DNA from: Ramlibacter ginsenosidimutans
GTDB taxonomy: Bacteria > Pseudomonadota > Gammaproteobacteria > Burkholderiales > Burkholderiaceae_C
DNA: 64,000 bases
NCBI RefSeq assembly: GCF_016654015.1
Contig: NZ_JAEPWM010000001.1
Location: 1,116,001-1,180,000 of the forward strand
Direction: 5' to 3'
Under the pieces are notes generated by a model. That model saw only the letters and a program-made list of their open reading frames with translations, was not told where the DNA came from and did no database searches. Position numbers and translations under genes: made by a program. Shown in pieces: positions 1 to 64,000 of this stretch. Positions within the stretch are counted from its first letter, which is position 1. Every line of letters begins with the position of its first letter.

Positions 1-35
1 AGCTGCTTGCCAAGATCGCCCAGGCCACCCGTTAG
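1..35 (+). CDS. C-terminal end of an upstream gene (partial)
   Basis: The first 35 bases can be read as the last ten codons (ending in AKIAQATR) and the TAG stop of a plus-strand gene that begins before the window. The short stretch fits the codon use of the region, but it is too small to identify. It could equally be non-coding leader of the DMT transporter that starts at 77. Confidence 0.3.
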   Translation, partial: LLAKIAQATR

Positions 36-76
36 CACCTTCTTCTGCATCCCTGCACGGCCGCTACCATCGCGCG

Positions 77-985
77 ATGCGCGAACGCAAAGAACACCTC
101 GACGCCCTGGCCGTTGCCCTGCTGGTCGCCTGCTGCATGTTCTGGGGCTTCCAGCAGATCCTGATCAAGGCCACGGTCGGCGAGGTGCCGCCGTTGTGGC
201 AGGCGGCGATCCGCTTCGTCGGCGCGACCGTCATCCTGGGAGCCTGGTGCGCGGCGCGCGGCGTGAAGCTGTTCGAACGGGACGGAACGCTGCCGGCCGG
301 CCTGCTGGCCGGCGCGCTGTTCGCCGGCGAGTTCACCTGCATCTACCTGGGCCTGCGCGACACGGCGGCCTCGCGCCTCACGGTGTTCCTGTACACCTCG
401 CCCTTCGTGGTGGCGGTGCTGATGCCGCGCGTGGTGCCTTCGGAGAAGCTGCGGCCGGCGCAATGGGTAGGGCTGGTCATCGCGTTCGCCGCCGTGGCCG
501 TCGCCTTCAGCGAAGGCTTCACCGGCCACAGCACGGCGCGGCAACTGCGCGGCGATGCACTGGCGCTCTCCGCGGGTCTGCTGTGGGGCCTCACCACGCT
601 GGTGATCCGCGGCACGCGCATGGCCACCGCCAGCGCGGAGAAGACGCTGTTCTACCAGGTGGCCGTCACCGCAGTGGTGGCCCCGTTCCTCTCGCTGGCC
701 TGGGGCGAGTCGTGGTCGCTGCACTACTCAGCCCACGCGTGGGTTTCGATTGCGCTGCAGACCGTGATCGGCGCGTTTGCGTCCTACCTGGCCTGGATGT
801 GGATGCTGCGGCACTACCCTGCGACGCAGCTGTCCTCCTTCACCTTCCTGGCGCCGCTGTTCGCACTGCTGTTCGGCGTGCTGCTGCTCGGCGAGCATCT
901 CACCGTGCAGCTGCTGCTCGCGCTGACGGCCGTCGCGACCGGCATCGTGCTGGTGAACCGCAAGAAGCCGGTGCGCGCGGCCTGA
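77..985 (+). CDS. DMT-superfamily transporter (EamA family)
   Basis: This 302-residue inner-membrane protein is almost entirely hydrophobic. It shows the ten-helix pattern of two tandem EamA domains (about residues 13-140 and 157-292). An early WGFQQILIK stretch and the GE-containing end of the second repeat (GVLLLGEHL) are typical of drug/metabolite exporters. The family exports amino acids or other small metabolites by an antiport-type mechanism; the substrate cannot be read from sequence. It begins at an ATG and ends with a basic cytoplasmic tail. It is convergent with the Rieske oxygenase gene and is not in an obvious operon. Confidence 0.88.
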   Translation: MRERKEHLDALAVALLVACCMFWGFQQILIKATVGEVPPLWQAAIRFVGATVILGAWCAARGVKLFERDGTLPAGLLAGALFAGEFTCIYLGLRDTAASRLTVFLYTSPFVVAVLMPRVVPSEKLRPAQWVGLVIAFAAVAVAFSEGFTGHSTARQLRGDALALSAGLLWGLTTLVIRGTRMATASAEKTLFYQVAVTAVVAPFLSLAWGESWSLHYSAHAWVSIALQTVIGAFASYLAWMWMLRHYPATQLSSFTFLAPLFALLFGVLLLGEHLTVQLLLALTAVATGIVLVNRKKPVRAA

Positions 986-1010
986 ACCTGCCGCGTGCAG
1001 GCATGGCCGC

Positions 1011-2114
1011 TCAGGCCATGCCGACCTGGTGCGGCTTGCGCACGGCGACGGGCACCGCAGCCTGCTGCGTGGCCGCCAGCGCCTGCTCCTGCGCGACCAG
1101 CTCCGCGAAGATGCGCCGGAAGTGCGACAGCGCGGCGTCCGATGCGATCGCCTGCAGCTCGAAGGCCGGGTCGGAATCGATCACCACCTGCTGCGCTTCG
1201 ATGAGGTGCTTGTCTTCCAGGAAGCCTTCGATGAGGCTCTGGTGCAGCGAGCGCGAGATGTTGTGGTCCTCGCCCTCGTAGTTGTTCAGGTAGGTCCAGA
1301 AGAAGTGCGTGGTGCGGCGCGTCTCCGGCGTCATGAACTGGCAGTTGCGGTACTCGCGGCTGCCCTCGCGGTTGCCTTTCTCGGCGCCGGTGCCCGCGGG
1401 CGAGAACAGGGTTTCCAGGAAGAAGGTGCCCGGGATGTGCATGTGGCCGATGTTGCGGCGGTCGACGTGCCGGTCCTTCTCCGCGGCCGGCAGCACCTTG
1501 CGGTGGAACGGCGGCGGCGGCGCATCCATGTGCCAGCGCTCGACGCGGAAGCCGCGCGGCAGGCGCTCGATCGCCACGGGCTTGGTCTTGTACGCGTACT
1601 CCTCGGAGCCGCCCAGCGTTTTCGTGTGCACGAACGCGAGGTGAGCGAAGTCGGAGAGGTTGTCGACGATCAGCAGCCAGTTCGCGGCGTAGTGCATGTA
1701 GTCGGGCACGCCCTTCCACTGCGGATCGCGCAGGTAGGGGAAGTCGATGATGTCGTCCGGGTTGGCCTGCGCGGGGTCGCCCATCCAGATCCACACCAGG
1801 TGGTCCTTCTCGATCACGGGATAGCTCTTGACACCGAGCTTCGCGGGCACGACTTCCTGGCCGGGAATCTGGATGCACTTGCCCGTGGGATCGAACTTGA
1901 GCCCGTGGTACATGCAGCGCACGCAATCGCCCTCGCGCCGCCCCAGATGCAGCGGCACCCCGCGATGGCAGCAGCGATCGCGCAGCGCGACGACCTTGCC
2001 CGATTCGGACTTGTAGAGAAGCACCGCCTCTTCGAGGATGGTGCGCGCGAGCATGCGGCCGTCGATCAGTTCATGGTCCCAGGCGGCAACGTACCAGCAG
2101 TTCTTCAGGAACAT
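1011..2114 (-). CDS. Rieske [2Fe-2S] aromatic ring oxygenase, VanA-like
   Basis: This is the 367-residue alpha subunit of a Rieske non-heme iron oxygenase. Cluster ligands are visible as C48-x-H50 and C67-x2-H70 (CMYHGLKFD). The mononuclear iron site matches the D-x3-D-x2-H-x4-H pattern at D151, D155, H158 and H163. Length and domain order match vanillate O-demethylase and related phthalate-family oxygenases that demethylate or hydroxylate aromatic acids. A reductase partner (VanB type) is needed but is not encoded nearby, so it must be supplied from elsewhere. The LysR gene at 2223 is divergent and is the likely regulator. The aromatic substrate is unknown. Confidence 0.88.
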   Translation of the reverse strand: MFLKNCWYVAAWDHELIDGRMLARTILEEAVLLYKSESGKVVALRDRCCHRGVPLHLGRREGDCVRCMYHGLKFDPTGKCIQIPGQEVVPAKLGVKSYPVIEKDHLVWIWMGDPAQANPDDIIDFPYLRDPQWKGVPDYMHYAANWLLIVDNLSDFAHLAFVHTKTLGGSEEYAYKTKPVAIERLPRGFRVERWHMDAPPPPFHRKVLPAAEKDRHVDRRNIGHMHIPGTFFLETLFSPAGTGAEKGNREGSREYRNCQFMTPETRRTTHFFWTYLNNYEGEDHNISRSLHQSLIEGFLEDKHLIEAQQVVIDSDPAFELQAIASDAALSHFRRIFAELVAQEQALAATQQAAVPVAVRKPHQVGMA

Positions 2115-2222
2115 CGGGTTCTCCAGCAGGTGTGCCCCCGTGCGAGGGCGTGGACAATGCTAGGCACAGCCTCGGTCCGGGGCAAGGAAGCGGCGTGGCC
2201 GCTGTGTTCCGGATCCTGAACA

Positions 2223-3113
2223 ATGAACTGGGACGACTTCGACGCCTTCTGCCAGGTGGTGGACCATGGCGGCTTCACGGCAGCAGCGCGTGCGCTGGAT
2301 CGGCCGAAGTCGAGCCTGAGCGCGTCCGTGTCGCGGCTGGAAAGCGAGCTCGGCACGCGCCTGCTGGAGCGCACGACGCGCCAGCTGCGGCTGACCGACG
2401 CGGGCGATTCGCTGTACCGCGACATCGCGCGGCCGCTGGCGCAACTGCGCGAGCGCGCGGTGGAGGCGCTCGCGCAGGGCGCCACCGTGCAAGGCACCCT
2501 GCGCGTCGCCGCGCCCTACGAATTCGGTGCGCATCATCTGGCCGCGGTGGCGTGCCGGCTGCTGCGGGACCATCCCCAGCTCAAGGTGCACATCGATGTC
2601 GAACACGCGAGGGTGGCGCTGTTCGAGCGGCAGTACGACATCGTCTTTTCTTCGCTCGAACACACGGTGGCGCCCGCTACCGTCGTGACGAAGCGGGTGT
2701 ATTCGCTGGAGCGGGGACTGTTCGCCGCGCCGTCGCTGCTGGCCGGGCGCGCTGCACCTGCGCACCCGGACGATCTCGAGGCCCTGCCGCTGCTGGCGGG
2801 TGGCGAGGACCAGCGCTGGGGTTTTCGCGGCGCCGGCGGCGCGGAGGCGGACATCGAGCTGCGCAATCCGCGCATGCGCAGCGGCAACGCGGAACTGCGG
2901 CTGAAGGCGGCAATCGCCGGCATCGGTGTCCTGCGCATCACCTCCACCTTCTGTGCGCAGGCCGTGGCGCAGGGCTTGCTCCAGCCCGTGCTGCAGGCGT
3001 GGACGCCGGAGCCGCTGAAGATCTATGCGCTGCTGCCCGGGCGCAAGCTGGTGCCGGCGAAGGTGCGCGTTTTCCTGGAGCTGCTGGAACAGGAGGCGGC
3101 GGGGAGTTTGTGA
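2223..3113 (+). CDS. LysR-family transcriptional regulator
   Basis: The 296-residue protein has an N-terminal winged helix-turn-helix (about residues 1-60, with FCQVVDHGGFTAAARALDR and SSLSASVSRLESELG) and a LysR substrate-binding domain. The N-terminal MNWDDFDAFCQV and the domain layout are those of the DsdC/AaeR-like branch that often controls one divergent enzyme gene. It lies 108 bp from, and divergent to, the Rieske oxygenase, so control of that gene plus autoregulation is the simplest reading. The effector is unknown. Confidence 0.87.
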   Translation: MNWDDFDAFCQVVDHGGFTAAARALDRPKSSLSASVSRLESELGTRLLERTTRQLRLTDAGDSLYRDIARPLAQLRERAVEALAQGATVQGTLRVAAPYEFGAHHLAAVACRLLRDHPQLKVHIDVEHARVALFERQYDIVFSSLEHTVAPATVVTKRVYSLERGLFAAPSLLAGRAAPAHPDDLEALPLLAGGEDQRWGFRGAGGAEADIELRNPRMRSGNAELRLKAAIAGIGVLRITSTFCAQAVAQGLLQPVLQAWTPEPLKIYALLPGRKLVPAKVRVFLELLEQEAAGSL

Positions 3114-3147
3114 GCGCGCCGGCCAGCGTGCCTCTCTCGCTCTGGCT

Positions 3148-3240
3148 CTCGTAGGCTGGCGGTGAGCGCAAGCGAACCCCAGCGACCCAGTGAAGCGCAG
3201 CGAGCTGGGGTTCGGCTGCGCCTCACCACCAGCCTACGAG
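3148..3240. repeat. Palindromic intergenic repeat, copy 1
   Basis: This is a 93-bp imperfect inverted repeat. The left arm begins CTCGTAGGCTGGCGGTGAG and contains GCGAACCCCAGC. The right arm mirrors it with GCTGGGGTTCGG and ends CCAGCCTACGAG. Related copies lie at 54325-54433 and 58458-58540. It sits between convergent genes and its right arm supplies the TAG stop of the acetoacetyl-CoA synthetase gene. It would fold into a long hairpin in RNA of either strand, so it may work as a bidirectional terminator or mRNA-stabilising REP-like element. Confidence 0.75.
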
Positions 3241-5264
3241 CCCGATGGAGCGGTCCGCGAGGCCGATGCAGCGGTCCGTCTTCCGGCAAACGCCACGTAC
3301 CACTCGAGGCATTGCGGGTTCGCCATCGCATCCCGGTTCACCACCTTCTCCAGCGGCTGGCCCAGCAGCAGTTTCTTGATCGGCAGTTCCTGCTTCTTGC
3401 CGGAGAGCGTGCGCGGCACCTCCGCGACCTGCACCATCTCGTCCGGCACGAAGCGCGGGCTCAGCGCCGTGCGGATCGCCCCGGCGATCTTTGCCTGCAG
3501 CCCCGCGTCGAGCGTGAGGCCGGGACGCAGCACCACGAACAAGGGCATGTAGCTCTCGCGGCCCAGGAATTCCAGATCCACCACCAGCGAGTCCAGCACC
3601 TCCGGCAAGGCCTCGACCGCGCTGTACAGCTCGCTCGTGCCCATGCGCAGGCCGTGGCGGTTGATCGTCGCGTCGCTGCGGCCGTAGATGATGCAGCCGC
3701 CCTCGGGCGTGATCCGCAACCAGTCACCGTGCCGCCAGACGCCGGGGTACATGTCGAAGTAGCTGGAGAGATAGCGAGCGTTGTCCTGGTCGTTCCAGAA
3801 GTAGATCGGCATCGATGGGATCGGCTTCGTGCACACCAGCTCGCCGACTTCGCCGATCACGGGCTCGCCCTGTTCGTTCCACGCCTCGACCGCGCAGCCC
3901 AGCTCGCGGCATTGCATCTGGCCCGGCACCTGCGGCAGTTCGCGGTTGCCGCCGATGAAAGCGCCCGCGAAGTCCGTGCCGCCGGAGATGTTGCACCACC
4001 AGATGTCGGGCGTTCCGAGCTGCTCGAACTGCCGCGTGCCCCAGCGCTGCACGTCCTCCGACAGCGGCGAGCCGGTGGTGCCCAGCGCCCGCACGGTCTT
4101 CAGCCCGGGATGCTGGCGCAGGTCCACGCCGGCCTTCATGCAATTGGCGAAGAAGGCCGCGCCGGCGCCGAAGAAGGTGACGCCCAGGTCCGCGGCGAAG
4201 CGCCACAGCACGGTCCAGTCCGGGTTCTCCTTGCTGCCGCCCGGGTTGCCGTCGTAGATGCAGCAGGTGGTGCCCGAGAGCAGGCCGGCCATCTGCGCGT
4301 TCCACATCACCCAGCCCGTGGAGCTGTACCAGTGGTAGCGCTCGCCCCAGCTGTTCGGGTCGTAGCTGCAGCCGACGTCGTTGTGCAGCGCGCCGGCGCC
4401 CATCATCACCAGCGTGATGCCGCCATGCCCGTGCACGATCGGCTTGGGCAGCCCTGTGGTGCCGCTGGAGTACACGATCCACAGCGGATGATCGAACGGC
4501 AGCCACATCGGCTCGAAGGCGTCGACTTCCGCGCCGGCGGCCGCGGTGGCCTGCGCCAGGTCCGTGAAGGCCGGCAGCGCCGCATCCAGGCCGAGATTGC
4601 GGTGGACCAGCAGGTGCGTGACGCTGGGCAAGGCCGCGACCAGCTGCCCGACCACGTCCGTGCGGTCGTGGTCGCGGCCGCCGTAGCTCACGCCATCGCA
4701 GGCGATCAGCATCTTCGGCGCGATCTGCTTGAAGCGGTCCAGGACCGCGTTGGTGCCCATGTCCGGCGCGCAGATGCTCCACACGCCGCCCAGGCTCACC
4801 ACCGCCAGGAAGGCGACCATCGCCTCCGGGATGTTGGGCAGGTAGGCGGCCACGCGGTCGCCTGGCTGCAGGCCTTGCGCGCGCAGGTGCAGGGCCAGCG
4901 ATGCGGCCTGGCGCCGCAGCTCGGGCCAGGACAGCTCGCGCTGCCGCCCCTTCTCGTCGCGCGCGATGATGGCAGGGAAGCCGGCGGCATGCGCCGGCTG
5001 CACGTGCCGGAACACCTGGCGCGCATAGTTGAACTGCGCGCCTTCGAACCAGCGCGCGCCGGGCATCTTTTCCTCCGCGAGCACCTGGCGGTGCGGCGTG
5101 GGCGATTCCATCCCGAACCAGTCCCACAGGCTTTGCCAGAAGCCGGAGAGATCGCGCACCGACCACTCCCACAGCTGCTGGTAGCTGTCGAACTGCAGGC
5201 CGCGGTGCGCGCGGAGCCAGTCCTGGTAAAGCCGGATCCGGGGAACGTACGGTGCTGCGCTCAT
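3234..5264 (-). CDS. aacS: Acetoacetyl-CoA synthetase
   Basis: This 676-residue cytosolic acyl-adenylate-forming enzyme joins acetoacetate and CoA using ATP. That step lets ketone bodies or 3-hydroxybutyrate from polyhydroxybutyrate enter central metabolism. The N-terminal ACAS-N helix region (RLYQDWLRAHRGLQFDSY) is present. The AMP-binding signature YSSGTTGLPKPIVHGHGG lies at residues 265-282, and the C-terminal catalytic lysine region TLSGKKQELPIKKLL is intact. I chose the ATG at 5264 because an upstream extension adds 37 unrelated residues. The stop codon lies in the intergenic repeat. The gene diverges from the cyclase gene at 5315. Confidence 0.92.
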   Translation of the reverse strand: MSAAPYVPRIRLYQDWLRAHRGLQFDSYQQLWEWSVRDLSGFWQSLWDWFGMESPTPHRQVLAEEKMPGARWFEGAQFNYARQVFRHVQPAHAAGFPAIIARDEKGRQRELSWPELRRQAASLALHLRAQGLQPGDRVAAYLPNIPEAMVAFLAVVSLGGVWSICAPDMGTNAVLDRFKQIAPKMLIACDGVSYGGRDHDRTDVVGQLVAALPSVTHLLVHRNLGLDAALPAFTDLAQATAAAGAEVDAFEPMWLPFDHPLWIVYSSGTTGLPKPIVHGHGGITLVMMGAGALHNDVGCSYDPNSWGERYHWYSSTGWVMWNAQMAGLLSGTTCCIYDGNPGGSKENPDWTVLWRFAADLGVTFFGAGAAFFANCMKAGVDLRQHPGLKTVRALGTTGSPLSEDVQRWGTRQFEQLGTPDIWWCNISGGTDFAGAFIGGNRELPQVPGQMQCRELGCAVEAWNEQGEPVIGEVGELVCTKPIPSMPIYFWNDQDNARYLSSYFDMYPGVWRHGDWLRITPEGGCIIYGRSDATINRHGLRMGTSELYSAVEALPEVLDSLVVDLEFLGRESYMPLFVVLRPGLTLDAGLQAKIAGAIRTALSPRFVPDEMVQVAEVPRTLSGKKQELPIKKLLLGQPLEKVVNRDAMANPQCLEWYVAFAGRRTAASASRTAPSGS

Positions 5265-5314
5265 GCGCGTCAGATTAGCATCGGGGCCACGCCGGCCCCA
5301 ACGGAGGTTTTCCC

Positions 5315-6115
5315 ATGGCACGCCAGTTCGTCGACCTGTCCATCTATCTCGAGAACGACGTGGTGTCGGACCCACCGGCGTTCGCGCCGAGGATCGAGTA
5401 CTTCACGCACGACAACACGTTCCCGCAGATCGCGCCGTTCTTCCCCGGCCTGCAGCAAGGCGACCTGCCCGATGGCGAAGGCTGGGCGGTCGAGAAGGTC
5501 AGCCTGTCGACGCACAACGGCACGCACCTGGACGCGCCCTACCACTTCCACTCGACGATGAACCGCAAGCTCGGCGAGAAGGAGCGCGCGATCGCCATCG
5601 ACGAAGTGCCGCTGGAGTGGTGCTTCCAGCCCGCGGTGAAGCTGGACTTCCGGCACTTCGCCGATGGCTACGTCGTCACGGCTGCGGACGTGCAGGCGGA
5701 GCTGGCCCGCATCGGCCATGCGCTGCAGCCGCTGGAGATCGTGGTGGTGAACACGCGCGCGGGCTCGCGCTACGGCCAGCCCGATTACGTGGCCGCCGGC
5801 TGCGGCATGGGCTACGAGGCCACGATGTTCCTGCTGGAGCGCGGGGTGCGATTGACGGGCACGGACGCCTGGAGCTGGGACGCGCCCTTCGTGCACACCG
5901 CGCAGAAGTACGGCCAGACGCATGACGCGTCGCTGATCTGGGAAGGCCACAAGGCGGGCCGCGACATCGGCTACTGCCATCTCGAGAAGCTGCACAACCT
6001 GGAGGCGCTCCCGGCGGACGGCTTCTACATCAGCTGCTTCCCGCACAAGATCCGCGGCGCCTCCGCCGGCTGGACCCGTGCGGTCGCGATCTTCGACGAC
6101 CGGCTGTTCGCGTAG
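5315..6115 (+). CDS. Cyclase family protein (kynurenine-formamidase-like metal hydrolase)
   Basis: The 266-residue protein carries the metal-binding signature HxGTHxDxPxH as H67-N-G-T-H71-L-D73-A-P-Y-H77. This signature defines the cyclase/KynB (PF04199) fold. Members hydrolyse N-formylkynurenine, isatin or other amides and lactones with Zn or Mn. At 266 residues it is longer than KynB (about 210), which points to a different substrate. A good Shine-Dalgarno (GGAGG, eight bases upstream) marks the ATG. No tryptophan-degradation genes are nearby, so a kynurenine role is not supported by context. Confidence 0.85.
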   Translation: MARQFVDLSIYLENDVVSDPPAFAPRIEYFTHDNTFPQIAPFFPGLQQGDLPDGEGWAVEKVSLSTHNGTHLDAPYHFHSTMNRKLGEKERAIAIDEVPLEWCFQPAVKLDFRHFADGYVVTAADVQAELARIGHALQPLEIVVVNTRAGSRYGQPDYVAAGCGMGYEATMFLLERGVRLTGTDAWSWDAPFVHTAQKYGQTHDASLIWEGHKAGRDIGYCHLEKLHNLEALPADGFYISCFPHKIRGASAGWTRAVAIFDDRLFA

Positions 6116-6191
6116 GGCCGGCCGGCGCGGTGCCTTGCGGCGCCGGGCCATTGTCCCTAGCATCCGCTCGAACCAACGAGAGGAGAAGAGG

Positions 6192-7526
6192 ATGGCCTTG
6201 TTCCAGTGGACGGAAAGACCCGCTGCAGTCCTGCAGCAAGGAGGCGTGATCGCGCCCGACGAGCGCCTGCCCTGGCCGCAGACCGCGGCGATGGGCGTGC
6301 AGCACGTCATCGCGATGTTCGGGGCCACGGTGCTGGCTCCGATCCTGATGGGATTCAACCCCAACATCGCGATCCTGATGAGCGGGATCGGCACGATGAT
6401 CTTCTTCCTGATCACCGGCGGCCGGGTCCCGAGCTATCTCGGCTCCAGCTTCGCCTTCATCGGCGTCGTGATCACGGTGACCGGCTACAAGAGCGGCGCC
6501 AACGCGAACATCCCGGTGGCGCTGGGCGGCATCATCGCCTGCGGGGTCGTGTATGCGCTGATCGGCGCGGTGGTGCACGCGCTCGGCACGGGCTGGGTCG
6601 AGCGCCTGATGCCGCCGGTGGTGACCGGCGCGGTCGTCGCGGTGATCGGGCTGAACCTCGCCGGCGTGCCGATCAAGAACATGGCGTCCAACAACTTCGA
6701 GAGCTGGATGCAGGCCGTCACCTTCGTGTGCGTGGGAATCGTGGCCGTGTTCACGCGTGGCATGGTGCAGCGCCTGCTGATCCTGGTAGGCCTGGTGCTG
6801 GCGAGCATCGTCTACGCCATCTTCACCAACGGCATGGGTTGGGGCAAGCCGATCGACTTCTCCGGCATCGCGAACGCCGCCTGGGTAGGCGCGCCCGCCT
6901 TCAACGCGCCGACCTTCTCCGGCCCGGCCATGCTGCTGGTCGCGCCCGTCGCGATCATCCTGGTCGCCGAGAACCTGGGACACATCAAGGCGGTGACCGC
7001 GATGACCGGCCGCAACCTGGACCAGTACATGGGCCGTGCCTTCATCGGCGACGGCGTGGCGACCGTGGTGAGCGGCTTTGCGGGCGGCACCGGCGTGACG
7101 ACCTATGCCGAGAACATCGGCGTCATGGCGGCGACCAAGATCTACTCCACGGCCGTGTTCCTGTTCGCAGCGCTCATCGCAGTAGTCCTCGGCTTCTCGC
7201 CGAAGTTCGGTGCGGTGATCCAGGCGATCCCGCTGCCCGTGATGGGCGGCGTGAGCATCGTGGTGTTCGGGCTCATCGCCATTGCCGGCGCGAAGATCTG
7301 GGTCGACAACCGGGTCGACTTCTCCCAGAACCGCAACCTGATCGTCGCGGCGATCACGCTGGTGCTGGGGACGGGCGATTTCACGCTGGGCTTCGGCGAC
7401 TTCAAGCTGGGCGGCATCGGCACCGCGACCTTCGGCGCGGTCCTGATCTACGCGCTGCTCAATCGCAATGCCTCGCCGGGGGTTTCGGTGGCCGACGCTC
7501 CGAACGTCGAGGCGCCGACCCGCTAA
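6192..7526 (+). CDS. Uracil/xanthine permease, NCS2 family (UraA-like)
   Basis: This 444-residue inner-membrane symporter has about 14 hydrophobic segments. The UraA hallmark GGTGVTTYAENIGVM lies around residues 298-312, preceded by the conserved ENLGHIKAV substrate-site helix. Together they favour uracil over xanthine as substrate, taken up with protons. The ATG at 6192 follows AGGAGAAGAGG; upstream codons in the same frame look non-coding. The C-terminus ends in a short soluble tail. The thioesterase gene follows after 10 bp, possibly co-transcribed without functional connection. Confidence 0.9.
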   Translation: MALFQWTERPAAVLQQGGVIAPDERLPWPQTAAMGVQHVIAMFGATVLAPILMGFNPNIAILMSGIGTMIFFLITGGRVPSYLGSSFAFIGVVITVTGYKSGANANIPVALGGIIACGVVYALIGAVVHALGTGWVERLMPPVVTGAVVAVIGLNLAGVPIKNMASNNFESWMQAVTFVCVGIVAVFTRGMVQRLLILVGLVLASIVYAIFTNGMGWGKPIDFSGIANAAWVGAPAFNAPTFSGPAMLLVAPVAIILVAENLGHIKAVTAMTGRNLDQYMGRAFIGDGVATVVSGFAGGTGVTTYAENIGVMAATKIYSTAVFLFAALIAVVLGFSPKFGAVIQAIPLPVMGGVSIVVFGLIAIAGAKIWVDNRVDFSQNRNLIVAAITLVLGTGDFTLGFGDFKLGGIGTATFGAVLIYALLNRNASPGVSVADAPNVEAPTR

Positions 7527-7536
7527 CATCCTGCGC

Positions 7537-7959
7537 ATGCCGATCTGGACCCGTCCCATCACGATTGAAGCGCTCACCGAGAGTCACAGGAACACCGCCC
7601 CCGAGCACCTGGGTCTCGAGTTCCTCGAGGTGGGCGATGACTTCATCCGGGCCCGCGTGCCGGTGGACCACCGCACGCGCCAGCCCTTCGGGCTGCTGCA
7701 TGGCGGGGTCAGCGTGGTGCTGGCGGAAACGCTGGGGTCTTGCGGAGCGGTCTACTGCGCGCCGCCCGGGCACCGCGTGGTGGGGCTGGACATCAATGCC
7801 AACCACATCCGCGCGGCCACCTCGGGCTGGGTCACCGGCAAGACGACGCCGGTGCATGTCGGGCGCAGCACGCAGGTGTGGGCGATCGAACTGCACAACG
7901 ACGCCGGCGAACTGACCTGCGTCTCGCGCATCACGATGGCGGTGCTGGCGCCGCGCTAG
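7537..7959 (+). CDS. Hotdog-fold acyl-CoA thioesterase (PaaI/EntH type)
   Basis: This is a single hotdog domain of 140 residues with the family motif LLHGGVSVVLAETLGS. H55-G-G and E64 form the usual catalytic region of DHNA-CoA/PaaI/EntH thioesterases. The short length without extra domains fits proofreading or detoxifying thioesterases that hydrolyse aromatic or acyl-CoA. The ATG start at 7537 was taken because upstream codons overlap the permease end. Its substrate is not evident from context. Confidence 0.87.
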   Translation: MPIWTRPITIEALTESHRNTAPEHLGLEFLEVGDDFIRARVPVDHRTRQPFGLLHGGVSVVLAETLGSCGAVYCAPPGHRVVGLDINANHIRAATSGWVTGKTTPVHVGRSTQVWAIELHNDAGELTCVSRITMAVLAPR

Positions 7960-7969
7960 CGCCGGCCGC

Positions 7970-8536
7970 TCAGCTCGCCTGCGAGCGGGAGAGCCGTTCG
8001 CTTTTCCAGTACACGTCGTCGCCGCCATGCATGCGGTTGCACACGCGCGCCAGCACGAACATCAGGTCGGAGAGGCGATTGAGGTACTGGCGCGGCGCGG
8101 CGCGCAGGCTGTCCTGCGCCCCGAGCGCGACCACCGCCCGCTCTGCGCGGCGCGCCACGGTGCGGCACACGTGCGCCTGCGCCGCGGCACGGTTGCCGGC
8201 GGGAAGGATGAACTCCTCGAGCCTGGGCAGCTGCGCGTTGTAGTGCTCCAGCGCCTGGTCCAGCGCCAGCACGGCGTCGCCCTTGAGCAGCTCGAAGCCC
8301 GGAATCGACAGCTCCCCGCCCAGGTTGAACAGCTGGTGCTGGATCTCCACGAGCAACTCGCGCGCATCGGCCGGCAGCTCCTCGCACAGCAACAACCCGA
8401 GGTGCGAATTCAGTTCGTCCACGTCGCCCATCGCGCGGACGCGCAAATGGTCCTTGGGCACGCGGGTGTTGTCGCCGAGGCCGGTGGTGCCGTCGTCTCC
8501 GGTGCGGGTGGCGATCTGGGTCAGGCGCTTGCCCAT
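7970..8536 (-). CDS. Cob(I)alamin adenosyltransferase, PduO type
   Basis: The 188-residue ATP:corrinoid adenosyltransferase transfers the adenosyl group of ATP to cob(I)alamin to make coenzyme B12. The ATP-binding N-terminus TRTGDDGTTGLGD (residues 10-22), the VDELNSHLG segment and the RRAER arginine motif are all present. The ATG at 8536 follows an AGGAGAAAG ribosome site; a longer reading adds 56 implausible residues. No other B12 gene is close by and I saw no cobalamin riboswitch in the 150 bp upstream. It is convergent with the thioesterase. Confidence 0.92.
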   Translation of the reverse strand: MGKRLTQIATRTGDDGTTGLGDNTRVPKDHLRVRAMGDVDELNSHLGLLLCEELPADARELLVEIQHQLFNLGGELSIPGFELLKGDAVLALDQALEHYNAQLPRLEEFILPAGNRAAAQAHVCRTVARRAERAVVALGAQDSLRAAPRQYLNRLSDLMFVLARVCNRMHGGDDVYWKSERLSRSQAS

Positions 8537-8688
8537 CTGCTTTCTCCTGTTGCCCCATTGTCCGCCATGCGCCTGACCGGTCCTACAGCAACTGGAGCCG
8601 CGGTCGGCTCGGCCTTTGGCCGCTGCCGGGCCACGATGATTGGAGGCCACGCTGGCGCCTCGGCGGCGGCCCCTCCAGGAGTTCCGCC

Positions 8689-9252
8689 ATGCAACGCTTC
8701 GCACCCTTGTTCGCCGCCGGCCTCTGCGCCCTCCTCGCTGCCTCTGCCGCGCAGGCGCAGAGCGGCAGGACCGTGAACCGCACCATGACGCCCGCCGCCT
8801 CGACGTACAGCGCGACGCGCACGCCCGGACAGGCCGGCCGGATCCCCATCCACGTTGACGGCAGCGTCGGCTTCACGGGAACGCTGCCTTCGATCAGCGG
8901 CGACTCCGGCTCGTCTCCGTCGACGACCGCGGCCGTCCCGGCGACCAGCTCGAACCCGGGCGGCGGCTTCGTCGTTCCCGGGGAAGTGGCACCGGTCGGG
9001 GTGAACACGGCGGTGCTCGGGGCAGGCGCTTCGACGATGGGGCCGAGCCAGTACGCGAGCGACTCGGGCGCCGGCGGCTACAACGCCACGGACGTCGCGC
9101 GCTCCTTCTTCTTCGCCGACGCGAACCACGACGGGGAGCTGACGCGCGCCGAGTTCCGCCGGCTCAGCATCGTGACCATGCCGTTCGAGCAGATGGACCG
9201 CAACTTCGACGGGGTGATCTCGCGCTTCGAGTACGAAGATTCGGTGCGGTGA
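8689..9252 (+). CDS. Secreted EF-hand calcium-binding protein
   Basis: The 187-residue protein starts with a signal peptide (cleavage near AAQAQ, residue 24). A Ser/Thr/Gly/Pro-rich, probably disordered stretch follows to about residue 130. Two EF-hand loops lie at the C-terminus. Loop one has D144, N146, D148 and E155; loop two has D170, N172, D174 and E181. It is therefore probably an exported calcium sensor or Ca-stabilised protein of unknown partner. AGGAG lies eight bases before the ATG. Function beyond calcium binding cannot be read. Confidence 0.8.
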   Translation: MQRFAPLFAAGLCALLAASAAQAQSGRTVNRTMTPAASTYSATRTPGQAGRIPIHVDGSVGFTGTLPSISGDSGSSPSTTAAVPATSSNPGGGFVVPGEVAPVGVNTAVLGAGASTMGPSQYASDSGAGGYNATDVARSFFFADANHDGELTRAEFRRLSIVTMPFEQMDRNFDGVISRFEYEDSVR

Positions 9253-9312
9253 ACTCCCGCGGTCGCGCTCCGGGCCGGCGCACTACACTGGCGGCTGCTG
9301 CCGGAGCCCCCC

Positions 9313-10740
9313 ATGAACGCACCCACCACCCTCGCCCACCTCGTTCCCGACGTCCACCAGCGTGAGGTGCCTGCCGCACTGATCGCGGCGCTGAAGGCCC
9401 GTTTCGCCGACCGGTGCTCGACGGCGCTGGCCGTGCGCGAACAGCATGGGCGCGACGAGTCCTCGTTCCAGTGCCCGCCCCCGGCCGCGGTGGTGTTCGC
9501 CGAGAGCACGCAGGACGTCGCCGATGCCGTGCGGCTGGCCAGCGAATACGACACGCCCGTCATTCCCTTCGGCGTGGGCTCGTCCCTGGAAGGGCACCTG
9601 CTGGCCGTGCAAGGCGGCATCAGCGTGGACGTCCAGCGCATGAACAAGGTGCTGTCGGTCAACCCCGAGGACCTGACGGTGACCGTGCAGCCCGGGGTGA
9701 CGCGCAAGCAGTTGAACGAGGAAATCAAGAGCACGGGCCTGTTCTTCCCGATCGATCCGGGCGCCGACGCCTCCATCGGCGGGATGAGCGCCACGCGCGC
9801 GTCCGGCACGAACGCCGTTCGCTACGGGACGATGCGCGAGAACGTGCTGGCGCTGGAAGTGGTCACCGCCAGCGGCGAAGTGATCCGCACGGGCACGCGG
9901 GCCAAGAAGTCCTCGGCCGGCTACGACCTCACGCGCTTGTTCGTGGGCAGCGAAGGCACGCTTGGCGTGATCACCGAAGTCACGGTGCGCCTGTACCCGA
10001 TCCCCGAGGCGATCTCCGCCGCGATCTGCTCCTTCCCGAGCATCGAGGCGGCGGTGCGCACCACGATCCAGATGATCCAGCTCGGCGTGCCGATCGCGCG
10101 CGTGGAGCTGATCGACGTGAACACCGTGCGCATGGTGAACGTGCACAGCAAGCTCGGGCTGCGCGAGGAGCCCATGCTCCTGATGGAATTCCACGGCTCG
10201 CCTTCGGGCGTGAAGGAGCAGGCCGAGACGGTGCAGGAGATCGCGTCGGAGTTCGGCGGCAAGTCCTTCGAATGGGCCGAGACGCCGGAGGAGCGCACGC
10301 GGCTCTGGACCGCGCGCCACAACGCCTACTTCGCGGCGGTGCAGTCGCGTCCGGGCTGCCGCGCCATTTCCACCGACACCTGCGTGCCGATCTCGCGCCT
10401 CGCGGATTGCCTGCTCGACTCGGTGGCCGAGGCGGATGCCAGCGGTATCCCCTATTTCCTGGTCGGCCACGTCGGCGACGGCAACTTCCACTTCGGCTAC
10501 CTCCTGGATCCCGAGGCCCCGAAGGAGCGCGAGATCGCGGAGGAGCTGAACGACAAGCTGGTGCACCGCGCGCTCGCGCTCGGCGGCACCTGCACCGGCG
10601 AGCACGGCGTCGGCCTGCACAAGATGGGCTTCCTGGTGGACGAGGCCGGCGCCGGCGCCGTCGACATGATGCGCACCATCAAGCGGGCGCTCGATCCGAA
10701 GAACATCATGAACCCGGGGAAGATCTTCTCGATCGGCTGA
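9313..10740 (+). CDS. FAD-linked oxidase, D-lactate dehydrogenase/glycolate oxidase GlcD type
   Basis: This is a 475-residue flavoprotein of the VAO family. The FAD-binding PCMH domain contains PFGVGSSLEGH and SIGGMSATRASG. The C-terminal cap contains the metal-binding GHVGDGNFH (residues 385-393) and CTGEHGVG (427-434). This set is shared by D-lactate dehydrogenase (cytochrome), GlcD and D-2-hydroxyglutarate dehydrogenase. Oxidation of a D-2-hydroxy acid to the 2-oxo acid is well supported; the exact acid is not. It stands alone, without glcE or glcF, which favours D-lactate dehydrogenase over glycolate oxidase. Confidence 0.87.
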   Translation: MNAPTTLAHLVPDVHQREVPAALIAALKARFADRCSTALAVREQHGRDESSFQCPPPAAVVFAESTQDVADAVRLASEYDTPVIPFGVGSSLEGHLLAVQGGISVDVQRMNKVLSVNPEDLTVTVQPGVTRKQLNEEIKSTGLFFPIDPGADASIGGMSATRASGTNAVRYGTMRENVLALEVVTASGEVIRTGTRAKKSSAGYDLTRLFVGSEGTLGVITEVTVRLYPIPEAISAAICSFPSIEAAVRTTIQMIQLGVPIARVELIDVNTVRMVNVHSKLGLREEPMLLMEFHGSPSGVKEQAETVQEIASEFGGKSFEWAETPEERTRLWTARHNAYFAAVQSRPGCRAISTDTCVPISRLADCLLDSVAEADASGIPYFLVGHVGDGNFHFGYLLDPEAPKEREIAEELNDKLVHRALALGGTCTGEHGVGLHKMGFLVDEAGAGAVDMMRTIKRALDPKNIMNPGKIFSIG

Positions 10741-10782
10741 GCCCGATCCCGCTGGGGCTGGGTCCGGCAAGCTGGCGCCGCT

Positions 10783-11754
10783 CTAGTTGGGCGGCAGCGC
10801 CACCGTCGGGGCGCCGCCCAACTCGGTGATCTTCCATTCCTCGTTGATGTTGCGGAAGGCGATGCCGACCGCGCGGTTCTCGACGTCCGCGACCAGTCCT
10901 TCCTTCTCGTAGTCGTCGCCCCATTGCACCTTGAGCGCGCGGATGGAGGCGGCGATGCGCCGCATCTCGTCGTCGTTCAGCTGCTGCGAGCGCGCCTGCC
11001 AACGCAGCAGCGCCGGGCCCGACAGGCAGTTCAGCACGGTCGCGCGGTCACCCGTCATCAACGCGCCCAGAAACACCTGCCACGTCTTTTCCACGGTCTG
11101 GAAGCGCGTGTCGGGCGTCCGGGCGAGCGGCTCGATCGCATGCAGCCAGTCGTCCGTGCACAGGCGCAGCGGCAGCGTCATTTCGCCGCGGCGGCCAGCG
11201 CGCACCTTGGCCGCGAGCAGCCGGTCGTACTCCGCCAGGGTCGGGCCGTGCCGGTGGATCCACGCGTCATAGACCACGGCGCTCTTCTCGGCAAACCCTG
11301 GCACGTCCGCCCGGCAACGCTGGAATTGCGCCGTGAGGTCGAGGATCTCGCGCTTGCGTTTCGTCGGCTTCACGAACGGCTCGTCCGGGGACGCCATTTG
11401 CGCGGCGGCGGCGAACCTGGCGGGGATGGAGACCAGGGCCGGCGTGCTCACCGATCGCTCGCTGGCCGGTGATGCGGCCAGGGCGGATCTGACGGCTGGT
11501 GGCGCTAGGGCCGGCGCCGGCGCTGCCGCGGGGTGGTCCGCTGATGCCGCGTCTGCCGCAGCGGGAACGGGTTTCACCGCCGGCCGGGCCGGGGCATCGC
11601 CAACGAGCTCCGACAACGCGCAGGGGTTCCGCTGGAAGCTGATGCTGCCGTCGGCCATCTGGCAGCGATAAGGCTCGGTCCCCTGGGCCGCGACCGTGCC
11701 CGTCACTCCCGCCAACACCAGGGCCAACAGCCATGCCCTCTGACGCGTCTTCAT
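10783..11754 (-). CDS. Exported hypothetical protein with DUF4124-like N-terminus
   Basis: The 323-residue protein has a signal peptide (residues 1-23, ending VAAQG). A short cysteine-containing segment YRCQMADGSISFQRNPC follows and resembles the DUF4124 module of periplasmic proteins. A long Ala/Pro-rich linker (about 40-130) leads to a helical C-terminal domain with no family I recognise. The ATG at 11754 was chosen because the signal peptide begins there. It diverges from the GntR regulator at 11848. Function unknown. Confidence 0.7.
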   Translation of the reverse strand: MKTRQRAWLLALVLAGVTGTVAAQGTEPYRCQMADGSISFQRNPCALSELVGDAPARPAVKPVPAAADAASADHPAAAPAPALAPPAVRSALAASPASERSVSTPALVSIPARFAAAAQMASPDEPFVKPTKRKREILDLTAQFQRCRADVPGFAEKSAVVYDAWIHRHGPTLAEYDRLLAAKVRAGRRGEMTLPLRLCTDDWLHAIEPLARTPDTRFQTVEKTWQVFLGALMTGDRATVLNCLSGPALLRWQARSQQLNDDEMRRIAASIRALKVQWGDDYEKEGLVADVENRAVGIAFRNINEEWKITELGGAPTVALPPN

Positions 11755-11825
11755 CGGATCTCTCCGGCCAAGCACATGCATGGCATGCTAGGCAGGTGCG
11801 GCGGAGGGCGTCCACTTCCAAAGGC

Positions 11826-11842
11826 TAACGTATACAATATTT
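11826..11842. promoter_or_regulatory. Possible GntR/FCD operator (GTATAC core)
   Basis: An AT-rich spot with the palindromic core GTATAC (11830-11835), continuing AATAT, lies 12 bp before the likely GntR start. FadR/VanR-type GntR proteins often bind sites centred on TNGTATACNA, so autoregulation is plausible. The flanking half-sites match only partly. It is a single copy and unproven. Confidence 0.35.
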
Positions 11843-11847
11843 CGGAT

Positions 11848-12561
11848 ATGCTGCCTTGGGAGACGAGCGCCGAGCCCGACCATGCCCTTGCGGCGACCGT
11901 GCGCGCCACGTCGCTGGGCAAGCTGGTGCGCGACGACGTGCTGGGCATGATCCTGCGCGGCGAGATCCAGCCCGGGCAGCGAATCAACGAGCCTGACGTG
12001 GCCGCTCGCTTGGGCGTCTCGCGCGTGCCGGTGCGGGAAGCGCTGCGGGAGCTGGAAAGCTCCGGGCTGGTGGAGGCTCGCAAGCACTCCGGCGTTTTCG
12101 TGCGCAGGCTGGGCGCGGACGAGATCCGCAGCCTCTATGAGATGCGGGCGCTCCTGGACGGCTTCGCCGGGCGGCGCGCGGCATCGCTTCCCGCAGGCCA
12201 GCGCCAGCGGCTCGCCCAGGCGCTGGATGCTTCCGTCAGTCGGATGCAGGACGCCGCCCAAGCGGAGCAGGTGAGCACCTACTACAGCGAGAACCTGCGA
12301 TTCCACTGGATGCTCGTGGAGGCGGCCGGCAATCCGGCACTCACCGAGACCTACCGCAACATCATCCAGAAGCTGCACCTGTCGCGGCTGACCAACCTTT
12401 CCCACGGCCTCGGCATGCAGGCGTCGGTGGCGGACCACCGTGAGATTGCCGCCGCGCTGCGTGCCGGCGATGCGGGCCGCTGCGAGCGACTGCTGGCCGA
12501 CCACGTCGAGCGCGCCCACGAGCGCCTCGCATCGCACACCCATTCCAAGCAAGGAGACTGA
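11848..12561 (+). CDS. GntR-family transcriptional regulator (FCD/FadR subfamily)
   Basis: The 237-residue regulator has a winged helix (about residues 20-85) with the GntR signature NEPDVAARLGVSRVPVREALRE. The all-helical FCD effector domain carries the metal-site histidines, ending DHREIAAALRAGD and DHVERAHER. It is followed 4 bp later by the MmgE/PrpD gene and is very likely its local regulator. The start is uncertain. An ATG at 11776 would add 24 residues but would run through the GTATAC operator-like site, so I prefer 11848, which has no clear Shine-Dalgarno. Confidence 0.85.
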   Translation: MLPWETSAEPDHALAATVRATSLGKLVRDDVLGMILRGEIQPGQRINEPDVAARLGVSRVPVREALRELESSGLVEARKHSGVFVRRLGADEIRSLYEMRALLDGFAGRRAASLPAGQRQRLAQALDASVSRMQDAAQAEQVSTYYSENLRFHWMLVEAAGNPALTETYRNIIQKLHLSRLTNLSHGLGMQASVADHREIAAALRAGDAGRCERLLADHVERAHERLASHTHSKQGD

Positions 12562-12565
12562 ATCC

Positions 12566-13936
12566 ATGGCCCGCAACACCCAGGTCCCGGCGGACCACAA
12601 CGCCCCGCCGATCACGCGCATCCTGGCCGAGTACGTCGCCCAGCATCCCTCGCGCGGCTGGAGCGACGCCGTCGACCACGAGGCGCACCGTACCTTCCTG
12701 AACTGGCTGGGCTGCGCCGTCGGCGCGGCAAGGCACGAGGCCGCCGACGCTGCGCTGGCCGCCGTTGCCGAACTGCAGCCGGCCCCGCAAGCCACGGTTG
12801 CCGGCCGCAGCGAGCGGGTCGACATGGCGAGCGCGGCGCTCGTCAATGGCATCACCTCGCACACCTTCGACTTCGACGACACGCACCTCAAGACCATCAT
12901 CCATCCGGCCGGACCGGTGGCGAGCGCGCTGCTCGCACTGGCCGAGCACCAGGGCATGAATGGCCGCGCAGTCGTCGACGCGCTGGTGTTGGGCATCGAC
13001 GTGGCGTGCCGACTGGGCAACCTCGTCTATCCCGAACACTACGACCGCGGCTGGCACATCACGGGCACGACCGGCATGCTGGGCGCCGCCGCCGGCTGCG
13101 CGCGCCTGCTGAAGCTCGATGCGCACCGGACGCAGATGGCGCTGGGCATTGCCGCGTCGCAGCCGATCGGCCTGCGCGAACAGTTCGGCACGATGACCAA
13201 GCCCTTCCACCCGGGCGCTGCCGCGCGTGCCGGCCTGATGTCGGCGTTGCTGGCTGCCAAGGGCTTCACCGCCAGTCCGCGCGCGCTGGAAGCGCCGCGC
13301 GGCTGGGCGCAGGTCGTGTCGACCAAGACCGCCTGGAACGAGGCCACCGACGAACTCGGCCAGCGCTTCGAGATCTCGTTCAACAGCTACAAGCCGTTCG
13401 CCTGCGGGATCGTGATCCACCCCAGCATCGATGCCTGCGTGCAGTTGCGCGACCAAGGCGTCCGCGCCGAGGACGTGGAGCGCATCGAGCTGCGGGTGCA
13501 CTCGCTGGTGCTGGAACTCACGGGCAAGAAGGAGCCGGCCGACGGGCTGCAAGGCAAGTTCAGCGTGTACCACGGCTGCGCCGCCGGCCTGATCTTCGGT
13601 CGTGCCGGCGAGGACGAGTACCACGACGACATCGTGAATCGCCCCGACATGGTGGAGCTGCGCCGCAAGGTGGTCGCGACGGTGGACAACAGCATCGACG
13701 AGGCCAGCGCCGACGTCACGGCGTTCATGAAGGACGGCCGCAAGGTGCACGTGTTCGTCGAACATGCGATCGGTTCGCTGCAGCGGCCGATGACCGACGC
13801 GATGCTGGAAGCGAAGTTCACGCAGCTGGCCGATCCCGTGCTGGGTGCGGGGCGGGTGAAGCAACTGATCGCCGCGTGCTGGGGTCTCGGGCAGGCCCAG
13901 GACGTGCGCGCGCTCGCGGCACTGGCGCGTCCCTGA
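12566..13936 (+). CDS. MmgE/PrpD family protein
   Basis: This 456-residue soluble protein is of the 2-methylcitrate dehydratase/cis-aconitate decarboxylase fold. It starts with the expected ITRILAEYV region and contains HTFDFDDTHLKTIIHP and ITGTTGMLGAAAG, both conserved around the active site. A start at 12566 (AAGGAGACTGAATCC then ATG) gives the usual length. No prpB/prpC genes accompany it, so methylcitrate-cycle function is not supported. In such GntR-PrpD pairs the substrate is generally an unknown small acid. Likely co-transcribed with the GntR gene. Confidence 0.88.
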   Translation: MARNTQVPADHNAPPITRILAEYVAQHPSRGWSDAVDHEAHRTFLNWLGCAVGAARHEAADAALAAVAELQPAPQATVAGRSERVDMASAALVNGITSHTFDFDDTHLKTIIHPAGPVASALLALAEHQGMNGRAVVDALVLGIDVACRLGNLVYPEHYDRGWHITGTTGMLGAAAGCARLLKLDAHRTQMALGIAASQPIGLREQFGTMTKPFHPGAAARAGLMSALLAAKGFTASPRALEAPRGWAQVVSTKTAWNEATDELGQRFEISFNSYKPFACGIVIHPSIDACVQLRDQGVRAEDVERIELRVHSLVLELTGKKEPADGLQGKFSVYHGCAAGLIFGRAGEDEYHDDIVNRPDMVELRRKVVATVDNSIDEASADVTAFMKDGRKVHVFVEHAIGSLQRPMTDAMLEAKFTQLADPVLGAGRVKQLIAACWGLGQAQDVRALAALARP

Positions 13937-13985
13937 GCAGACGTCGCCGCAGGAGGGCCGGGGGGCGGTCGCTGCCGCCCAGCAC

Positions 13986-16214
13986 TCAACCCGCGAGCTG
14001 CAGCAGCAGCGCTCCCAGCGCCTGCACCGAAGCCACGTCGTCGTAGAGCGCGCCACGGCGAGCGACGATCTGCTGGCGCACGCGCTCACGCAAGGCCGCG
14101 TCCTCGCACAGCCGCACGACCCGGTCGGCATAGGCGGCGTGGCTGTCGGCGATCCACTCGTCCAGCTGCAAGCTGCGCAGGATGCCGCTGGCGAAGCGGC
14201 CGCGCAGGAACCGCCCTTCCCACGCCACCACGGGCGTGCCGCATTCGACGGCCTGCATCGCGATGTCGAACCCCGAACAACCCACGGTGTCCAGAATGAC
14301 GTCGGTTCGCTGCAGCAGGCCGGAGAAGGCCGCTTGCGATAGCCGGGGCACGAAGCGCACGTGGGCGTCGAACTCCACCTGCGCCGCGGCGAAGGCGGCG
14401 CGCAGCCTTTGCTCCAGTCGCGCGGCGAGCCCGTCCTCGCGGCGGAGGAAGAGCAGCTTGCAAGGCGCGCAGCGGCGCGCGATCTCCACCCACAGCGCAT
14501 CCTCGCTCGGGCCGTACTGGAATGCGAGGCCGGGCGCGACCAGCAGCCGGTCGCCGGGCGCGATGCCCCAAGTCGCCAACGGCGGCGCCTCGGCCCGCGT
14601 GCCATGCGGACGATACGCACAGCCCAGCCCGGGCAGCGCGTGCAGTGTTTCGCTGTAGTGCTCCGCCGCAGCGACCGGCTCGAAGGCCTGCGCGCTCAGG
14701 TAGCCGTCGATGGTGGGCAGGCCGGTCGTGAGCGGATGGCCCCAGCCCGCCAGTTGCACGCGGGCGAGCCGCAGCGACGCGAGCCGCAGCGTGCTCGCAT
14801 CCCTGCCGACCTCGGGATAGATGACCACGTCCAGGCGCGCGTCGCTCACCGCCTTCGCGCACGCGCTCCAGTCGCGCAGCCCTTGCTGCAAGCTCGCTAC
14901 GTGGCCCTGGGCCCAGCGCATGGCGTCATTGGCGATGCTGCCGACGTGGAACAGGTGCAGCTCGAAGCGCTCGCGGTCCAGGTGCCGGACCCAACCGCGC
15001 AGCAGCGCGTGCGCGAGGGAGGGACCCGATCCGTGCGCCGAGACGATGCCCACACGCAGCCGCTCGCCCGTGCGCGCTGCGGCCGGCGGCGGCACCTTCG
15101 CGCGCTTCGCCCAGGTCGCCATGAGTTCCGCGCAGAGCGCACCGTAACGCCGCAACACTGCGGCGTGGTTCTCTTCGATAGCCGCGAGCTGCAACGGCTG
15201 CTGCGCGCCCACCGCCTGCCACGCATCCGCCCTCGTTTGCGTGCGGCACCAGTTGCACAGGCGGTCGAGGTCGCGCTCGAACGCTTGCAGCCCCTGGGCC
15301 TGCTCGTGCTCGCTCGCCGCAACCGCAGGCAGCTGCGCCACGACCGCGCCCCAGCGCGCGCGCACGTGCTGGCTGTCGATGCGCACTGCCGCTTCATACG
15401 CCGCGCGCGCACCAGCTGCATCGGCGTCGCCCATGAGCGCCTGGCCGAGCCAGTAGTGCGCCTCGGCGTCGCGCGGATGCTGCGCAAGATAGTCGCGCAG
15501 CAAGGCTGCCGCTGCGCCCCACTCCCGACGGTCGATTCGCAACATTGCCAGGTTGAACGCGGCCTCGGAGAGCTGCGGCTGCAGCACCAGGGCACGCTCG
15601 AACGACTGCACCGCTTCGTCGCTGCGACCCAGGTCCTTGCGCACGGCGCCGAGATTCGCGTGCGCAATGGCGTCGCCGGGGTGCGCTGCGAGCGCCTGCT
15701 GGAGCTGCCGCTCGCTGGCGGCGACCTGGCCGCGTTGCAGCAGGAAGCCCGCCAGCTCACGGTGCGCGAGCGCGAGCCGCCTGGCCTTGCCGCGGGCGCG
15801 AGAAAGGTGCTGGGCCGCCATATCCTGCCGCCCCTCGGCGAGCGCCAGCAAGGCCGCTTCCGCCAGGATCGCCGGGTCGCCCGCGTCGCGCTGCAACGCT
15901 GCCTCCAGCGCTTCGCCTGCCGGCTTGCGCCGCCCTGCGACCACATGCGCGCGGCCGATCGCCAGCCAGGCTTGCGCATCGCGCGCATTGCCCGCGAGCA
16001 ACTGCTGCGCGATCGCGATCGCATCCTTGCCCCGGCCCCGGTCGGTGAGCAGGAAGGCGCGCGTCAACAAGGCGCCACGGTCGCTCGCCGCACGGGCCAG
16101 CCGGTCGCTCGCGACCCGTTCCGCCTGCTCGATCTCGCCCGCGTGGTACAGCGCCAGCGGCTCTTCGGCCGTGATGGAACGACTGCGCCAGTACGAGACG
16201 AGCTTGTCCAGCAT
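13986..16214 (-). CDS. TPR protein with O-GlcNAc-transferase-like glycosyltransferase domain
   Basis: This is a 742-residue cytosolic protein. The first about 270 residues are TPR repeats (e.g. GDAIAHANLGAVRKDLGRSDEAVQSFERAL and the next repeat, LSEAAFNLAMLRIDRREWGAA). The C-terminal half matches the SPINDLY/OGT-type GT41 domain: GHPLTTGLPTIDGYL, then the UDP-sugar-site region VGCSGFDIAMQAVECGTPVVAW near residue 643. It probably transfers a sugar from a nucleotide donor to protein Ser/Thr or Asn (HMW1C-like). It is the last gene of the parAB operon, 13 bp after parB, with an ATG start. Target proteins are unknown. Confidence 0.82.
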   Translation of the reverse strand: MLDKLVSYWRSRSITAEEPLALYHAGEIEQAERVASDRLARAASDRGALLTRAFLLTDRGRGKDAIAIAQQLLAGNARDAQAWLAIGRAHVVAGRRKPAGEALEAALQRDAGDPAILAEAALLALAEGRQDMAAQHLSRARGKARRLALAHRELAGFLLQRGQVAASERQLQQALAAHPGDAIAHANLGAVRKDLGRSDEAVQSFERALVLQPQLSEAAFNLAMLRIDRREWGAAAALLRDYLAQHPRDAEAHYWLGQALMGDADAAGARAAYEAAVRIDSQHVRARWGAVVAQLPAVAASEHEQAQGLQAFERDLDRLCNWCRTQTRADAWQAVGAQQPLQLAAIEENHAAVLRRYGALCAELMATWAKRAKVPPPAAARTGERLRVGIVSAHGSGPSLAHALLRGWVRHLDRERFELHLFHVGSIANDAMRWAQGHVASLQQGLRDWSACAKAVSDARLDVVIYPEVGRDASTLRLASLRLARVQLAGWGHPLTTGLPTIDGYLSAQAFEPVAAAEHYSETLHALPGLGCAYRPHGTRAEAPPLATWGIAPGDRLLVAPGLAFQYGPSEDALWVEIARRCAPCKLLFLRREDGLAARLEQRLRAAFAAAQVEFDAHVRFVPRLSQAAFSGLLQRTDVILDTVGCSGFDIAMQAVECGTPVVAWEGRFLRGRFASGILRSLQLDEWIADSHAAYADRVVRLCEDAALRERVRQQIVARRGALYDDVASVQALGALLLQLAG

Positions 16215-16227
16215 GCGCGCGCGTGCG

Positions 16228-17160
16228 TCAGGCCTGCCCGCGCAGGCGGTCGATCAGGCCGTTGAGTTCGTCCAGCGAGCCGAACTGGATGGACAGCTCG
16301 CCCATCTCCTCGACGCGCCCGTGCCGCTTCACGCGCTTCTTCACGCGCACTTCCACTTCCGCGGTGAGCAGGTCCGAGAGTTCCTCCTCGATGCGGCGCA
16401 TGTCGCGCGACTTCTCCTTCTTGGGCTTGGGCGAGACCAGCGAGAACTCCGCGCCGATCCTCTTCACCAGGCTTTCCGCCTCGCGCACCGAGAGCTTCTT
16501 CTGCGCGATCTGGTTCGCCGCCGTGATCTGTGCCGCGCGCTCCAGCGCCAGCAGCGCGCGGGCGTGGCCCATGTCGATGTCGCCCGCCATGAGCATCGTC
16601 TGCACGGCGTCCGCAAGATTCAGCAGGCGCAGCAGGTTCGACGCCGCGCTGCGCGAGCGACCCACCGCCTGCGCCGCCTGTTCGTGCGTCAGGCCGAAGT
16701 CCTTGATCAGGCGTTGCAGGCCTTGCGCTTCTTCCAGCGGATTGAGGTCCTCGCGCTGGATGTTCTCGATCAGCGCCATCGCGGCGGCGGCCTCGTCGGG
16801 CACGTCGCGCACCAGCACCGGCACGCTGTCGAGACCCGCGAGCCGCGCTGCGCGGAAGCGGCGTTCGCCCGCGATGATTTCGTATTTGCCGGCGTTCTCG
16901 CCTTCGGCCAGCCTGCGCACGAGGATGGGCTGCATGATGCCCTGCGCCTTGATGGACTCCGCGAGCTCGTAGAGCGCACCCTCGTCCATGCGCGTGCGCG
17001 GCTGGTACATGCCGGGCACCATGTCGCCCAGCATCAGCGACGCGGGCTGGCCGGGACCGGGCCCCGTGCCATCGCCGCCAGCGCCCGCGTTCTCGTCCAC
17101 CTTGGGACCGAGCAGCGCTTCGAGGCCGCGGCCCAGGCCCTTGGGTTTCTTCGTCACCAT
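16228..17160 (-). CDS. parB: Chromosome partitioning protein ParB
   Basis: This is a 310-residue CTP-dependent DNA clamp that loads at parS and spreads to organise the origin region. The N-terminal ParA-interacting peptide (KKPKGLGRGLEALLG), the CTP-binding box GERRFRAAR (from residue 98), the helix-turn-helix (GLTHEQAAQAVGRSRSAASNLLRLL) and the C-terminal dimerisation segment are all present. It lies 13 bp after the RBBP9-like gene and 13 bp before the TPR-glycosyltransferase gene in the same strand run. Three parS sites are 3-4 kb upstream in rsmG and mnmG. Confidence 0.97.
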   Translation of the reverse strand: MVTKKPKGLGRGLEALLGPKVDENAGAGGDGTGPGPGQPASLMLGDMVPGMYQPRTRMDEGALYELAESIKAQGIMQPILVRRLAEGENAGKYEIIAGERRFRAARLAGLDSVPVLVRDVPDEAAAAMALIENIQREDLNPLEEAQGLQRLIKDFGLTHEQAAQAVGRSRSAASNLLRLLNLADAVQTMLMAGDIDMGHARALLALERAAQITAANQIAQKKLSVREAESLVKRIGAEFSLVSPKPKKEKSRDMRRIEEELSDLLTAEVEVRVKKRVKRHGRVEEMGELSIQFGSLDELNGLIDRLRGQA

Positions 17161-17173
17161 CGGAAAACCTTCT

Positions 17174-17713
17174 TCAGTCTTTCATGAGGTCCTGGAGCAG
17201 CACGTGGCCCTCGGGCCAGCTCGCCAGGCCGGAATCGGCGTTGATGTGGCCGCAAGGGCCGTAGTCCATGAACTGCGCGCGCCATGCGTGCGCGAACAGC
17301 TTTGCGCGTTCCAACGCGCAGTACGGGTCGTCACGGCTGGCGAGCAGCACGCTCGCGAAGGGCAGTGCGCTCAGCTCGATCGGCGTCCACGAGGGAAGCT
17401 GCTCGCGGAGCTCGGGACGCTCCACGTCGGGGGCCGCGACGAGCAGCGCTGCCTTCACGCGATGCGTGTTGCGCGAGTGCGCGGCCCACGCTGCGGCGAG
17501 GATGCACCCCAGGCTGTGCGCCACCAGCACCGCGGGCTCGTCGCAGGAGAGCACCATGTCTTCCAGGCGGGCGATCCAGTCGCCGCGCAGGGGATGCTTC
17601 CAGTCGTGCTGCTCCACGCGCCGGTAGCCGTGGCGCTGCTCCCAGATCGTCTGCCAGTGCTTAGTCCCGCTGTTTTCCCAGCCGGGCAGGAGCAGGACGT
17701 TGGCCGGTTTCAC
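17174..17713 (-). CDS. RBBP9/YdeN-type serine hydrolase
   Basis: The 179-residue minimal alpha/beta hydrolase opens with LLLPGWENSGTKHWQ, typical of the RBBP9/YdeN (PF06821) family. The nucleophile elbow is AHSLGC (S67), with the acid in SRDDPY and the histidine in GCGHINADSG. The start is GTG and overlaps the parA stop by four bases (GTGA), so translation is coupled to ParA. parB follows after 13 bp. The substrate of this family in bacteria is unknown, and its place between parA and parB is unusual outside this lineage. Confidence 0.88.
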   Translation of the reverse strand: MKPANVLLLPGWENSGTKHWQTIWEQRHGYRRVEQHDWKHPLRGDWIARLEDMVLSCDEPAVLVAHSLGCILAAAWAAHSRNTHRVKAALLVAAPDVERPELREQLPSWTPIELSALPFASVLLASRDDPYCALERAKLFAHAWRAQFMDYGPCGHINADSGLASWPEGHVLLQDLMKD

Positions 17714-18576
17714 TGCTCTTTTTTATGTAGCAGGCCACCGAGGCTGACCGTCTGTTCCGTCTTGGCGGCGGGACGCGCTCCGGTGCCGGGGCGCGCGCCC
17801 CCGAGGCGCTCGACCATCTCGTTGGCGAACTCCACGAAGGATTGGCTGCCGCGCGCACCGGGGTCGAAGGCAAGGCCCGGGAGTCCGTAGCTGGGTGCCT
17901 CGGCGAGCCGCACGTTCCGCGGGATGACCGTGTTGAACACCTTGTCGCCGAAGTGCGATTTCAGCTGCTCGCTCACCTGCTGCTGCAGCGTGATGCGCGG
18001 GTCGAACATCACGCGCAGCAGGCCGATGATCTCGAGGTCGCGATTCAGGTTGGCGTGCACCTGCTTGATCGTGTTCACCAGGTCCGACAGACCCTCGAGC
18101 GCGAAGTACTCGCACTGCATCGGCACGATCACGCCGTGCGCGGCGCACAGGCCGTTGAGCGTCAGCAGCGACAGCGCGGGCGGGCAGTCGATCAGGATGA
18201 AGTCGTACTCGCCATCGACCTTGGCCAGCGCCTCCTTCAACCGCGTCTCGCGCCGGTCCACGGCCACGAGTTCCACTTCCGCGCCGGCGAGGTCGCGGTT
18301 GGCGCCCAGGATGTCGTAGCTGCAGCCGGCCTCCTTCAGCCGCTCGCTCACCACCCGCGCTTCGGCGATGCTCGCGGATTCGAGCAGCACGTCATAGACG
18401 GTGTGCTGCAGCTTGCGCTTGTCCACGCCCGAACCCATGGTCGCATTGCCCTGCGGGTCGAGGTCCACCATGAGCACGCGCTGCCCGATCTTGGCGAGGC
18501 CGGCGGCCAGGTTCACCGCCGTGGTGGTCTTGCCCACTCCGCCCTTCTGGTTGGCGACGCAGAAGATCTTGGCCAT
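17710..18576 (-). CDS. parA: Chromosome partitioning ATPase ParA (Soj)
   Basis: The 288-residue ParA/MinD-superfamily ATPase has the deviant Walker A motif [10 protein letters not shown] starting at K11, Walker A' MVDLDPQGN, and the DCPPALSLLTLN switch region. It moves ParB-parS complexes by ATP-dependent nonspecific DNA binding. Relative to the usual 255-265 residues it has a C-terminal extension (GGARPGTGARPAAKTEQTVSLGG) rich in Gly/Ala. It is transcribed after a LysE-type gene and overlaps the hydrolase start by four bases. Confidence 0.96.
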   Translation of the reverse strand: MAKIFCVANQKGGVGKTTTAVNLAAGLAKIGQRVLMVDLDPQGNATMGSGVDKRKLQHTVYDVLLESASIAEARVVSERLKEAGCSYDILGANRDLAGAEVELVAVDRRETRLKEALAKVDGEYDFILIDCPPALSLLTLNGLCAAHGVIVPMQCEYFALEGLSDLVNTIKQVHANLNRDLEIIGLLRVMFDPRITLQQQVSEQLKSHFGDKVFNTVIPRNVRLAEAPSYGLPGLAFDPGARGSQSFVEFANEMVERLGGARPGTGARPAAKTEQTVSLGGLLHKKEQ

Positions 18577-18637
18577 CAGCGTGCACCCGCCGGGCGAGCA
18601 AAGACTGGGCAGGAAGGACGACGAGGGCAGGACATAT

Positions 18638-19252
18638 TCATTTGCTGACCGCCAGCTTCACGCCGAAACCGATGAGGCACACCCCGGCAAGTTTGGTGAG
18701 CGTGCGCCCGATCAGCGGGTTGGCGCGCATGCGCTCGGCGAGGAAGTGCGTCAGCAGGACGGCCGTGAGGCCGTAGAGAAAGGTGAGGACGGCCACCGTC
18801 ACAGCCATGGCGGCGAAGGTCAGCAGGCCCGCGTGCCGCGCCGGGTCGACGAACAGCGGGAAGAAGGCCATGTAGAACACGATGGCCTTGGGATTCAGCA
18901 AGGTGATCACCGCCGCCTGCTTGAAGTAGTGATGCGGCTCGATGTGAAGAATGGGCGCGGAGCCGGGCTTGGCCAGCAGCATCCTGGCGCCGAGCCAGGC
19001 GAGGTAGACGGCACCCGCCCACTGCACCGCATGGAAGGCGGCCGGATACGCGACCAGCAAGGTGGCCACGCCTGCCACCGCAGCCCACATCAGCACCTGG
19101 TCACCGGCGATCACACCGAAGGTCGCCCCCAGTCCGCCCTTGATACCGCCCTTCCCTGTCGAGGTGATCAGCGCCAGGTTGCCTGGGCCGGGGATGGCGA
19201 GAAAGATCAGGATCGCGACGACGAATGCGCCGTAGTCTTTAACGCCGAACAT
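18638..19252 (-). CDS. LysE/RhtB-family amino-acid exporter
   Basis: This 204-residue membrane protein has about six hydrophobic segments and the LysE family start (IFLAIPGPGNLALIT, with the PGP motif). It exports an amino acid or homoserine-lactone-like compound; the substrate cannot be told from sequence. Although unrelated in function, it sits within the mnmG-rsmG-parA-parB run, 26 bp after rsmG and 61 bp before parA. I believe this order recurs in Comamonadaceae. Confidence 0.88.
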   Translation of the reverse strand: MFGVKDYGAFVVAILIFLAIPGPGNLALITSTGKGGIKGGLGATFGVIAGDQVLMWAAVAGVATLLVAYPAAFHAVQWAGAVYLAWLGARMLLAKPGSAPILHIEPHHYFKQAAVITLLNPKAIVFYMAFFPLFVDPARHAGLLTFAAMAVTVAVLTFLYGLTAVLLTHFLAERMRANPLIGRTLTKLAGVCLIGFGVKLAVSK

Positions 19253-19278
19253 GGACCGCCTCCAGGTGAAGGCCGAGT

Positions 19279-19956
19279 TTAACTGCCGGCAGCCGGCGAT
19301 CCCGGCTCGATGCGGCGACGCATCCAGACGATGCAGCGTTCGGCCGACAGTTCAGGCACGATCAATTGTTCCACGTGGAACGCTTCGGCTGCCGGCGGCA
19401 GCGCGGCGAGCTCCGCGTCGGGCCGCTTGCCCTTCATGGCCAGCCAAACGCCGCCTGCGGCGAGGGCGCCTTCCGACCAGGTGACGAAGTCCGCCAGCGA
19501 AGCGAAGGCGCGGGAACTCACGACCTCATAGGGGCCGGCCAGCTGCTCCACCCGGTCGTGCAGGCCGCGGAGGTTAGGCAGCCTCAGCTGCACGGCCACT
19601 TGCTGGATAAAGGCGGCCTTCTTGCCCACCGTATCGACGCAGTCGACGTGGATCTCCGGGCAACAGACGGCGATCACCACGCCCGGCAACCCGGCCCCCG
19701 AGCCCACGTCCAGCAAGCGGACCGCCCTGCCCCCGGTCTGTCGCCGCAAGGCAGGCACGGCCGCCAGGCTGTCGAACAGGTGCTGCACGAGCATCTCGTC
19801 CGGGTCACGGACAGCCGTGAGGTTGTAGACCTTGTTCCACTTGGCGATGAGCTCGAGATAGGCGAGCAACTGCTCCTGCTGGCGCACGCCGAGCTCGATA
19901 CCAAGGGCGGCCGCCGCGGCAACCAGTCGGGCGCTCGGATCCGATGCCGCACTCAT
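19279..19956 (-). CDS. rsmG: 16S rRNA (guanine-527 N7)-methyltransferase RsmG
   Basis: The 225-residue methyltransferase modifies G527 of 16S rRNA using S-adenosylmethionine. It shows KWNKVYNLTAVRDPDEMLVQH and the SAM-binding glycine motif LDVGSGAGLPGVVIA. The later segment KKAAFIQQVAVQL is also typical. It lies 43 bp after mnmG on the same strand, the classical gidA-gidB pair. A parS site (19367-19382) is embedded near its 3' end, encoding the AFHVEQ stretch. Confidence 0.95.
   Translation of the reverse strand: MSAASDPSARLVAAAAALGIELGVRQQEQLLAYLELIAKWNKVYNLTAVRDPDEMLVQHLFDSLAAVPALRRQTGGRAVRLLDVGSGAGLPGVVIAVCCPEIHVDCVDTVGKKAAFIQQVAVQLRLPNLRGLHDRVEQLAGPYEVVSSRAFASLADFVTWSEGALAAGGVWLAMKGKRPDAELAALPPAAEAFHVEQLIVPELSAERCIVWMRRRIEPGSPAAGS
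19367..19382. other. parS site inside rsmG
   Basis: The sequence TGTTCCACGTGGAACG differs from a perfect TGTTCCACGTGGAACA palindrome by one base. It is a variant of the ParB-binding consensus TGTTTCACGTGAAACA. It lies in the coding sequence of rsmG, about 2.2 kb upstream of the parB start. Confidence 0.85.
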
Positions 19957-19999
19957 TCCGGGAGACTCCGCACCGCGCGTCGAAAGATGGGCCGGCGGT

Positions 20000-21952
20000 T
20001 CATGCCGCCTTCTGCCCGTTCTGGTTCGCAGCTTCGGCGAAGCCCTTGAACTTGTTCTTCTTCAGGTGGACCAGCAGCAGGGAGATGGCCGCAGGCGTCA
20101 CGCCGGAAATGCGGGAGGCCAGGCCCAGCGTTTCCGGTCGATGCTTGTTCAGCTTCTGCCGCACCTCGATGCTCAGCGCCGGCACCTGCATGTAGTCGAG
20201 TTCGGGCGGGAGCTTCAGGCCCTCGTAGTACGCGGCGCGCTCCACTTCGTCCTTCTGGCGCTCGATGTAGCCGGAGTACTTGGCGCCGATTTCGATCTGC
20301 TCCACCACCGGCGCGTACAGCACGTCCAGCGTTTCACGTGAAACAGCGTCGCTCCTCCAGCGGCCACCCTCCATCGAAACCAGCGCTTCGTAGCCCACGT
20401 CGGGCCGGCGCAGCAGGTCGCCGAGGTTGTACTCATGGTCGATTGAGACGCCGAGCACCCTCTTCGCTTCCGCGTCGGAGAGGATGCGCGGATTCACCCA
20501 GGTCGCCTTGAGCCGCTCGGTTTCACGTGAAACAGCGTCGCGCTTGCGGCAGAAAGCGTCCCACTGCGCGTCGCCGACCAGTCCCATCGCGCGCCCTGCC
20601 TCTGTCAGCCGAAGGTCGGCGTTGTCCTCCCGCAGCTGCAACCGGTATTCGGCCCGGCTGGTGAACATGCGGTAAGGCTCGGTCACGCCCTTGCTGATCA
20701 GGTCGTCGACGAGCACGCCAAGGTAGGCCTGGTCGCGGCTCGGCAGCCAGGCTGCTTCGCCCCTGGCCTGCAGAGCCGCATTGAGTCCGGCGAACAGGCC
20801 CTGGGCCGCGGCCTCCTCGTAGCCGGTGGTCCCGTTGATCTGGCCGGCGAAGAACAGGCCTGCGATCGCCTTGGTCTCGAAGCTCGCCTTCAGCCCGCGC
20901 GGATCGAAGTAGTCGTACTCGATCGCATATCCGGGCCGCAGGATGTGGGCCCGCTCCAGCCCGGGCAACGTGCGCACGAGGCCCAGTTGCACGTCGAAAG
21001 GCAGGCTCGTCGAAATGCCGTTCGGGTAGAACTCGTTGGTCGTGAGTCCTTCCGGCTCCAGGAAGACCTGGTGGCTGTCCTTGTCCTTGAAGCGGTTGAT
21101 CTTGTCTTCGACGCTGGGACAGTAGCGGGGCCCCACCCCCTCGATGCGGCCGGTGAACATCGGGCTGCGGTCGAAGCCGGAGCGGATGATCTCGTGCGTT
21201 CGCTCGTTGGTGTGCGTGATCCAGCACGGCACCTGCCGCGGGTGCATGTCGGCGCGGCCCATGAAGCTGAACACAGGCACCGGGTCCAGATCGCCGGGCT
21301 GCTCCTCGCATCGCGAGAAATCGATCGTGCGACCGTCGATGCGCGGCGGCGTCCCGGTCTTGAGCCGGCCCTGCGGCAGCTTCAGCTCCTTCAGCCGGGC
21401 CGACAGGGACACCGCCGGCGGGTCGCCGGCCCGCCCAGCCGCGTAGTTCTGCAGGCCGACGTGGATCTTGCCGTCGAGAAAGGTCCCCGCGGTCAGGACC
21501 ACCGCCCTGCCCCGGAACCGGATGCCGACCTGCGTCACGGCGCCGACCACGCGGTCGCCCTCGACCATCAGGTCGTCCACGGCCTGCTGGAACAAGGTGA
21601 GGTTGGCCTGGTTCTCAAGCCGGCGCCGGATCGCGGCCTTGTAGAGGATGCGGTCCGCCTGCGCCCGGGTGGCGCGCACCGCCGGTCCCTTGCTGGAGTT
21701 GAGGATGCGGAACTGGATGCCGGCTTCGTCGGTGGCAATCGCCATCACGCCGCCGAGGGCGTCCACCTCCTTCACGAGATGGCCTTTGCCGATCCCGCCG
21801 ATCGAGGGGTTGCAGGACATCTGTCCCAGCGTCTCGATGTTATGGGTGAGGAGCAGGGTCTTGCAGCCCATGCGCGCAGAGGCGAGGGCCGCTTCGGTGC
21901 CGGCATGGCCGCCACCGACCACGATGACGTCGAATTCTTCGGGATACAACAT
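20000..21952 (-). CDS. mnmG: tRNA uridine 5-carboxymethylaminomethyl modification enzyme MnmG
   Basis: This 650-residue FAD enzyme, with MnmE, installs cmnm5 at U34 of tRNAs. The Rossmann motif [17 protein letters not shown] is at the N-terminus. Family signatures follow: [45 protein letters not shown], and the C-terminal helical domain. The ATG at 21952 is the family start; an 11-residue extension is not conserved-looking. It heads the minus-strand run to parB. Two parS sites (20330 and 20519) each encode the residues AVSRET within it. Confidence 0.97.
20330..20345. other. parS site 1 inside mnmG
   Basis: CGTTTCACGTGAAACA matches 15 of 16 bases of the parS consensus TGTTTCACGTGAAACA. It is coding sequence for mnmG. 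The downstream bases GCGTCGC are identical at the second copy, giving a 21-bp repeat 189 bp apart. Confidence 0.92.
20519..20534. other. parS site 2 inside mnmG
   Basis: GGTTTCACGTGAAACA matches 15 of 16 bases of the parS consensus. It encodes the same AVSRET residues as the copy at 20330, in the same reading frame. Confidence 0.92.
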
Positions 21953-22059
21953 GGGAGGAGCGCCGAACCGGGCGCAGGGGGCCACTCTTGGCCTGTGGCA
22001 GGGAGGGGCCGATTTTACGGGGCTGCGACGAAAGCTGCCGGCCGTGATGCAATGCGCCC

Positions 22060-22656
22060 ATGAAAGTCCTCGTGTTCGCGGGCAGCACGCGCAGCGGCTC
22101 CTTCAATCGCAAGCTGGCGCGCGAAGTCGCCGCCATGACGCGCGAGCGCGGCGCCGAAGTCACGCACCTCGAACTGGGCGACTACAACATCCCCATGTAC
22201 AACGCGGACCTGGAAGCCAGCGGCACGCCGGACGACGTGATGAAGCTGAAGTACGTGTTCCATGAGCACCCCGCCTGGATCGTCTGCACGCCCGAATACA
22301 ACGCGAGCTACCCGGCCCTGGTGAAGAACACGCTGGACTGGCTTTCCAGCCCGGTGAAGAGCGACCCGGTCTGGAACGACGACTTCCGCTTCAGCCGCGG
22401 CAAGGTCGTGGGCGTGCTGAGCGCCTCGCCCGGTGCGCTCGGCGGCCTGCGCTCGCAGAGCCACCTCATCCCCTTGCTGCTGAACCTGCAGTGCTGGGTG
22501 GTGCCGCGCACGTTTGCGCTGGGCCATGCGGGCACGGCCTTCGACGCGCAGGAGCGGCTGGCGGACGACGCCAGCCGGCGCCGCGTCGCCGCCGTAATCG
22601 AACAAACCCTCTGGGCTGCGAGTCGCTTGCAGTCAGAGCAAACCGCTACGAAATAA
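22060..22656 (+). CDS. NADPH-dependent FMN reductase
   Basis: The 198-residue flavodoxin-fold protein has the FMN phosphate loop [13 protein letters not shown] and the conserved [21 protein letters not shown] segment of the FMN_red/ArsH/chromate reductase family. It reduces FMN, quinones or metals with NAD(P)H. The gene begins at ATG 22060, divergent from mnmG, and is followed five bases later by the YkgJ-type gene, suggesting co-transcription. Confidence 0.9.
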
Positions 22657-22661
22657 AGAGC

Positions 22662-22919
22662 ATGGACTGTCGTCCGGGATGCGGTGCCTGCTGCATCGCG
22701 CCCTCGATCACTTCCCCGATCCCGGGCATGCCCCACGGTAAGCCCGCGGGCGTGCGCTGCGTGCAACTTGATGACGCGAACCGCTGCCGCCTGTTCGGCC
22801 GGCCCGAGCGGCCCGATTTCTGCGGCGGCCTGCAGCCCTCGAGCGAGATGTGCGGAAGCTCCAGCGCGCATGCGCTCACGTGGCTGGCGGCACTCGAACG
22901 CGCGACTTCGCCGGCCTAG
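22662..22919 (+). CDS. YkgJ-family cysteine-cluster protein
   Basis: This is an 85-residue protein with the Cys pattern CRPGCGACC near the start and further cysteines in VRCVQ, NRCRLF, DFCGG and EMCGSS. This layout defines the small YkgJ/CxxCxxCC (PF03692) family, thought to bind zinc or an iron-sulfur cluster. It follows the FMN reductase by five bases, so a joint redox role is possible but not shown. It ends by overlapping the convergent Crp gene by four bases. Confidence 0.8.
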
Positions 22920-23626
22920 ACCCCGACGCCGAACTGCTCCAGGCGCGGCACCGACGCGATCGCGATACGGCCGTAGCCCAGTTCGATCGCCCCTTCGCGC
23001 ATCAGCCCGTGCAGCTCCTTGCTGAGCGTCTGGCGGGAGACGCCCAGCATCATCGCGAGCGCCTCCTGCGACACCGGAACGACCCGCCGCGGATCGCGCG
23101 CCTGGCTCGCATCGCCGCGCGCGAGCAGCAGCAGCCGGCGCGCCACACGCGCGCGCGTGGATCGCAGCGTCGCATCCTCCACCATTCCGTACAGCGAGCG
23201 CACGCGGCCCGCCAGCAGGCGGCACACGCCGAGCGCGAACGCCGGCCGCTTCATCATGCGATCGAAGTCCGCACGCGCAAGCGCCAGCACTTGCGTGTCG
23301 CCGGCCGCGGTCGCATCGTGGGTGCGCGCCTGCCCGTCGATCAGCGAGATCTCGCCGAACCAGTTGCCCGCTTCCAGCACCGCCAGGATCGCTTCCTTGC
23401 CGTCTTCGCGCAGGCTGGACGCCTTGATGCCGCCCGAGAGCACGCCATAGAACGCGCCCTGCCCCGGCGGCACCACATCGCCCTGGCGGAACAGCATCTC
23501 GCCCGCCGCGTAGTGCTGCCGCTCGCACGCCCCAACCAGGGCCTTGCGGTCCGCGACCGGCAAGGCCGAGAACCACGGGTTCACGGACATGCGGCGCAGC
23601 AACTCGGCCGGCGTGGGGAGGGTCAC
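22916..23626 (-). CDS. Crp/Fnr-family transcriptional regulator
   Basis: The 236-residue regulator has a cyclic-nucleotide-like beta-barrel (about 25-140, with [21 protein letters not shown] and [12 protein letters not shown]). A C-terminal winged helix contains the recognition segment [21 protein letters not shown]. There are no N-terminal Fnr cysteines, so it is not an Fe-S oxygen sensor; cAMP or another effector is possible. I use the GTG at 23626. A TTG at 23689 is in frame but lies inside the promoter (TTGACC, 18 bases, GACAAT) and cannot be the start. ATG 23590 is an alternative. Confidence 0.85.
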
Positions 23627-23654
23627 GAGAGGGACAGTCAGGAGGTGGGACTTC

Positions 23655-23690
23655 CCTGCATTGTCCAAATCTTGACAGTGAGGGGTCAAG
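23655..23690 (-). promoter_or_regulatory. Promoter and inverted repeat of the Crp-family gene
   Basis: On the minus strand TTGACC (23689-23684) is followed after 18 bases by GACAAT, a good sigma-70 promoter for the Crp gene. The -35 lies within the inverted repeat CTTGAC, eight bases, GTCAAG (23671-23690). TTGAC/GTCAA half-sites resemble Fnr/Dnr-type boxes, although the eight-base spacing is longer than the usual four. The site is shared with the divergent HD gene, so it may control both. Confidence 0.5.
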
Positions 23691-23724
23691 CCCCGGCGAA
23701 GAATGGCCGCCAGGAGACTGCTTC

Positions 23725-24303
23725 ATGAACGCACGCGCCCGCTTTCTTCGCATGCAGGACAGCACTGCCGCCGACTGGCAGGTGATCGCCGGCGAGTTCA
23801 TGCCGTTCGCGCAGGCCCTGCCCGATCGCGTGGTGAAGCACCTGCAGATCCTGCAGGGCGACTACGGCGGCTTTCCGGTCGACCGCTACACCCACTCGCT
23901 GCAGACCGCCACGCGGGCGCTGCGCGACGGCCGCGACGAGGAGTACGTGGTGTGCGCCCTGCTGCACGACATCGGCGACACGCTGGGCGCCTTCAATCAT
24001 CCCGACATCGCGGCCGCCGTCCTCAAGCCCTTCGTGAGCGAAGCGAATCACTGGATGGTGCAGAACCACGGCATCTTCCAGGGCCACTACTTCTTCCATC
24101 ACCTGGGCCTGGACCGCAACATGCGCGACCAGTTCAGGGACCATCCGCACTACGCGCGCACCGAGGAGTTCTGTGCGCTCTACGACAACCCCGCATTCGA
24201 CCCTGAAGCGGAGACCCTCCCCATCGAGGAGTTCCTGCCCATGCTGCGGCGGGTCATGGCGCAGCCGCGCAACTCGATCTACCTGAAGAAGGAGAACCCA
24301 TGA
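23725..24303 (+). CDS. HD-domain protein, PhnZ/MIOX-like
   Basis: The 192-residue protein has an HD metal site: H near YTHSLQTA, then LLHDIGD, then a further His-rich segment NHGIFQGHYFFHHLG, and a late acidic PAFDPE. The order resembles the mixed-valent diiron HD oxygenases (PhnZ, TmpB, MIOX-like) more than nucleotide phosphohydrolases, but this is my inference from the spacing. It is translationally coupled to the class II aldolase by a four-base ATGA overlap, so both probably act on one pathway. AGGAG precedes the ATG. Confidence 0.78.
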   Translation: MNARARFLRMQDSTAADWQVIAGEFMPFAQALPDRVVKHLQILQGDYGGFPVDRYTHSLQTATRALRDGRDEEYVVCALLHDIGDTLGAFNHPDIAAAVLKPFVSEANHWMVQNHGIFQGHYFFHHLGLDRNMRDQFRDHPHYARTEEFCALYDNPAFDPEAETLPIEEFLPMLRRVMAQPRNSIYLKKENP

Positions 24304-25055
24304 ACATCGCATCCCTGCGCGAAGTCGTCAGCGCCGAGGAGTGGCAGCTGCGCGTCGACCTCGCCGCCGCCTACCGCCTCGTCGCGCACTACGGCTGGAG
24401 CGACCTCGTCTTCACGCACATCAGCGCGCGCATCCCCGGCCCGGAGCATGCGTTCCTGATCAACCCCTACGGGCTGATGTTCGACGAGATCACCGCGTCC
24501 TCGCTGGTGAAGGTCGACCAGGACTGCAACAAGCTGATCGACGCGCCCTTCCCCGTGAACCCGGCGGGCTTCGTGATCCACAGCTGCATCCACCAGGGGC
24601 GCGACGACGCGGGCTGCGTGCTGCACACGCACAGCCGCGCAGGCGTGGCCGTGAGCGCGCAGAAGGCGGGCGTGCTGCCGATCTCGCAGCAAAGCACCTT
24701 CGTGCTGGCTTCGCTCGCGTACCACGACTACGAAGGCGTGGCCCTGCGCGACGACGAGAAGCCCAGGCTGCAGCGGGACCTCGGCGACAAGAATTTCCTG
24801 GTGCTTCGCAACCACGGCCTGCTCACCGTGGGCCGCACCATTCCCGACGCCTTCCTCTCGATGTACACCTTCGAGAACACCTGCCGCATCCAGATCGACG
24901 CGCAAGCGGGCGGCGAACTGGTCTACGTCGACCCGCGCATCCTCACCGGGATGGAAAAGGTGATGAAGACGGTGACCGCGGGACAGGGCGCGAACATCGC
25001 CTGGCCGGCGCTGCTGCGCAAGCTGGACAAGCTCGACCCCTCGTACCGGACCTGA
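24300..25055 (+). CDS. Class II aldolase/adducin family protein
   Basis: The 251-residue protein has the zinc-binding aldolase fold. The zinc histidines are in LHTHSRAGVAVS and RNHGLLTVG, and the early segment VFTHISARIPGPEHAFLINPYG is the typical substrate-phosphate region. Members cleave or epimerise sugar phosphates such as fuculose-1-phosphate or ribulose-5-phosphate; many in this size class have unknown substrates. It overlaps the upstream HD gene by four bases. Confidence 0.87.
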   Translation: MNIASLREVVSAEEWQLRVDLAAAYRLVAHYGWSDLVFTHISARIPGPEHAFLINPYGLMFDEITASSLVKVDQDCNKLIDAPFPVNPAGFVIHSCIHQGRDDAGCVLHTHSRAGVAVSAQKAGVLPISQQSTFVLASLAYHDYEGVALRDDEKPRLQRDLGDKNFLVLRNHGLLTVGRTIPDAFLSMYTFENTCRIQIDAQAGGELVYVDPRILTGMEKVMKTVTAGQGANIAWPALLRKLDKLDPSYRT

Positions 25056-25059
25056 GCGG

Positions 25060-25923
25060 CTAAGCAGCCGCCCTCGCGGCGGCCTGCCGCGCCAGCGCGG
25101 GCGCGGCCACCGGCGGGATGACGTGCCCCGGCCTGGGATCGTGCTCCAGCACCATGACTTCCTTGCGCGTCATCCGCAGCTGGCCGAACATGGTCGCGAA
25201 CGCCACGTCCTTCGCGTCGCGTCCGGTGCCGATGCGCACCACCCGATCCACCGGCGCCATGCCGGTCGGATCGAACAGCATCCATTGACCATCCAGCCAG
25301 GCTTCGAAGACCGCATGGAAGTCCTGCGGCGGCTCGTCGAACCAGACATAGCCCACCACGAGGCGCGCCGGGATGTTGAGCGCACGGCAGAAGGTGATGC
25401 CCAGGTGCGCGAAGTCGCGGCACACGCCCGTGCGGTGCTGGAACACCTGTTGCGCGGTGCTGTTCGAGTCGGTGCTGCCCGGCTTGTACGCGACGTTCGC
25501 GCGGATCCACTCCTCGATCGCGTGCACGCGCGCATAACCCGGGGCGAGCTCCCCGAACAGGCGCACCGCTTCGTTGGACAGGAGGTCCGACTCGCAATAG
25601 CGGGTGGCGAGCAGGTAGGGGAAGATCTCGTCCGGCACCTCGGCCACCGGGCGCTCGCGCAGGCTCGTGTCCGGCGCCGGCGTGTGCACCTCGACCTCGG
25701 CCTTGTACTCGACGCACAGGGGTCCGGGTTGCGCGTCGAAGCGCAGGAGGCGATTGCCGCTGCGCGGGTCCACGTAGCGGTGCGGCGTCACGCCCGAGGA
25801 GATCGCGAGCGACTCGCTCACGATGTCCTGCGTGGGCCAGTGCGCCGCTTCGATGTTGAAGCAGAAGTGCGTGGGCGACTCGACCTCGTACTCCAGGAGG
25901 ATGTCGACAGTGGAGAGGTGCAT
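25060..25923 (-). CDS. Transglutaminase-like cysteine protease family protein
   Basis: The 287-residue cytosolic protein has an N-terminal bacterial transglutaminase-associated domain. A core follows with Cys in GVCRDFAHLG, His in QDFHAVFEAW and Asp in LFDPTG, the complete catalytic triad. The family is usually found with circularly permuted ATP-grasp and alpha-E proteins; none of these is near, so its substrate is unknown. The ATG at 25923 has AAGG six bases upstream; a TTG at 25938 is an alternative. Convergent with the aldolase. Confidence 0.85.
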   Translation of the reverse strand: MHLSTVDILLEYEVESPTHFCFNIEAAHWPTQDIVSESLAISSGVTPHRYVDPRSGNRLLRFDAQPGPLCVEYKAEVEVHTPAPDTSLRERPVAEVPDEIFPYLLATRYCESDLLSNEAVRLFGELAPGYARVHAIEEWIRANVAYKPGSTDSNSTAQQVFQHRTGVCRDFAHLGITFCRALNIPARLVVGYVWFDEPPQDFHAVFEAWLDGQWMLFDPTGMAPVDRVVRIGTGRDAKDVAFATMFGQLRMTRKEVMVLEHDPRPGHVIPPVAAPALARQAAARAAA

Positions 25924-26022
25924 CCGGCGCCTTGGCAAGGGAGATACCTCATCATAGGCAGCGGCCCCTCCGCCGCGAAGCGTCTGGGACCAGCGCCGCG
26001 TGTAGGACGGCGCGCAGCCGCG

Positions 26023-27306
26023 TTACTTGCCGAACAGGCCGCGCAGGCTTTCGCCGATCCGGTCGCCCGCACCCGCCCCCGCGGCCGTCCCGGCCCCGGG
26101 CATCACCAGCGTGCCGATCGCTGCGCCGACCATGGCGCCCCGGGTGAGCATGACGCTCGGCTCGTCCACCGTTCCCCTGACCTCCAGCGGAACGCCCAGC
26201 GCACCCCGGCTGCTCGCCACGTCCACGTTGACGCGGCCGCTGAGCGCCTTCGCCGGCGAAATGGACACGCTGCCGGTCGCCGACAGCGCGCCGGACGTCG
26301 CGACCAGGTTGGTCAGATGCACCGCCTTGCCCTGCGTGTTCACCTGCCCCGCCAGCTCATCGAGGCGGGTCGTGCCACCGCGGCTCAGGCCCACCGTCTG
26401 CACGGCCTTCTGCAGGTCGATGCCCTGAACCACGGCGTTGTGCACGGTGAACCGCGTCTGCGTGGCGAGCACGTCCGCGATCTGGCCCGGCTCGTGGTAT
26501 TCGGCGCGCAGGGTGGTCTGCGCCTGCAGCTTGCCGGTGAGCGGCTTGCTCGGCGCGGTGAGCGCGGCCACTTCGACGTTCTCGGTCGCAAGCTGGCCCG
26601 TGAGCAGCTGGCCGCCGGCCTTCCCGGCCTGCAACTGCAGCTTGCCCGTGATGCGTCCGCCGCCGATGTCCACGTGCAGCGGCCACTGCGCGCCAGCCCG
26701 CTCGATGTGCCCCTGCGTGCCCGCCAGGCGACCCTGCACGATCTTGAACGCGGCCTCGTCCAGCAGGCCGTCGCTGCCCAGTTCCGCCTGCACGTCGGCG
26801 GTCATGCGCATGCCCTTCTCGTCGATCCACGTGATGTCGTCGAACACCGCACGGTGCGGCACCAGGTCGACGGCGCCGTGGCCCTGCGCCCGCGCGGGGG
26901 CAGCAGCGCCCCTGGGAGCCGCCTTCTCGCGCCGCTGCATCGCTGCACCGATCGCGGCGATGCCCGTCTGCGGCAACACCGCCTTGCGCACGGTTAGCGT
27001 CGCGATCTCGAGCCGTCCGGACAGGAGCGCCGCATAGACGGGCCGCGCCTCCACGCGGGCGATCGTGAGCGGCGCCGGCCGCGTCTGCACCTGCACGTCG
27101 TCGGCCGCCACGGCGGGAAGCGGCCACAAATCGATCGACAGGCTCCCGAGCTTCAACGGGACGCCGAGCGCTTCGCTCGCCTGCCGCTCCACGCGTCCGC
27201 GGAAATCATCGGTGCGCAGCCACTGCTGCAGCGCGACGGCGGCGCCAACCACCAGCAACAGCAGCGCGACCATCAGCACTGCCACCCACTTCAAGACCTT
27301 TGCCAT
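26023..27306 (-). CDS. AsmA-family protein
   Basis: The 427-residue protein starts with one membrane anchor (VAVLMVALLLLVVGAAVALQQW) and continues as a mostly beta periplasmic domain. The C-terminal AsmA-like part contains repeats of TGKLQ/ISPAKALSG type and ends in a Gly/Ala-rich tail. AsmA/TamB-like proteins are thought to form lipid-transport bridges or influence outer-membrane assembly. At 427 residues it is shorter than E. coli AsmA (617). The ATG at 27306 was chosen because upstream in-frame codons lack coding character. Confidence 0.8.
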   Translation of the reverse strand: MAKVLKWVAVLMVALLLLVVGAAVALQQWLRTDDFRGRVERQASEALGVPLKLGSLSIDLWPLPAVAADDVQVQTRPAPLTIARVEARPVYAALLSGRLEIATLTVRKAVLPQTGIAAIGAAMQRREKAAPRGAAAPARAQGHGAVDLVPHRAVFDDITWIDEKGMRMTADVQAELGSDGLLDEAAFKIVQGRLAGTQGHIERAGAQWPLHVDIGGGRITGKLQLQAGKAGGQLLTGQLATENVEVAALTAPSKPLTGKLQAQTTLRAEYHEPGQIADVLATQTRFTVHNAVVQGIDLQKAVQTVGLSRGGTTRLDELAGQVNTQGKAVHLTNLVATSGALSATGSVSISPAKALSGRVNVDVASSRGALGVPLEVRGTVDEPSVMLTRGAMVGAAIGTLVMPGAGTAAGAGAGDRIGESLRGLFGK

Positions 27307-27414
27307 GCCCCATTGTCCCCATGCGGAGCAGCAGCCCCAAGCGTGCACGATTCGCGTGCAACGGCTAGCATCGATTTGTTCACATCCGCCACAGCGCAAA
27401 CCAAGGAAACAACG

Positions 27415-28020
27415 ATGAAGCTGTATTACTCCCCCGGCGCCTGCTCCCTGTCGCCCCACATCGTGCTGCGCGAGGCCGGCCTGGCCTTCGAAGCCGTGAT
27501 GGCACCGACCAAGACGCACCAGCTCCCCGACGGCACCGACTACTACACCATCAACCCCCTGGGCTATGTGCCGCTGCTGGAGCTGGACGACGGCACGCGC
27601 CTCCGCGAAGGCCCGGCGATCGTCCAGTACATCGCCGACCAGGTCCCGAACAAGAACCTCGCTCCCGCCAATGGCACCCTGCCCCGCTACCGGCTGCAGG
27701 AGTGGCTGACCTTCATCGGCACGGAGATCCACAAGAGCTTCTCGCCGCTGTTCAATCCCAACATGCCGGAGGAAGGCAAGAAGATCTACCGCGAGCGCCT
27801 GGCCAACCGCTTCGGCTTCGTGAACAACGAGCTCGCGGGCAAGGACTACCTGATGGGCGACCACTTCACCGTGGCCGACGCCTACCTCTACACCGTCACG
27901 CGCTGGGCCAAGCCCATGGCGCTGGACCTCAGCGCCTTCCCCAACCTGCAGGCGCACCAGCAGCGTGTGGGTGCCCGTCCCGCGGTGCAGGAAGCACTCC
28001 AGGTCGAAAAGCTGGCCTGA
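27415..28020 (+). CDS. gstA: Glutathione S-transferase, beta-class-like
   Basis: This 201-residue cytosolic enzyme begins MKLYYSPGACSLSPHIVLREAG, with the Cys10-type start of bacterial beta-class GstA. Then come the thioredoxin-like N-domain (PLLELDDGTRLREGPAIVQYIA) and the helical C-domain. It conjugates or exchanges glutathione with electrophiles. AAGGAAA lies before the ATG. The Old Yellow Enzyme gene follows on the same strand after 95 bp containing a hairpin, so the two may not share a full-length transcript. Confidence 0.92.
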   Translation: MKLYYSPGACSLSPHIVLREAGLAFEAVMAPTKTHQLPDGTDYYTINPLGYVPLLELDDGTRLREGPAIVQYIADQVPNKNLAPANGTLPRYRLQEWLTFIGTEIHKSFSPLFNPNMPEEGKKIYRERLANRFGFVNNELAGKDYLMGDHFTVADAYLYTVTRWAKPMALDLSAFPNLQAHQQRVGARPAVQEALQVEKLA

Positions 28021-28067
28021 GCCAGCTCTCGCGTCCAGCGCGCGGCGGCGTAGGCGCATGCCGCGCA

Positions 28068-28091
28068 CCGGGGTTGCGCGCGGAACCCCGG
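28068..28091. terminator. Hairpin between gst and the Old Yellow Enzyme gene
   Basis: A perfect eight-base stem, CCGGGGTT and AACCCCGG, encloses an eight-base loop. There is no T-run after it, so it may be a weak terminator, an RNA processing site, or just a chance palindrome. Confidence 0.35.
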
Positions 28092-28115
28092 CCTCCCTCA
28101 CCTCACCAACAGTCC

Positions 28116-29228
28116 ATGAAATCCCTCTTCGAACCTGTGCAGGTGGGTAGCCTGCACCTTCCCAACCGCATCGTGATGGCGCCGCTCACGCGCAACCGCG
28201 CGCCCGACGCCATTCCCACGCCCCTCATGGCCGAGTACTACGCGCAGCGCGCGAGCGCCGGCCTCATCATCAGCGAGGCCACCGCGATCACGCACCAGGG
28301 CCAGGGCTACGCGGACGTCCCGGGCCTCTACGGGACCGAGCAGCTCGATGGCTGGAAGCGCGTCACCCGCGCCGTGCACGAGCGCGGCGGCCGCATCTAC
28401 TGCCAGCTGTGGCACGTGGGGCGGGTCTCGCACTTGGACCTGCAGCCGCAGGGCCAGAAGCCGGTCGCGCCCTCCGCGATCGCCGCGAAGACAAAGACGT
28501 ACGTGATCCACCAGGGCAAGGGCAGTTTCGTCCCGACCTCCGAGCCGCGCGCGCTGGACGCGAAAGAGATCCCGGGCATCGTGCGCGATTTCCGGCACGC
28601 GGCGCGCAATGCGATCGCCGCAGGCTTTGACGGCGTGGAGGTGCACGGCGCCAACGGCTACCTGCTGGACCAGTTCCTCAAGAGCAGCTCCAACCACCGC
28701 ACCGACGACTACGGCGGCTCCATCGAGAACCGCGCGCGCTTCCTGCTCGAGGTGATGCGCGAAGTCTGCGAGGAAGTGGGCCGCGAACGCGTGGGCCTGC
28801 GCCTGTCTCCCGTCACGCCCGCCAACGACGTCGCCGATGAGGATCCGCAGAAGCTGTTCGACTACGTGGTGCGCCAGGTCGCGCCCCTGGGCATCGCCTA
28901 CCTGCACCTGATCGAAGGTGCGACCGGCGGCCCGCGCGAGGTGGAAGGCCGGCCCTTCGACTACGACAAGATGCTGCACGCCTGGCGCGCCACCGGCGCG
29001 AAGGGCGCCTGGATGGTCAACAACGGCTACGACCGCGCGCTCGCCGGCAAGGCGCTCGAGCAAGGCGCCGACCTGGTCGCCTTCGGGCGGCTGTTCATCG
29101 CCAACCCGGACTTGGTGCAGCGCCTGCGCACGAACGCAGGGTTCAACCCGCTCGTGAAGGAGACGCTGTACGGCGGCGGCGCGGAGGGTTACACGGACTA
29201 TCCGGCGCTGCAGGCGCAACCGGCCTGA
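28116..29228 (+). CDS. Old Yellow Enzyme family alkene reductase
   Basis: The 370-residue FMN oxidoreductase reduces activated C=C bonds or nitrate esters with NAD(P)H. FMN-site motifs are clear: NRIVMAPLTRNRA, the His/Asn substrate pair in VEVHGANGYLLDQFL, and SSSNHRTDDYGGSIENRARF. The length equals NemA and other classical OYEs (about 365). The ATG at 28116 gives the canonical start. It follows the glutathione transferase, a neighbourhood consistent with detoxification of electrophiles. Confidence 0.92.
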   Translation: MKSLFEPVQVGSLHLPNRIVMAPLTRNRAPDAIPTPLMAEYYAQRASAGLIISEATAITHQGQGYADVPGLYGTEQLDGWKRVTRAVHERGGRIYCQLWHVGRVSHLDLQPQGQKPVAPSAIAAKTKTYVIHQGKGSFVPTSEPRALDAKEIPGIVRDFRHAARNAIAAGFDGVEVHGANGYLLDQFLKSSSNHRTDDYGGSIENRARFLLEVMREVCEEVGRERVGLRLSPVTPANDVADEDPQKLFDYVVRQVAPLGIAYLHLIEGATGGPREVEGRPFDYDKMLHAWRATGAKGAWMVNNGYDRALAGKALEQGADLVAFGRLFIANPDLVQRLRTNAGFNPLVKETLYGGGAEGYTDYPALQAQPA

Positions 29229-29243
29229 GGACCGCGGGCCGGG

Positions 29244-29828
29244 CTATTCCGGTCCGACGCCGATCGGCGCGGGCGCCCGCATGACGATGCGCGTGAACAG
29301 GCGGTCGTACATCGGGTCCCGCACGCCGGACACCAGTGGGTCGCCTTGCGCGCTGAAGGCGGCGTTCAGCTGCTCCCAGTCCGAGGCGCTGAGGAGTTTC
29401 TGCGCGACCGGCAGCAGCTCGGTTTCCTCGGTCCGCATGTGGTGCAGGTAGAAGTCGGCGTACGCGCGCGCCGCCTGGTCGAAGGCCGGCCGGCGGCTGT
29501 CGCCCAGCAGCTCCCACGCGAGCAGCAGGTGCTGCAGTTCGCGCACGCGGTGCTCGCCGGACATGTGGTCGTCTTCCAGCTTCTTGATCACCGGCATCAG
29601 CTGCGGCGCGACGCGCGCGAGCTTGGGGAACAGCAGGTCCGATTCCTTGGGGTGGTGGCGCCGCTCGGGAAATTCGTCGATGTAGAACAGCATCGCGCGC
29701 AGCACGTCGAAATAGCGCTCGGGCTCCTGGTCGGGATCGCGGTCCAGCATCTGCAGCATGGAGCGCAGGACGGCAGCGACTGCGGCATGCTCGTCGCGGA
29801 TGGTTTGCAGGGCCGAGGTGGTATGCAT
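29244..29828 (-). CDS. Hemerythrin-domain protein
   Basis: This 194-residue four-helix protein has the hemerythrin HHE ligands: RDEHAAV, RHHPKESDLLFP, DDHMSGEHRVREL and YLHHMRTEETELLP. These bind a non-heme diiron centre, used for O2, NO or iron-related sensing and repair. The ATG at 29828 was chosen because the first ligand helix starts there. It is on the same strand as, and 56 bp downstream of, the copper ATPase gene. That neighbourhood suggests metal or oxidative-stress duty. Confidence 0.87.
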   Translation of the reverse strand: MHTTSALQTIRDEHAAVAAVLRSMLQMLDRDPDQEPERYFDVLRAMLFYIDEFPERRHHPKESDLLFPKLARVAPQLMPVIKKLEDDHMSGEHRVRELQHLLLAWELLGDSRRPAFDQAARAYADFYLHHMRTEETELLPVAQKLLSASDWEQLNAAFSAQGDPLVSGVRDPMYDRLFTRIVMRAPAPIGVGPE

Positions 29829-29884
29829 GGCAAGTCTCCTGCATCCAGATTGGCACGCAGCCGCGCCACCCCCCTTGACCTGCG

Positions 29885-32083
29885 TCAACGCGCGTGCAGG
29901 CGCCAGCGCTTGAGCAGCAGCGCGTTCGTGAGCACGCTCACGCTGGAAAGCGCCATCGCCGCGCCGGCGACCACCGGGCTCAGGTAGCCCAGCGCCGCAA
30001 GCGGAATGCCCGCCACGTTGTACGCAAAGGCCCAGAACAGGTTCTGCCGGATCTTGCGCACGGTGCGCCGCGAGATGTCGAGCGCACCGGCCACCAGCGC
30101 CACGTCGCCGCGCATCAGGGTGACGCCCGCCGCGTGCATCGCCACGTCCGTGCCAGTGCCCATCGCGATGCCGACGTCGGCCGCGGCGAGCGCGGGCGCA
30201 TCGTTGACGCCGTCGCCCACCATCGCCACGACATGGCCGCCCTCGCGCAGCGCCGCCACGCGCGCTGCCTTGTCGCCGGGCAGGACCTCGGCCTGCACCT
30301 CCTGCGGCTGCAGCCCGAGGCGCGCGCCCATGGCCAGCGCGGCGGCGCGGTTGTCGCCCGAGATCATCGCCAGCCGCAGCCCCCGCGCACGCAAGCGCGC
30401 GAGCGCTTCCGCCGCTTGCGGCTTGGGCTCGTCGGCGAAGGCCATCAGGGCGCGCACGGCCAGCCCGCCGGTCACGCGCTCCACCAGCACGGAGAGCGTG
30501 GCGCCTTCGGCCTGCAGGCGCTGCACGTCGGCCTGCAGCTCGCCCAGCGGCACCTGCAACTCCTGCAGCCAGGAGAGGCTTGCGATCAGGTAGCTGCGCA
30601 CGCCGACCTCGCCTTCGGTGCCGCGCCCGGCGACCGCACGCACGCTGTCCGGCGGCGTGACTGCGATCCCGCGCTCGCCCGCCGCGGCCACCACGGCGCG
30701 CGCCAGCGGGTGCTCGCTGCCGCTTTGCAGGCTCGCGGCAGCGGCCAGCTGCGCGTCGCCATCGACACGCGCGGGCGCAAGGAAAGCCACCAGGCGCGGC
30801 TGTCCCACGGTGAGCGTGCCGGTCTTGTCGAAGGCGACGGTGTCCACCCGATGTGCGAGCTCCAGCGCCTGCGCATCCTTGATCAGGATCCCGTTCCGCG
30901 CGGCGACGCCGGTGCCCGCCATGATCGCCGCCGGCGTCGCCAGGCCCAGCGCGCACGGACACGCGATCACCAGCACCGCCACCGCGTGCACCAGCGCAAC
31001 CTCGATGCCGGCGCCGAAGATCAGCCAGGCCGCTAGCGTGATCGCCGCGACCACGAGCACCACCGGCACGAACACCGCCGCCACCTGGTCCACCAGGCGC
31101 TGGATCGGCGCCTTGGCGGCCTGCGCGTCCTCCACCAGGCGGATGATCTGCGCGAGCACGCTCTCCTGGCCCACTGCCGTCGCCCGCATCACGAAGCGCC
31201 CCTCGCCGTTGATGCTGCCGCCGGTGACGCGCGCGCCCGCGGCCTTAGCCACCGGCAGCGGCTCGCCCGTGAGCATGGACTCGTCGACGTGGGTGTCGCC
31301 CTGCTCCACGACGCCATCGGCCGGGACGCGCTCGCCCGGTCGCACCACCAGCCGGTCGCCGGCCATGACTTCGGCCAGCGGCAGGTCGGCCTCGCCGCCC
31401 GCGCGCAGCATGACGTGCGCAATCTCCGGCCGCAGCGCCTGCAGGGCGCGGATGGCCGTCGTGGTCTGCCGCTTGGCGCGGGCCTCCAGCCACTTGCCCA
31501 GCAGCACCAGGCTCACGACGACGGCGGAGGCTTCGAAGTACAGGTGGGCATGGCCCTGGGCCAGCCACAGCCACATCGACAGGCCCCAGCCGGCGCTGGT
31601 GCCGATCGCCACCAGCAGGTCCATGTTGCCGGTACCGGCCTTCAGCGCATGCCAGCCCGCCTTGTAGAAGCGGGCGCCGAGCACGAACTGCACGGGCGTG
31701 GCCAGCAGGAACTGCAGCCACGGCGGCAGCATCCAGTCGCGGCCCGCCAGCTCGCCCACCATGGGCAGCACGAGCGGCAGCGAGAGCAGCAGGCCGATGG
31801 CGACCGGCGCGAAGCCGGCCCAGGGCGACAGGTCCTCCACCGCGCCGGCCGCCATCGCACGGGGCTCGTAGCCCGCGTTGCGGATCGCGCGCCGCAGCTG
31901 CGCCTCGAGCTGGCTGGAGGGCGCGTAGGTGACACGCGCCGATTCGGTGGCGAGATTCACGACCGCGTCGCTGACGCCGGGCACCTTCTTCAGTGCGCGC
32001 TCGACGCGGCTGACGCACGAGGCGCAAGTCATCCCGCCGACGCCGAGGTCGATGGTCGCAGGTGCGGTGGTGGAGCTGTCCAT
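29885..32083 (-). CDS. copA: Copper-exporting P1B-type ATPase
   Basis: The 732-residue membrane ATPase pumps Cu(I) to the periplasm. One N-terminal HMA domain carries MTCASC (C20, C23). Membrane helices include the CPC metal site ([11 protein letters not shown], about residue 373), then the phosphorylation motif DKTGTLT (about 419) and the hinge [20 protein letters not shown]. The gene diverges from copZ-cueR. The CueR-type promoter predicts transcription starting almost exactly at the ATG (32083), with no Shine-Dalgarno, so the mRNA may be leaderless. Confidence 0.95.
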
Positions 32084-32089
32084 GGATCG

Positions 32090-32120
32090 AGGGTGGACCT
32101 TGCCACGATGGCAAGGTCAA
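32090..32120 (-). promoter_or_regulatory. CueR operator/promoter of copA
   Basis: A perfect dyad at 32096-32118 has arms GACCTTGCCA and TGGCAAGGTC separated by three bases. It lies in the 19-base spacer between TTGACC (-35, 32120-32115) and CACCCT (-10, 32095-32090) on the minus strand. The long spacer and dyad are the MerR/CueR activation design known from E. coli copA. Confidence 0.85.
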
Positions 32121-32170
32121 GCCTTGCGCTGGGTCAACCCGGCGGCCAGCAGGGCCACCCGGCAGTGGGT

Positions 32171-32201
32171 TTGACCTTACCATGGTGGCAAGGTCTACGC
32201 T
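32171..32201 (+). promoter_or_regulatory. CueR operator/promoter of copZ-cueR
   Basis: TTGACC (32171-32176), a 19-base spacer, and TACGCT (32196-32201) form a CueR-type promoter. The spacer contains a near-perfect dyad at 32173-32195, GACCTTACCA and TGGCAAGGTC, with one mismatch to the copA site. It directs transcription toward copZ and cueR. Confidence 0.85.
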
Positions 32202-32221
32202 TGTCCATGAAAGGATTTCCC

Positions 32222-32419
32222 ATGAACCAGACATTCCAGGTGCAAGGCATGAGCTGCGGCCACTGCGTCAACGCGGTCACCCAGGCCGTGCGATCGGTGG
32301 ACCCGCAAGCCGAGGTGAAGGTCGACCTGCCCACGGGCAAGGTGGACGTGCAATCGGCGCAGGACCGCGCGGCCATCGCGCGGGCGATCGAAGAGGAAGG
32401 CTACCGGGTCAGCGCGTGA
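32222..32419 (+). CDS. copZ: Copper chaperone CopZ
   Basis: The 65-residue single HMA domain has the Cu(I) site MSCGHC and the usual beta-alpha-beta pattern. It carries Cu(I) in the cytosol and hands it to CopA. I chose ATG 32222, with AAGGA six bases upstream, over the ATG at 32207. The stop overlaps the GTG start of cueR (GTGA), so the two are translationally coupled. Its own promoter has a CueR operator. Confidence 0.93.
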   Translation: MNQTFQVQGMSCGHCVNAVTQAVRSVDPQAEVKVDLPTGKVDVQSAQDRAAIARAIEEEGYRVSA

Positions 32420-32835
32420 GCTCCGCCGGACCGACGACCCGCTGGCCGGTGAACATCGGCGAGGCCGCGCGCCTGTCGGGTGTCTCGGCCAAGATGGTCC
32501 GGCACTATGAAGGGCTGGGACTGCTGCCACGCGTGCTGCGCACGGAGGGCGGCTACCGCCAGTACAGCGAGCCGGAGGTGCACACGCTGCGCTTCATCAA
32601 GCGCGCGCGCGACCTGGGATTCTCGATGGAGGAAATCGGCGCGCTGGTGAGCCTGTGGCAGAACCGGCGGCGTGCCAGCGCCAGCGTGCGCCGCATCGCG
32701 CAGAAGCATGCCGAGCACTTGGCGCAGCGCATCGCGGACTTGCAGCAGATGCAGGACGCGCTGCTGCACCTGATCCACTGCTGCCAGGGCGACGAGCGAC
32801 CCGACTGCCCGATCCTGGAGGAGCTCGCCCGCTGA
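32416..32835 (+). CDS. cueR: Cu(I)-responsive MerR-family regulator CueR
   Basis: The 139-residue regulator has a MerR winged helix (NIGEAARLSGVSAKMVRHYEGLGLLP), a coiled-coil dimer helix and the Cu(I)-binding loop with two cysteines eight apart in CCQGDERPDCPI. That loop is the CueR type rather than the zinc or mercury type. The GTG at 32416 overlaps the copZ stop; a GTG at 32449 would give 128 residues. It should bind the two dyads at 32096 and 32173 and so control both copA and its own operon. Confidence 0.92.
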   Translation: MSSAGPTTRWPVNIGEAARLSGVSAKMVRHYEGLGLLPRVLRTEGGYRQYSEPEVHTLRFIKRARDLGFSMEEIGALVSLWQNRRRASASVRRIAQKHAEHLAQRIADLQQMQDALLHLIHCCQGDERPDCPILEELAR

Positions 32836-32857
32836 CCAGGCGCTCCCCCGACGCCTG

Positions 32858-33208
32858 TCACTTCGGCGTGCCGCGCGCGCCCTGTCCAGCCTCCATTGCG
32901 CGCTGCTGGCGGATCTCGTCGATGGTGATCGTGCGTCGCTGGATGCGCGCTGGGCCCGCGCCCATGGACCGCGTGTCCAGGTCCCCGCGCTCCCGCACGG
33001 CCTGCATGGCTGCACGCTGGGCAAGCACCGGCTCGTCGATCAGGATCACGGCGCCCATGCTCCCGCGATCGTTTGCGGGGCTAGGCGCCGTGTCGGTCAT
33101 GGTGGCGGGCTCGGGCAGCTTGGGCGTCTGGGCGTGGGCGCCCGCGGCGGCGAACAGCGCGGTGGCCAGCACCCCGGCCGCGGCACGCAATGATTCCTGC
33201 ACCCTCAT
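32858..33208 (-). CDS. Small exported hypothetical protein
   Basis: The 116-residue protein has a signal peptide ending GAHAQ (residue 27). The mature part is short, polar and probably flexible, with no family I recognise; near the end it has RRTITIDEIRQQRAMEAG. CAGGAG precedes the ATG at 33208. A GTCCTACG motif, also found before other secreted-protein genes here, lies about 83 bp upstream. It is convergent with cueR. Confidence 0.65.
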   Translation of the reverse strand: MRVQESLRAAAGVLATALFAAAGAHAQTPKLPEPATMTDTAPSPANDRGSMGAVILIDEPVLAQRAAMQAVRERGDLDTRSMGAGPARIQRRTITIDEIRQQRAMEAGQGARGTPK

Positions 33209-33441
33209 GATGAACTCCTGTGATGGCTTGGGCTGCGCTCACTGTGGCCCTGCCCTTCCGTTGGCCGCGTCATTGCCGGTGGACGCTTGCCGTAGGACGC
33301 CCCCGACCGCACGTGTAGCCCGTGCGAGGCGCGTGATCTTTACGCGCCCGCAACGCTGGCGAGATGGATGAGACACAGCGGCGGCCCAGACTGCGCAGCA
33401 TCGGGCCCGCAACGTGGACCGCCACCCTGAAAGGATCGAGC

Positions 33442-33945
33442 ATGACACCGCATCGTCGCAACCTCCTGGCCGCCGCCGTGATCGCTGCGGCAGGCTTCGG
33501 CGCCCTGGCCCAGGCGCAGAGCCCCGCCGCTCCCGGCTCCAACGGTCGCCCCGACGCCGCGCGCATGGAGCAGTTCCGCGCAAAGATGCAGCAGCGCATG
33601 GCGGAGCGCCTCGGCGAACTGAAGCAGAAGCTGGCCATCACGCCCGCGCAGGAAGGCTCCTGGGCAACCTGGACGGCCGCCCTGCAGCCCACGCCGCACC
33701 AGCGTCCCGATCGCGCGCAGTTCGCGTCGATGACGACGCCCGAGCGGATCGACCAGATGCGCGCCCTGCGGGCGCAGCGCGAGGCCCAGATGGACCGCCG
33801 CATGGACGCCACCAAGGCCTTCTACGCCTCGCTCAGCGCCGAACAGAAGAAGGTGTTCGACGCGGAAAGCCTGCGCTTCCTGGGGCGCGGCGGCGAGCAC
33901 CATGGGCACCGTGGCCATCACGGCGGCGAGCAGCAGCGCGGCTGA
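33442..33945 (+). CDS. Spy/CpxP-like periplasmic LTXXQ protein with His-rich tail
   Basis: The 167-residue protein has a signal peptide (cleavage after ALAQAQ, about residue 26). A helical core carries two LTxxQ-type motifs, LAITPAQEGSW and LSAEQKKVFD. The family (Spy, CpxP, CnrX) comprises ATP-independent periplasmic chaperones and metal sensors. The C-terminus is extremely His/Gly-rich (HHGHRGHHGG), a probable metal site. AAAGGA precedes the ATG. Its location 0.6 kb from the cueR operon suggests envelope or copper stress. Confidence 0.78.
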   Translation: MTPHRRNLLAAAVIAAAGFGALAQAQSPAAPGSNGRPDAARMEQFRAKMQQRMAERLGELKQKLAITPAQEGSWATWTAALQPTPHQRPDRAQFASMTTPERIDQMRALRAQREAQMDRRMDATKAFYASLSAEQKKVFDAESLRFLGRGGEHHGHRGHHGGEQQRG

Positions 33946-33962
33946 GCCTTCAGCGCGGACCC

Positions 33963-33990
33963 AGAAAGCCAGGCGATCGCCTGGCTTTCT
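33963..33990. terminator. Bidirectional terminator
   Basis: A perfect 28-bp palindrome AGAAAGCCAGGCGA/TCGCCTGGCTTTCT lies between the Spy-like gene (plus) and the secreted protein gene (minus) that ends at 34008. The A-rich left and T-rich right ends allow termination in both directions. Confidence 0.85.
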
Positions 33991-34007
33991 TCATGGCGCG
34001 GGGAAGC

Positions 34008-34490
34008 TCAGTACGAGAACACGTAGTACGGGCCGTCCACGCTCATGACGCTGTAAGGGATGGTGTAGCTGCCGACCACGAGCGCGCCGTTGTCCGTGAC
34101 CGCATTCGGCGCGCCGCCGGTCATGGTGCTCGCCTCGCCCGAGCGGTCCGGCACGTTGAAGGTCGCGGCCGCCTGGTGTCGCACGCCGTGCAGGTGCGAA
34201 TTGCGGTGCATCTGCATCAAGGCCGTATCACGATCCCAGTTGATGTTGGGCTGGACGTAGACGTGCTCCACGACCGTCGTGGTGGTGGTCGCCGGGCCGG
34301 CCCCGAGGGTCGTGGTGTCCACCGGGGGAGTGCTCGTCATGCTGTCGCTCGAGCCCAGCGCCAGGCTGTGGGCGCCGTTCGGGCCGAGATCGATCATGGT
34401 GCCGTTGGGATAGAAGATCGCGTCGGCATGGGCGGCTCCTGCAACCGCCATCACACCGGCGGCCAGCAGGGACAGGGACATCTTCTTCAT
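34008..34490 (-). CDS. Secreted protein with GEASTMTGGAPN motif (paralogue A)
   Basis: The 160-residue protein begins with a signal peptide (MKKMSLSLLAAGV, cleavage near AHADA). A Thr/Ser-rich stretch follows (TPPVDTTTLGAGPATTTTT), then one copy of the motif AAATFNVPDRSGEASTMTGGAPN. It ends YYVFSY. The same motif occurs twice in the neighbouring gene product (34684-35142), so these are diverged duplicates of an undescribed secreted family. I do not recognise a domain. A conserved upstream element lies at 34572-34603. Confidence 0.72.
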   Translation of the reverse strand: MKKMSLSLLAAGVMAVAGAAHADAIFYPNGTMIDLGPNGAHSLALGSSDSMTSTPPVDTTTLGAGPATTTTTVVEHVYVQPNINWDRDTALMQMHRNSHLHGVRHQAAATFNVPDRSGEASTMTGGAPNAVTDNGALVVGSYTIPYSVMSVDGPYYVFSY

Positions 34491-34571
34491 CGAAACCTCC
34501 GTACTGTGCGTTGGTGAGGCCCGGCGCCTGGCCGGGTGCGTTCACCCAGTGTGGAGGGCCCGCATCCCGAC

Positions 34572-34603
34572 CGTATCGGACGGCCTTTGCAGCCGCCGTA
34601 GGA
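34572..34603 (-). promoter_or_regulatory. Conserved upstream element of paralogue A
   Basis: Read on the minus strand this is TCCTACG, 16 bases, TCCGATACG. The identical pair with the same spacing but a different spacer lies at 35231-35262 before the paralogous gene. It could be a promoter for an alternative sigma factor or a tandem regulator site, about 80 bp before the start codon. Confidence 0.5.
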
Positions 34604-34641
34604 GCGGCCGGGCGAGCACCGGACTGCGCGGGCCATGAAAA

Positions 34642-34662
34642 AAGCCAGGCGCTGCCTGGCTT
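34642..34662 (-). terminator. Terminator of secreted paralogue B
   Basis: The stem AAGCCAGGC/GCCTGGCTT with a three-base loop is followed, on the minus strand, by a run of T (complement of the A-run at 34638-34643). It ends the gene at 34684-35142. The stem sequence resembles the terminator at 33963. Confidence 0.85.
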
Positions 34663-34683
34663 CTTCGTGGCTGGTGAGCTGCC

Positions 34684-35142
34684 TCAGGAGCCGTAGTACA
34701 TCGACTGCGGCGAGCTGTACGGGTTGGACGGCACGCTCCACACATCCACGGCGCGGTCGCCGGAGAGGCGCGTGTTGTCGGTCAGCATGTTGGGCGCGCC
34801 CCCGGTCATGGTGCTGGCTTCACCGGCACGCGCAGGAGTGTTGAACGTCGCTGCGGCCTCCTTGCGCTGGTGCTCGCTGCCGGACCAACCCGGCTGGACG
34901 TAGACCGAGTGGTCCATCATGTTCGGGCCGGCGCCCATCGTGGTGGTGCTGTCGACCTGGGCAGACGGCATCACAACCGTGCTGTCCCCATAGGGAGAGT
35001 TCGTGGTCAGCTGGTTCGGCTGGCCGGTGGTCATCGTGCTGGCCTCGCCGGCCTGCGTCGGGGTATTGAAGGTTTCGGCCTGGGCGATGCCCGCCAGGCC
35101 AAGAGCGCCGGCGACGATCAGGGAAAGGGTGGTCTTCTTCAT
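34684..35142 (-). CDS. Secreted protein with duplicated GEASTMT motif (paralogue B)
   Basis: The 152-residue protein has a signal peptide (MKKTTLSLIVAGALGLAGIAQA). The mature form contains two copies of FNTPxxAGEASTMTxGxPNxLT: one just after the cleavage site and one at about residues 98-118. Between them lies a VDSTTTMGAGPNMMDHSVYVQPG segment with a counterpart in paralogue A. There are no cysteines. It is probably a small periplasmic or surface protein of unknown function. Confidence 0.72.
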   Translation of the reverse strand: MKKTTLSLIVAGALGLAGIAQAETFNTPTQAGEASTMTTGQPNQLTTNSPYGDSTVVMPSAQVDSTTTMGAGPNMMDHSVYVQPGWSGSEHQRKEAAATFNTPARAGEASTMTGGAPNMLTDNTRLSGDRAVDVWSVPSNPYSSPQSMYYGS

Positions 35143-35230
35143 GCAAGAGCTCCGTACGGTTCAGTGTTGTGGAAGACCCGGCAATGCACCGGGCCGCTTT
35201 GGAAGCAGTTTGGACCGCTGGCGCCCCGGT

Positions 35231-35262
35231 CGTATCGGACACGGGGTCCGCCGGTCGTAGGA
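35231..35262 (-). promoter_or_regulatory. Conserved upstream element of paralogue B
   Basis: On the minus strand TCCTACG is followed by 16 unrelated bases and TCCGATACG, exactly as before paralogue A. It lies 89 bp before the start codon at 35142, just beyond the 3' end of the PagL-like gene. Confidence 0.5.
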
Positions 35263-35282
35263 CACGGCAAGGCCGCCTTGTC

Positions 35283-35843
35283 TCAGAACCGCCGGGCGAA
35301 GCGCAGCTGCACGCAGGTCTCGCCCGGATTCGGGCTCTCCAGTCCGGCGTTCGAGAAGTGGGCCAGCCGCAGCTGGATCTCGTCGCGGCCCTTCGGCCCG
35401 CCGATGGTGTAGCCCGCTCCCAGCACGTCCTGGAAATTCCACTGCGTGCTGAAGGTGTGGCCCGGCGTCTGGAAAGGATGGTCGGTCCAGCTCAAACCGA
35501 GGCCGACCTCCAGGAACCAGGGAGAAGCGCCTCGGGCCAGCCGCATGCGCAGCGTCGGCAGCAGAACCAGCTGCGTGTACTGCACGACGGCGCTGCGGTC
35601 CGCCAGCTCGGCGCGCCACTGGTTTGCCAGCAGCTCGGTGTGGGCGGTCAGTTCCGCGGATCTGCGCATGCTCTCGAAATCCCAGGCCCAGCGCAGTCCG
35701 GCACCCACCATCCGCACGCTGTGCTCGCCTGCGCCCGACTGCAGCGTGAACGCGTCCGGCCGCAGGTCGAATGCCCGGGCCAGCGGGAGCACCGCGACCA
35801 ACGCGCTGGCCACGCAAGCGCGTGCGAGTGACCGGGGCTGCAT
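35283..35843 (-). CDS. PagL-like lipid A 3-O-deacylase (acyloxyacyl hydrolase)
   Basis: The 186-residue protein has a signal peptide (cleavage near LARAFD, about residue 25) and the beta-barrel pattern of PagL. The diagnostic motif [14 protein letters not shown] carries the His, Ser and Glu of its active site. It would remove the 3-acyl chain from lipid A in the outer membrane, altering LPS immunogenicity and permeability. The last residue is Phe, as expected for an outer-membrane barrel. The ATG at 35843 was chosen for the signal peptide; earlier in-frame starts add a non-signal stretch. Confidence 0.85.
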
Positions 35844-36131
35844 GGCGCTGAGTTTCACGCGCACTGCGCACAACGTGAGGAACACGGCCCCGCGCGTTGC
35901 GCGAAATTGGATCGCCGACGACACGCCGGTGCGCCACTAGCCGGCACGCCGGTCGGACGGGTTCCTACGCCGGGCTGCACAGCGCGCGCGCCTGGAGTGC
36001 TCCCGAATCGGCTCGCGGCCACAGAGCGCGCCGCCGGGCAGCAACACGAACTTGGCCTCGCGTCCTACCCGTCGAGCCCGACGCGGACCCTACAACTGGG
36101 ATCCACCGACAACGAGCCAGCAAACGCCCCC

Positions 36132-36908
36132 ATGAGCGACATGAGCGAGCCCCTGAATCCGGCACCGCAACTCACCGTGATGACCGTGAACATCCACAAG
36201 GGCTTCACCACGTTCAATCGCAAGTTCATCCTGCCCGAGCTGCGCGACGCCGTGCGCAAGGTGGGCGCCGACGTCGTGTTCATGCAGGAGGTGCTGGGCA
36301 TGCACGACGATCACGGCAAGCGGCTGGAGGACTGGCCCGATGCGGGCCAGTACGAGTTCCTGGCCGACAGCATCTGGCCGCAGTTCGCCTATGGCCGCAA
36401 CATGGTCTATCCCAAGGGCCATCACGGCAACGCGGTGATGTCCAAGTTCCCTATCGTGCGCTACGAAAACCATGATGTTTCCCTGCCCGGTCCGGAGAAG
36501 CGCGGCCTGCTGCACTGCGTGCTGAAGGTGCCCAACTTCGCCCAGGAGGTCCACGCCATCTGCGTGCACCTGGGCCTTGCCGAGGCGCATCGGCAGCAGC
36601 AGCTGGACCTGCTGTGCCAGATCACGCACACCGAAGTGCCGGCCGACGCACCGCTCATCATCGCCGGTGATTTCAACGACTGGCGCCGGCGCGCCAACGA
36701 CGTGCTGTGGCGCGAAGCCGGCCTGCGCGAGATCTTCGTCACCGCGTACGGCGAGCCCGCCAAGACCTTCCCGGCGATCTTTCCCGTGCTGTCCCTGGAC
36801 CGCATCTACGTGCGCAACTGCTCGGTGCACCTGCCGGTCGTGCTGCCGCGCCGGCCCTGGTCGCACCTGTCCGACCACGCTCCGCTCGTGGCCGAGATCC
36901 GTCTCTGA
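36132..36908 (+). CDS. Endonuclease/exonuclease/phosphatase family protein (YbhP-like)
   Basis: This 258-residue EEP-fold protein has the catalytic residues in VNIHKGF (Asn), MQEVLG (Glu), IIAGDFNDW (Asp, Asn) and [11 protein letters not shown] (Asp, His). In E. coli the homologue YbhP precedes clsB and ybhN, and this order is kept here (clsB starts seven bases after the stop). A phosphodiesterase acting on lipid head groups is plausible. A nearby second ATG (36141) is possible; I use the first. The 288 bp upstream, back to the PagL gene, contain TCCTACG and TCCTACC motifs but no gene that I can support. Confidence 0.87.
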
Positions 36909-36915
36909 GGCCGTC

Positions 36916-38166
36916 ATGGAACAGAAGCACTGGACCCGCGGCAACGACATCCGCCTGCTGGAGAACGGCGAGGAGTTCTTCCCGCGCGTGTTCGCCTGCA
37001 TCGCCAACGCCAAGCGCGAGGTGATCGTCGAGACCTTCATCCTGTTCGAGGACAAGGTGGGCCTGCAACTGCACGAGGCCTTGATCGCGGCAGCGCAGCG
37101 CGGTGCGCAGGTCGACATCACCATCGACGACTGGGGCTCGCCCGACCTCTCGCGGCACTTCCTGGACTCGCTGCGTGCGGCCGGCGTGCGCATCCACTCG
37201 TTCAACCCGGGGCGGCGCCCGTTCGGGCTGCGGCCGCACCTGCTGCGCCGCATGCACCGCAAGATCGTGGTGGTCGACCGCGAGGTCGCTTTCGTCGGCG
37301 GCATCAACTACTCGGCCGACCACTTGAAGGACTTCGGCCCGGAAGCGAAGCAGGACTATGCCGTCGAGATCCGAGGTCCGCTGGTGGCGGAGATCGAGCG
37401 GTTCTGCCATGCCGCCCTCGCTGAGGGCCTGCGCCATGCGCGCCAGCGCCGGCAGTGGTGGCGGTGGCGCAAGCAGTTCCGCGCCAATGCCGAGGACTTG
37501 CCCGAGGTCGGCAGCTCCGAGGCCATGTTCGTCGTGCGCGACAACCGCAGGCACATGGACGACATCGAGCGCAGCTACCGGATCGCGATCCGCGCCGCAC
37601 GCAAGCGCATCGTCATCGCGAATGCGTATTTCTTTCCCGGCTACCGCTTCATCAAGGAGCTCAAGCGCGCGGCCCGGCGCGGCGTCGACGTGCGCCTGAT
37701 CCTGCAGGGCGAGCCGGACATGGCGTTCGTGAAGACGGCGGCCAGCATGCTGTACCACTACCTGCTGCGCTCTGGCGTCAAGATCTACGAGTACTGCGAG
37801 CGGCCCCTGCACGGCAAGGTGGCGGTCATGGACGACGAGTGGGCCACCGTCGGCTCGAGCAACCTCGATCCCATGAGCCTCTCGTTCAACCTGGAAGCCA
37901 ACGTGATCATCCGCGACCCCGCGTTCAACGCGACGCTGTCGGCGCAGCTGGACCGGTTGATGCGCGACGCCTGCAGCGAGGTGACGGTGGAGTCGGTGGG
38001 CGAGCTCGAAGGCCTGCCCCTGGTGCGCAGCTTCCTCGCCTACCACTTCACCCGCCACTATCCGCGCTGGGCGCAGTGGCTGCCGCGCCATGTCCCCCGC
38101 CTGCTGCCGGCGAAACCGACGCAGGACAAGCCGATCCTGCCGATCCTCACCAAGGAGAAGGCATGA
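36916..38166 (+). CDS. clsB: Cardiolipin synthase ClsB
   Basis: The 416-residue phospholipase-D-superfamily enzyme has two HKD motifs: MHRKIVVVDREVAFVGG (about residue 115) and LHGKVAVMDDEWATVGSSN (about residue 300). ClsB makes cardiolipin from phosphatidylglycerol and can make PG from PE and glycerol. There are no N-terminal transmembrane helices, which fits ClsB and excludes ClsA. It overlaps the next gene, ybhN type, by four bases (ATGA), forming a membrane-lipid operon. Confidence 0.93.
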   Translation: MEQKHWTRGNDIRLLENGEEFFPRVFACIANAKREVIVETFILFEDKVGLQLHEALIAAAQRGAQVDITIDDWGSPDLSRHFLDSLRAAGVRIHSFNPGRRPFGLRPHLLRRMHRKIVVVDREVAFVGGINYSADHLKDFGPEAKQDYAVEIRGPLVAEIERFCHAALAEGLRHARQRRQWWRWRKQFRANAEDLPEVGSSEAMFVVRDNRRHMDDIERSYRIAIRAARKRIVIANAYFFPGYRFIKELKRAARRGVDVRLILQGEPDMAFVKTAASMLYHYLLRSGVKIYEYCERPLHGKVAVMDDEWATVGSSNLDPMSLSFNLEANVIIRDPAFNATLSAQLDRLMRDACSEVTVESVGELEGLPLVRSFLAYHFTRHYPRWAQWLPRHVPRLLPAKPTQDKPILPILTKEKA

Positions 38167-39110
38167 TCCGCAAGATCCTGGAGCATCCGCGATGGCCGAT
38201 GATCAAGCGCGTGGGCGGCGTGCTGTTCCTGGTCGTCGTCGCGGCCCTGCTGGTGCGCTACGCGCACAAGGTCGACTGGCCCAAGGTGAAGCAGAGCGTG
38301 CTGGAACTGCCGCGGCCCGTGCTGCTGCAGGCGCTCGGCGTCGCGGCGATCAGCCACCTCGTCTACAGCCTCATGGACCTGGTGGGGCGGAACTACACCG
38401 GCCACCACATGAGCAAGCGGCAGGTGATGCTGGTGAGCTTCATCAGCTACGCCTTCAACCTCAACCTCGGTTCGCTGGTGGGCGGCATCGGCCTGCGCTA
38501 CCGGCTCTACGGCAACCACGACGTCCGCTACAGCAACATCACGCGCGTCGTCACCCTTGCCCTGGTCACCAACTGGATCGGCTACATCCTGCTGGCGGGC
38601 CTGGTGTTCACGATCGCGCCGCTGCAGCTGCCGGCCAGTTTCCGTCTCGACCAGGAGGAGCTGCGCCTCGTCGGCGTGCTGCTGCTCGCCACCGCGGTCG
38701 TGTACCTGGGCCTGTGCACCTTCTCGCGCCAGCGCAGCTGGACGGTCCGCGGCCACGAGGTCGAGCTGCCGACCACCCGGATGGCGCTGGCGCAGTTCGC
38801 CATCTCGTGCACCCACTGGATGACGATGGCGGCCGTGCCCTGGACCTTGCTGCAGGGCGCGATCGACTATCCGACCGCCTTGTCGGTCATGCTCATCGCA
38901 GCGATGGCTGGCGTCATGCTGCACGTGCCCGCGGGCCTGGGGGTGACGGAGGCCGTCTTCATCACGCTGCTGGCGACCCGCGTGCCGCAGCACCAGGTGC
39001 TGGGCGCACTGCTGGCATTCCGCGCGATCTTCTACCTGGTCCCCCTGCTAGTGGGCGGATTGCTCTACGCGAAGGTGGAGATCCGGATGCGCAAGCAGGT
39101 GCCCGCTTGA
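38163..39110 (+). CDS. YbhN/LPG-synthase-TM-like membrane protein (UPF0104)
   Basis: The 315-residue inner-membrane protein has about eight helices and the family segments NLNLGSLVGGIGLRYRLYG and HVPAGLGVTEAVFITLL, both seen in the flippase-like membrane part of lysylphosphatidylglycerol synthase. It lacks the transferase domain, so it may translocate a lipid. It is coupled to clsB by ATGA. The E. coli homologue also follows clsB, and an effect on cardiolipin distribution is plausible. Confidence 0.87.
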   Translation: MIRKILEHPRWPMIKRVGGVLFLVVVAALLVRYAHKVDWPKVKQSVLELPRPVLLQALGVAAISHLVYSLMDLVGRNYTGHHMSKRQVMLVSFISYAFNLNLGSLVGGIGLRYRLYGNHDVRYSNITRVVTLALVTNWIGYILLAGLVFTIAPLQLPASFRLDQEELRLVGVLLLATAVVYLGLCTFSRQRSWTVRGHEVELPTTRMALAQFAISCTHWMTMAAVPWTLLQGAIDYPTALSVMLIAAMAGVMLHVPAGLGVTEAVFITLLATRVPQHQVLGALLAFRAIFYLVPLLVGGLLYAKVEIRMRKQVPA

Positions 39111-39234
39111 TGCAATTGCATACGTCGACCGCCTGCAAGAGCCATGCGTGCCGACAATGGATGCATGGAAACGAACATGCAGCGCGTGAACGCCTCGCCC
39201 GGCCACGAGAAAGCGCGCGCACGAGGTTGATGCG

Positions 39235-39930
39235 ATGACAAGTACCGCCACGGAAGCGAAATTGGCAGGAGACACCGACCTGGCGGGTTTCCGTTCCGAG
39301 GCGACCGCCCTGCTCGCGCACCAGGTGCCACCCGAGGATGTGCACTGGCAGTTGCAGCCCACGCCGGATCTCTACTCCGACGCGCAACCGCCGCAGGCCA
39401 GCCGGCCGCGCAACGTCGCACGCGCGGCAACGGCCATCGTGCCCGCGTCCTTCACGCGACTGTGCGAATTCGTCGTGCTGCACCGGGACCCGGCGCGTTT
39501 CGCGCTCCTGTACCGGCTGCTGTGGCGGCTGGTGCACGAGCCCGGACTGCGCAACGATCCGCTCGACGACGACATCCAGCAGGCCCAGCACATGGCCCAT
39601 GCCGTGCGGCGCGACATCCACAAGATGAAGGCGAACCTGCGCCTGCGCAAGGTGCGCGACCCGCAGGGCGAGGAGCTGGAGGTCGGCTGGTACGAGCCGG
39701 CGCACCACGTGGTCGAAGCGGTGGCGCCCTGGTTGGCCAAGCGCATGGTGGCGCCTCGCTGGGCGATCTTCACGCCACAGCGCAGCGTGCGGGGCGACGG
39801 CGGGCGGCTGCTGTTCGGTCCGGGCGTCCCCGCCCAGGAGGTGCCCGGCCCGGGGGCCTCCGACGCCGACTGGCTGGCCTGTGACCAGCGCGTGTTCGCG
39901 GCCGGCCGCCGGCCTGCCGGCGGTGGCTGA
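39235..39930 (+). CDS. DUF4130 (TIGR03915-type) putative DNA-repair protein, shortened
   Basis: The 231-residue protein matches the DUF4130 domain usually fused to, or next to, UdgX: FTRLCEFVVLHRDPARFALLYRLLWRLV, MAHAVRRDIHKMKANLRLRKV and the WAIFTPQRSV/LLFGPGVP end. In family members I remember, a further MPxRYWxNLPE-like segment follows; here the frame ends before it. It overlaps the UdgX start by eight bases in another frame, so the pair looks like a split version of the fused protein. A frameshift or a natural two-gene state are both possible. Confidence 0.8.
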   Translation: MTSTATEAKLAGDTDLAGFRSEATALLAHQVPPEDVHWQLQPTPDLYSDAQPPQASRPRNVARAATAIVPASFTRLCEFVVLHRDPARFALLYRLLWRLVHEPGLRNDPLDDDIQQAQHMAHAVRRDIHKMKANLRLRKVRDPQGEELEVGWYEPAHHVVEAVAPWLAKRMVAPRWAIFTPQRSVRGDGGRLLFGPGVPAQEVPGPGASDADWLACDQRVFAAGRRPAGGG

Positions 39931-40534
39931 GCGTCCCGATCCGGACATCCGCTCCCTGGCCGCACTGAAGGCGGCCACCATGGCCTGCCGCGAGTGCCCC
40001 ATCGGCGAGTTCGCCACGCAGTCCGTGATCGGAGAAGGCCACCTGAAGGCCAGGCTCATGCTGGTGGGCGAACAGCCCGGCGACCAGGAGGACCTGCAAG
40101 GCCATCCCTTCATCGGCCCCGCCGGCAAGCTGCTGGCCCGCGCGCTGGAGGAGGCAGGCATCCCGCGCGAGCAGACCTTCGTCTCCAACGCGGTGAAGCA
40201 CTTCAAGTTCGAGCTGCGCGGCAAGCGCCGCATCCACAAGAGCCCGACCCAACGAGAGATCGCCGCCTGCCATCACTGGCTGGAAGACGAGATCGCGCTG
40301 GTGCGGCCCGCCGCGCTGGTGGCGCTCGGCGCGACGGCAGCACGCTCGCTGCTCGGGCGGGCCGTGCCGGTGACGGCGAACCGCGGCCAGTGGCTACCGC
40401 GGCCGGACGGCCTGGAGGTGCTGGTGACCCTACATCCGTCTGCGCTGCTGCGGGTCGATCCCGAGTCGCGCGTAGCGGCGTTCGAGGCCTTCGTCGTAGA
40501 CCTGCGCCAGGCACAGCGGGTCTTCCGCCGCTGA
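39923..40534 (+). CDS. UdgX-family uracil-DNA crosslinking glycosylase
   Basis: This 203-residue uracil-DNA-glycosylase-fold protein has the UdgX-specific loop KRRIH at residues 101-105. The histidine of that loop forms a covalent bond to the abasic sugar after uracil removal in Mycobacterium smegmatis. Also seen are VGEQPGDQEDLQG (49-60), the helix VSNAVKHFKFE and LHPSALLR (170-177). C22, C25 and C116 are likely iron-sulfur ligands. GTG at 39923 is my start; a GTG at 39881 is possible. Its last 105 bases are antisense to the next, convergent gene. Confidence 0.88.
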   Translation: MAERPDPDIRSLAALKAATMACRECPIGEFATQSVIGEGHLKARLMLVGEQPGDQEDLQGHPFIGPAGKLLARALEEAGIPREQTFVSNAVKHFKFELRGKRRIHKSPTQREIAACHHWLEDEIALVRPAALVALGATAARSLLGRAVPVTANRGQWLPRPDGLEVLVTLHPSALLRVDPESRVAAFEAFVVDLRQAQRVFRR

Positions 40535-40849
40535 GACCCGCGGCACCAGCGGACACGGCACCTGCGGCGGCTTGGCCGCCATCTGCTCCTCGATGATGCG
40601 CGGGCGGCGCAGGTTGAGGCCCGCACCTTCGCTGCCCTGCAAGCCGATGCCGCCTTGTGGCGGGCCGGCGAGAGCGCCGATGCCGGCCTGGGCGCCCGCC
40701 ATCGCGGGACGGCCCTGGAAGGTCGCCGACGCACCCGGGTTCAGGTGCCTGGGAATCTGCTGCGCGGCGGACTCGAACGCCAGCAAGCCGAGCCCCAGCA
40801 CGAGGGCGACGCCCAGCCAGTGGGTGCGATGGTGAGGATGGCGGTTCAT
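40430..40849 (-). CDS. Small exported hypothetical protein overlapping udgX
   Basis: The 139-residue protein has a signal peptide (LGVALVLGLGLLAFESAAQQ), a Gly/Ala-rich mature part (GIGALAGPPQGGIGLQG) and a polar end (AQVYDEGLERRYARLGIDP). I know no family. The last 35 codons lie antisense to the end of UdgX, with both frames looking coding. An AAGGAG ribosome site precedes the ATG at 40849. A CTCCTACC motif like those before other secreted genes lies about 73 bp upstream. Confidence 0.6.
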   Translation of the reverse strand: MNRHPHHRTHWLGVALVLGLGLLAFESAAQQIPRHLNPGASATFQGRPAMAGAQAGIGALAGPPQGGIGLQGSEGAGLNLRRPRIIEEQMAAKPPQVPCPLVPRVSAAEDPLCLAQVYDEGLERRYARLGIDPQQRRRM

Positions 40850-41041
40850 CTGCGACTCCTTGCGATCCAGGCAGTGTGCTTCGCCCGCGAGCGCAGGCAA
40901 GAGCGTGCGATGCGCCTCGTGCGGTAGGAGCGTGCTGGCAAGAGCCGGCCAGACCCTCGGCGGGGACACCTGCTCGCGATTGCAACCTGAAGCGTTACAC
41001 CTCACTGCTAAACTTCGCGCGCCCTCCGCAACGCAGTTCCG

Positions 41042-41821
41042 ATGACCGTCGCCATTGCAGGCCGCGCGCCTGCCACGTTCGAGATCAAGAGCGCCAACCT
41101 GCCGCTGGTTGCCTTGCTGCTGAAGTCGTGCGACCTCGACGCGCTCAGCCGCGAATTGCAGGACCGCTTCGGCGACAGCCCCGATTTCTTCGATCACGAT
41201 CCTTTGGTGATCGATCTCGCCCCGCTGGGCGGCGCCGCGGTCGACTTCAAGGCGCTGCTGAAGCTGCTGAAGGCCTACCGGGTGCTGCCGGTCGCCGTGA
41301 AGGGCGGCAACGAGGAGCAGATGCGCTCGGCCCTCCAGCTGGGGCTGGCGGCGGCGCCGGAGGCTGCACTGACGCCGGCGCCCTCCCGCCGGGAGCGCGA
41401 GGAACAGCCGGAACCCGCGCCGGCGGTGGCGCAGCAAGCGCCGCGGGCCGAGCCGGTCCAGGCAGCGGCAGCAGCCACGCCACCCGCTTCCGCCCTCGTC
41501 ATCGACAAGCCGCTGCGCTCCGGCCAGCAGGTCTACGCCCGTGGCCGCGACCTGGTCGTGCTGTCCATGGTGAACGCCGGCGCCGAAGTCATCGCCGACG
41601 GCCACATCCACGTCTACGCACCGTTGCGCGGCAAGGCGATCGCCGGCGCCCGCGGCGACGCGCAGGCACGCATCCTCACGCTCTGCCTGGAGCCCGAGCT
41701 GGTCTCCATCGCGGGCACCTACCGCACCAGCGAGATCCCGCTGCCCGAGGCGCTGCGCGGCAAGGCTGCCCAGGTCCGGCTGGTCGACGACAAGCTGGTG
41801 ATGGAGCCGCTGAACCCTTGA
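41042..41821 (+). CDS. minC: Septum-site determining protein MinC
   Basis: The 259-residue FtsZ-ring inhibitor has an N-terminal domain (about 1-105), an Ala/Pro/Glu-rich linker (108-150) and a C-terminal beta-helix (DKPLRSGQQVYARGRDLVVLSMVNAGAEVIADGHIHVYAPLRG) that binds MinD. Beginning at ATG 41042, it opens the minCDE operon; minD follows by 10 bp. The 190 bp upstream contain no gene I can support. Confidence 0.95.
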   Translation: MTVAIAGRAPATFEIKSANLPLVALLLKSCDLDALSRELQDRFGDSPDFFDHDPLVIDLAPLGGAAVDFKALLKLLKAYRVLPVAVKGGNEEQMRSALQLGLAAAPEAALTPAPSRREREEQPEPAPAVAQQAPRAEPVQAAAAATPPASALVIDKPLRSGQQVYARGRDLVVLSMVNAGAEVIADGHIHVYAPLRGKAIAGARGDAQARILTLCLEPELVSIAGTYRTSEIPLPEALRGKAAQVRLVDDKLVMEPLNP

Positions 41822-41831
41822 AGGAATCCCC

Positions 41832-42647
41832 ATGAGCAAGATCATCGTCGTCACTTCCGGCAAGGGCGGGGTCGGCAAGACCACCACCAGCGCCAGCTTC
41901 GCGAGCGGCCTCGCCCTGCGCGGGCACAAGACCGCCGTCATCGACTTCGACGTCGGCCTGCGCAACCTGGACCTGATCATGGGCTGCGAGCGCCGCGTGG
42001 TCTACGACTTCGTCAACGTGATCCACGGCGAGGCCACGCTGAACCAGGCGCTGATCAAGGACAAGCACAGCGACAACCTGTCGGTGCTCGCGGCCAGCCA
42101 GACGCGCGACAAGGAAGCGCTGACCAAGGACGGCGTCGAGCGCGTGCTCAAGGACCTGGCCGAGATGGGCTTCGAGTACATCGTGTGCGACTCGCCCGCG
42201 GGCATCGAGACCGGCGCGCTGATGGCGATGCACTTCGCCGACGAGGCGCTGGTGGTGACCAATCCCGAGGTCAGCTCGGTGCGCGACTCCGACCGCATCC
42301 TGGGCATGCTTTCGAGCAAGACCCGGCGCGCCATCGACGGCAAGGAGCCAGTCAAGGAACACCTGCTGATCACGCGCTACAACCCCAATCGCGTGGACGC
42401 CGGGCACATGTTGTCGCTGGAGGACATCCAGGACATCCTGCGCATCCCGCTGATCGGCGTGATCCCGGAGTCCGATTCGGTGTTGCAGGCGTCCAACCAG
42501 GGCACGCCCGCCGTGCACCTGAAGGGCACCGAGGTCAGCGAGGCCTACCTGGACGTCGTCGCCCGTTTCCTGGGCGAGGACAAGCCCCTGCGCTTCGTCG
42601 ATCCGCAGAAGGCCGGCCTCCTCAAGCGCCTGTTCGGGAGGAAGTGA
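41832..42647 (+). CDS. minD: Septum-site determining ATPase MinD
   Basis: The 271-residue deviant-Walker ATPase has the N-terminal [18 protein letters not shown] and the amphipathic membrane-targeting helix at the C-terminus ([12 protein letters not shown]). It recruits MinC to the membrane and oscillates with MinE. It sits 10 bp after minC and 65 bp before minE. Confidence 0.97.
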
Positions 42648-42712
42648 CATGCTCCGGCCCGCCGCTCCGCAGGAGCATGCAAGCGCAGCGCATCGCACCA
42701 AGGTTTACTGAT

Positions 42713-42985
42713 ATGTCCCTCCTGTCCTTCCTGATCGGCGAGAAGAAGAAGACCGCCAGCGTCGCCAAGGAGCGGCTGCAGATCATCCTGGCGCACGAGC
42801 GCAGCGGCCGCAACCCGGGCGGCTCGCCCGACTACCTGCCCGCCCTGCAGCGCGACCTGGTCGCCGTGATCAGCAAGTACGTGAAGATCGACCCGGCGCA
42901 CCTGAAGGTGAACGTCGAACGCCAGGACAACCTGGAGGTGCTGGAGGTCAAGATCGAGCTGCCCGAGCTGGCCGCCAAGGGCTGA
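42713..42985 (+). CDS. minE: Cell division topological specificity factor MinE
   Basis: The 90-residue protein has the N-terminal membrane/MinD-interacting part ([32 protein letters not shown]) and the dimerising topological specificity domain ([22 protein letters not shown]). It stimulates MinD ATPase and positions the division site. Length is normal (about 84-90). Confidence 0.96.
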
Positions 42986-42990
42986 CTGTC

Positions 42991-43032
42991 AGGATTGACA
43001 GGATTGACACCGGCCCGCCGTCAAGGGATAAA
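42991..43032 (+). promoter_or_regulatory. Promoter before the SRPBCC gene, with tandem repeat
   Basis: AGGATTGAC is repeated in tandem (42991-42999 and 43000-43008), giving two TTGACA boxes. The second (43004-43009) is spaced 17 bases from GATAAA (43027-43032), a good sigma-70 promoter. The predicted start of transcription falls at or near the ATG at 43039, so the transcript may be leaderless. Confidence 0.55.
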
Positions 43033-43038
43033 GCACGG

Positions 43039-43530
43039 ATGAGCAGTAGTCCGGTCATCGTCCGCGTGGCGCAGCGTTACAGCGCTTCTGCCGAACGCGT
43101 GTTCGATGCATGGCTCACCCCCGCCCAGGCGTCGCGATTCCTCTTTCGCACGCGTACCGGGAACGTGATGCAATGCGAAATCCAGCCCGAGGTCGGCGCC
43201 GGCTTCACGGTGATCGACCGGCGTCCCGCCGCCGATGGCGACGAGAGCGTCTTCGACGTGGTGCACCTGGGCAAGTACATCGAGATCGAGCGCCCCAAGC
43301 GCCTGGTGTTCGACTTCAGCGTGCTGACCTTCGGCTCGGAAGACCCGACGCGCGTGACCGTGGAGATCACGCCCGTAAACCAGCAGGCGTGCGAGCTCAC
43401 GCTCACGCACGACATGGGCACGACCGAGCATGCGCGCGCCCTGCAGGAGGCGAGCCGCAAGGGCTGGACCAACATGCTGGCGCTGATGGAGCGCGAGCTG
43501 TTCCCGCGGCGCGTCGGCGTGCACCTCTAG
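43039..43530 (+). CDS. SRPBCC/AHSA1-domain protein
   Basis: The 163-residue protein shows the START-like AHSA1 pattern: RYSASAERVFDAWLTPAQASRFLF, then VHLGKYIEIERPKRLVFDFSV, then a C-terminal helix with SRKGWTNMLALMER. Such proteins form a hydrophobic cavity and bind lipids or act with chaperones; the ligand is unknown. It is followed by a strong terminator and has its own promoter, so it is a single-gene unit. Confidence 0.87.
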   Translation: MSSSPVIVRVAQRYSASAERVFDAWLTPAQASRFLFRTRTGNVMQCEIQPEVGAGFTVIDRRPAADGDESVFDVVHLGKYIEIERPKRLVFDFSVLTFGSEDPTRVTVEITPVNQQACELTLTHDMGTTEHARALQEASRKGWTNMLALMERELFPRRVGVHL

Positions 43531-43568
43531 GGCCTTGCCAGGCCCGCTCGCGCGGGCATCCGGACCCA

Positions 43569-43590
43569 GGGGCGCAATGCGCCCCTTTTC
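43569..43590 (+). terminator. Rho-independent terminator after the SRPBCC gene
   Basis: The stem GGGGCGC/GCGCCCC with loop AAT is followed directly by TTTTCT. It ends transcription 39 bp after the SRPBCC stop codon. Confidence 0.88.
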
Positions 43591-43702
43591 TCTTGCACCG
43601 TCGAGCCAGGCTTGCCTTTACCTGTCTTTATCCGTTGCTCACTTGCACCAGTGTCAACTGAAAGGCTGGCCTGCCGTTCTGGCAAGCAGGAGAATCCCCG
43701 CA

Positions 43703-43930
43703 ATGACCCCAGCGACCGACCCGTACGTCACCGGCAGCATCGTCGCGGCATCGCTCGCGCCGCACGCCGCGGACAGCTTCGATCCGGTACTGCGCCGCCT
43801 CCTGCTGGGACAGCAGTTCTTCGTGAAGCTGCCGGACGGCCGCTGGAAGCCCCAGGGCTGCCAGCTGGGTGGCTGCTGCTGCTTCGAGTTCAGCGAGCTG
43901 AAAGACCCGGTGGAGCGGCAGCAGCACTGA
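43703..43930 (+). CDS. Small hypothetical protein with cysteine cluster
   Basis: The 75-residue protein begins MTPATDPYVTGSIVAASLAPH and ends with a conserved-looking Cys cluster GCQLGGCCCFEF. The middle DPVLRRLLLGQQFFVKLPDG suggests a folded core. AGGAG precedes the ATG by 11 bases. I know no family; four cysteines within seven residues suggest metal binding. Confidence 0.5.
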   Translation: MTPATDPYVTGSIVAASLAPHAADSFDPVLRRLLLGQQFFVKLPDGRWKPQGCQLGGCCCFEFSELKDPVERQQH

Positions 43931-43962
43931 CGAAGACGCGGCTGGCCGCCGCGTCCCTGCCC

Positions 43963-44220
43963 TCACATCCCGCGCTGGCCCTTGCCGCGCACCGCCTTCA
44001 TCGGCGGCTGCTGCGAGGTCGTCCCCTGCGTCGTTCCGCGGCGCATCTTCACCTGGTTGTTGCCGATGTGGTCCTCGCGATCGTGCCGGCTTTCGGGCGT
44101 GCGGCGGCCTTCGTTGCTCTGCGTAGGGGCCTGCTCGCCCTGCTTGTTGCGATCGTTCTCCGCCTTGCCCGTGTGGGCGACCTGCTTGTCCTGCTCGGAC
44201 GGGTGATAACGGTGGCTCAT
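43963..44220 (-). CDS. Small hydrophilic hypothetical protein
   Basis: The 85-residue protein is very rich in Lys, Arg, His, Gln, Asn and Glu and almost without hydrophobic residues (SHRYHPSEQDKQVAH at the start), so it is probably disordered, like general-stress hydrophilins. A GGAG box lies about 9 bases before the ATG at 44220. It shares its upstream region with the divergent DUF3072 gene. Reality as a gene is likely but not certain. Confidence 0.5.
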   Translation of the reverse strand: MSHRYHPSEQDKQVAHTGKAENDRNKQGEQAPTQSNEGRRTPESRHDREDHIGNNQVKMRRGTTQGTTSQQPPMKAVRGKGQRGM

Positions 44221-44376
44221 TTCACGTTCTCCATTGGATGGGTGCCATTCTGGGAACGAGGCATGGAGATGGATGTCGGACGCGTTCCTCCCGGCGTGAC
44301 GCATTCGCCGCCCTCTTCCTACACCGGACAGCGCAGCGGCTGCTGATACTGTGGATATCACCAGTCAGGAGCCACC

Positions 44377-44595
44377 ATGACCGACAAGGAAACGCAAGCG
44401 AAGGCCGAGCACAGCAACATGCAGAAGGACCCGGACCACTGGGTCACCGGCGAACAGCCCATGACGGGGGCCCAGCGCTCCTATCTGCACACCCTCGCGG
44501 AAGAAGCCCACGAGGAGGTCGAAGACGACCTCAGCAAGGCGGAAGCTTCGAAAAAGATCGACGAGCTGCAGGAAAAGACCGGGCGCGGCACCTGA
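44377..44595 (+). CDS. DUF3072 protein
   Basis: The 72-residue acidic protein matches the DUF3072 pattern: KDPDHWVTGEQPMTGAQRSYLHTLAEEA followed by LSKAEASKKIDELQ. The family is small, widespread in soil bacteria and functionally uncharacterised; its members are often associated with stress conditions. About 120 bp upstream, GGAAC, 17 bases, GTC resembles an ECF promoter. Confidence 0.85.
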   Translation: MTDKETQAKAEHSNMQKDPDHWVTGEQPMTGAQRSYLHTLAEEAHEEVEDDLSKAEASKKIDELQEKTGRGT

Positions 44596-44605
44596 GCGCG
44601 CCGGA

Positions 44606-45214
44606 TCAGCCGAAGGGCCGCACGCCGATCCACCAGCCGTGCAGCCAGAACGCGAACACGGCCCAGGCCACGGCGCCGACGACGATCGTGGCCACGGTTT
44701 TCGTTCCGCTCACCGACTTCGGCACTGCCGCAGTGGGCTGCGCCGAGGTGCTGCCCTCCGTGCGCCGCCGCTTCTGCGCCGCGACGTAGTCCGTCACGGC
44801 CCACGCCAGGAAGGCCCCGAACAGCAGCACATCGACCTCGGTGTTGTTGGCCAGCAGGTGCGCAAAGGCCCACACCGCCACGCCCAGCACCATCGGGTCG
44901 CGCACCGCCAGCTTGATCGCGTTGCCCGGCACGTAGGCGGCCGCGACCAGGATGAACGCGAACAGCGTCAGCAGCGCGGCCAGGTGCCGCGTCCATACCG
45001 AAGGCGCCGGCCACAGCAGGTGCGGACCTTGTTGCCGCGCCAGGCTGAAGCCCACCACGATCAGCACGAAGCCTGCAATCGACACCAGCGAGTACGCGCC
45101 TTTCCACGGTTTCTCGCCAATGGCGGCAATGGTCGATGCACGCCAGCCGTCCGCGACGATGCGCACCGAGTGCGCACCCAGAAACAGCACCAGCCCCAGC
45201 AAGAGCAGCAGCAT
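44606..45214 (-). CDS. NnrU-family membrane protein
   Basis: The 202-residue protein has about five hydrophobic helices and the NnrU pattern: FLGAHSVRIVADGWR, GAYSLVSIAGFVLIVVGF, KLAVRDPMVLGVAVWAFAHLLANN. NnrU is linked with nitric oxide metabolism in denitrifiers and is also related to isoprenoid/NnrU-type reductases; the role here is unknown. The ATG at 45214 gives a start right at the first helix. It is convergent with DUF3072. Confidence 0.85.
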   Translation of the reverse strand: MLLLLLGLVLFLGAHSVRIVADGWRASTIAAIGEKPWKGAYSLVSIAGFVLIVVGFSLARQQGPHLLWPAPSVWTRHLAALLTLFAFILVAAAYVPGNAIKLAVRDPMVLGVAVWAFAHLLANNTEVDVLLFGAFLAWAVTDYVAAQKRRRTEGSTSAQPTAAVPKSVSGTKTVATIVVGAVAWAVFAFWLHGWWIGVRPFG

Positions 45215-45663
45215 CGCGAACCCCTTCCTCACTCCGAGCGGCGGACTGTACGCCAACGCGCCGGCACGGCAAGGGTCGCCATGGGCAGGCGGCCGGATGT
45301 TGTCCGCGGCTGTCTTATGGAAGTTCCTTGTTAAAGATAGTCGTAGTAGATAAGGACCGCACCCCGCTGTGGACAAGCGCTCTTTGTCCCTTGCGCATCA
45401 ACGAGTTGCGCATGCCCAAGCACTGTGTGTAGGCGTGCGTCGGTGGTGTCCTACAAACTGGGATAACCCCAGCGAAACGGTCGAGCATGTGGATAAGCCA
45501 GCAGTTGTGCCGGATCGCTCCACAGGCTTGTGCGCCGAAAAAAAATTCTCGGACGCGCCGTGCTGTCGCACGGCGGCGACGCAATGCAGAAATCTCTTGC
45601 CACGACTGCGCGCAGCTCGCAGCATCGCGCGCGGCGGCAAGACCGACAAAAAAGGGGCTGGCA
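45215..45663. other. Gene-free stretch with replication-origin-like signals
   Basis: No reading frame here looks coding. It contains TAG-trinucleotide repeats (TAGTCGTAGTAGATAAGG at 45339-45356), then a GC-rich spacer (about 45357-45367), then TGTGGACAA (45368-45376, an 8/9 DnaA box). A perfect DnaA box TGTGGATAA lies at 45488-45496. TTGCGCAT occurs twice, 15 bp apart (45391 and 45406). The order trio, GC-rich, DnaA box is that described for origin unwinding in bacteria. An AT-rich stretch lies left of the trios and an A-run at 45538-45545. No dnaA gene is in the window. Confidence 0.5.
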
Positions 45664-46374
45664 GTGGGGCTGGACGATCGCGACTACATGCGCGAAAGAA
45701 ACCGCCGGACGTTCGACCGGCTCGTCAAAATTCGCGACCGGCCTTTCACGCCGCCTCCGAGCAGTCCGTCCTTCCTGTCCATGGCCTTGACCTGGATCTG
45801 CGTCGCCTTCGTCCTGTTCAAGGCGTACGGCTGGTGGGAGCAGCAAAAGGGGCAGCGGACATCGACGCGCTCCCACGCCACGCAAAACGGGGAGCCGCCG
45901 CCTGAACTCGCCCAGCACCGGGAGGTCCACAAAGCGCCTGCAGTTGCACCGCGCGAGAACTTCAGTTCATACGACGCGCCACGGCCGGCGGAGGCAGCGC
46001 GCCCGCTAACCGGCGGCACGATCTACCTGTGCCGCGGCTACAGCGGCGGGAGCTTCTGGGCTTCCGACCACTGCAACCAGCACAAGCCCTTGATCGAGCG
46101 GATCGCGAGCGTGCCGGCAGGACTGCCTTTCGAGCAGCAGGTTGCGCTTGCGGAGCAGCAGCACCAGGCCATGGCGGCGCCAGCCACGGGGGTCACGACG
46201 ACCGTCGTGTCCGCACCGGCCGGCCTGCCCGACCCGGCGCTTTGCACGTCGCTCGATGCGCGCGTGAACCAGCTCGATGCGATGGCGCGCCAGCCGCAGT
46301 CGGGGAGCATGCAAGACTGGAACCGGCAGGAGCGCCAGAAGGCGCGCGACGAGCAGTTCCGCCTGCACTGCTGA
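45664..46374 (+). CDS. Hypothetical membrane-anchored protein
   Basis: The 236-residue protein begins VGLDDRDYMRERNRRTF, a basic cytosolic start. One membrane segment follows (ALTWICVAFVLFKAYGWW, about residues 40-57), then a mainly polar, Pro/Ala-rich periplasmic part. The latter has paired cysteines (IYLCRGYSGGSFWASDHC) and (ALCTSLD), ending DEQFRLHC. I do not recognise a family. A GTG at 45664 gives the start after AAGGGG; the ATG at 45688 is an alternative. Confidence 0.65.
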   Translation: MGLDDRDYMRERNRRTFDRLVKIRDRPFTPPPSSPSFLSMALTWICVAFVLFKAYGWWEQQKGQRTSTRSHATQNGEPPPELAQHREVHKAPAVAPRENFSSYDAPRPAEAARPLTGGTIYLCRGYSGGSFWASDHCNQHKPLIERIASVPAGLPFEQQVALAEQQHQAMAAPATGVTTTVVSAPAGLPDPALCTSLDARVNQLDAMARQPQSGSMQDWNRQERQKARDEQFRLHC

Positions 46375-46381
46375 TGCGCGC

Positions 46382-47581
46382 TCACGCGCGCCGGAGCATG
46401 TGCCCGGCGATCGAGGCGGATCCGAGGGCCGCCAGGGCAGCGGCGAGGTACACCGCGTCGAGGCCCGCGACTTTCGCGAGCGCGCCGCCGAGCGGCGGGC
46501 CGAGGCCCATGGCCAGGTCCTGGAAGATCACGTAAGCGCCCATGGCGGAACCGCGACTTTGTTCCGGCGCACGCCGGACGGCTTCCAGCCCGAAGCCCTG
46601 GAAGCCCAGGCCATAGCCGCCGCCGCCGAGCGCGGCACCCAGCCACGCGAGCGCTGGTGCTGGCGCAAGCCAGATCAGCGCCAGGCCGATGGCCTCCGCC
46701 AGCACGCAGTACAGCGCGACGCGCGCGCCACCGATCGCATCGGGCAGGTGGCCGAACAGCAGCCGGCCCAGGATGAAGCCCAGGCCCATGAAGGTGAGCG
46801 CCAGCGCGCCGCCGCCCCAGCCGCGCTCGGCGAACAGCAGCACGGCGAAGGCCGTGATCATGGCGTAGCCGGTGGAGCAGAGCGTCAGGCCCAGGCCCGG
46901 CAGCTTCACGGCGCCCAGCACGTGCGTGAACGGCAGCCGCGGCAGGCCGCTCGGACGCAGGCCCGCGATGCAGCTGGTGAACGCGAGCCCGAGCGCGCCC
47001 GCGGCCAGCACCGCGAGGGCGACGCCGGCAAAGCCGTGCTGCGCGTAGATCGCCGTGCCCAGCGGGGCGCCGGCCGCGAGGCCGCCGAAGAGCGCGACAC
47101 CCATCCACCCGAACACCTTGCCCGCATGCAGGGGGCCCACGCGCATGAGGCCCCAGGCCATGGTGGACGTGATGACGAAGCTCTCGACGATGCCGGTGAG
47201 CAGGCGTGCGCACAGCACCAGCGCGAGCGCGACCCGCGGCGAGCTTGCGATGAAGGGAACGGAGAGCAGGTACAGCGCGGCCACACCGCACACGGCGAAC
47301 AGCCCGATCAGCGCGGCGCGCTTGGGCCCGCGTTCATCGGTCGTGCCGCCCGCCCACATCCGGCCGAACAGCGAGGACAGGTACTGGATCCCCATCACGA
47401 AGCCGACCACCACCGTCCCCTGCCCCAGAGTGTCGTGCACGTGGCGCGGGATGATCGGCAAGGCCATGCCCACCGCGACGAAGCCGACGAACACCGCCAG
47501 CATGAAGGGCAGCAGCGGCAGGAAGGCGGACCACAAGGAGTTGCCGGTCGCGGCAACGGCGGTGCGAGCGTCGGAGGTCAT
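46382..47581 (-). CDS. MFS transporter
   Basis: The 399-residue permease has 12 hydrophobic helices. A cytosolic loop, GRMWAGGTTDERGPKRAALIG, matches the MFS motif A region (G-x3-D-x2-G-x-R/K-x2), and the C-terminal half repeats it as GHLPDAIGG. It resembles the YfcJ/YhhS arabinose-efflux-like group. The ATG at 47581 was preferred because the preceding 49 in-frame residues are charged and Pro-rich. Its substrate is unknown. Convergent with the small gene upstream. Confidence 0.88.
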   Translation of the reverse strand: MTSDARTAVAATGNSLWSAFLPLLPFMLAVFVGFVAVGMALPIIPRHVHDTLGQGTVVVGFVMGIQYLSSLFGRMWAGGTTDERGPKRAALIGLFAVCGVAALYLLSVPFIASSPRVALALVLCARLLTGIVESFVITSTMAWGLMRVGPLHAGKVFGWMGVALFGGLAAGAPLGTAIYAQHGFAGVALAVLAAGALGLAFTSCIAGLRPSGLPRLPFTHVLGAVKLPGLGLTLCSTGYAMITAFAVLLFAERGWGGGALALTFMGLGFILGRLLFGHLPDAIGGARVALYCVLAEAIGLALIWLAPAPALAWLGAALGGGGYGLGFQGFGLEAVRRAPEQSRGSAMGAYVIFQDLAMGLGPPLGGALAKVAGLDAVYLAAALAALGSASIAGHMLRRA

Positions 47582-47688
47582 GCGGCAGCAAGCATAGACG
47601 GTCGCGCAGCGCGCCTCCGGTTCTGCCCGCTTTCCGGGGAGACGCGGGCTGCAGGACTTCGGCGTTTGGAAAAATAACCCGGCCAACG

Positions 47689-47716
47689 GGAACGCCGGCG
47701 CAGCTCGTTGCGTCGA
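47689..47716 (+). promoter_or_regulatory. Likely ECF-sigma promoter of the DUF4142 operon
   Basis: GGAAC (47689-47693) is followed after 17 bases by CGTCGA (47711-47716), a typical -35/-10 pair for ECF sigma factors. It lies 33 bp before the DUF4142 start. Since the third gene of the operon encodes an ECF sigma factor, autoregulation is likely. Confidence 0.5.
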
Positions 47717-47748
47717 TGGCTTCGTCACACCTGAAGGAGACAGCTGCC

Positions 47749-48270
47749 ATGACCCGCACCCCCGCCCTTGCCGCCCTGCTCGCCAGCGCCCTGGCCTTTG
47801 CCGCCCATGCCCAGCAGGGCCCGACCGACCCGCAGATCGCGCAGATCGTGGTGACCGCCAACCAGGTGGACATCGATGCCGGCAAGCTCGCCGAGAAGAA
47901 GGCCCACGGGAAGGATGTGCGCCAGTTCGGCAAGCAGATGGTCACCGACCACTCGGCCGTCAACAAGTCGGCGGTGGCGCTGGTCACCAAGCTGCACGTG
48001 AAGCCCGAGCCCAGCGACACAAGCGCCAGCCTGAAGAAGGGCGGCGACGAGAACCTCGCCAAGCTGCGCAAGCTCAAGGGCAAGGACTTCGACAAGGCCT
48101 ACGTGGACCACGAAGTCGAGTACCACCAGGCCGTGATCGACGCCGTCGACAAGACCTTGATCCCTTCCGCGAAGAACGAGGAGCTGAAGGCCTTGCTGGT
48201 GAAGGTGCGGCCGGCGTTCGAGGCGCACCTCGAGCATGCCAAGCACCTGCAGATGGAACTGGGCCAGTGA
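47749..48270 (+). CDS. DUF4142 periplasmic protein
   Basis: The 173-residue protein has a signal peptide (LAFAAHAQQG) and a helical ferritin-like DUF4142 domain: QIVVTANQVDIDAGKLAEKKAHGKDVRQFGKQMVTDHSAVNK. The family is common in soil proteobacteria with unknown function. AAGGAG precedes the ATG. It is the first gene of a three-gene unit with a cupredoxin (1 bp gap) and an ECF sigma factor. Confidence 0.88.
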   Translation: MTRTPALAALLASALAFAAHAQQGPTDPQIAQIVVTANQVDIDAGKLAEKKAHGKDVRQFGKQMVTDHSAVNKSAVALVTKLHVKPEPSDTSASLKKGGDENLAKLRKLKGKDFDKAYVDHEVEYHQAVIDAVDKTLIPSAKNEELKALLVKVRPAFEAHLEHAKHLQMELGQ

Positions 48271-48271
48271 C

Positions 48272-48574
48272 ATGCGCGCGGCTCTCTGCGCCTTCGCACT
48301 GGTCGTGGCCTGCGGCAGCGCAGCCGCCGCGACGCACGTCGTCACCATCGAAGGCATGAAGTTCGAGCCGGGAGAGCTCACGGTGCACCGCGGCGACAGG
48401 ATCACCTGGACCAACAAGGACCTCGTGCCGCACACCGTGACCGCCGCCGGCGCTTTCAATTCCGGCGCCATCGCGCCCGGGAAGAGCTGGTCGTGGCTTG
48501 CCGGTGCACCGGGTGCGCATGACTACGTCTGCACGTACCATCCGACCATGAAGGCCAGGGTGGTGGTCCAATGA
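48272..48574 (+). CDS. Secreted cupredoxin (plastocyanin/amicyanin-like)
   Basis: The 100-residue blue-copper protein has a signal peptide (CAFALVVACGSAAAA). The single-domain cupredoxin has type-1 copper ligands at H in LVPHTV, then C, H and M in YVCTYHPTMKA. It can shuttle electrons or bind copper in the periplasm. It begins one base after the DUF4142 stop, and its TGA overlaps the sigma factor ATG (ATGA), so all three are co-translated. Confidence 0.9.
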   Translation: MRAALCAFALVVACGSAAAATHVVTIEGMKFEPGELTVHRGDRITWTNKDLVPHTVTAAGAFNSGAIAPGKSWSWLAGAPGAHDYVCTYHPTMKARVVVQ

Positions 48575-49269
48575 AAGCGCAGCCCGAGCAAGCCGGCGTC
48601 GCAGCGATCGACGACGCCGAACTGGTCCGCCGCGTGCAGGCCGGCGACATCGCCGCCTTCGAACTCGTGATGCGGCGGAACAACCGGCGCCTGTTCCGCG
48701 TCGCGCGCTCGCTGCTGCGCGACGCTGCGGAAGCCGAGGACGCGCTGCAGGAGTCCTACCTCTCGGCTTACCAGGCGATGCCGCGTTTCCGGGCCGAAGC
48801 GTCGCTGGCCACCTGGCTCACGCGCCTGGTCGTCAACGAGTGCATGACGCGGCTGCGCCGGCAACTGCGACGGCACAACATCGTTCCCATCGTGTCAGCG
48901 CAGGTGCTCGCCTCGCAGGAGGAGGACAGCGTGGCAGAACTCCCGGGCCCCGGCAGCGACGACACGCCGGACCGCGCCCTCGTGCGCGCCGAACTGCGCT
49001 CGCTGCTGGAGCGCCGCATCGACGCGCTGCCCGAGGACTTCCGCACCGTGTTCGTGCTGCGCGCGGTGGAGGAGCTCAGCGTGGAGGAGACCGCCGAGTG
49101 CCTGGGCATCCCGGCAGCGACGGTGCGCACGCGCCACTTCCGCGCCCGCAGCCTGCTGCGCGAATCCATCGCGCAGGACCTGGACCTCGCGGAGCGCGAC
49201 GTGTTCGAGTTCGGCGGCCTCCATTGCGATCGCGTGGTCGCGCGCGTGCTCGCCAGGCTGCAAGGCTAG
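48571..49269 (+). CDS. ECF RNA polymerase sigma factor
   Basis: The 232-residue protein has sigma region 2 (AGDIAAFELVMRRNNRRLFRVARSLLRDAAEAEDALQESYLSAY) and region 4 (LPEDFRTVFVLRAVEELSVEETAECLGIPAATVRTRHFRARSLL). A C-terminal extension, FEFGGLHCDRVVARVL, replaces the short end of most ECFs. No anti-sigma factor is adjacent. The operon order (exported ferritin-like protein, cupredoxin, sigma) suggests that it responds to periplasmic metal or oxidative stress, and the upstream GGAAC/CGTC promoter suggests self-activation. Confidence 0.9.
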   Translation: MKAQPEQAGVAAIDDAELVRRVQAGDIAAFELVMRRNNRRLFRVARSLLRDAAEAEDALQESYLSAYQAMPRFRAEASLATWLTRLVVNECMTRLRRQLRRHNIVPIVSAQVLASQEEDSVAELPGPGSDDTPDRALVRAELRSLLERRIDALPEDFRTVFVLRAVEELSVEETAECLGIPAATVRTRHFRARSLLRESIAQDLDLAERDVFEFGGLHCDRVVARVLARLQG

Positions 49270-49281
49270 AGGAGACGACCC

Positions 49282-49395
49282 ACGCTCGGCGGCCTGACCC
49301 TGAACCTCGTCGCGCTGCCAGTGTGGCTGGTGCTGGTGCACGCAGCCGTCGCCGCCGTCGGCCTGGTGGTGCTGGCGATCGCCGCCTGGAAGTAG
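49282..49395 (+). CDS. Possible 37-residue single-helix membrane peptide with ACG start
   Basis: Downstream of the sigma gene an in-frame reading gives one strongly hydrophobic helix (LVALPVWLVLVHAAVAAVG...) ending AAWK and a TAG. A good AGGAGA box sits about eight bases before codon 1, which is ACG instead of ATG. It could use a non-standard start, a GTG at 49321, or be a decayed gene. Uncertain. Confidence 0.3.
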   Translation, partial: TLGGLTLNLVALPVWLVLVHAAVAAVGLVVLAIAAWK

Positions 49396-49418
49396 GCCGG
49401 CGGCGCATCGCCGCGCGC

Positions 49419-50387
49419 TCACTGCGCGGCGATGCCCGCCACGCGCATCATCTTCTCGGTGAGGCCGATCTCGGCCTGCAGGTCCTTGGCGTACTCGGCG
49501 CCCATCGCGGGCACGACGCTGGCGCCGTTGGCTTCGAGGCGCGCGCGCACGTCCGGCTTCGCCAGCGCCTGCTCCAGCGCATTGCCGATCTTCTTCACGA
49601 TGGGTGCGGGCGTGCCCGCGGGCACCGACAAGCCGCCGAAGGACACCAGCGTCACGTTGGGAATGCCGGCCTCGGCCAGCGTCGGCACGTCGGGCAGGCG
49701 CGGATTGCGCCTGGGCGCCGTTACGGCCAGCGGCACCAGCTTGCCGGCCTGGATGAAGGGCAGCGACACCGAGGAAAGCGTCAGCGCGAAGTCCACCTGC
49801 TTGGACATCACCGCATTGGCCGACTCCGTCGCGCCCTTGAACGGCACGTGCAGCGCCTTCGCGCCGGCCGACGAGAGGATCAGCTCGGCGCCCATGTGGG
49901 CCGGCGTGCCGACGCCGCCGGAGGCGAAACTGAGCTTGCCGGGATTCTTCCTCGCGCGCTGCAGCAGTTCCTGCGCGGAGTGGATGCCGGACTCGGGCGA
50001 CACGACCATCACCACGTCCGACTGGGTGATGCGGCCCACGTGCGTGAAGTCCTTCATCACGTCGTAGCCGGGCTTGCGGTACATGCGCATGCTGGCCGAC
50101 ATGGTGGTCGCGGAGTACACCCACGTATAGCCATCGGCGGGCGCCCGGGCGGCAATCTGGGCGCCCAGGTTGCCGGCGGCGCCGGCGCGGTTCTCCACCA
50201 CGACCGGTTGCTTGAGGATGTCGGACATGGCTTGCGCCGTGATGCGCACCGTGATGTCCGGCGCCGTGCCCGCGAGATAGGGCACGATCCACTTGATGGG
50301 CCGGCTGGGATAGTCCTGCTGCGCGTGCGCCACCGGCAGGGCCAATGCGACTGCGGCGAGCAGCGCCGGAATGCGGATCGTCTTCAT
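49419..50387 (-). CDS. Bug-family tripartite tricarboxylate transporter substrate-binding protein
   Basis: The 322-residue exported protein has a signal peptide (ALALPVAHAQQ) and the TctC/Bug pattern: YPSRPIKWIVPYLAGTAPDITVR, then GANLGAQIAARAPADGYTW, and HVPFKGATESANAVMSKQVD. It captures carboxylates or related small molecules outside the membrane. It is the last gene of a three-gene run with an acyl-CoA dehydrogenase and an AMP-ligase, so it may supply or sense the acid used by them. No TctA/TctB genes are nearby. Confidence 0.92.
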   Translation of the reverse strand: MKTIRIPALLAAVALALPVAHAQQDYPSRPIKWIVPYLAGTAPDITVRITAQAMSDILKQPVVVENRAGAAGNLGAQIAARAPADGYTWVYSATTMSASMRMYRKPGYDVMKDFTHVGRITQSDVVMVVSPESGIHSAQELLQRARKNPGKLSFASGGVGTPAHMGAELILSSAGAKALHVPFKGATESANAVMSKQVDFALTLSSVSLPFIQAGKLVPLAVTAPRRNPRLPDVPTLAEAGIPNVTLVSFGGLSVPAGTPAPIVKKIGNALEQALAKPDVRARLEANGASVVPAMGAEYAKDLQAEIGLTEKMMRVAGIAAQ

Positions 50388-50417
50388 GCCTTGTCTCCTT
50401 GGTTTCGTGTCATGCGT

Positions 50418-51623
50418 TCAGCGGACCGCGTGGCCCAGCAGCTCGCGCGCGATGGTGTTGCGCTGGATCTCGCTCGTGCCGGTGAGCACGCGGTACATGC
50501 GCAGCAGGCGGAACAGGAACTCCACGCGGCTGCCCTGCACGATGCCTTCGCCGCCATGCACCTGCACAGCGCGGTCCGCGACGCGGAAGGCGGTCTCGGA
50601 GCAGAACAGCTTGGCCATCGAAGCTTCGGCGCGCGCTTCGCTGCCGGCGGCTAGCGTGCGCGCCACCGACAGCATCAGCGCCCGCGCGGCCGCGAGCTCC
50701 GTCGCCATGTCGGCGATGTGGTGCTGCACGGCCTGGAAGGCGCCGATCGGCTGGCCGAACTGGCGGCGCCGGGTCGCGTGCGCGATGGTGTCCTGCAGCG
50801 CCAGTTTCGCCAGCCCGAGCATCGCCGGGCAGTGCAGCAGGCGGTTCACGGTGATGCGGCCCAGCGCGAGCGCGAGGCCGCGGCCGCGTTCGCCGATCTG
50901 GTTGGCCGCGGGGATGCGGCAGTCGGTGAGCACGATGTTGCCCGTGTGCGACTGGCCGGCCATGGTCTTGTAGCCGGCCTCGATGCGAAAGCCAGCACGG
51001 TCGCGCTCCACGAAGAAAGCGGTGGTCTCGCGCACCGCGGGATCCTCGCTGGTGGAGCAGATGATCACGGCCAGGTCGCAGAAGGGCGAGCCCGAGATGA
51101 AGCGCTTGGTGCCGTTCAGCACGTACTCGTCGCCGTCGCGTACGGCTTTCGTCTGCAGCGCGCCCGCGTCCGAGCCCGCCTCGGGCTCGGTGATCGCGAA
51201 GCAGATCGCCTTCTCCGCGCGCGCGACCGGCAGGATGAAGCGCTCCATCTGGTCCGGCGTCACCACCTTGGCGAGCGCGCCCACGCGCGGCGGCCCGGTG
51301 AGTTCGCCCAGGATGTGCGGCGCGAAGGGCGTGCCGCTGGCGTAGATGGCTTCCTTGATCAGGACGTGGTCCACCAGGTCGAAGCCGGCGCCGCCCAGCG
51401 CCTTGGGCAGCGTCATGCCGTAGAAGCCCAGCTCGCGCGAGCGCTGCCACACCTGCTGCAGCAGCGCGCGGTCGGCGCCTTCCTCGTGGGTCACGCCGTG
51501 CCGTGCGGCCAGCGGGTGCAGCTCCTCGCGCACGAAGGCGTCGATGCGGGCGATGAAGTCGCGCGCGGCGTCCGAGCCCTCGAAGGGCGCGGCCTTGGCG
51601 GCGGGGGTTACGGATGCGTCCAT
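50418..51623 (-). CDS. Acyl-CoA dehydrogenase family protein
   Basis: The 401-residue flavoprotein has the three ACAD domains. The FAD-binding ITEPEAGSDAGALQTKAV is about residue 145; the C-terminal helices end with VHGGEGIVQGSRVEFLFRLLRMYRVLTGTSEIQRN. It oxidises an acyl-CoA to the 2-enoyl-CoA. The ATG at 51623 has AAAGG seven bases upstream; an ATG at 51629 is in frame two codons earlier. It is in the operon of the AMP-binding ligase (14 bp gap) and the Bug protein. Confidence 0.92.
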   Translation of the reverse strand: MDASVTPAAKAAPFEGSDAARDFIARIDAFVREELHPLAARHGVTHEEGADRALLQQVWQRSRELGFYGMTLPKALGGAGFDLVDHVLIKEAIYASGTPFAPHILGELTGPPRVGALAKVVTPDQMERFILPVARAEKAICFAITEPEAGSDAGALQTKAVRDGDEYVLNGTKRFISGSPFCDLAVIICSTSEDPAVRETTAFFVERDRAGFRIEAGYKTMAGQSHTGNIVLTDCRIPAANQIGERGRGLALALGRITVNRLLHCPAMLGLAKLALQDTIAHATRRRQFGQPIGAFQAVQHHIADMATELAAARALMLSVARTLAAGSEARAEASMAKLFCSETAFRVADRAVQVHGGEGIVQGSRVEFLFRLLRMYRVLTGTSEIQRNTIARELLGHAVR

Positions 51624-51637
51624 GGCCATGCCTTTCT

Positions 51638-53203
51638 TCAGTTGACGCGCCGCTCGCGGCCGCGCCAGTAGTGTTCGCGCACGTCCTTGCGCGAGAGCTT
51701 GCCGTTGCCGTTCTTGGGCAGTTGCGACACGAAGTCCACGGAGCGCGGCCGCTTGAAGTCGGCCAGCCGCCCGCGGCAGAAGTCCATGATCTCGTCGCCT
51801 CCGGCGCGCGTGCCTTCGCGCAGCACCACGACGGCCTTCACCGTCTCGCCCCAGTGATCGTCGGGGACACCCACCACGCACACCTCGTAGACGGCGGGGT
51901 GCTGCGCCAGCACCGACTCCACCTCGCTCGGGTACACGTTGAAGCCGCCGGAGACCAGCATTTCCTTCTTGCGGTCGACGATGAAGATGTAGCCCTCGCG
52001 GTCCACGCGGGCGAGGTCGCCGGTGCGCAGCCAGCCCTGCGCGTCGATGGCGTCGCGCGACTGCTCGGGCGCGCGCCAGTAGCCGGAGAACACGTCCGGC
52101 CCGCGCACGCAGATCTCGCCGATCGCATCGCCCTGCACCGGCTTGCCCTGCTCGTCCAGCACCTGCACCTCGGACTCGCAGAAGGGCCGGCCGCAGGCGG
52201 AGAGCAGCTCGGGCCGGTCGCCCTCGATGGCCCGCGCATGGTCGGCGATCGTGAGGCCGACGACGCCACCCGTGGTCTCGCCGGCGCCGTAGCCTTGCGA
52301 CAGCACCGGGCCGAAGGCGGCCCAGGCCTCGCGGATGCGCGCCGGCGACATCGGCGCGGCGCCGTAGCTCACCAGGCGCAGGCTGGAGAGATCGCGCGTC
52401 CTGATGGTCGGCTCGGCCAGCAGCGCGTAGATCATCGCGGGCACGAAGAAGCACATGGTGACGCGGTGCTTCTCGATGGCGGCCAGGATCTCGGCCGGCT
52501 GGAAGCGCTCCATCAGCAGCAGCGTCGCGCCCTGGTACAGCATCGGCTGGATGAACATGCCGCTCGCGTGCGTGATCGGTCCGCTCAGCATCAGCACGTC
52601 GCCGGGGCTTGCGTGCATGCGGCCCATGATCACCTTGCGCAGCGACGCCATGCGGTTGCCCACCGTCTGCATCGCCGCCTTCAGCTTGCCGGTGGAGCCG
52701 GACGTGTAGTGCAGCACCGCCAGTTCCTCGGGACGCATGTCCACATGGATGTGCCTGTCGGGCTGCGCGTCGAGCAGATCCTCGTAGGCGAGCCAGGGCG
52801 CCTGCGCCACGACCGGCGTGAACGCGATGCGATGGCGCAGCGTCGGCAGCTGCGCCGCGGCCTCGTCCACCATGGACTGGTGCTCGGGGCCCGAGAGGCA
52901 GGCGACCGGCTCCGCGTTCGCCAGCGCGTCGGCGAGTTCGCCGGGAGCGAGGCGCGAATTCAGCGCCACCTTCACCAGGCCCAGCTTGTAGAGCGCGCAT
53001 TCGAGCTCCACGATCTCGGGCCGGTTGGGCGACACCACGGCGACGCGGTCGCCGCGCTGCAGCCCCAGCGCCGCCAGCGCGTGCGCCAGCCGGTTGGAGC
53101 GGCGCTCCAGTTCGGCGTAGGTCACCACGCCATCGCGGAACAGGATCGCGGGGCGCTCGCCCCAGAAACGCGCGCTGCGCGCGAGGTACATGCCCAGGTT
53201 CAC
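51638..53203 (-). CDS. AMP-binding acyl-CoA ligase
   Basis: The 521-residue enzyme activates a carboxylic acid as acyl-adenylate and then acyl-CoA. The P-loop signature is LHYTSGSTGKLKAAMQT (about residue 165), the adenine site GYGAGETTGG, then GWLRTGDLARVDREGYI, and the C-terminal lysine region LPKNGNGKLSRKD. It starts with GTG (53203) after GGAG, giving MNLGMYLARSARFW. The product probably feeds the acyl-CoA dehydrogenase downstream. The LysR-type gene that is divergent to it carries a frameshift. Confidence 0.92.
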   Translation of the reverse strand: MNLGMYLARSARFWGERPAILFRDGVVTYAELERRSNRLAHALAALGLQRGDRVAVVSPNRPEIVELECALYKLGLVKVALNSRLAPGELADALANAEPVACLSGPEHQSMVDEAAAQLPTLRHRIAFTPVVAQAPWLAYEDLLDAQPDRHIHVDMRPEELAVLHYTSGSTGKLKAAMQTVGNRMASLRKVIMGRMHASPGDVLMLSGPITHASGMFIQPMLYQGATLLLMERFQPAEILAAIEKHRVTMCFFVPAMIYALLAEPTIRTRDLSSLRLVSYGAAPMSPARIREAWAAFGPVLSQGYGAGETTGGVVGLTIADHARAIEGDRPELLSACGRPFCESEVQVLDEQGKPVQGDAIGEICVRGPDVFSGYWRAPEQSRDAIDAQGWLRTGDLARVDREGYIFIVDRKKEMLVSGGFNVYPSEVESVLAQHPAVYEVCVVGVPDDHWGETVKAVVVLREGTRAGGDEIMDFCRGRLADFKRPRSVDFVSQLPKNGNGKLSRKDVREHYWRGRERRVN

Positions 53204-53339
53204 GGAGGTCTCCTTCAGTGAGACCAGTCTAGGAAGCGAAGCCTCCGAAACCGATAATGCAAGCGCGCCACGCGATAACGCTCGGTTATCGATACCGGCG
53301 CAAGCTCGTGCATTTCGCAACACCCGGGAGCTCCCGCCC

Positions 53340-54256
53340 ATGGCCGTTCGGCTCGACGACATCGACTACTTCCTGGCCGTCGCGCGGCATGGGCAGGCAC
53401 GCCGCGCCGCCTCCGAACTGGGCGTGTCGCAGCCCGCGGTGACCAAGGGGCTGCAGCGGCTGGAGAAGGAACTGGGGTTCCCGCTGTTCGAGCGCAGCGT
53501 GCGCGGCATGCGGCTCACGCCGGTGGCCGAGCAGTTCCGCGAGCGCACGCAGGCGCTGCGCGCGAGCCTGGGCGATGCGATCAAGGAAGCGGCGGACCTG
53601 CACCTGGGCGCCATGGGCACCTTGCGCGTGGGCGTGTCGCCGCTGTATGCGCAGCGCCTGTTCGTGCCCGCCTGCTTGCAGCTGCACCGCGACCGGCCCG
53701 CCGCGCGCATGCGCGTGATGATCAACCTGAACGACGCCTTGCTCGCCGCCCTGCGCCTGGGCGACCTGGACCTCACGATCAACGCGCTGCCGGGCACGCT
53801 GCCGGAGGACCTGCACGCGCTGCCGCTGATGGACGACGCGCTGCGGCTGGTCGTGCGCGAAGGCCATCCCCTGCTCGCGCGCCGCCGCCTCAAGCTGCAG
53901 GACCTGGTGGATGCGGAGTGGCTGCTGCCCGGCCCCGGTGTCGCCGCCCGCCGCAGCGTTGAAGGCCGGTTGGCCGAAGCGGGCCTGCCGCCGCCGCGCG
54001 TGGCCGTGGAGGTGAGCAACACGGTCGCCCAGCTCTCGCGGCTGCTGCTGCAAAGCGACCTGGTCGCGCTCTGAGCGAATCGCAGCTCGAAGGCCCCACG
54101 GGCGAGGGACTGGTGCCCCTGCCGATGAACGAGGCGCGCTTTCAGCGCAGCGTGGGCGTGCTCACGCGCAAGGGCGTCGTGCTGCCGCCGCTGGCGCAGC
54201 GCTTCGTGGAGTTGCTGCGCGATGGCGGTGGCGGAAAGCGGCGGAAGGAACGTTGA
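53340..54256 (+). pseudogene. LysR-family regulator disrupted by a frameshift
   Basis: The winged helix (RLDDIDYFLAVARHGQARRAASELGVSQPAVTKGLQRLE) and most of the effector domain are intact to residue 244, where TGA stops the frame at 54072-54074. In the -1 frame from 54071 the rest of a LysR C-terminus reads on (LSESQLEGPTGEG to RKGVVLPPLAQRFVELLRD) to TGA at 54254-54256. Loss of two bases in GCGCT(GC)CTGAGC would explain it. The truncated protein may be inactive. It is divergent from the ligase/dehydrogenase/Bug operon, its expected target. A sequencing error is possible. Confidence 0.75.
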
Positions 54257-54324
54257 GGCGAAGCGCTAGTGTTCGCTGGGGCACACGCCCGGCCACGGAC
54301 ACCGATGCATTGCGCGCTGCCTTC

Positions 54325-54433
54325 GTAGGCTGGCGCCGGCCACAGGCCGGCGGACGGTGAGCGGCAGCGAACCCCAGCTTGCCAGCGAGCGGTCGTGGAT
54401 TGCTGGGGTTCGCTCCGCTCACCGCCAGCCTAC
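54325..54433. repeat. Palindromic intergenic repeat, copy 2
   Basis: A 109-bp inverted repeat starts GTAGGCTGGCG, has GGTGAGCG and GCGAACCCCAGC on the left and GCTGGGGTTCGCT and CGCCAGCCTAC on the right. It is related to the repeats at 3148 and 58458 and lies between convergent genes. Confidence 0.75.
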
Positions 54434-54454
54434 AGTGCGCCGCGCCCGCCCGCC

Positions 54455-54784
54455 CTACCAGCCCAGGCCGAAGCGCAGCGCCAGCATCACGCCCGTGCCG
54501 CAGACGATGGTGCCGAACAGGTCGCGCCGGCGCATGTAGAACAACAGGCCGGCCGCCGCGCCGAAGATGCGCGCGTCACGCCAGGTGTGGATCAGGTGGC
54601 CTTGCGTCATCACGATCTCCGGCGCGACGACGGCGGCCAGCGCCGCGATGGGCGCGTAGCGCAGTCCTTCGCGCAACCACTCGGGCATCGGCAGGTCCTG
54701 CTGCGGCAGCAGGAAGAAGGCGCGGAACAACAGCGTCACGGCGCCCATGCCCAGGATGGTGAAGAAGATGTGGAGATGACTCAT
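54455..54784 (-). CDS. azlD: AzlD-family branched-chain amino-acid transport protein
   Basis: The 109-residue protein has four hydrophobic helices with the conserved GMGAVTLLFRAFFLL and LRYAPIAALAAVVAPEI segments of AzlD. It forms the small subunit of the AzlC/AzlD exporter for branched-chain amino acids. AzlC is 15 bp upstream on the same strand. Confidence 0.9.
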   Translation of the reverse strand: MSHLHIFFTILGMGAVTLLFRAFFLLPQQDLPMPEWLREGLRYAPIAALAAVVAPEIVMTQGHLIHTWRDARIFGAAAGLLFYMRRRDLFGTIVCGTGVMLALRFGLGW

Positions 54785-54799
54785 GCGGGTGCGGCGCGT

Positions 54800-55543
54800 T
54801 CAGCTCGCAGCCTTGGGCCGCGCGTGCTGTGCCAGCACGCCGATCGCCACCGCGGCGCAGATCGCCACCACGATGTTCAGGCGCAGCGGCAGCCCGTATG
54901 CGGCGACTGCGGCAGCCGCTGCCACGATCCCCGCGATCCAGGTCGAGCGGGTGCGCAGCAGGCTGCACGCGAGCGCCAGCAAGGCCATCGTCCCCGCGAA
55001 GCCGATGCCCCACTCGGGCGGGATCGCGTGGCCGGCGACGATGCCGGCGATCACCGATGCCTGCCATGCGACGTAGGTCACGATGGCCGCACCCCAGAAG
55101 TAGTCCACCTGTCCCGGCTGGCGGCGGGGCTCGGGATAGCGGCGCAGGAACAGCGCGAACAGCGTGTCGCCCATGAAGTAGCTCAGGCGCACGCGCTTGC
55201 CGCGCGGCAGGTGCGAGAAGTACGGCCGGTACTGGTAGCTGAAAACCAGGAAGCGCAGGTTCACGCAGGCGACGGTCGCCCACACCACCCACATCGGCGC
55301 ATCGCCCGCGATCAGGGGCAGCGCTGCGACCTGCGACGAACCGGCCGACACCAGCACGGACATCAGGATCGCCAGCGGGATGCCCATGCCGCTCTTGGAC
55401 ATCGCCACGCCCGCGACCAGTCCCCAGGCCGCGATGCCGACGGCCAGGGGCCGGCAGTCGCGCGCGCCTTGCCGGAACATCGGCCGGCGCGCAGCCGCCC
55501 GCATCCTCACGTGCATCCGCGCGAAGCGGTTCCTTGCGTCCAC
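54800..55543 (-). CDS. azlC: AzlC-family branched-chain amino-acid exporter subunit
   Basis: The 247-residue membrane protein has seven to eight helices and the AzlC pattern GLVAGVAMSKSGMGIPLAILMSVLVSAGSSQVAAL and LRFLVFSYQYRPYF. Together with AzlD it exports branched-chain amino acids or analogues such as azaleucine. It begins at GTG 55543; an ATG at 55516 is possible. Confidence 0.9.
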   Translation of the reverse strand: MDARNRFARMHVRMRAAARRPMFRQGARDCRPLAVGIAAWGLVAGVAMSKSGMGIPLAILMSVLVSAGSSQVAALPLIAGDAPMWVVWATVACVNLRFLVFSYQYRPYFSHLPRGKRVRLSYFMGDTLFALFLRRYPEPRRQPGQVDYFWGAAIVTYVAWQASVIAGIVAGHAIPPEWGIGFAGTMALLALACSLLRTRSTWIAGIVAAAAAVAAYGLPLRLNIVVAICAAVAIGVLAQHARPKAAS

Positions 55544-55615
55544 TGTCTCCCCCTGCGGACGCGATTGTCCACTACGCAGGCCGTCGACACGCTTGCAAGG
55601 CGCGTCCTGTTACCG

Positions 55616-56068
55616 TCAGCGCGAGTGCCCTGCGCTGGCCAGCGCTTCGGACAGGCAGTTGTCTTCCGCCTCGTCGCGTGCCAGGTTCAGCGGCTTGGCG
55701 CGCTCGTCCGGCAGGGTGCAGTCCGGCGAGTCGTCCGGCGCCGGCGCGTCCGCAGCGCACACCGGATCGGCCGGCCTGCTGCTGCCGGCCGGGGGCGCGG
55801 TGCATGCGAGCCGGCGCTGGCGCTGCTCCGCGGCGACCACCGCGCAGGCGCTGGCCCAGTACTCGTCGTGGATGTTCGCGGCGTTCTCGCGGCACCAGTC
55901 GAACGCGCGGCGCGCGCTGGTGCCCGGCGCCGGCAGCACGTGGCGCACGGGCGCGGGCAGCGCCGCCGCGCGCCACCAGGTCCGCGCGTGGTCGAGGGCA
56001 GCGTAATGCGCAGCGATGCACGCCAGCAGGATCGCTGCCGCGGTGCCGGGGTGGTCGCGGAGGTGCAT
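55616..56068 (-). CDS. Hypothetical protein with N-terminal membrane anchor
   Basis: The 150-residue protein has one hydrophobic stretch (TAAAILLACIAAHYAAL, residues 9-25) and a Cys-containing polar remainder. Motifs: FDWCRENAANIHDEYWASAC and DCTLPDERAKPLNLARDEAEDNCL. I do not recognise a family. It lies 72 bp upstream of azlC on the same strand. Coding is likely from its ATG and codon use, but the annotation has little other support. Confidence 0.55.
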   Translation of the reverse strand: MHLRDHPGTAAAILLACIAAHYAALDHARTWWRAAALPAPVRHVLPAPGTSARRAFDWCRENAANIHDEYWASACAVVAAEQRQRRLACTAPPAGSSRPADPVCAADAPAPDDSPDCTLPDERAKPLNLARDEAEDNCLSEALASAGHSR

Positions 56069-56245
56069 GCGCGGGCGTGCAGCCGTGGTGCTTCATGCTA
56101 CTTCCGGGCGGCCGCGCGCGGGGGCAGGCCGGCGTCCCCGGGCACCGGTTGACACCCGTCAAGTAGGACTCTCGGCCCACTGTGCGGGCCGGTCGTCCGG
56201 TGCCATGCTCGGCTTGGGGCGCAGCCGCTGCGCCAGGAGCTTCCC

Positions 56246-57379
56246 ATGGATGATTTGACCCGGCTTGTCCCCGAGCGCGAACCGCAGGCGCCCCGCAGCC
56301 TGCTCGAGGTCCTGATCCGTGCCGCGCTGATCCTGGTCATGGCGGTGCTGTGCTACCAGGTGTTCGCGCCCTTCCTCGTGTTGATGGAATGGGCGCTGAT
56401 CCTGTCGGTCACCCTCTACCCGCTGCACCAGCGGCTGGCCCGGCACATGGGCGGACGGCAGGGCTGGGCGGCGACGCTGATCGCGCTGCTCGGCATCCTG
56501 GTGATCGTGGTGCCGGCAGCGGTGCTGGTGAATTCGATGGGCGACTCGGTGCACCGCATCATCAGCGACGTGCAGCAGAACAAGCTGGAGATCCCGCCCC
56601 CGCGCGCCCGCATCGCCGAGGTGCCCATCATCGGCCCCCGCATCCACGCGGCGTGGCAGGCCGCGTACGACGACCTGCCCTCGTTCGTGCAGAGCCTGCA
56701 GCCCAAGATCGGCAACCTGGCCAGGGCGACCATCGCGATGGTCGCGGCCATCGGCGGCGATATCCTGAAATTCGTCGCCGCCTACATCATTGCGGGCATC
56801 GTCATGGCGTTCGGCAGCGGCGGCGCCACCGCGTCCCGGGCGATCTTCGCGCGGGTGTTCGGGCCGGAGCGCGGGATGGAACTCGCGCGCCTGTCCGTGG
56901 CGACCATCCGCGCCGTCGCCCAGGGCGTGATCGGCATCGCCTTCGTGCAGGCCCTCGCCGTCGGCCTCGCCCTGCTCGTCGCGAGGGTGCCGCTGGCGGG
57001 CGTGCTCGCGGGCGTCGTGCTGGTGCTGGGCATTGCCCAGGTCCCGGCGCTCATCGTGACGCTGCCCGCCATCGGCTACATCTGGTGGAGCGGCGACTAC
57101 AGCACGGGCGCCGCGACGGGCTATACGGTGCTGCTCGTGCTGGTGGGCATGGTGGACAACGTGCTCAAGCCGCTGTTGCTGGGGCGCGGTGTCGACGTGC
57201 CGATGCCGGTGATCCTGATCGGCGCGCTGGGCGGCATGGCCACCGCCGGCATCCTCGGCCTGTTCGTCGGCGCGACCTTGCTGGCGCTGGGCTACAAGGT
57301 CTTCATGGGCTGGGTGCACGAGGCTGCGGAGCCCGACCTGGCCTTGCCCGTCGTCGAGGAACCGCCCGCGGCGAGCTGA
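56246..57379 (+). CDS. AI-2E family transporter (YdiK/PerM-like)
   Basis: The 377-residue membrane protein has eight helices with the family halves: VLMEWALILSVTLYPLHQRL at the start and ALGGMATAGILGLFVGATLLALGYK at the end. Members export AI-2, act as Na+/H+ antiporters, or are PerM permeases; sequence cannot decide. CCAGGAGC precedes the ATG at 56246. The 177 bp upstream hold no gene I can support. Confidence 0.9.
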   Translation: MDDLTRLVPEREPQAPRSLLEVLIRAALILVMAVLCYQVFAPFLVLMEWALILSVTLYPLHQRLARHMGGRQGWAATLIALLGILVIVVPAAVLVNSMGDSVHRIISDVQQNKLEIPPPRARIAEVPIIGPRIHAAWQAAYDDLPSFVQSLQPKIGNLARATIAMVAAIGGDILKFVAAYIIAGIVMAFGSGGATASRAIFARVFGPERGMELARLSVATIRAVAQGVIGIAFVQALAVGLALLVARVPLAGVLAGVVLVLGIAQVPALIVTLPAIGYIWWSGDYSTGAATGYTVLLVLVGMVDNVLKPLLLGRGVDVPMPVILIGALGGMATAGILGLFVGATLLALGYKVFMGWVHEAAEPDLALPVVEEPPAAS

Positions 57380-57480
57380 GGCGCGCCGGTCGCGCGCGAA
57401 GGGATTCGCAGGGCGAACCCCGATGCGGCGCGCGCGCGGCCGTGCCCAGAATGGGCCGACTCCACCCCAAGGACCGGTCC

Positions 57481-58449
57481 ATGCGCAGTCGCCTCGCCCT
57501 TGTCCTGTTCGCCCTGGCGGTCGCGTTCGGATGCGTGTCGGCGCGTGCGGACGCGTATCCCGTCCGCCCGATCAAGCTCGTCGTGCCGTTCGCGCCCGGC
57601 GGCTTCACGGACGTGGTGGCGCGCATCCTGGGCGACAAGCTCGGGGCTTCGCTCGGCCAGCCCTTCGTGATCGAAAACCGGCCGGGCGCGGGCTCCACCA
57701 TCGGCAGCGACGCAGTGGCGAAGGCGCCGCCCGATGGCTACACGCTGCTGATGGTCTCCAGCACGCACGTCATCAGCCCGTGGATCTACAAGAGCCTGCC
57801 CTACGATCCGATCAAGAGCTTCACGGCCGTGGGCAAGCTGGTCGACTCCGCCTACGTGCTGCTGGTCAATCCGAAGCTGCCGGTGCAGAACGTGCAGGAG
57901 TTCGTCGCGTACGCCAAGGCGCATCCGCAGGACGTCCACTACGCCTCCTCGGGCAACGGCAGCGCGCAGCACCTCATGGGCGGCATGTTCGCCACGATGA
58001 CGGGCGCGCCCCTGAAGCACGTGCCTTACCGGGGCAGCAACGCCGCGGCGCAGGACCTGGTCGCCGGCGTCGTCGAGAGCAGCTTCGCCGGCCTCACCAA
58101 CGCGCTGCCGCAAGTGCAGCAGGGCCGGCTGCGCGCGCTGGCGGTGACCACGGCGAAACGCGCACCGCAGTTGCCCGACGTGCCCTCGCTGCAGGAGGCC
58201 GGCGTGGCGGGCTACGACGCCTCCGTCTGGCTGGCCCTGCTGGCCCCGGCCGGCACCCCGCCCGAGGTGGTCACGCGGCTGAACACCGAGATCGCCAAGG
58301 TCCTGGCGCAGCCCGACACGCAGAAGGCGCTGTTCGCGGCAGGCGTCGAGGCCGCTCCCTCGACGCCCGAGGCCATGCAAGCCTATCTCGTGGAGGAGCT
58401 CGCGCGCTGGGGCAAGGTGGTCAAGGACGCGGGCATCCGGATCGAGTGA
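57481..58449 (+). CDS. Bug-family tripartite tricarboxylate transporter substrate-binding protein
   Basis: The 322-residue exported protein has a signal peptide (FGCVSARADA) and the Bug pattern: YPVRPIKLVVPFAPGGFTDVVARI, QPFVIENRPGAGSTIGSD, HVPYRGSNAAAQDLVAGVV and ALAVTTAKRAPQLPDVPSLQE. AAGGA lies seven bases before the ATG. It is unlinked to TctAB. Related to but distinct from the Bug protein at 49419. Confidence 0.93.
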   Translation: MRSRLALVLFALAVAFGCVSARADAYPVRPIKLVVPFAPGGFTDVVARILGDKLGASLGQPFVIENRPGAGSTIGSDAVAKAPPDGYTLLMVSSTHVISPWIYKSLPYDPIKSFTAVGKLVDSAYVLLVNPKLPVQNVQEFVAYAKAHPQDVHYASSGNGSAQHLMGGMFATMTGAPLKHVPYRGSNAAAQDLVAGVVESSFAGLTNALPQVQQGRLRALAVTTAKRAPQLPDVPSLQEAGVAGYDASVWLALLAPAGTPPEVVTRLNTEIAKVLAQPDTQKALFAAGVEAAPSTPEAMQAYLVEELARWGKVVKDAGIRIE

Positions 58450-58457
58450 GCGGGTCG

Positions 58458-58540
58458 GGTGCGGAGGCGCAGCCCAACCCCAGCTTGCTGCGCGACGCCG
58501 GATCGCTGGGGTTCGCTCGCGCTCACCGCCAGCCTACGAA
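58458..58540. repeat. Palindromic intergenic repeat, copy 3 (shorter)
   Basis: The right arm GCTGGGGTTCGC, then GCTCACCGCCAGCCTACGA, is full length. The left arm (GAGGCGCAGCC, AACCCCAGC) lacks the outer TAGGCTGG. The copy lies between convergent genes, like the repeats at 3148 and 54325. Confidence 0.7.
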
Positions 58541-58591
58541 GCCCACGGGACGCGGCGCGGCCCGCGCCCTTCTGCGGCGACAGCGCCGCGC

Positions 58592-59539
58592 CTAGCCGTA
58601 CACCTGCGCCGGCTCCGTGAAGAACGCGTGCAGGATGTGATAGACGTTGTAGTAGTTCTTCTGCTGGAAGCTCGCGTGCGAGATGCCGCGCATCACGCTG
58701 AACTGCTTGTCCTGGTTGGGCAGCTTCAGGAAGAACGCGATCAGGTCTTCGATGCTCGCGATGCCGTCGTGCTCGCCGCGCATCACGATGGTCGCGGCCT
58801 GGATCTTCGCCGGGTCTACCACCGGCAGCTTGGCGCACATGTCCACGTAGGTGCCGGTCGGCATCGAGTTGTCCAGCGTCAGGATGGCCTGTGCGAAGGC
58901 GTCGATGACGCGGTCCTCCGCCGTGCCCGGGTGGTCGCGGTTGAAGATGCTGTAGACGAAGTCGCGGTCGATGTTGCGGCGGTTGCTGCCGGTCCATTCG
59001 GCCATGCGCTCGCGCCGCTTGGCGAGCGTGGGGCTGCCCTCGCCCGTCCACACGAACGCGTCGAGCGCGAGCCGCGCCACCCGCCCGGGATGGCGCTGCG
59101 CGAACAGCGCCGCCTTCAGGGCGCCGGAGGAGATGCCGTACAGCATCAGTTGCTGCGAGCGCGCGCGCGGCAGGATGTACTCGGTGGCCGCGGCCAGGTC
59201 GTCGGCGCCGTTGGCGATGTCGAAGTTGATGTTGCGGTGCTTGCTGGAGCGGCCGTAGCCTTCGTTGTCCATCGTCCACGTGTCGAAGCCGCGCGCGCGG
59301 AACCAGTCCATCGCCGACGAGTCCGGCCGGCCGGGCACCGACAGGTCGAAGGTGGGCTGCGAAGCCATGGACGATCCGTGCACGAACAGGATGGTCCCGC
59401 GGAAGGGCACGTCCGCTGCGGCAGGCTTGTGCCACAGGAACAGGTCGACCTCTCCGTTCAGCCGGGTCGTCCAGTGTTCCTGGCCGCCGCTCCAGCGGAC
59501 GTCGAACCCGGGCAGGCCGGAGGAATGGTCGGTGGGCAT
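58592..59539 (-). CDS. Alpha/beta hydrolase
   Basis: The 315-residue protein has the oxyanion-hole start ILFVHGSSMASQP, the nucleophile elbow YGISSGALKAAL (GxSxG), a late acid in RGEHDG and the histidine in GISHASF. The family is diverse (esterases, lactonases, epoxide hydrolases) and the substrate is not evident. CAGGAGAC precedes the ATG at 59539; a longer reading to 59602 lacks support. Confidence 0.85.
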   Translation of the reverse strand: MPTDHSSGLPGFDVRWSGGQEHWTTRLNGEVDLFLWHKPAAADVPFRGTILFVHGSSMASQPTFDLSVPGRPDSSAMDWFRARGFDTWTMDNEGYGRSSKHRNINFDIANGADDLAAATEYILPRARSQQLMLYGISSGALKAALFAQRHPGRVARLALDAFVWTGEGSPTLAKRRERMAEWTGSNRRNIDRDFVYSIFNRDHPGTAEDRVIDAFAQAILTLDNSMPTGTYVDMCAKLPVVDPAKIQAATIVMRGEHDGIASIEDLIAFFLKLPNQDKQFSVMRGISHASFQQKNYYNVYHILHAFFTEPAQVYG

Positions 59540-59624
59540 GCGGTCTCCTGGTTGTCGCTGGGTCCAGCGCCGCATCTTCGCGGCTGGAAGCGCAGCAGAC
59601 AAGGGCTGCGCGTGAACAATCCGT

Positions 59625-61981
<2,357 letters not shown>

Positions 61982-61985
<4 letters not shown>

Positions 61986-62404
61986 CGAGCGCCTCCGTCG
62001 TTCTTGCGCAGCCGCAGGATCACGCAGCCGTCGGCGACCTCGGGCTCCTGCAACTGCAGGCCGCGCGAAGGCAGCGCGATGCGCCGCTCGAAGCGGCCAT
62101 AGGGAATCTCGAGATGGCGCACGCGCAGGCCGGAGCCGGCCAGCGGCAGCGGCCGCACGCCGCGCACGAGCAGCGTGCCGCCCTCGCTGCGCACTTCCAT
62201 GCGCTCGGGGCGCACGCCGGGCATGGCGAGCACCACCACCACCTCGCGCTCGTCCTCGAACACGTCGGCCGGCGGTTCCCACACCACCTCCGCGGGCTGC
62301 GTCGCGACCGCGCGGAAGAACTGGCGGTGCATGCGCTCGGCCTGCTCGATCAGGTCGCAGGCCTGCGACCACATCCAGCCCGAGGAGTCGGTGCGGTGTG
62401 CCAT
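61982..62404 (-). CDS. Hsp20/alpha-crystallin small heat-shock protein
   Basis: The 140-residue protein has an alpha-crystallin domain: PPADVFEDEREVVVVLAMPGV, then VRSEGGTLLVRGVR, then PYGRFERRIALP. It is an ATP-independent holdase. An N-terminal SSGWMWSQACDLIEQAERMHRQFF region is typical. It overlaps lon by four bases and lies six bases after the SRPBCC gene, forming an operon that can hold, then degrade, damaged proteins. Confidence 0.9.
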
Positions 62405-62410
62405 TCCGCC

Positions 62411-62983
62411 TCAGTGCTGGACCACGCCGCCTTCGATCGAGCCGCGCCAGCCGCCGGTCTCGCTGCCTTGCGACTCGATCATCTTCTTGAAGTTGGCGAG
62501 GTTGCGCTGCGCCTCCATCTTCACGGCGCCCAGCGCATCGGCGATCTTCTCGTTCATGCTCTCGGGGCCGTACACCATGCGCAGCGTCACGCGCGAGCGG
62601 TCCTCGCGCACCTTGTCGAAGGTGACCACGCCCATGTTCAGCGGGCCGCTGGTGCTGCGCCAGGCGATGCGCTGGTCGGGAATCTGCTCGGTGATCTCGG
62701 CGTCCCACTGCTTGGGCTTGCCGGCCACCTTGGCGTTCCAGTGCAGGTGCGTGTCGTCGACCTGCTGCACCTGCTGCACGCTGGACATGAAGCGCGGGAA
62801 GTCCTCGAACTGGGTCCACTGGTCATAGGCAGTGCGCACGGGCACGTCGACTTCGCACGACACTTCCACCTCCGAGAGATGGCCGCGGCCGCGGTAGCCG
62901 GAGCCGCTGTTCGTCTTCATCTTGCGCGCCAACATCACGCCACCGTAGATCACGGCGGCAAGGGTCACGAGTCTGCCGAGCAT
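62411..62983 (-). CDS. SRPBCC (polyketide cyclase/dehydrase) protein with membrane anchor
   Basis: The 190-residue protein has an N-terminal hydrophobic helix (MLGRLVTLAAVIYGGVMLAR) and then the cyclase/dehydrase pattern: VEVSCEVDVPVRTAYDQWTQFEDFPRFMSSVQQVQQVDD, then HWNAKVAGKPKQWDAEI. It may sense or carry a lipid at the membrane. It is the first gene of the lon-hsp20 unit. The ATG at 62983 was preferred over earlier in-frame starts because the membrane anchor begins there. Confidence 0.82.
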   Translation of the reverse strand: MLGRLVTLAAVIYGGVMLARKMKTNSGSGYRGRGHLSEVEVSCEVDVPVRTAYDQWTQFEDFPRFMSSVQQVQQVDDTHLHWNAKVAGKPKQWDAEITEQIPDQRIAWRSTSGPLNMGVVTFDKVREDRSRVTLRMVYGPESMNEKIADALGAVKMEAQRNLANFKKMIESQGSETGGWRGSIEGGVVQH

Positions 62984-63177
62984 GGCGAGTCCTCTCTGCT
63001 GGATGAATGGGGATGCCTGCCACTGTTGCACGCCGGCGCCTCTACGGTTTGTAGGAAGTCGACGACAGGGGCGAACGCGAACTCAGGCGCGCCAGCGACC
63101 GCAACGCAAACCCTGCACGGGGACCATGAGACCTTCGTCCACTACGACGCCGGCGGCGGAGCCTCGACAGTGGCGCC

Positions 63178-64000
63178 ATGTCACGCCTCATCCTCCTGCT
63201 CGCGGCGCTCTGCCTGGCTCCTTCCCTGGTCTTCGCGCAGGCGCCCGCGCCGACCGACAGCCGTCTGCAGAAGGTGCAGGCCACCCGCACCATTACGCTG
63301 GCCTACCGCCCCGATGCCCTGCCGTTCTCCTTCGAGGACACGGACAGGAAGCCGGCCGGCTACACCGTCGACCTGTGCCGCGCGGTCGTCGCGGGCATCG
63401 AACGCCAGCTGGGTGTCGGGCCCCTGCAGGTGAAGTGGGTGCCGGTGACCGTGCAGACGCGCTTCACCGCGCTGGCCAGCGGGCAGGCCGACATGGAATG
63501 CGGTGCGACCACGGTCACGCTGGGGCGCATGAAGGAGGTGGGCTTCTCATCGCTGATCTTCCTGGAGGGCACCGGCCTGCTGGTGCTGAAGTCCACGCCC
63601 GGCTATTCGCTGTCCGCGCTGGCCGGCAAGAAGATCGGCGTGATCCGCGGCACCAGCAACGAGCGCGCGCTGAACGACGCGCTGCGAACCATGCTGGTGT
63701 CGGCGACCGTGCTGCCGCTGCAGTCGCGCGAGGAAGGACTGGCGCAGCTGGAGGCGCATGCCATCGACGCCATCGCCAGCGACCGCGTGCTGCTGCTCGG
63801 GCTCGCCTCGCAGGCGAAGGACCCGACCGGCACCGTGCTGCTTGCCGATGCGCTCTCCTACGAGCCCTACGCCATCACGCTGCCGCGCGGCGACTGGGCG
63901 CTGCAGCAGGCCGTGAATGCGGCGCTGGCGCAGGTCTACTCCGGCGGCGCCGTGCGCGAGATCTACAAGCGCTGGTTCGCCGGACTGGGGGATCCCAGTC
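63178..64000 (+). CDS. Amino-acid ABC transporter substrate-binding protein (partial)
   Basis: The reading frame is open to the window end (274 codons). It has a signal peptide (APSLVFAQAP, about residue 21) and the SBP_bac_3 pattern: TITLAYRPDALPFSFEDTD, AGYTVDLCRAVV, then QADMECGATTVTLGRMKEVGFSS and KKIGVIRGTSNERALND. It captures a polar amino acid or similar cation in the periplasm. The end, YKRWFAGLGDPS, is near the usual C-terminus, so only few residues are likely lost. Permease and ATPase genes may follow outside the window. Confidence 0.88.
   Translation, partial: MSRLILLLAALCLAPSLVFAQAPAPTDSRLQKVQATRTITLAYRPDALPFSFEDTDRKPAGYTVDLCRAVVAGIERQLGVGPLQVKWVPVTVQTRFTALASGQADMECGATTVTLGRMKEVGFSSLIFLEGTGLLVLKSTPGYSLSALAGKKIGVIRGTSNERALNDALRTMLVSATVLPLQSREEGLAQLEAHAIDAIASDRVLLLGLASQAKDPTGTVLLADALSYEPYAITLPRGDWALQQAVNAALAQVYSGGAVREIYKRWFAGLGDPS

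Follow-up and report, generated by a model that had tools for sequence, protein, structure and literature searches.

Our analysis of a 64,000-nucleotide stretch of the Ramlibacter ginsenosidimutans genome indicates that the main chromosome of this Ramlibacter species has its DnaA-dependent origin, oriC, in a gene-free gap of this stretch, away from the site between dnaA and dnaN where it is found in relatives. We assign a probability of about 0.9 to this reading. The stretch as a whole, referred to here as the window, corresponds to C1:1116001-1180000 of a draft assembly of 5,327,821 bases in 26 contigs. The anatomy of the candidate module, its conservation, the uniqueness of its pair of DnaA boxes and its alternative locations in related genomes were observed directly; that replication starts at this site is what we infer from them. 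An initial annotation of the window had offered three options for the locus, a displaced origin, a secondary DnaA-binding locus of the datA/DARS type or a chance cluster, and the first of these is by far the best supported.

Anatomy and surroundings of the module

The module is compact (about 220 bp, positions 45310-45526 of the window) and lies in a gene-free gap (45215..45663, no strand assigned) between nnrU on the minus strand and an uncharacterised gene on the plus strand. Measured from the end of nnrU at 45214 to the estimated start of the next likely gene at about 45664, the gap has a length of about 449 bp, in agreement with the initial annotation. Its elements, all read on the plus strand, follow each other in the order AT-rich tract, TAG trios, GC-rich spacer, DnaA box 1, IHF-like site, DnaA box 2 and right-hand element. 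The AT-rich tract (45310..45337), a putative DNA-unwinding region, has a low GC content, and the AT-richest 40-mer of the entire window (GC 0.33) starts at 45313-45315. It is followed by DnaA-trio-like repeats reading TAG TCG TAG TAG A TAA (45338..45353), with the TAG-trio stretch TAGTCGTAGTAGATAAGG occupying 45338-45355, and by the GC-rich spacer (45354..45367). DnaA box 1, TGTGGACAA, is found at 45368..45376 and has the position and the direction of box R1 of Escherichia coli. These four elements, the AT-rich tract, the TAG repeats, the spacer and the box, were all recovered where the initial annotation had placed them.

In R. ginsenosidimutans the trio run departs from the ideal, with TCG replacing one TAG, so that the TAG-phased run of the consensus is present in part and interrupted by TCG. 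A laxer rule for basal unwinding systems asks for at least three NAN triplets no further than 16 nt from a DnaA box (PMC8287927); the module possesses such a run, GAT AAG GAC at 45349-45357, with a 10-nt spacer to box 1. Box, spacer, trios and AT-rich DNA are thus all present in the order of the basal unwinding element, as had been proposed. A predicted IHF-like site, CATCAACGAGTTG (45396..45408), agrees at 8 of 9 positions with WATCAANNNNTTR, which we take to be the IHF consensus for scoring; this site was absent from the earlier description. DnaA box 2 (45488..45496) is a perfect TGTGGATAA, and its start lies 120 bp from that of box 1, the distance noted before. The conserved right-hand element GTTGTGCCGGATCGCTCCACAGG (45504..45526) contains an inverted half DnaA box (CCTGTGGA). 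Two strong DnaA boxes, at 45368 and 45488, and no more than these are present in the module, both in one intergenic stretch; this low number and the interrupted trios count against an origin. A direct repeat, TTGCGCAT, does exist as had been claimed, with copies at 45391 and 45406, but it looks incidental: relatives retain just the IHF-like word ATCAANNNNTTR, and we rejected the repeat as a functional feature.

Among the neighbouring genes, nnrU (44606..45214, minus strand) was identified by its match to Pfam PF07298 NnrU (E 4.9e-57). The gene on the other flank (45667..46374, plus strand, start approximate) encodes a protein for which a Pfam search with an E cut-off of 0.001 returned no match; homologues are present at a few of the relatives' module loci. 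Beyond it lies a gene for an MFS transporter (46382..47578, minus strand), a flank common to part of the clade to which the genome under study belongs. The minD gene (41832..42647, plus strand), for which MinD matches were obtained in relatives as well, and the minE gene that follows it up to 42985 (identified by eye) are located 2-4 kb from the module. The records of R. pallidus and R. alkalitolerans likewise show the module less than 10 kb from minD. Further away are parB (16228-17160), parA (17710-18576) and rsmG/gidB (19279-19956), all on the minus strand and assigned by Pfam, and gidA/mnmG, which comes after rsmG and extends to about 21985 (assigned by eye from the translated open reading frame). 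Scored against the generally known parS consensus, a parS-like site with one mismatch, TGTTCCACGTGGAACG, was found at 19367..19382 on the plus strand, and weaker ones with three mismatches each at 20330 and 20519; all three fall within rsmG and gidA. The parS-like sites are 25-26 kb from the module, and the parA, parB, rsmG, gidA and parS-like group as a whole is 23-29 kb from it.

Proximity to dnaA has been described as usual for origins and not as universal (PMC10225481), and adjacency to dnaA, which an oriC does not require, is not found in the R. ginsenosidimutans genome. Its sole full-length dnaA gene is present on another contig (C12:38215, minus strand); a second, weak DnaA-domain match is on contig C25. 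Box 1 is separated by 26,022 bases from the end of contig C1. In two relatives (G012 and G059), the DNA between the module and dnaA includes some of the sequence that makes up the final 26 kb of C1 and the initial 38 kb of C12, so the ends of the two contigs probably face each other; if they join, dnaA would probably be about 64 kb or more away from the module. Compared with G012 and G059, the interval between oriC and dnaA (C1:1161001-1187390 and C12:1-38000) shows little conservation and is scrambled. Outside this interval, beyond oriC (checked in G059) and beyond dnaA, the gene order is largely collinear. From these comparisons, the interval between the origin and dnaA appears to be a rearrangement hotspot.

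Distribution of the module in the genus and the family

The word TTATNCACA occurs once in the 64-kb window, against 0.17 occurrences expected. Across the 5.33-Mb assembly, a scan that covered the TGTGGANAA pattern, other box variants aside, yielded 20 sites, and the two in the module form the only pair within 1 kb; when 20 sites were placed at random in 20,000 trials, some pair fell within 200 bp in 1.5% of them. Conservation is much stronger evidence than such word counts. A BLAST search with positions 45230-45640 gave matches in 42 of 60 genomes of the genus, and the box pair TGTGGANAA-N108..113-TGTGGANAA was detected in 48 of the 60, while the same pattern read backwards, used as a control, gave 0 matches in both the genus and the family tables (inspected by eye). 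A lack of conservation in relatives, which the initial annotation had named as an argument against its own proposal, is hence not what we found. We aligned 31 genus modules from 28 of 30 loci, admitting box pairs at a spacing of 117-121 and dropping two loci (L048 and L052) in which one box is off the strict form. All 31 have a distance of 119 or 120 nt between the starts of the two boxes, and the columns that stand out as kept are those of the trios, of both boxes and of the right-hand element.

The location of the module relative to dnaA was tabulated by hand from the BLAST and pattern results (G026, G029 and G034, missed by the pattern, were entered from BLAST). Both loci are on one contig in 35 genomes: the module is beside dnaA, that is, under 1.5 kb from the DnaA-domain match, in 20, and displaced in 16, with one genome (G058) contributing to both numbers. 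For 14 of the 20 dnaA-adjacent genomes we read the sequence of the dnaA-dnaN gap itself, and the unwinding side of the module faces dnaN. The displaced modules are 6.1-79.8 kb from dnaA and always downstream of it; 13 of the 16 are oriented towards dnaA in the way that the dnaA-adjacent ones are. For the remaining genus genomes, module and dnaA are on different contigs in 12 (the genome under study included), one of the two was found in 10, and neither was found in 3. Nine of the 60 genomes gave no match by either box pattern or BLAST. Three of these (G002, G047 and G049) were later seen to have variant forms of the module, and G035 has a lone box; in G033, G036, G041, G043 and G048, whose genomes are 75-85% complete, no module was found. 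The variant of G002, which the box pattern had missed, is located 23 kb from dnaA and has an altered box 1 and the right-hand element. Tandemly duplicated modules, 331-484 bp apart, are present at G001:C1:386467/386853, G016:C2:109347/109831 and G039:C245:15205/15536.

Outside the genus, the initial annotation had assumed that oriC is next to dnaA in most Burkholderiales, and this fails in the part of the family that we checked. The box pair was found in 129 of 299 family genomes. For 34 non-genus genomes, hand-matched among the matches listed and with one module taken from each multi-module genome, the module is beside dnaA in 5 and 8.5-185 kb away in 29 (median 56 kb, distances that leave out different-contig cases and G166, whose match is near a contig end). 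Displacement of the module is thus common among the family genomes checked. At least two box pairs were counted by eye in 39 of the 129 module-bearing family genomes, a number that includes at least one match that is not module-like (on C8 of G161) and one genome (G259) whose two copies are nearly identical. Four sampled members of one genus, g46 (G104, G209, G282 and G343), each possess two modules about 98-102 kb apart; other genomes have copies 0.3-6.6 kb apart. Among 106 modules that are distinct in sequence, yet related by descent, 98 have TAGTAG no more than 60 nt upstream of box 1. The best IHF-like site follows box 1 at an offset of 18 or 19 in 85 of the 106, and its score reaches 8-9 of 9 in 52, compared with about 1% of shuffles.

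Strand skew, a minimum of which at a distant dnaA would have refuted the proposal according to the initial annotation, was too weak or too dominated by gene orientation in all genomes examined to place the origin, and we do not use it as support. In the window, the cumulative GC skew declines until about 48-50 kb and hardly changes beyond that. Along the 226 kb of contig C1 that we followed, the cumulative curve has its minimum at 1184799, which is 23 kb beyond the module and comes after a nearly flat stretch, and the skew at four-fold sites, with the contribution of the gene strand removed, does not turn to positive at this minimum. Cumulative skew was also computed along contig C12, with the same outcome; the strand skew of these genomes is close to zero. 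G012 has a dip of the raw skew at the module and a slightly lower one about 30 kb beyond dnaA; G059 has no minimum at the module or at dnaA, and the minima of G072 and G340 are at neither place. In twenty 20-kb samples of G057, the skew changes sign roughly near 2 Mb, with exceptions, and cannot separate the module from dnaA because both are near 2 Mb and 23 kb apart. Counts of KOPS motifs were too few to use.

The dnaA-dnaN site and a proposed route of relocation

In the R. ginsenosidimutans genome, the gap between dnaA and dnaN measures 305 bp and dnaN (identified by eye) is still directly beside dnaA, so that a simple insertion of DNA between dnaA and oriC does not account for the displacement. 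We searched this gap for a DnaA box and for the trio word CTACTA, and neither is present. The same two patterns are absent from the dnaA-dnaN gap of G002, G003, G008, G012, G013, G014 and G018, and likewise from that of G023, G034, G040, G044, G045 and G055. Three further genomes with a displaced module (G006, G011 and G057) have a single box left at dnaA-dnaN, and the trios beside the leftover box of G057 look decayed. G058 possesses two complete modules in opposite directions, 29 kb apart on one contig of 4,466,211 bases (C1:2357492 and C1:2386166; loci L355 and L067). One of them sits at dnaA-dnaN, and the other, 29 kb off, has the trios TAGTAGTAGTAG and the right-hand element; judged by these sequences, G058 might have a natural double-origin chromosome. 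The dnaA-rpmH gap of R. ginsenosidimutans, which lies upstream of dnaA, has one perfect DnaA box (C12:39165), and a box is found at about the same place in 9 of 10 genomes compared; it perhaps serves dnaA autoregulation.

To place these states on a phylogeny, we used a tree of DnaA and DnaN with 36 rows out of the 60 genomes (of the 53 genomes in which dnaA was matched, 37 had a dnaA locus available). The tree omits G059, in which the DnaA motif was not found, and leaves G051 and G043, whose dnaA loci end early, unlabelled; the labels reflect the content of the dnaA-dnaN gap, except that G026 and G027 count as beside dnaA by position and G035 is labelled from one box. Eleven genomes without a module at dnaA-dnaN, that of R. 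ginsenosidimutans included, form one clade with a support of 100/98. The fewest changes that the tree allows are six, of which well-supported branches force two, and 21 of the 33 inner branches are weak. A single shared relocation for the whole genus was rejected, since the tree needs at least six changes, though just two are forced; several relocations within the genus are likely from these data.

The flanks of the displaced modules were searched over about 1.5 kb on each side. The nnrU gene is beside the module in 8 of 10 clade members tested (G002 was left out), often together with the MFS gene; G018 has the MFS flank only, and G040 has neither. Since neither flank was found in G003, G006, G011, G055 and G057, the address of the module differs in these genomes.

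We suggest that in an ancestor of the clade of R. ginsenosidimutans the module would have been established in the gap between nnrU and the MFS gene, near minCDE and parABS, and would have been lost from dnaA-dnaN, probably via a two-copy stage such as one relative still has. The contents of the dnaA-dnaN gaps point to such a copy-then-decay route. A broader version of this proposal, which we put forward tentatively and consider doubtful at present, is that the origin of the family might be a cassette of about 220 bp that has been readdressed repeatedly: a second full oriC would arise 0.3-180 kb away from dnaA or from the first copy, both would be carried temporarily, and the old copy would decay. 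Some living species, G058 and others among the 39 of 129 genomes with at least two box pairs, might then be natural double-origin bacteria.

Known origins, alternative readings and implications

The module resembles two well-studied types of origin. With the oriC of E. coli (NC_000913.3:3925744-3925975; L354), it shares an AT-rich tract followed by a rightward TGTGGATAA box, R1, and an IHF-like word, which scores 7 of 9 and begins 18 nt after R1 in E. coli and is a predicted site at an offset of 18-19 nt in most of the 106 modules. When the 75-nt left halves of the two were aligned, 2 of 2000 shuffles that preserved the box attained the observed score; this alignment has a gap inside the box and is not strictly box-anchored. 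The oriC of E. coli is also separate from dnaA (PMC8287927). In contrast to E. coli oriC, the Ramlibacter module possesses TAG trios and a second strong box 120 nt downstream in the same direction, and a single GATC (in 45235-45640) instead of the many GATC sites of SeqA/Dam control. It is flanked by nnrU and the uncharacterised gene, whereas mnmG and mioC flank the origin of E. coli; gidA/mnmG adjoins oriC there and is about 23 kb from the module here.

Basal unwinding systems, as described for Bacillus subtilis and other bacteria, consist of a DnaA box plus DnaA-trios (PMC8287927). The module repeats their arrangement, from the DnaA box over a short GC-rich spacer to the trio repeats and the AT-rich DNA, and in sister species it occupies the dnaA-dnaN gap, its unwinding side facing dnaN; it differs by the second box 120 nt off, the IHF-like site and its displacement from dnaA. 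Chromosomes with putative double or bipartite origins are known as well (PMC4403523). Two origin-like modules per chromosome, as in G058, are a parallel in relatives; the genome under study has one module, and the relatives' copies are of the same kind and 0.3 to about 100 kb apart.

By analogy with these systems, DnaA would bind box 1 and box 2, and IHF would bend the DNA between the boxes and aid the loading of DnaA. An oligomer of DnaA-ATP would extend from box 1 across the GC-rich spacer onto the single-stranded TAG trios; the AT-rich tract would open, and the helicase would be loaded there.

Other readings of the locus were weighed against an origin. The module could be a regulatory locus of the datA or DARS type that binds DnaA and IHF and tunes the level of DnaA-ATP, in which case replication would start at another site. 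In favour of this, datA also combines DnaA boxes with an IHF site, the module is located away from dnaA, and some family genomes have two modules; a datA or DARS locus is a cluster of DnaA boxes additional to an oriC that is located elsewhere. To the best of our knowledge, however, neither datA nor DARS possesses an unwinding tract with trios such as that of the module, the assembly holds no second candidate of this type beside the sole TGTGGANAA pair within 1 kb, and the module occupies the usual place of an origin, beside dnaA, in 20 sister genomes. We have set this reading aside on the grounds of uniqueness and conservation and consider it improbable.

We regard it as very improbable that the module is a second or relic origin copy that is silent, with replication starting at an unrecognised site near dnaA. 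The perfect box upstream of dnaA (C12:39165), the coexistence of two modules in G058 and the skew dip beyond dnaA in G012 would fit such a state of affairs. The dnaA-dnaN gap of R. ginsenosidimutans lacks both a box and the CTACTA word, however, and the displaced module retains all conserved elements. Decay, the expected fate of a silent copy, was observed at dnaA-dnaN instead. A chance cluster of DnaA-box-like words, the single words of which do occur 20 times in the genome, is ruled out by conservation, as spacing, trios, IHF-like site and right-hand element are kept in the genus and in a large part of the family and the backwards control gave 0.

As an oriC, the module is ordinary in kind, and an oriC away from dnaA is already known from E. 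coli. The notable part is the relocation within one genus, together with the many two-module relatives. Our literature search, which was limited, found no published Ramlibacter origin and no publication that combines oriC, Comamonas and DnaA box; among the matches listed, judged from titles and the starts of abstracts, no report of an oriC moving within a genus was found. The position of the origin is usually treated as stable across large bacterial groups, and here it appears to vary among the species of a single genus. The former site is variously bare, decayed or occupied, so that the way in which a chromosome swaps its origin can be read from the sequence and is testable in culturable bacteria. 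The default placement of oriC at dnaA would be wrong for the R. ginsenosidimutans genome and for most of the 34 non-genus family genomes checked, and the spacing of DnaA boxes, trios and IHF site can locate origins where GC skew fails.
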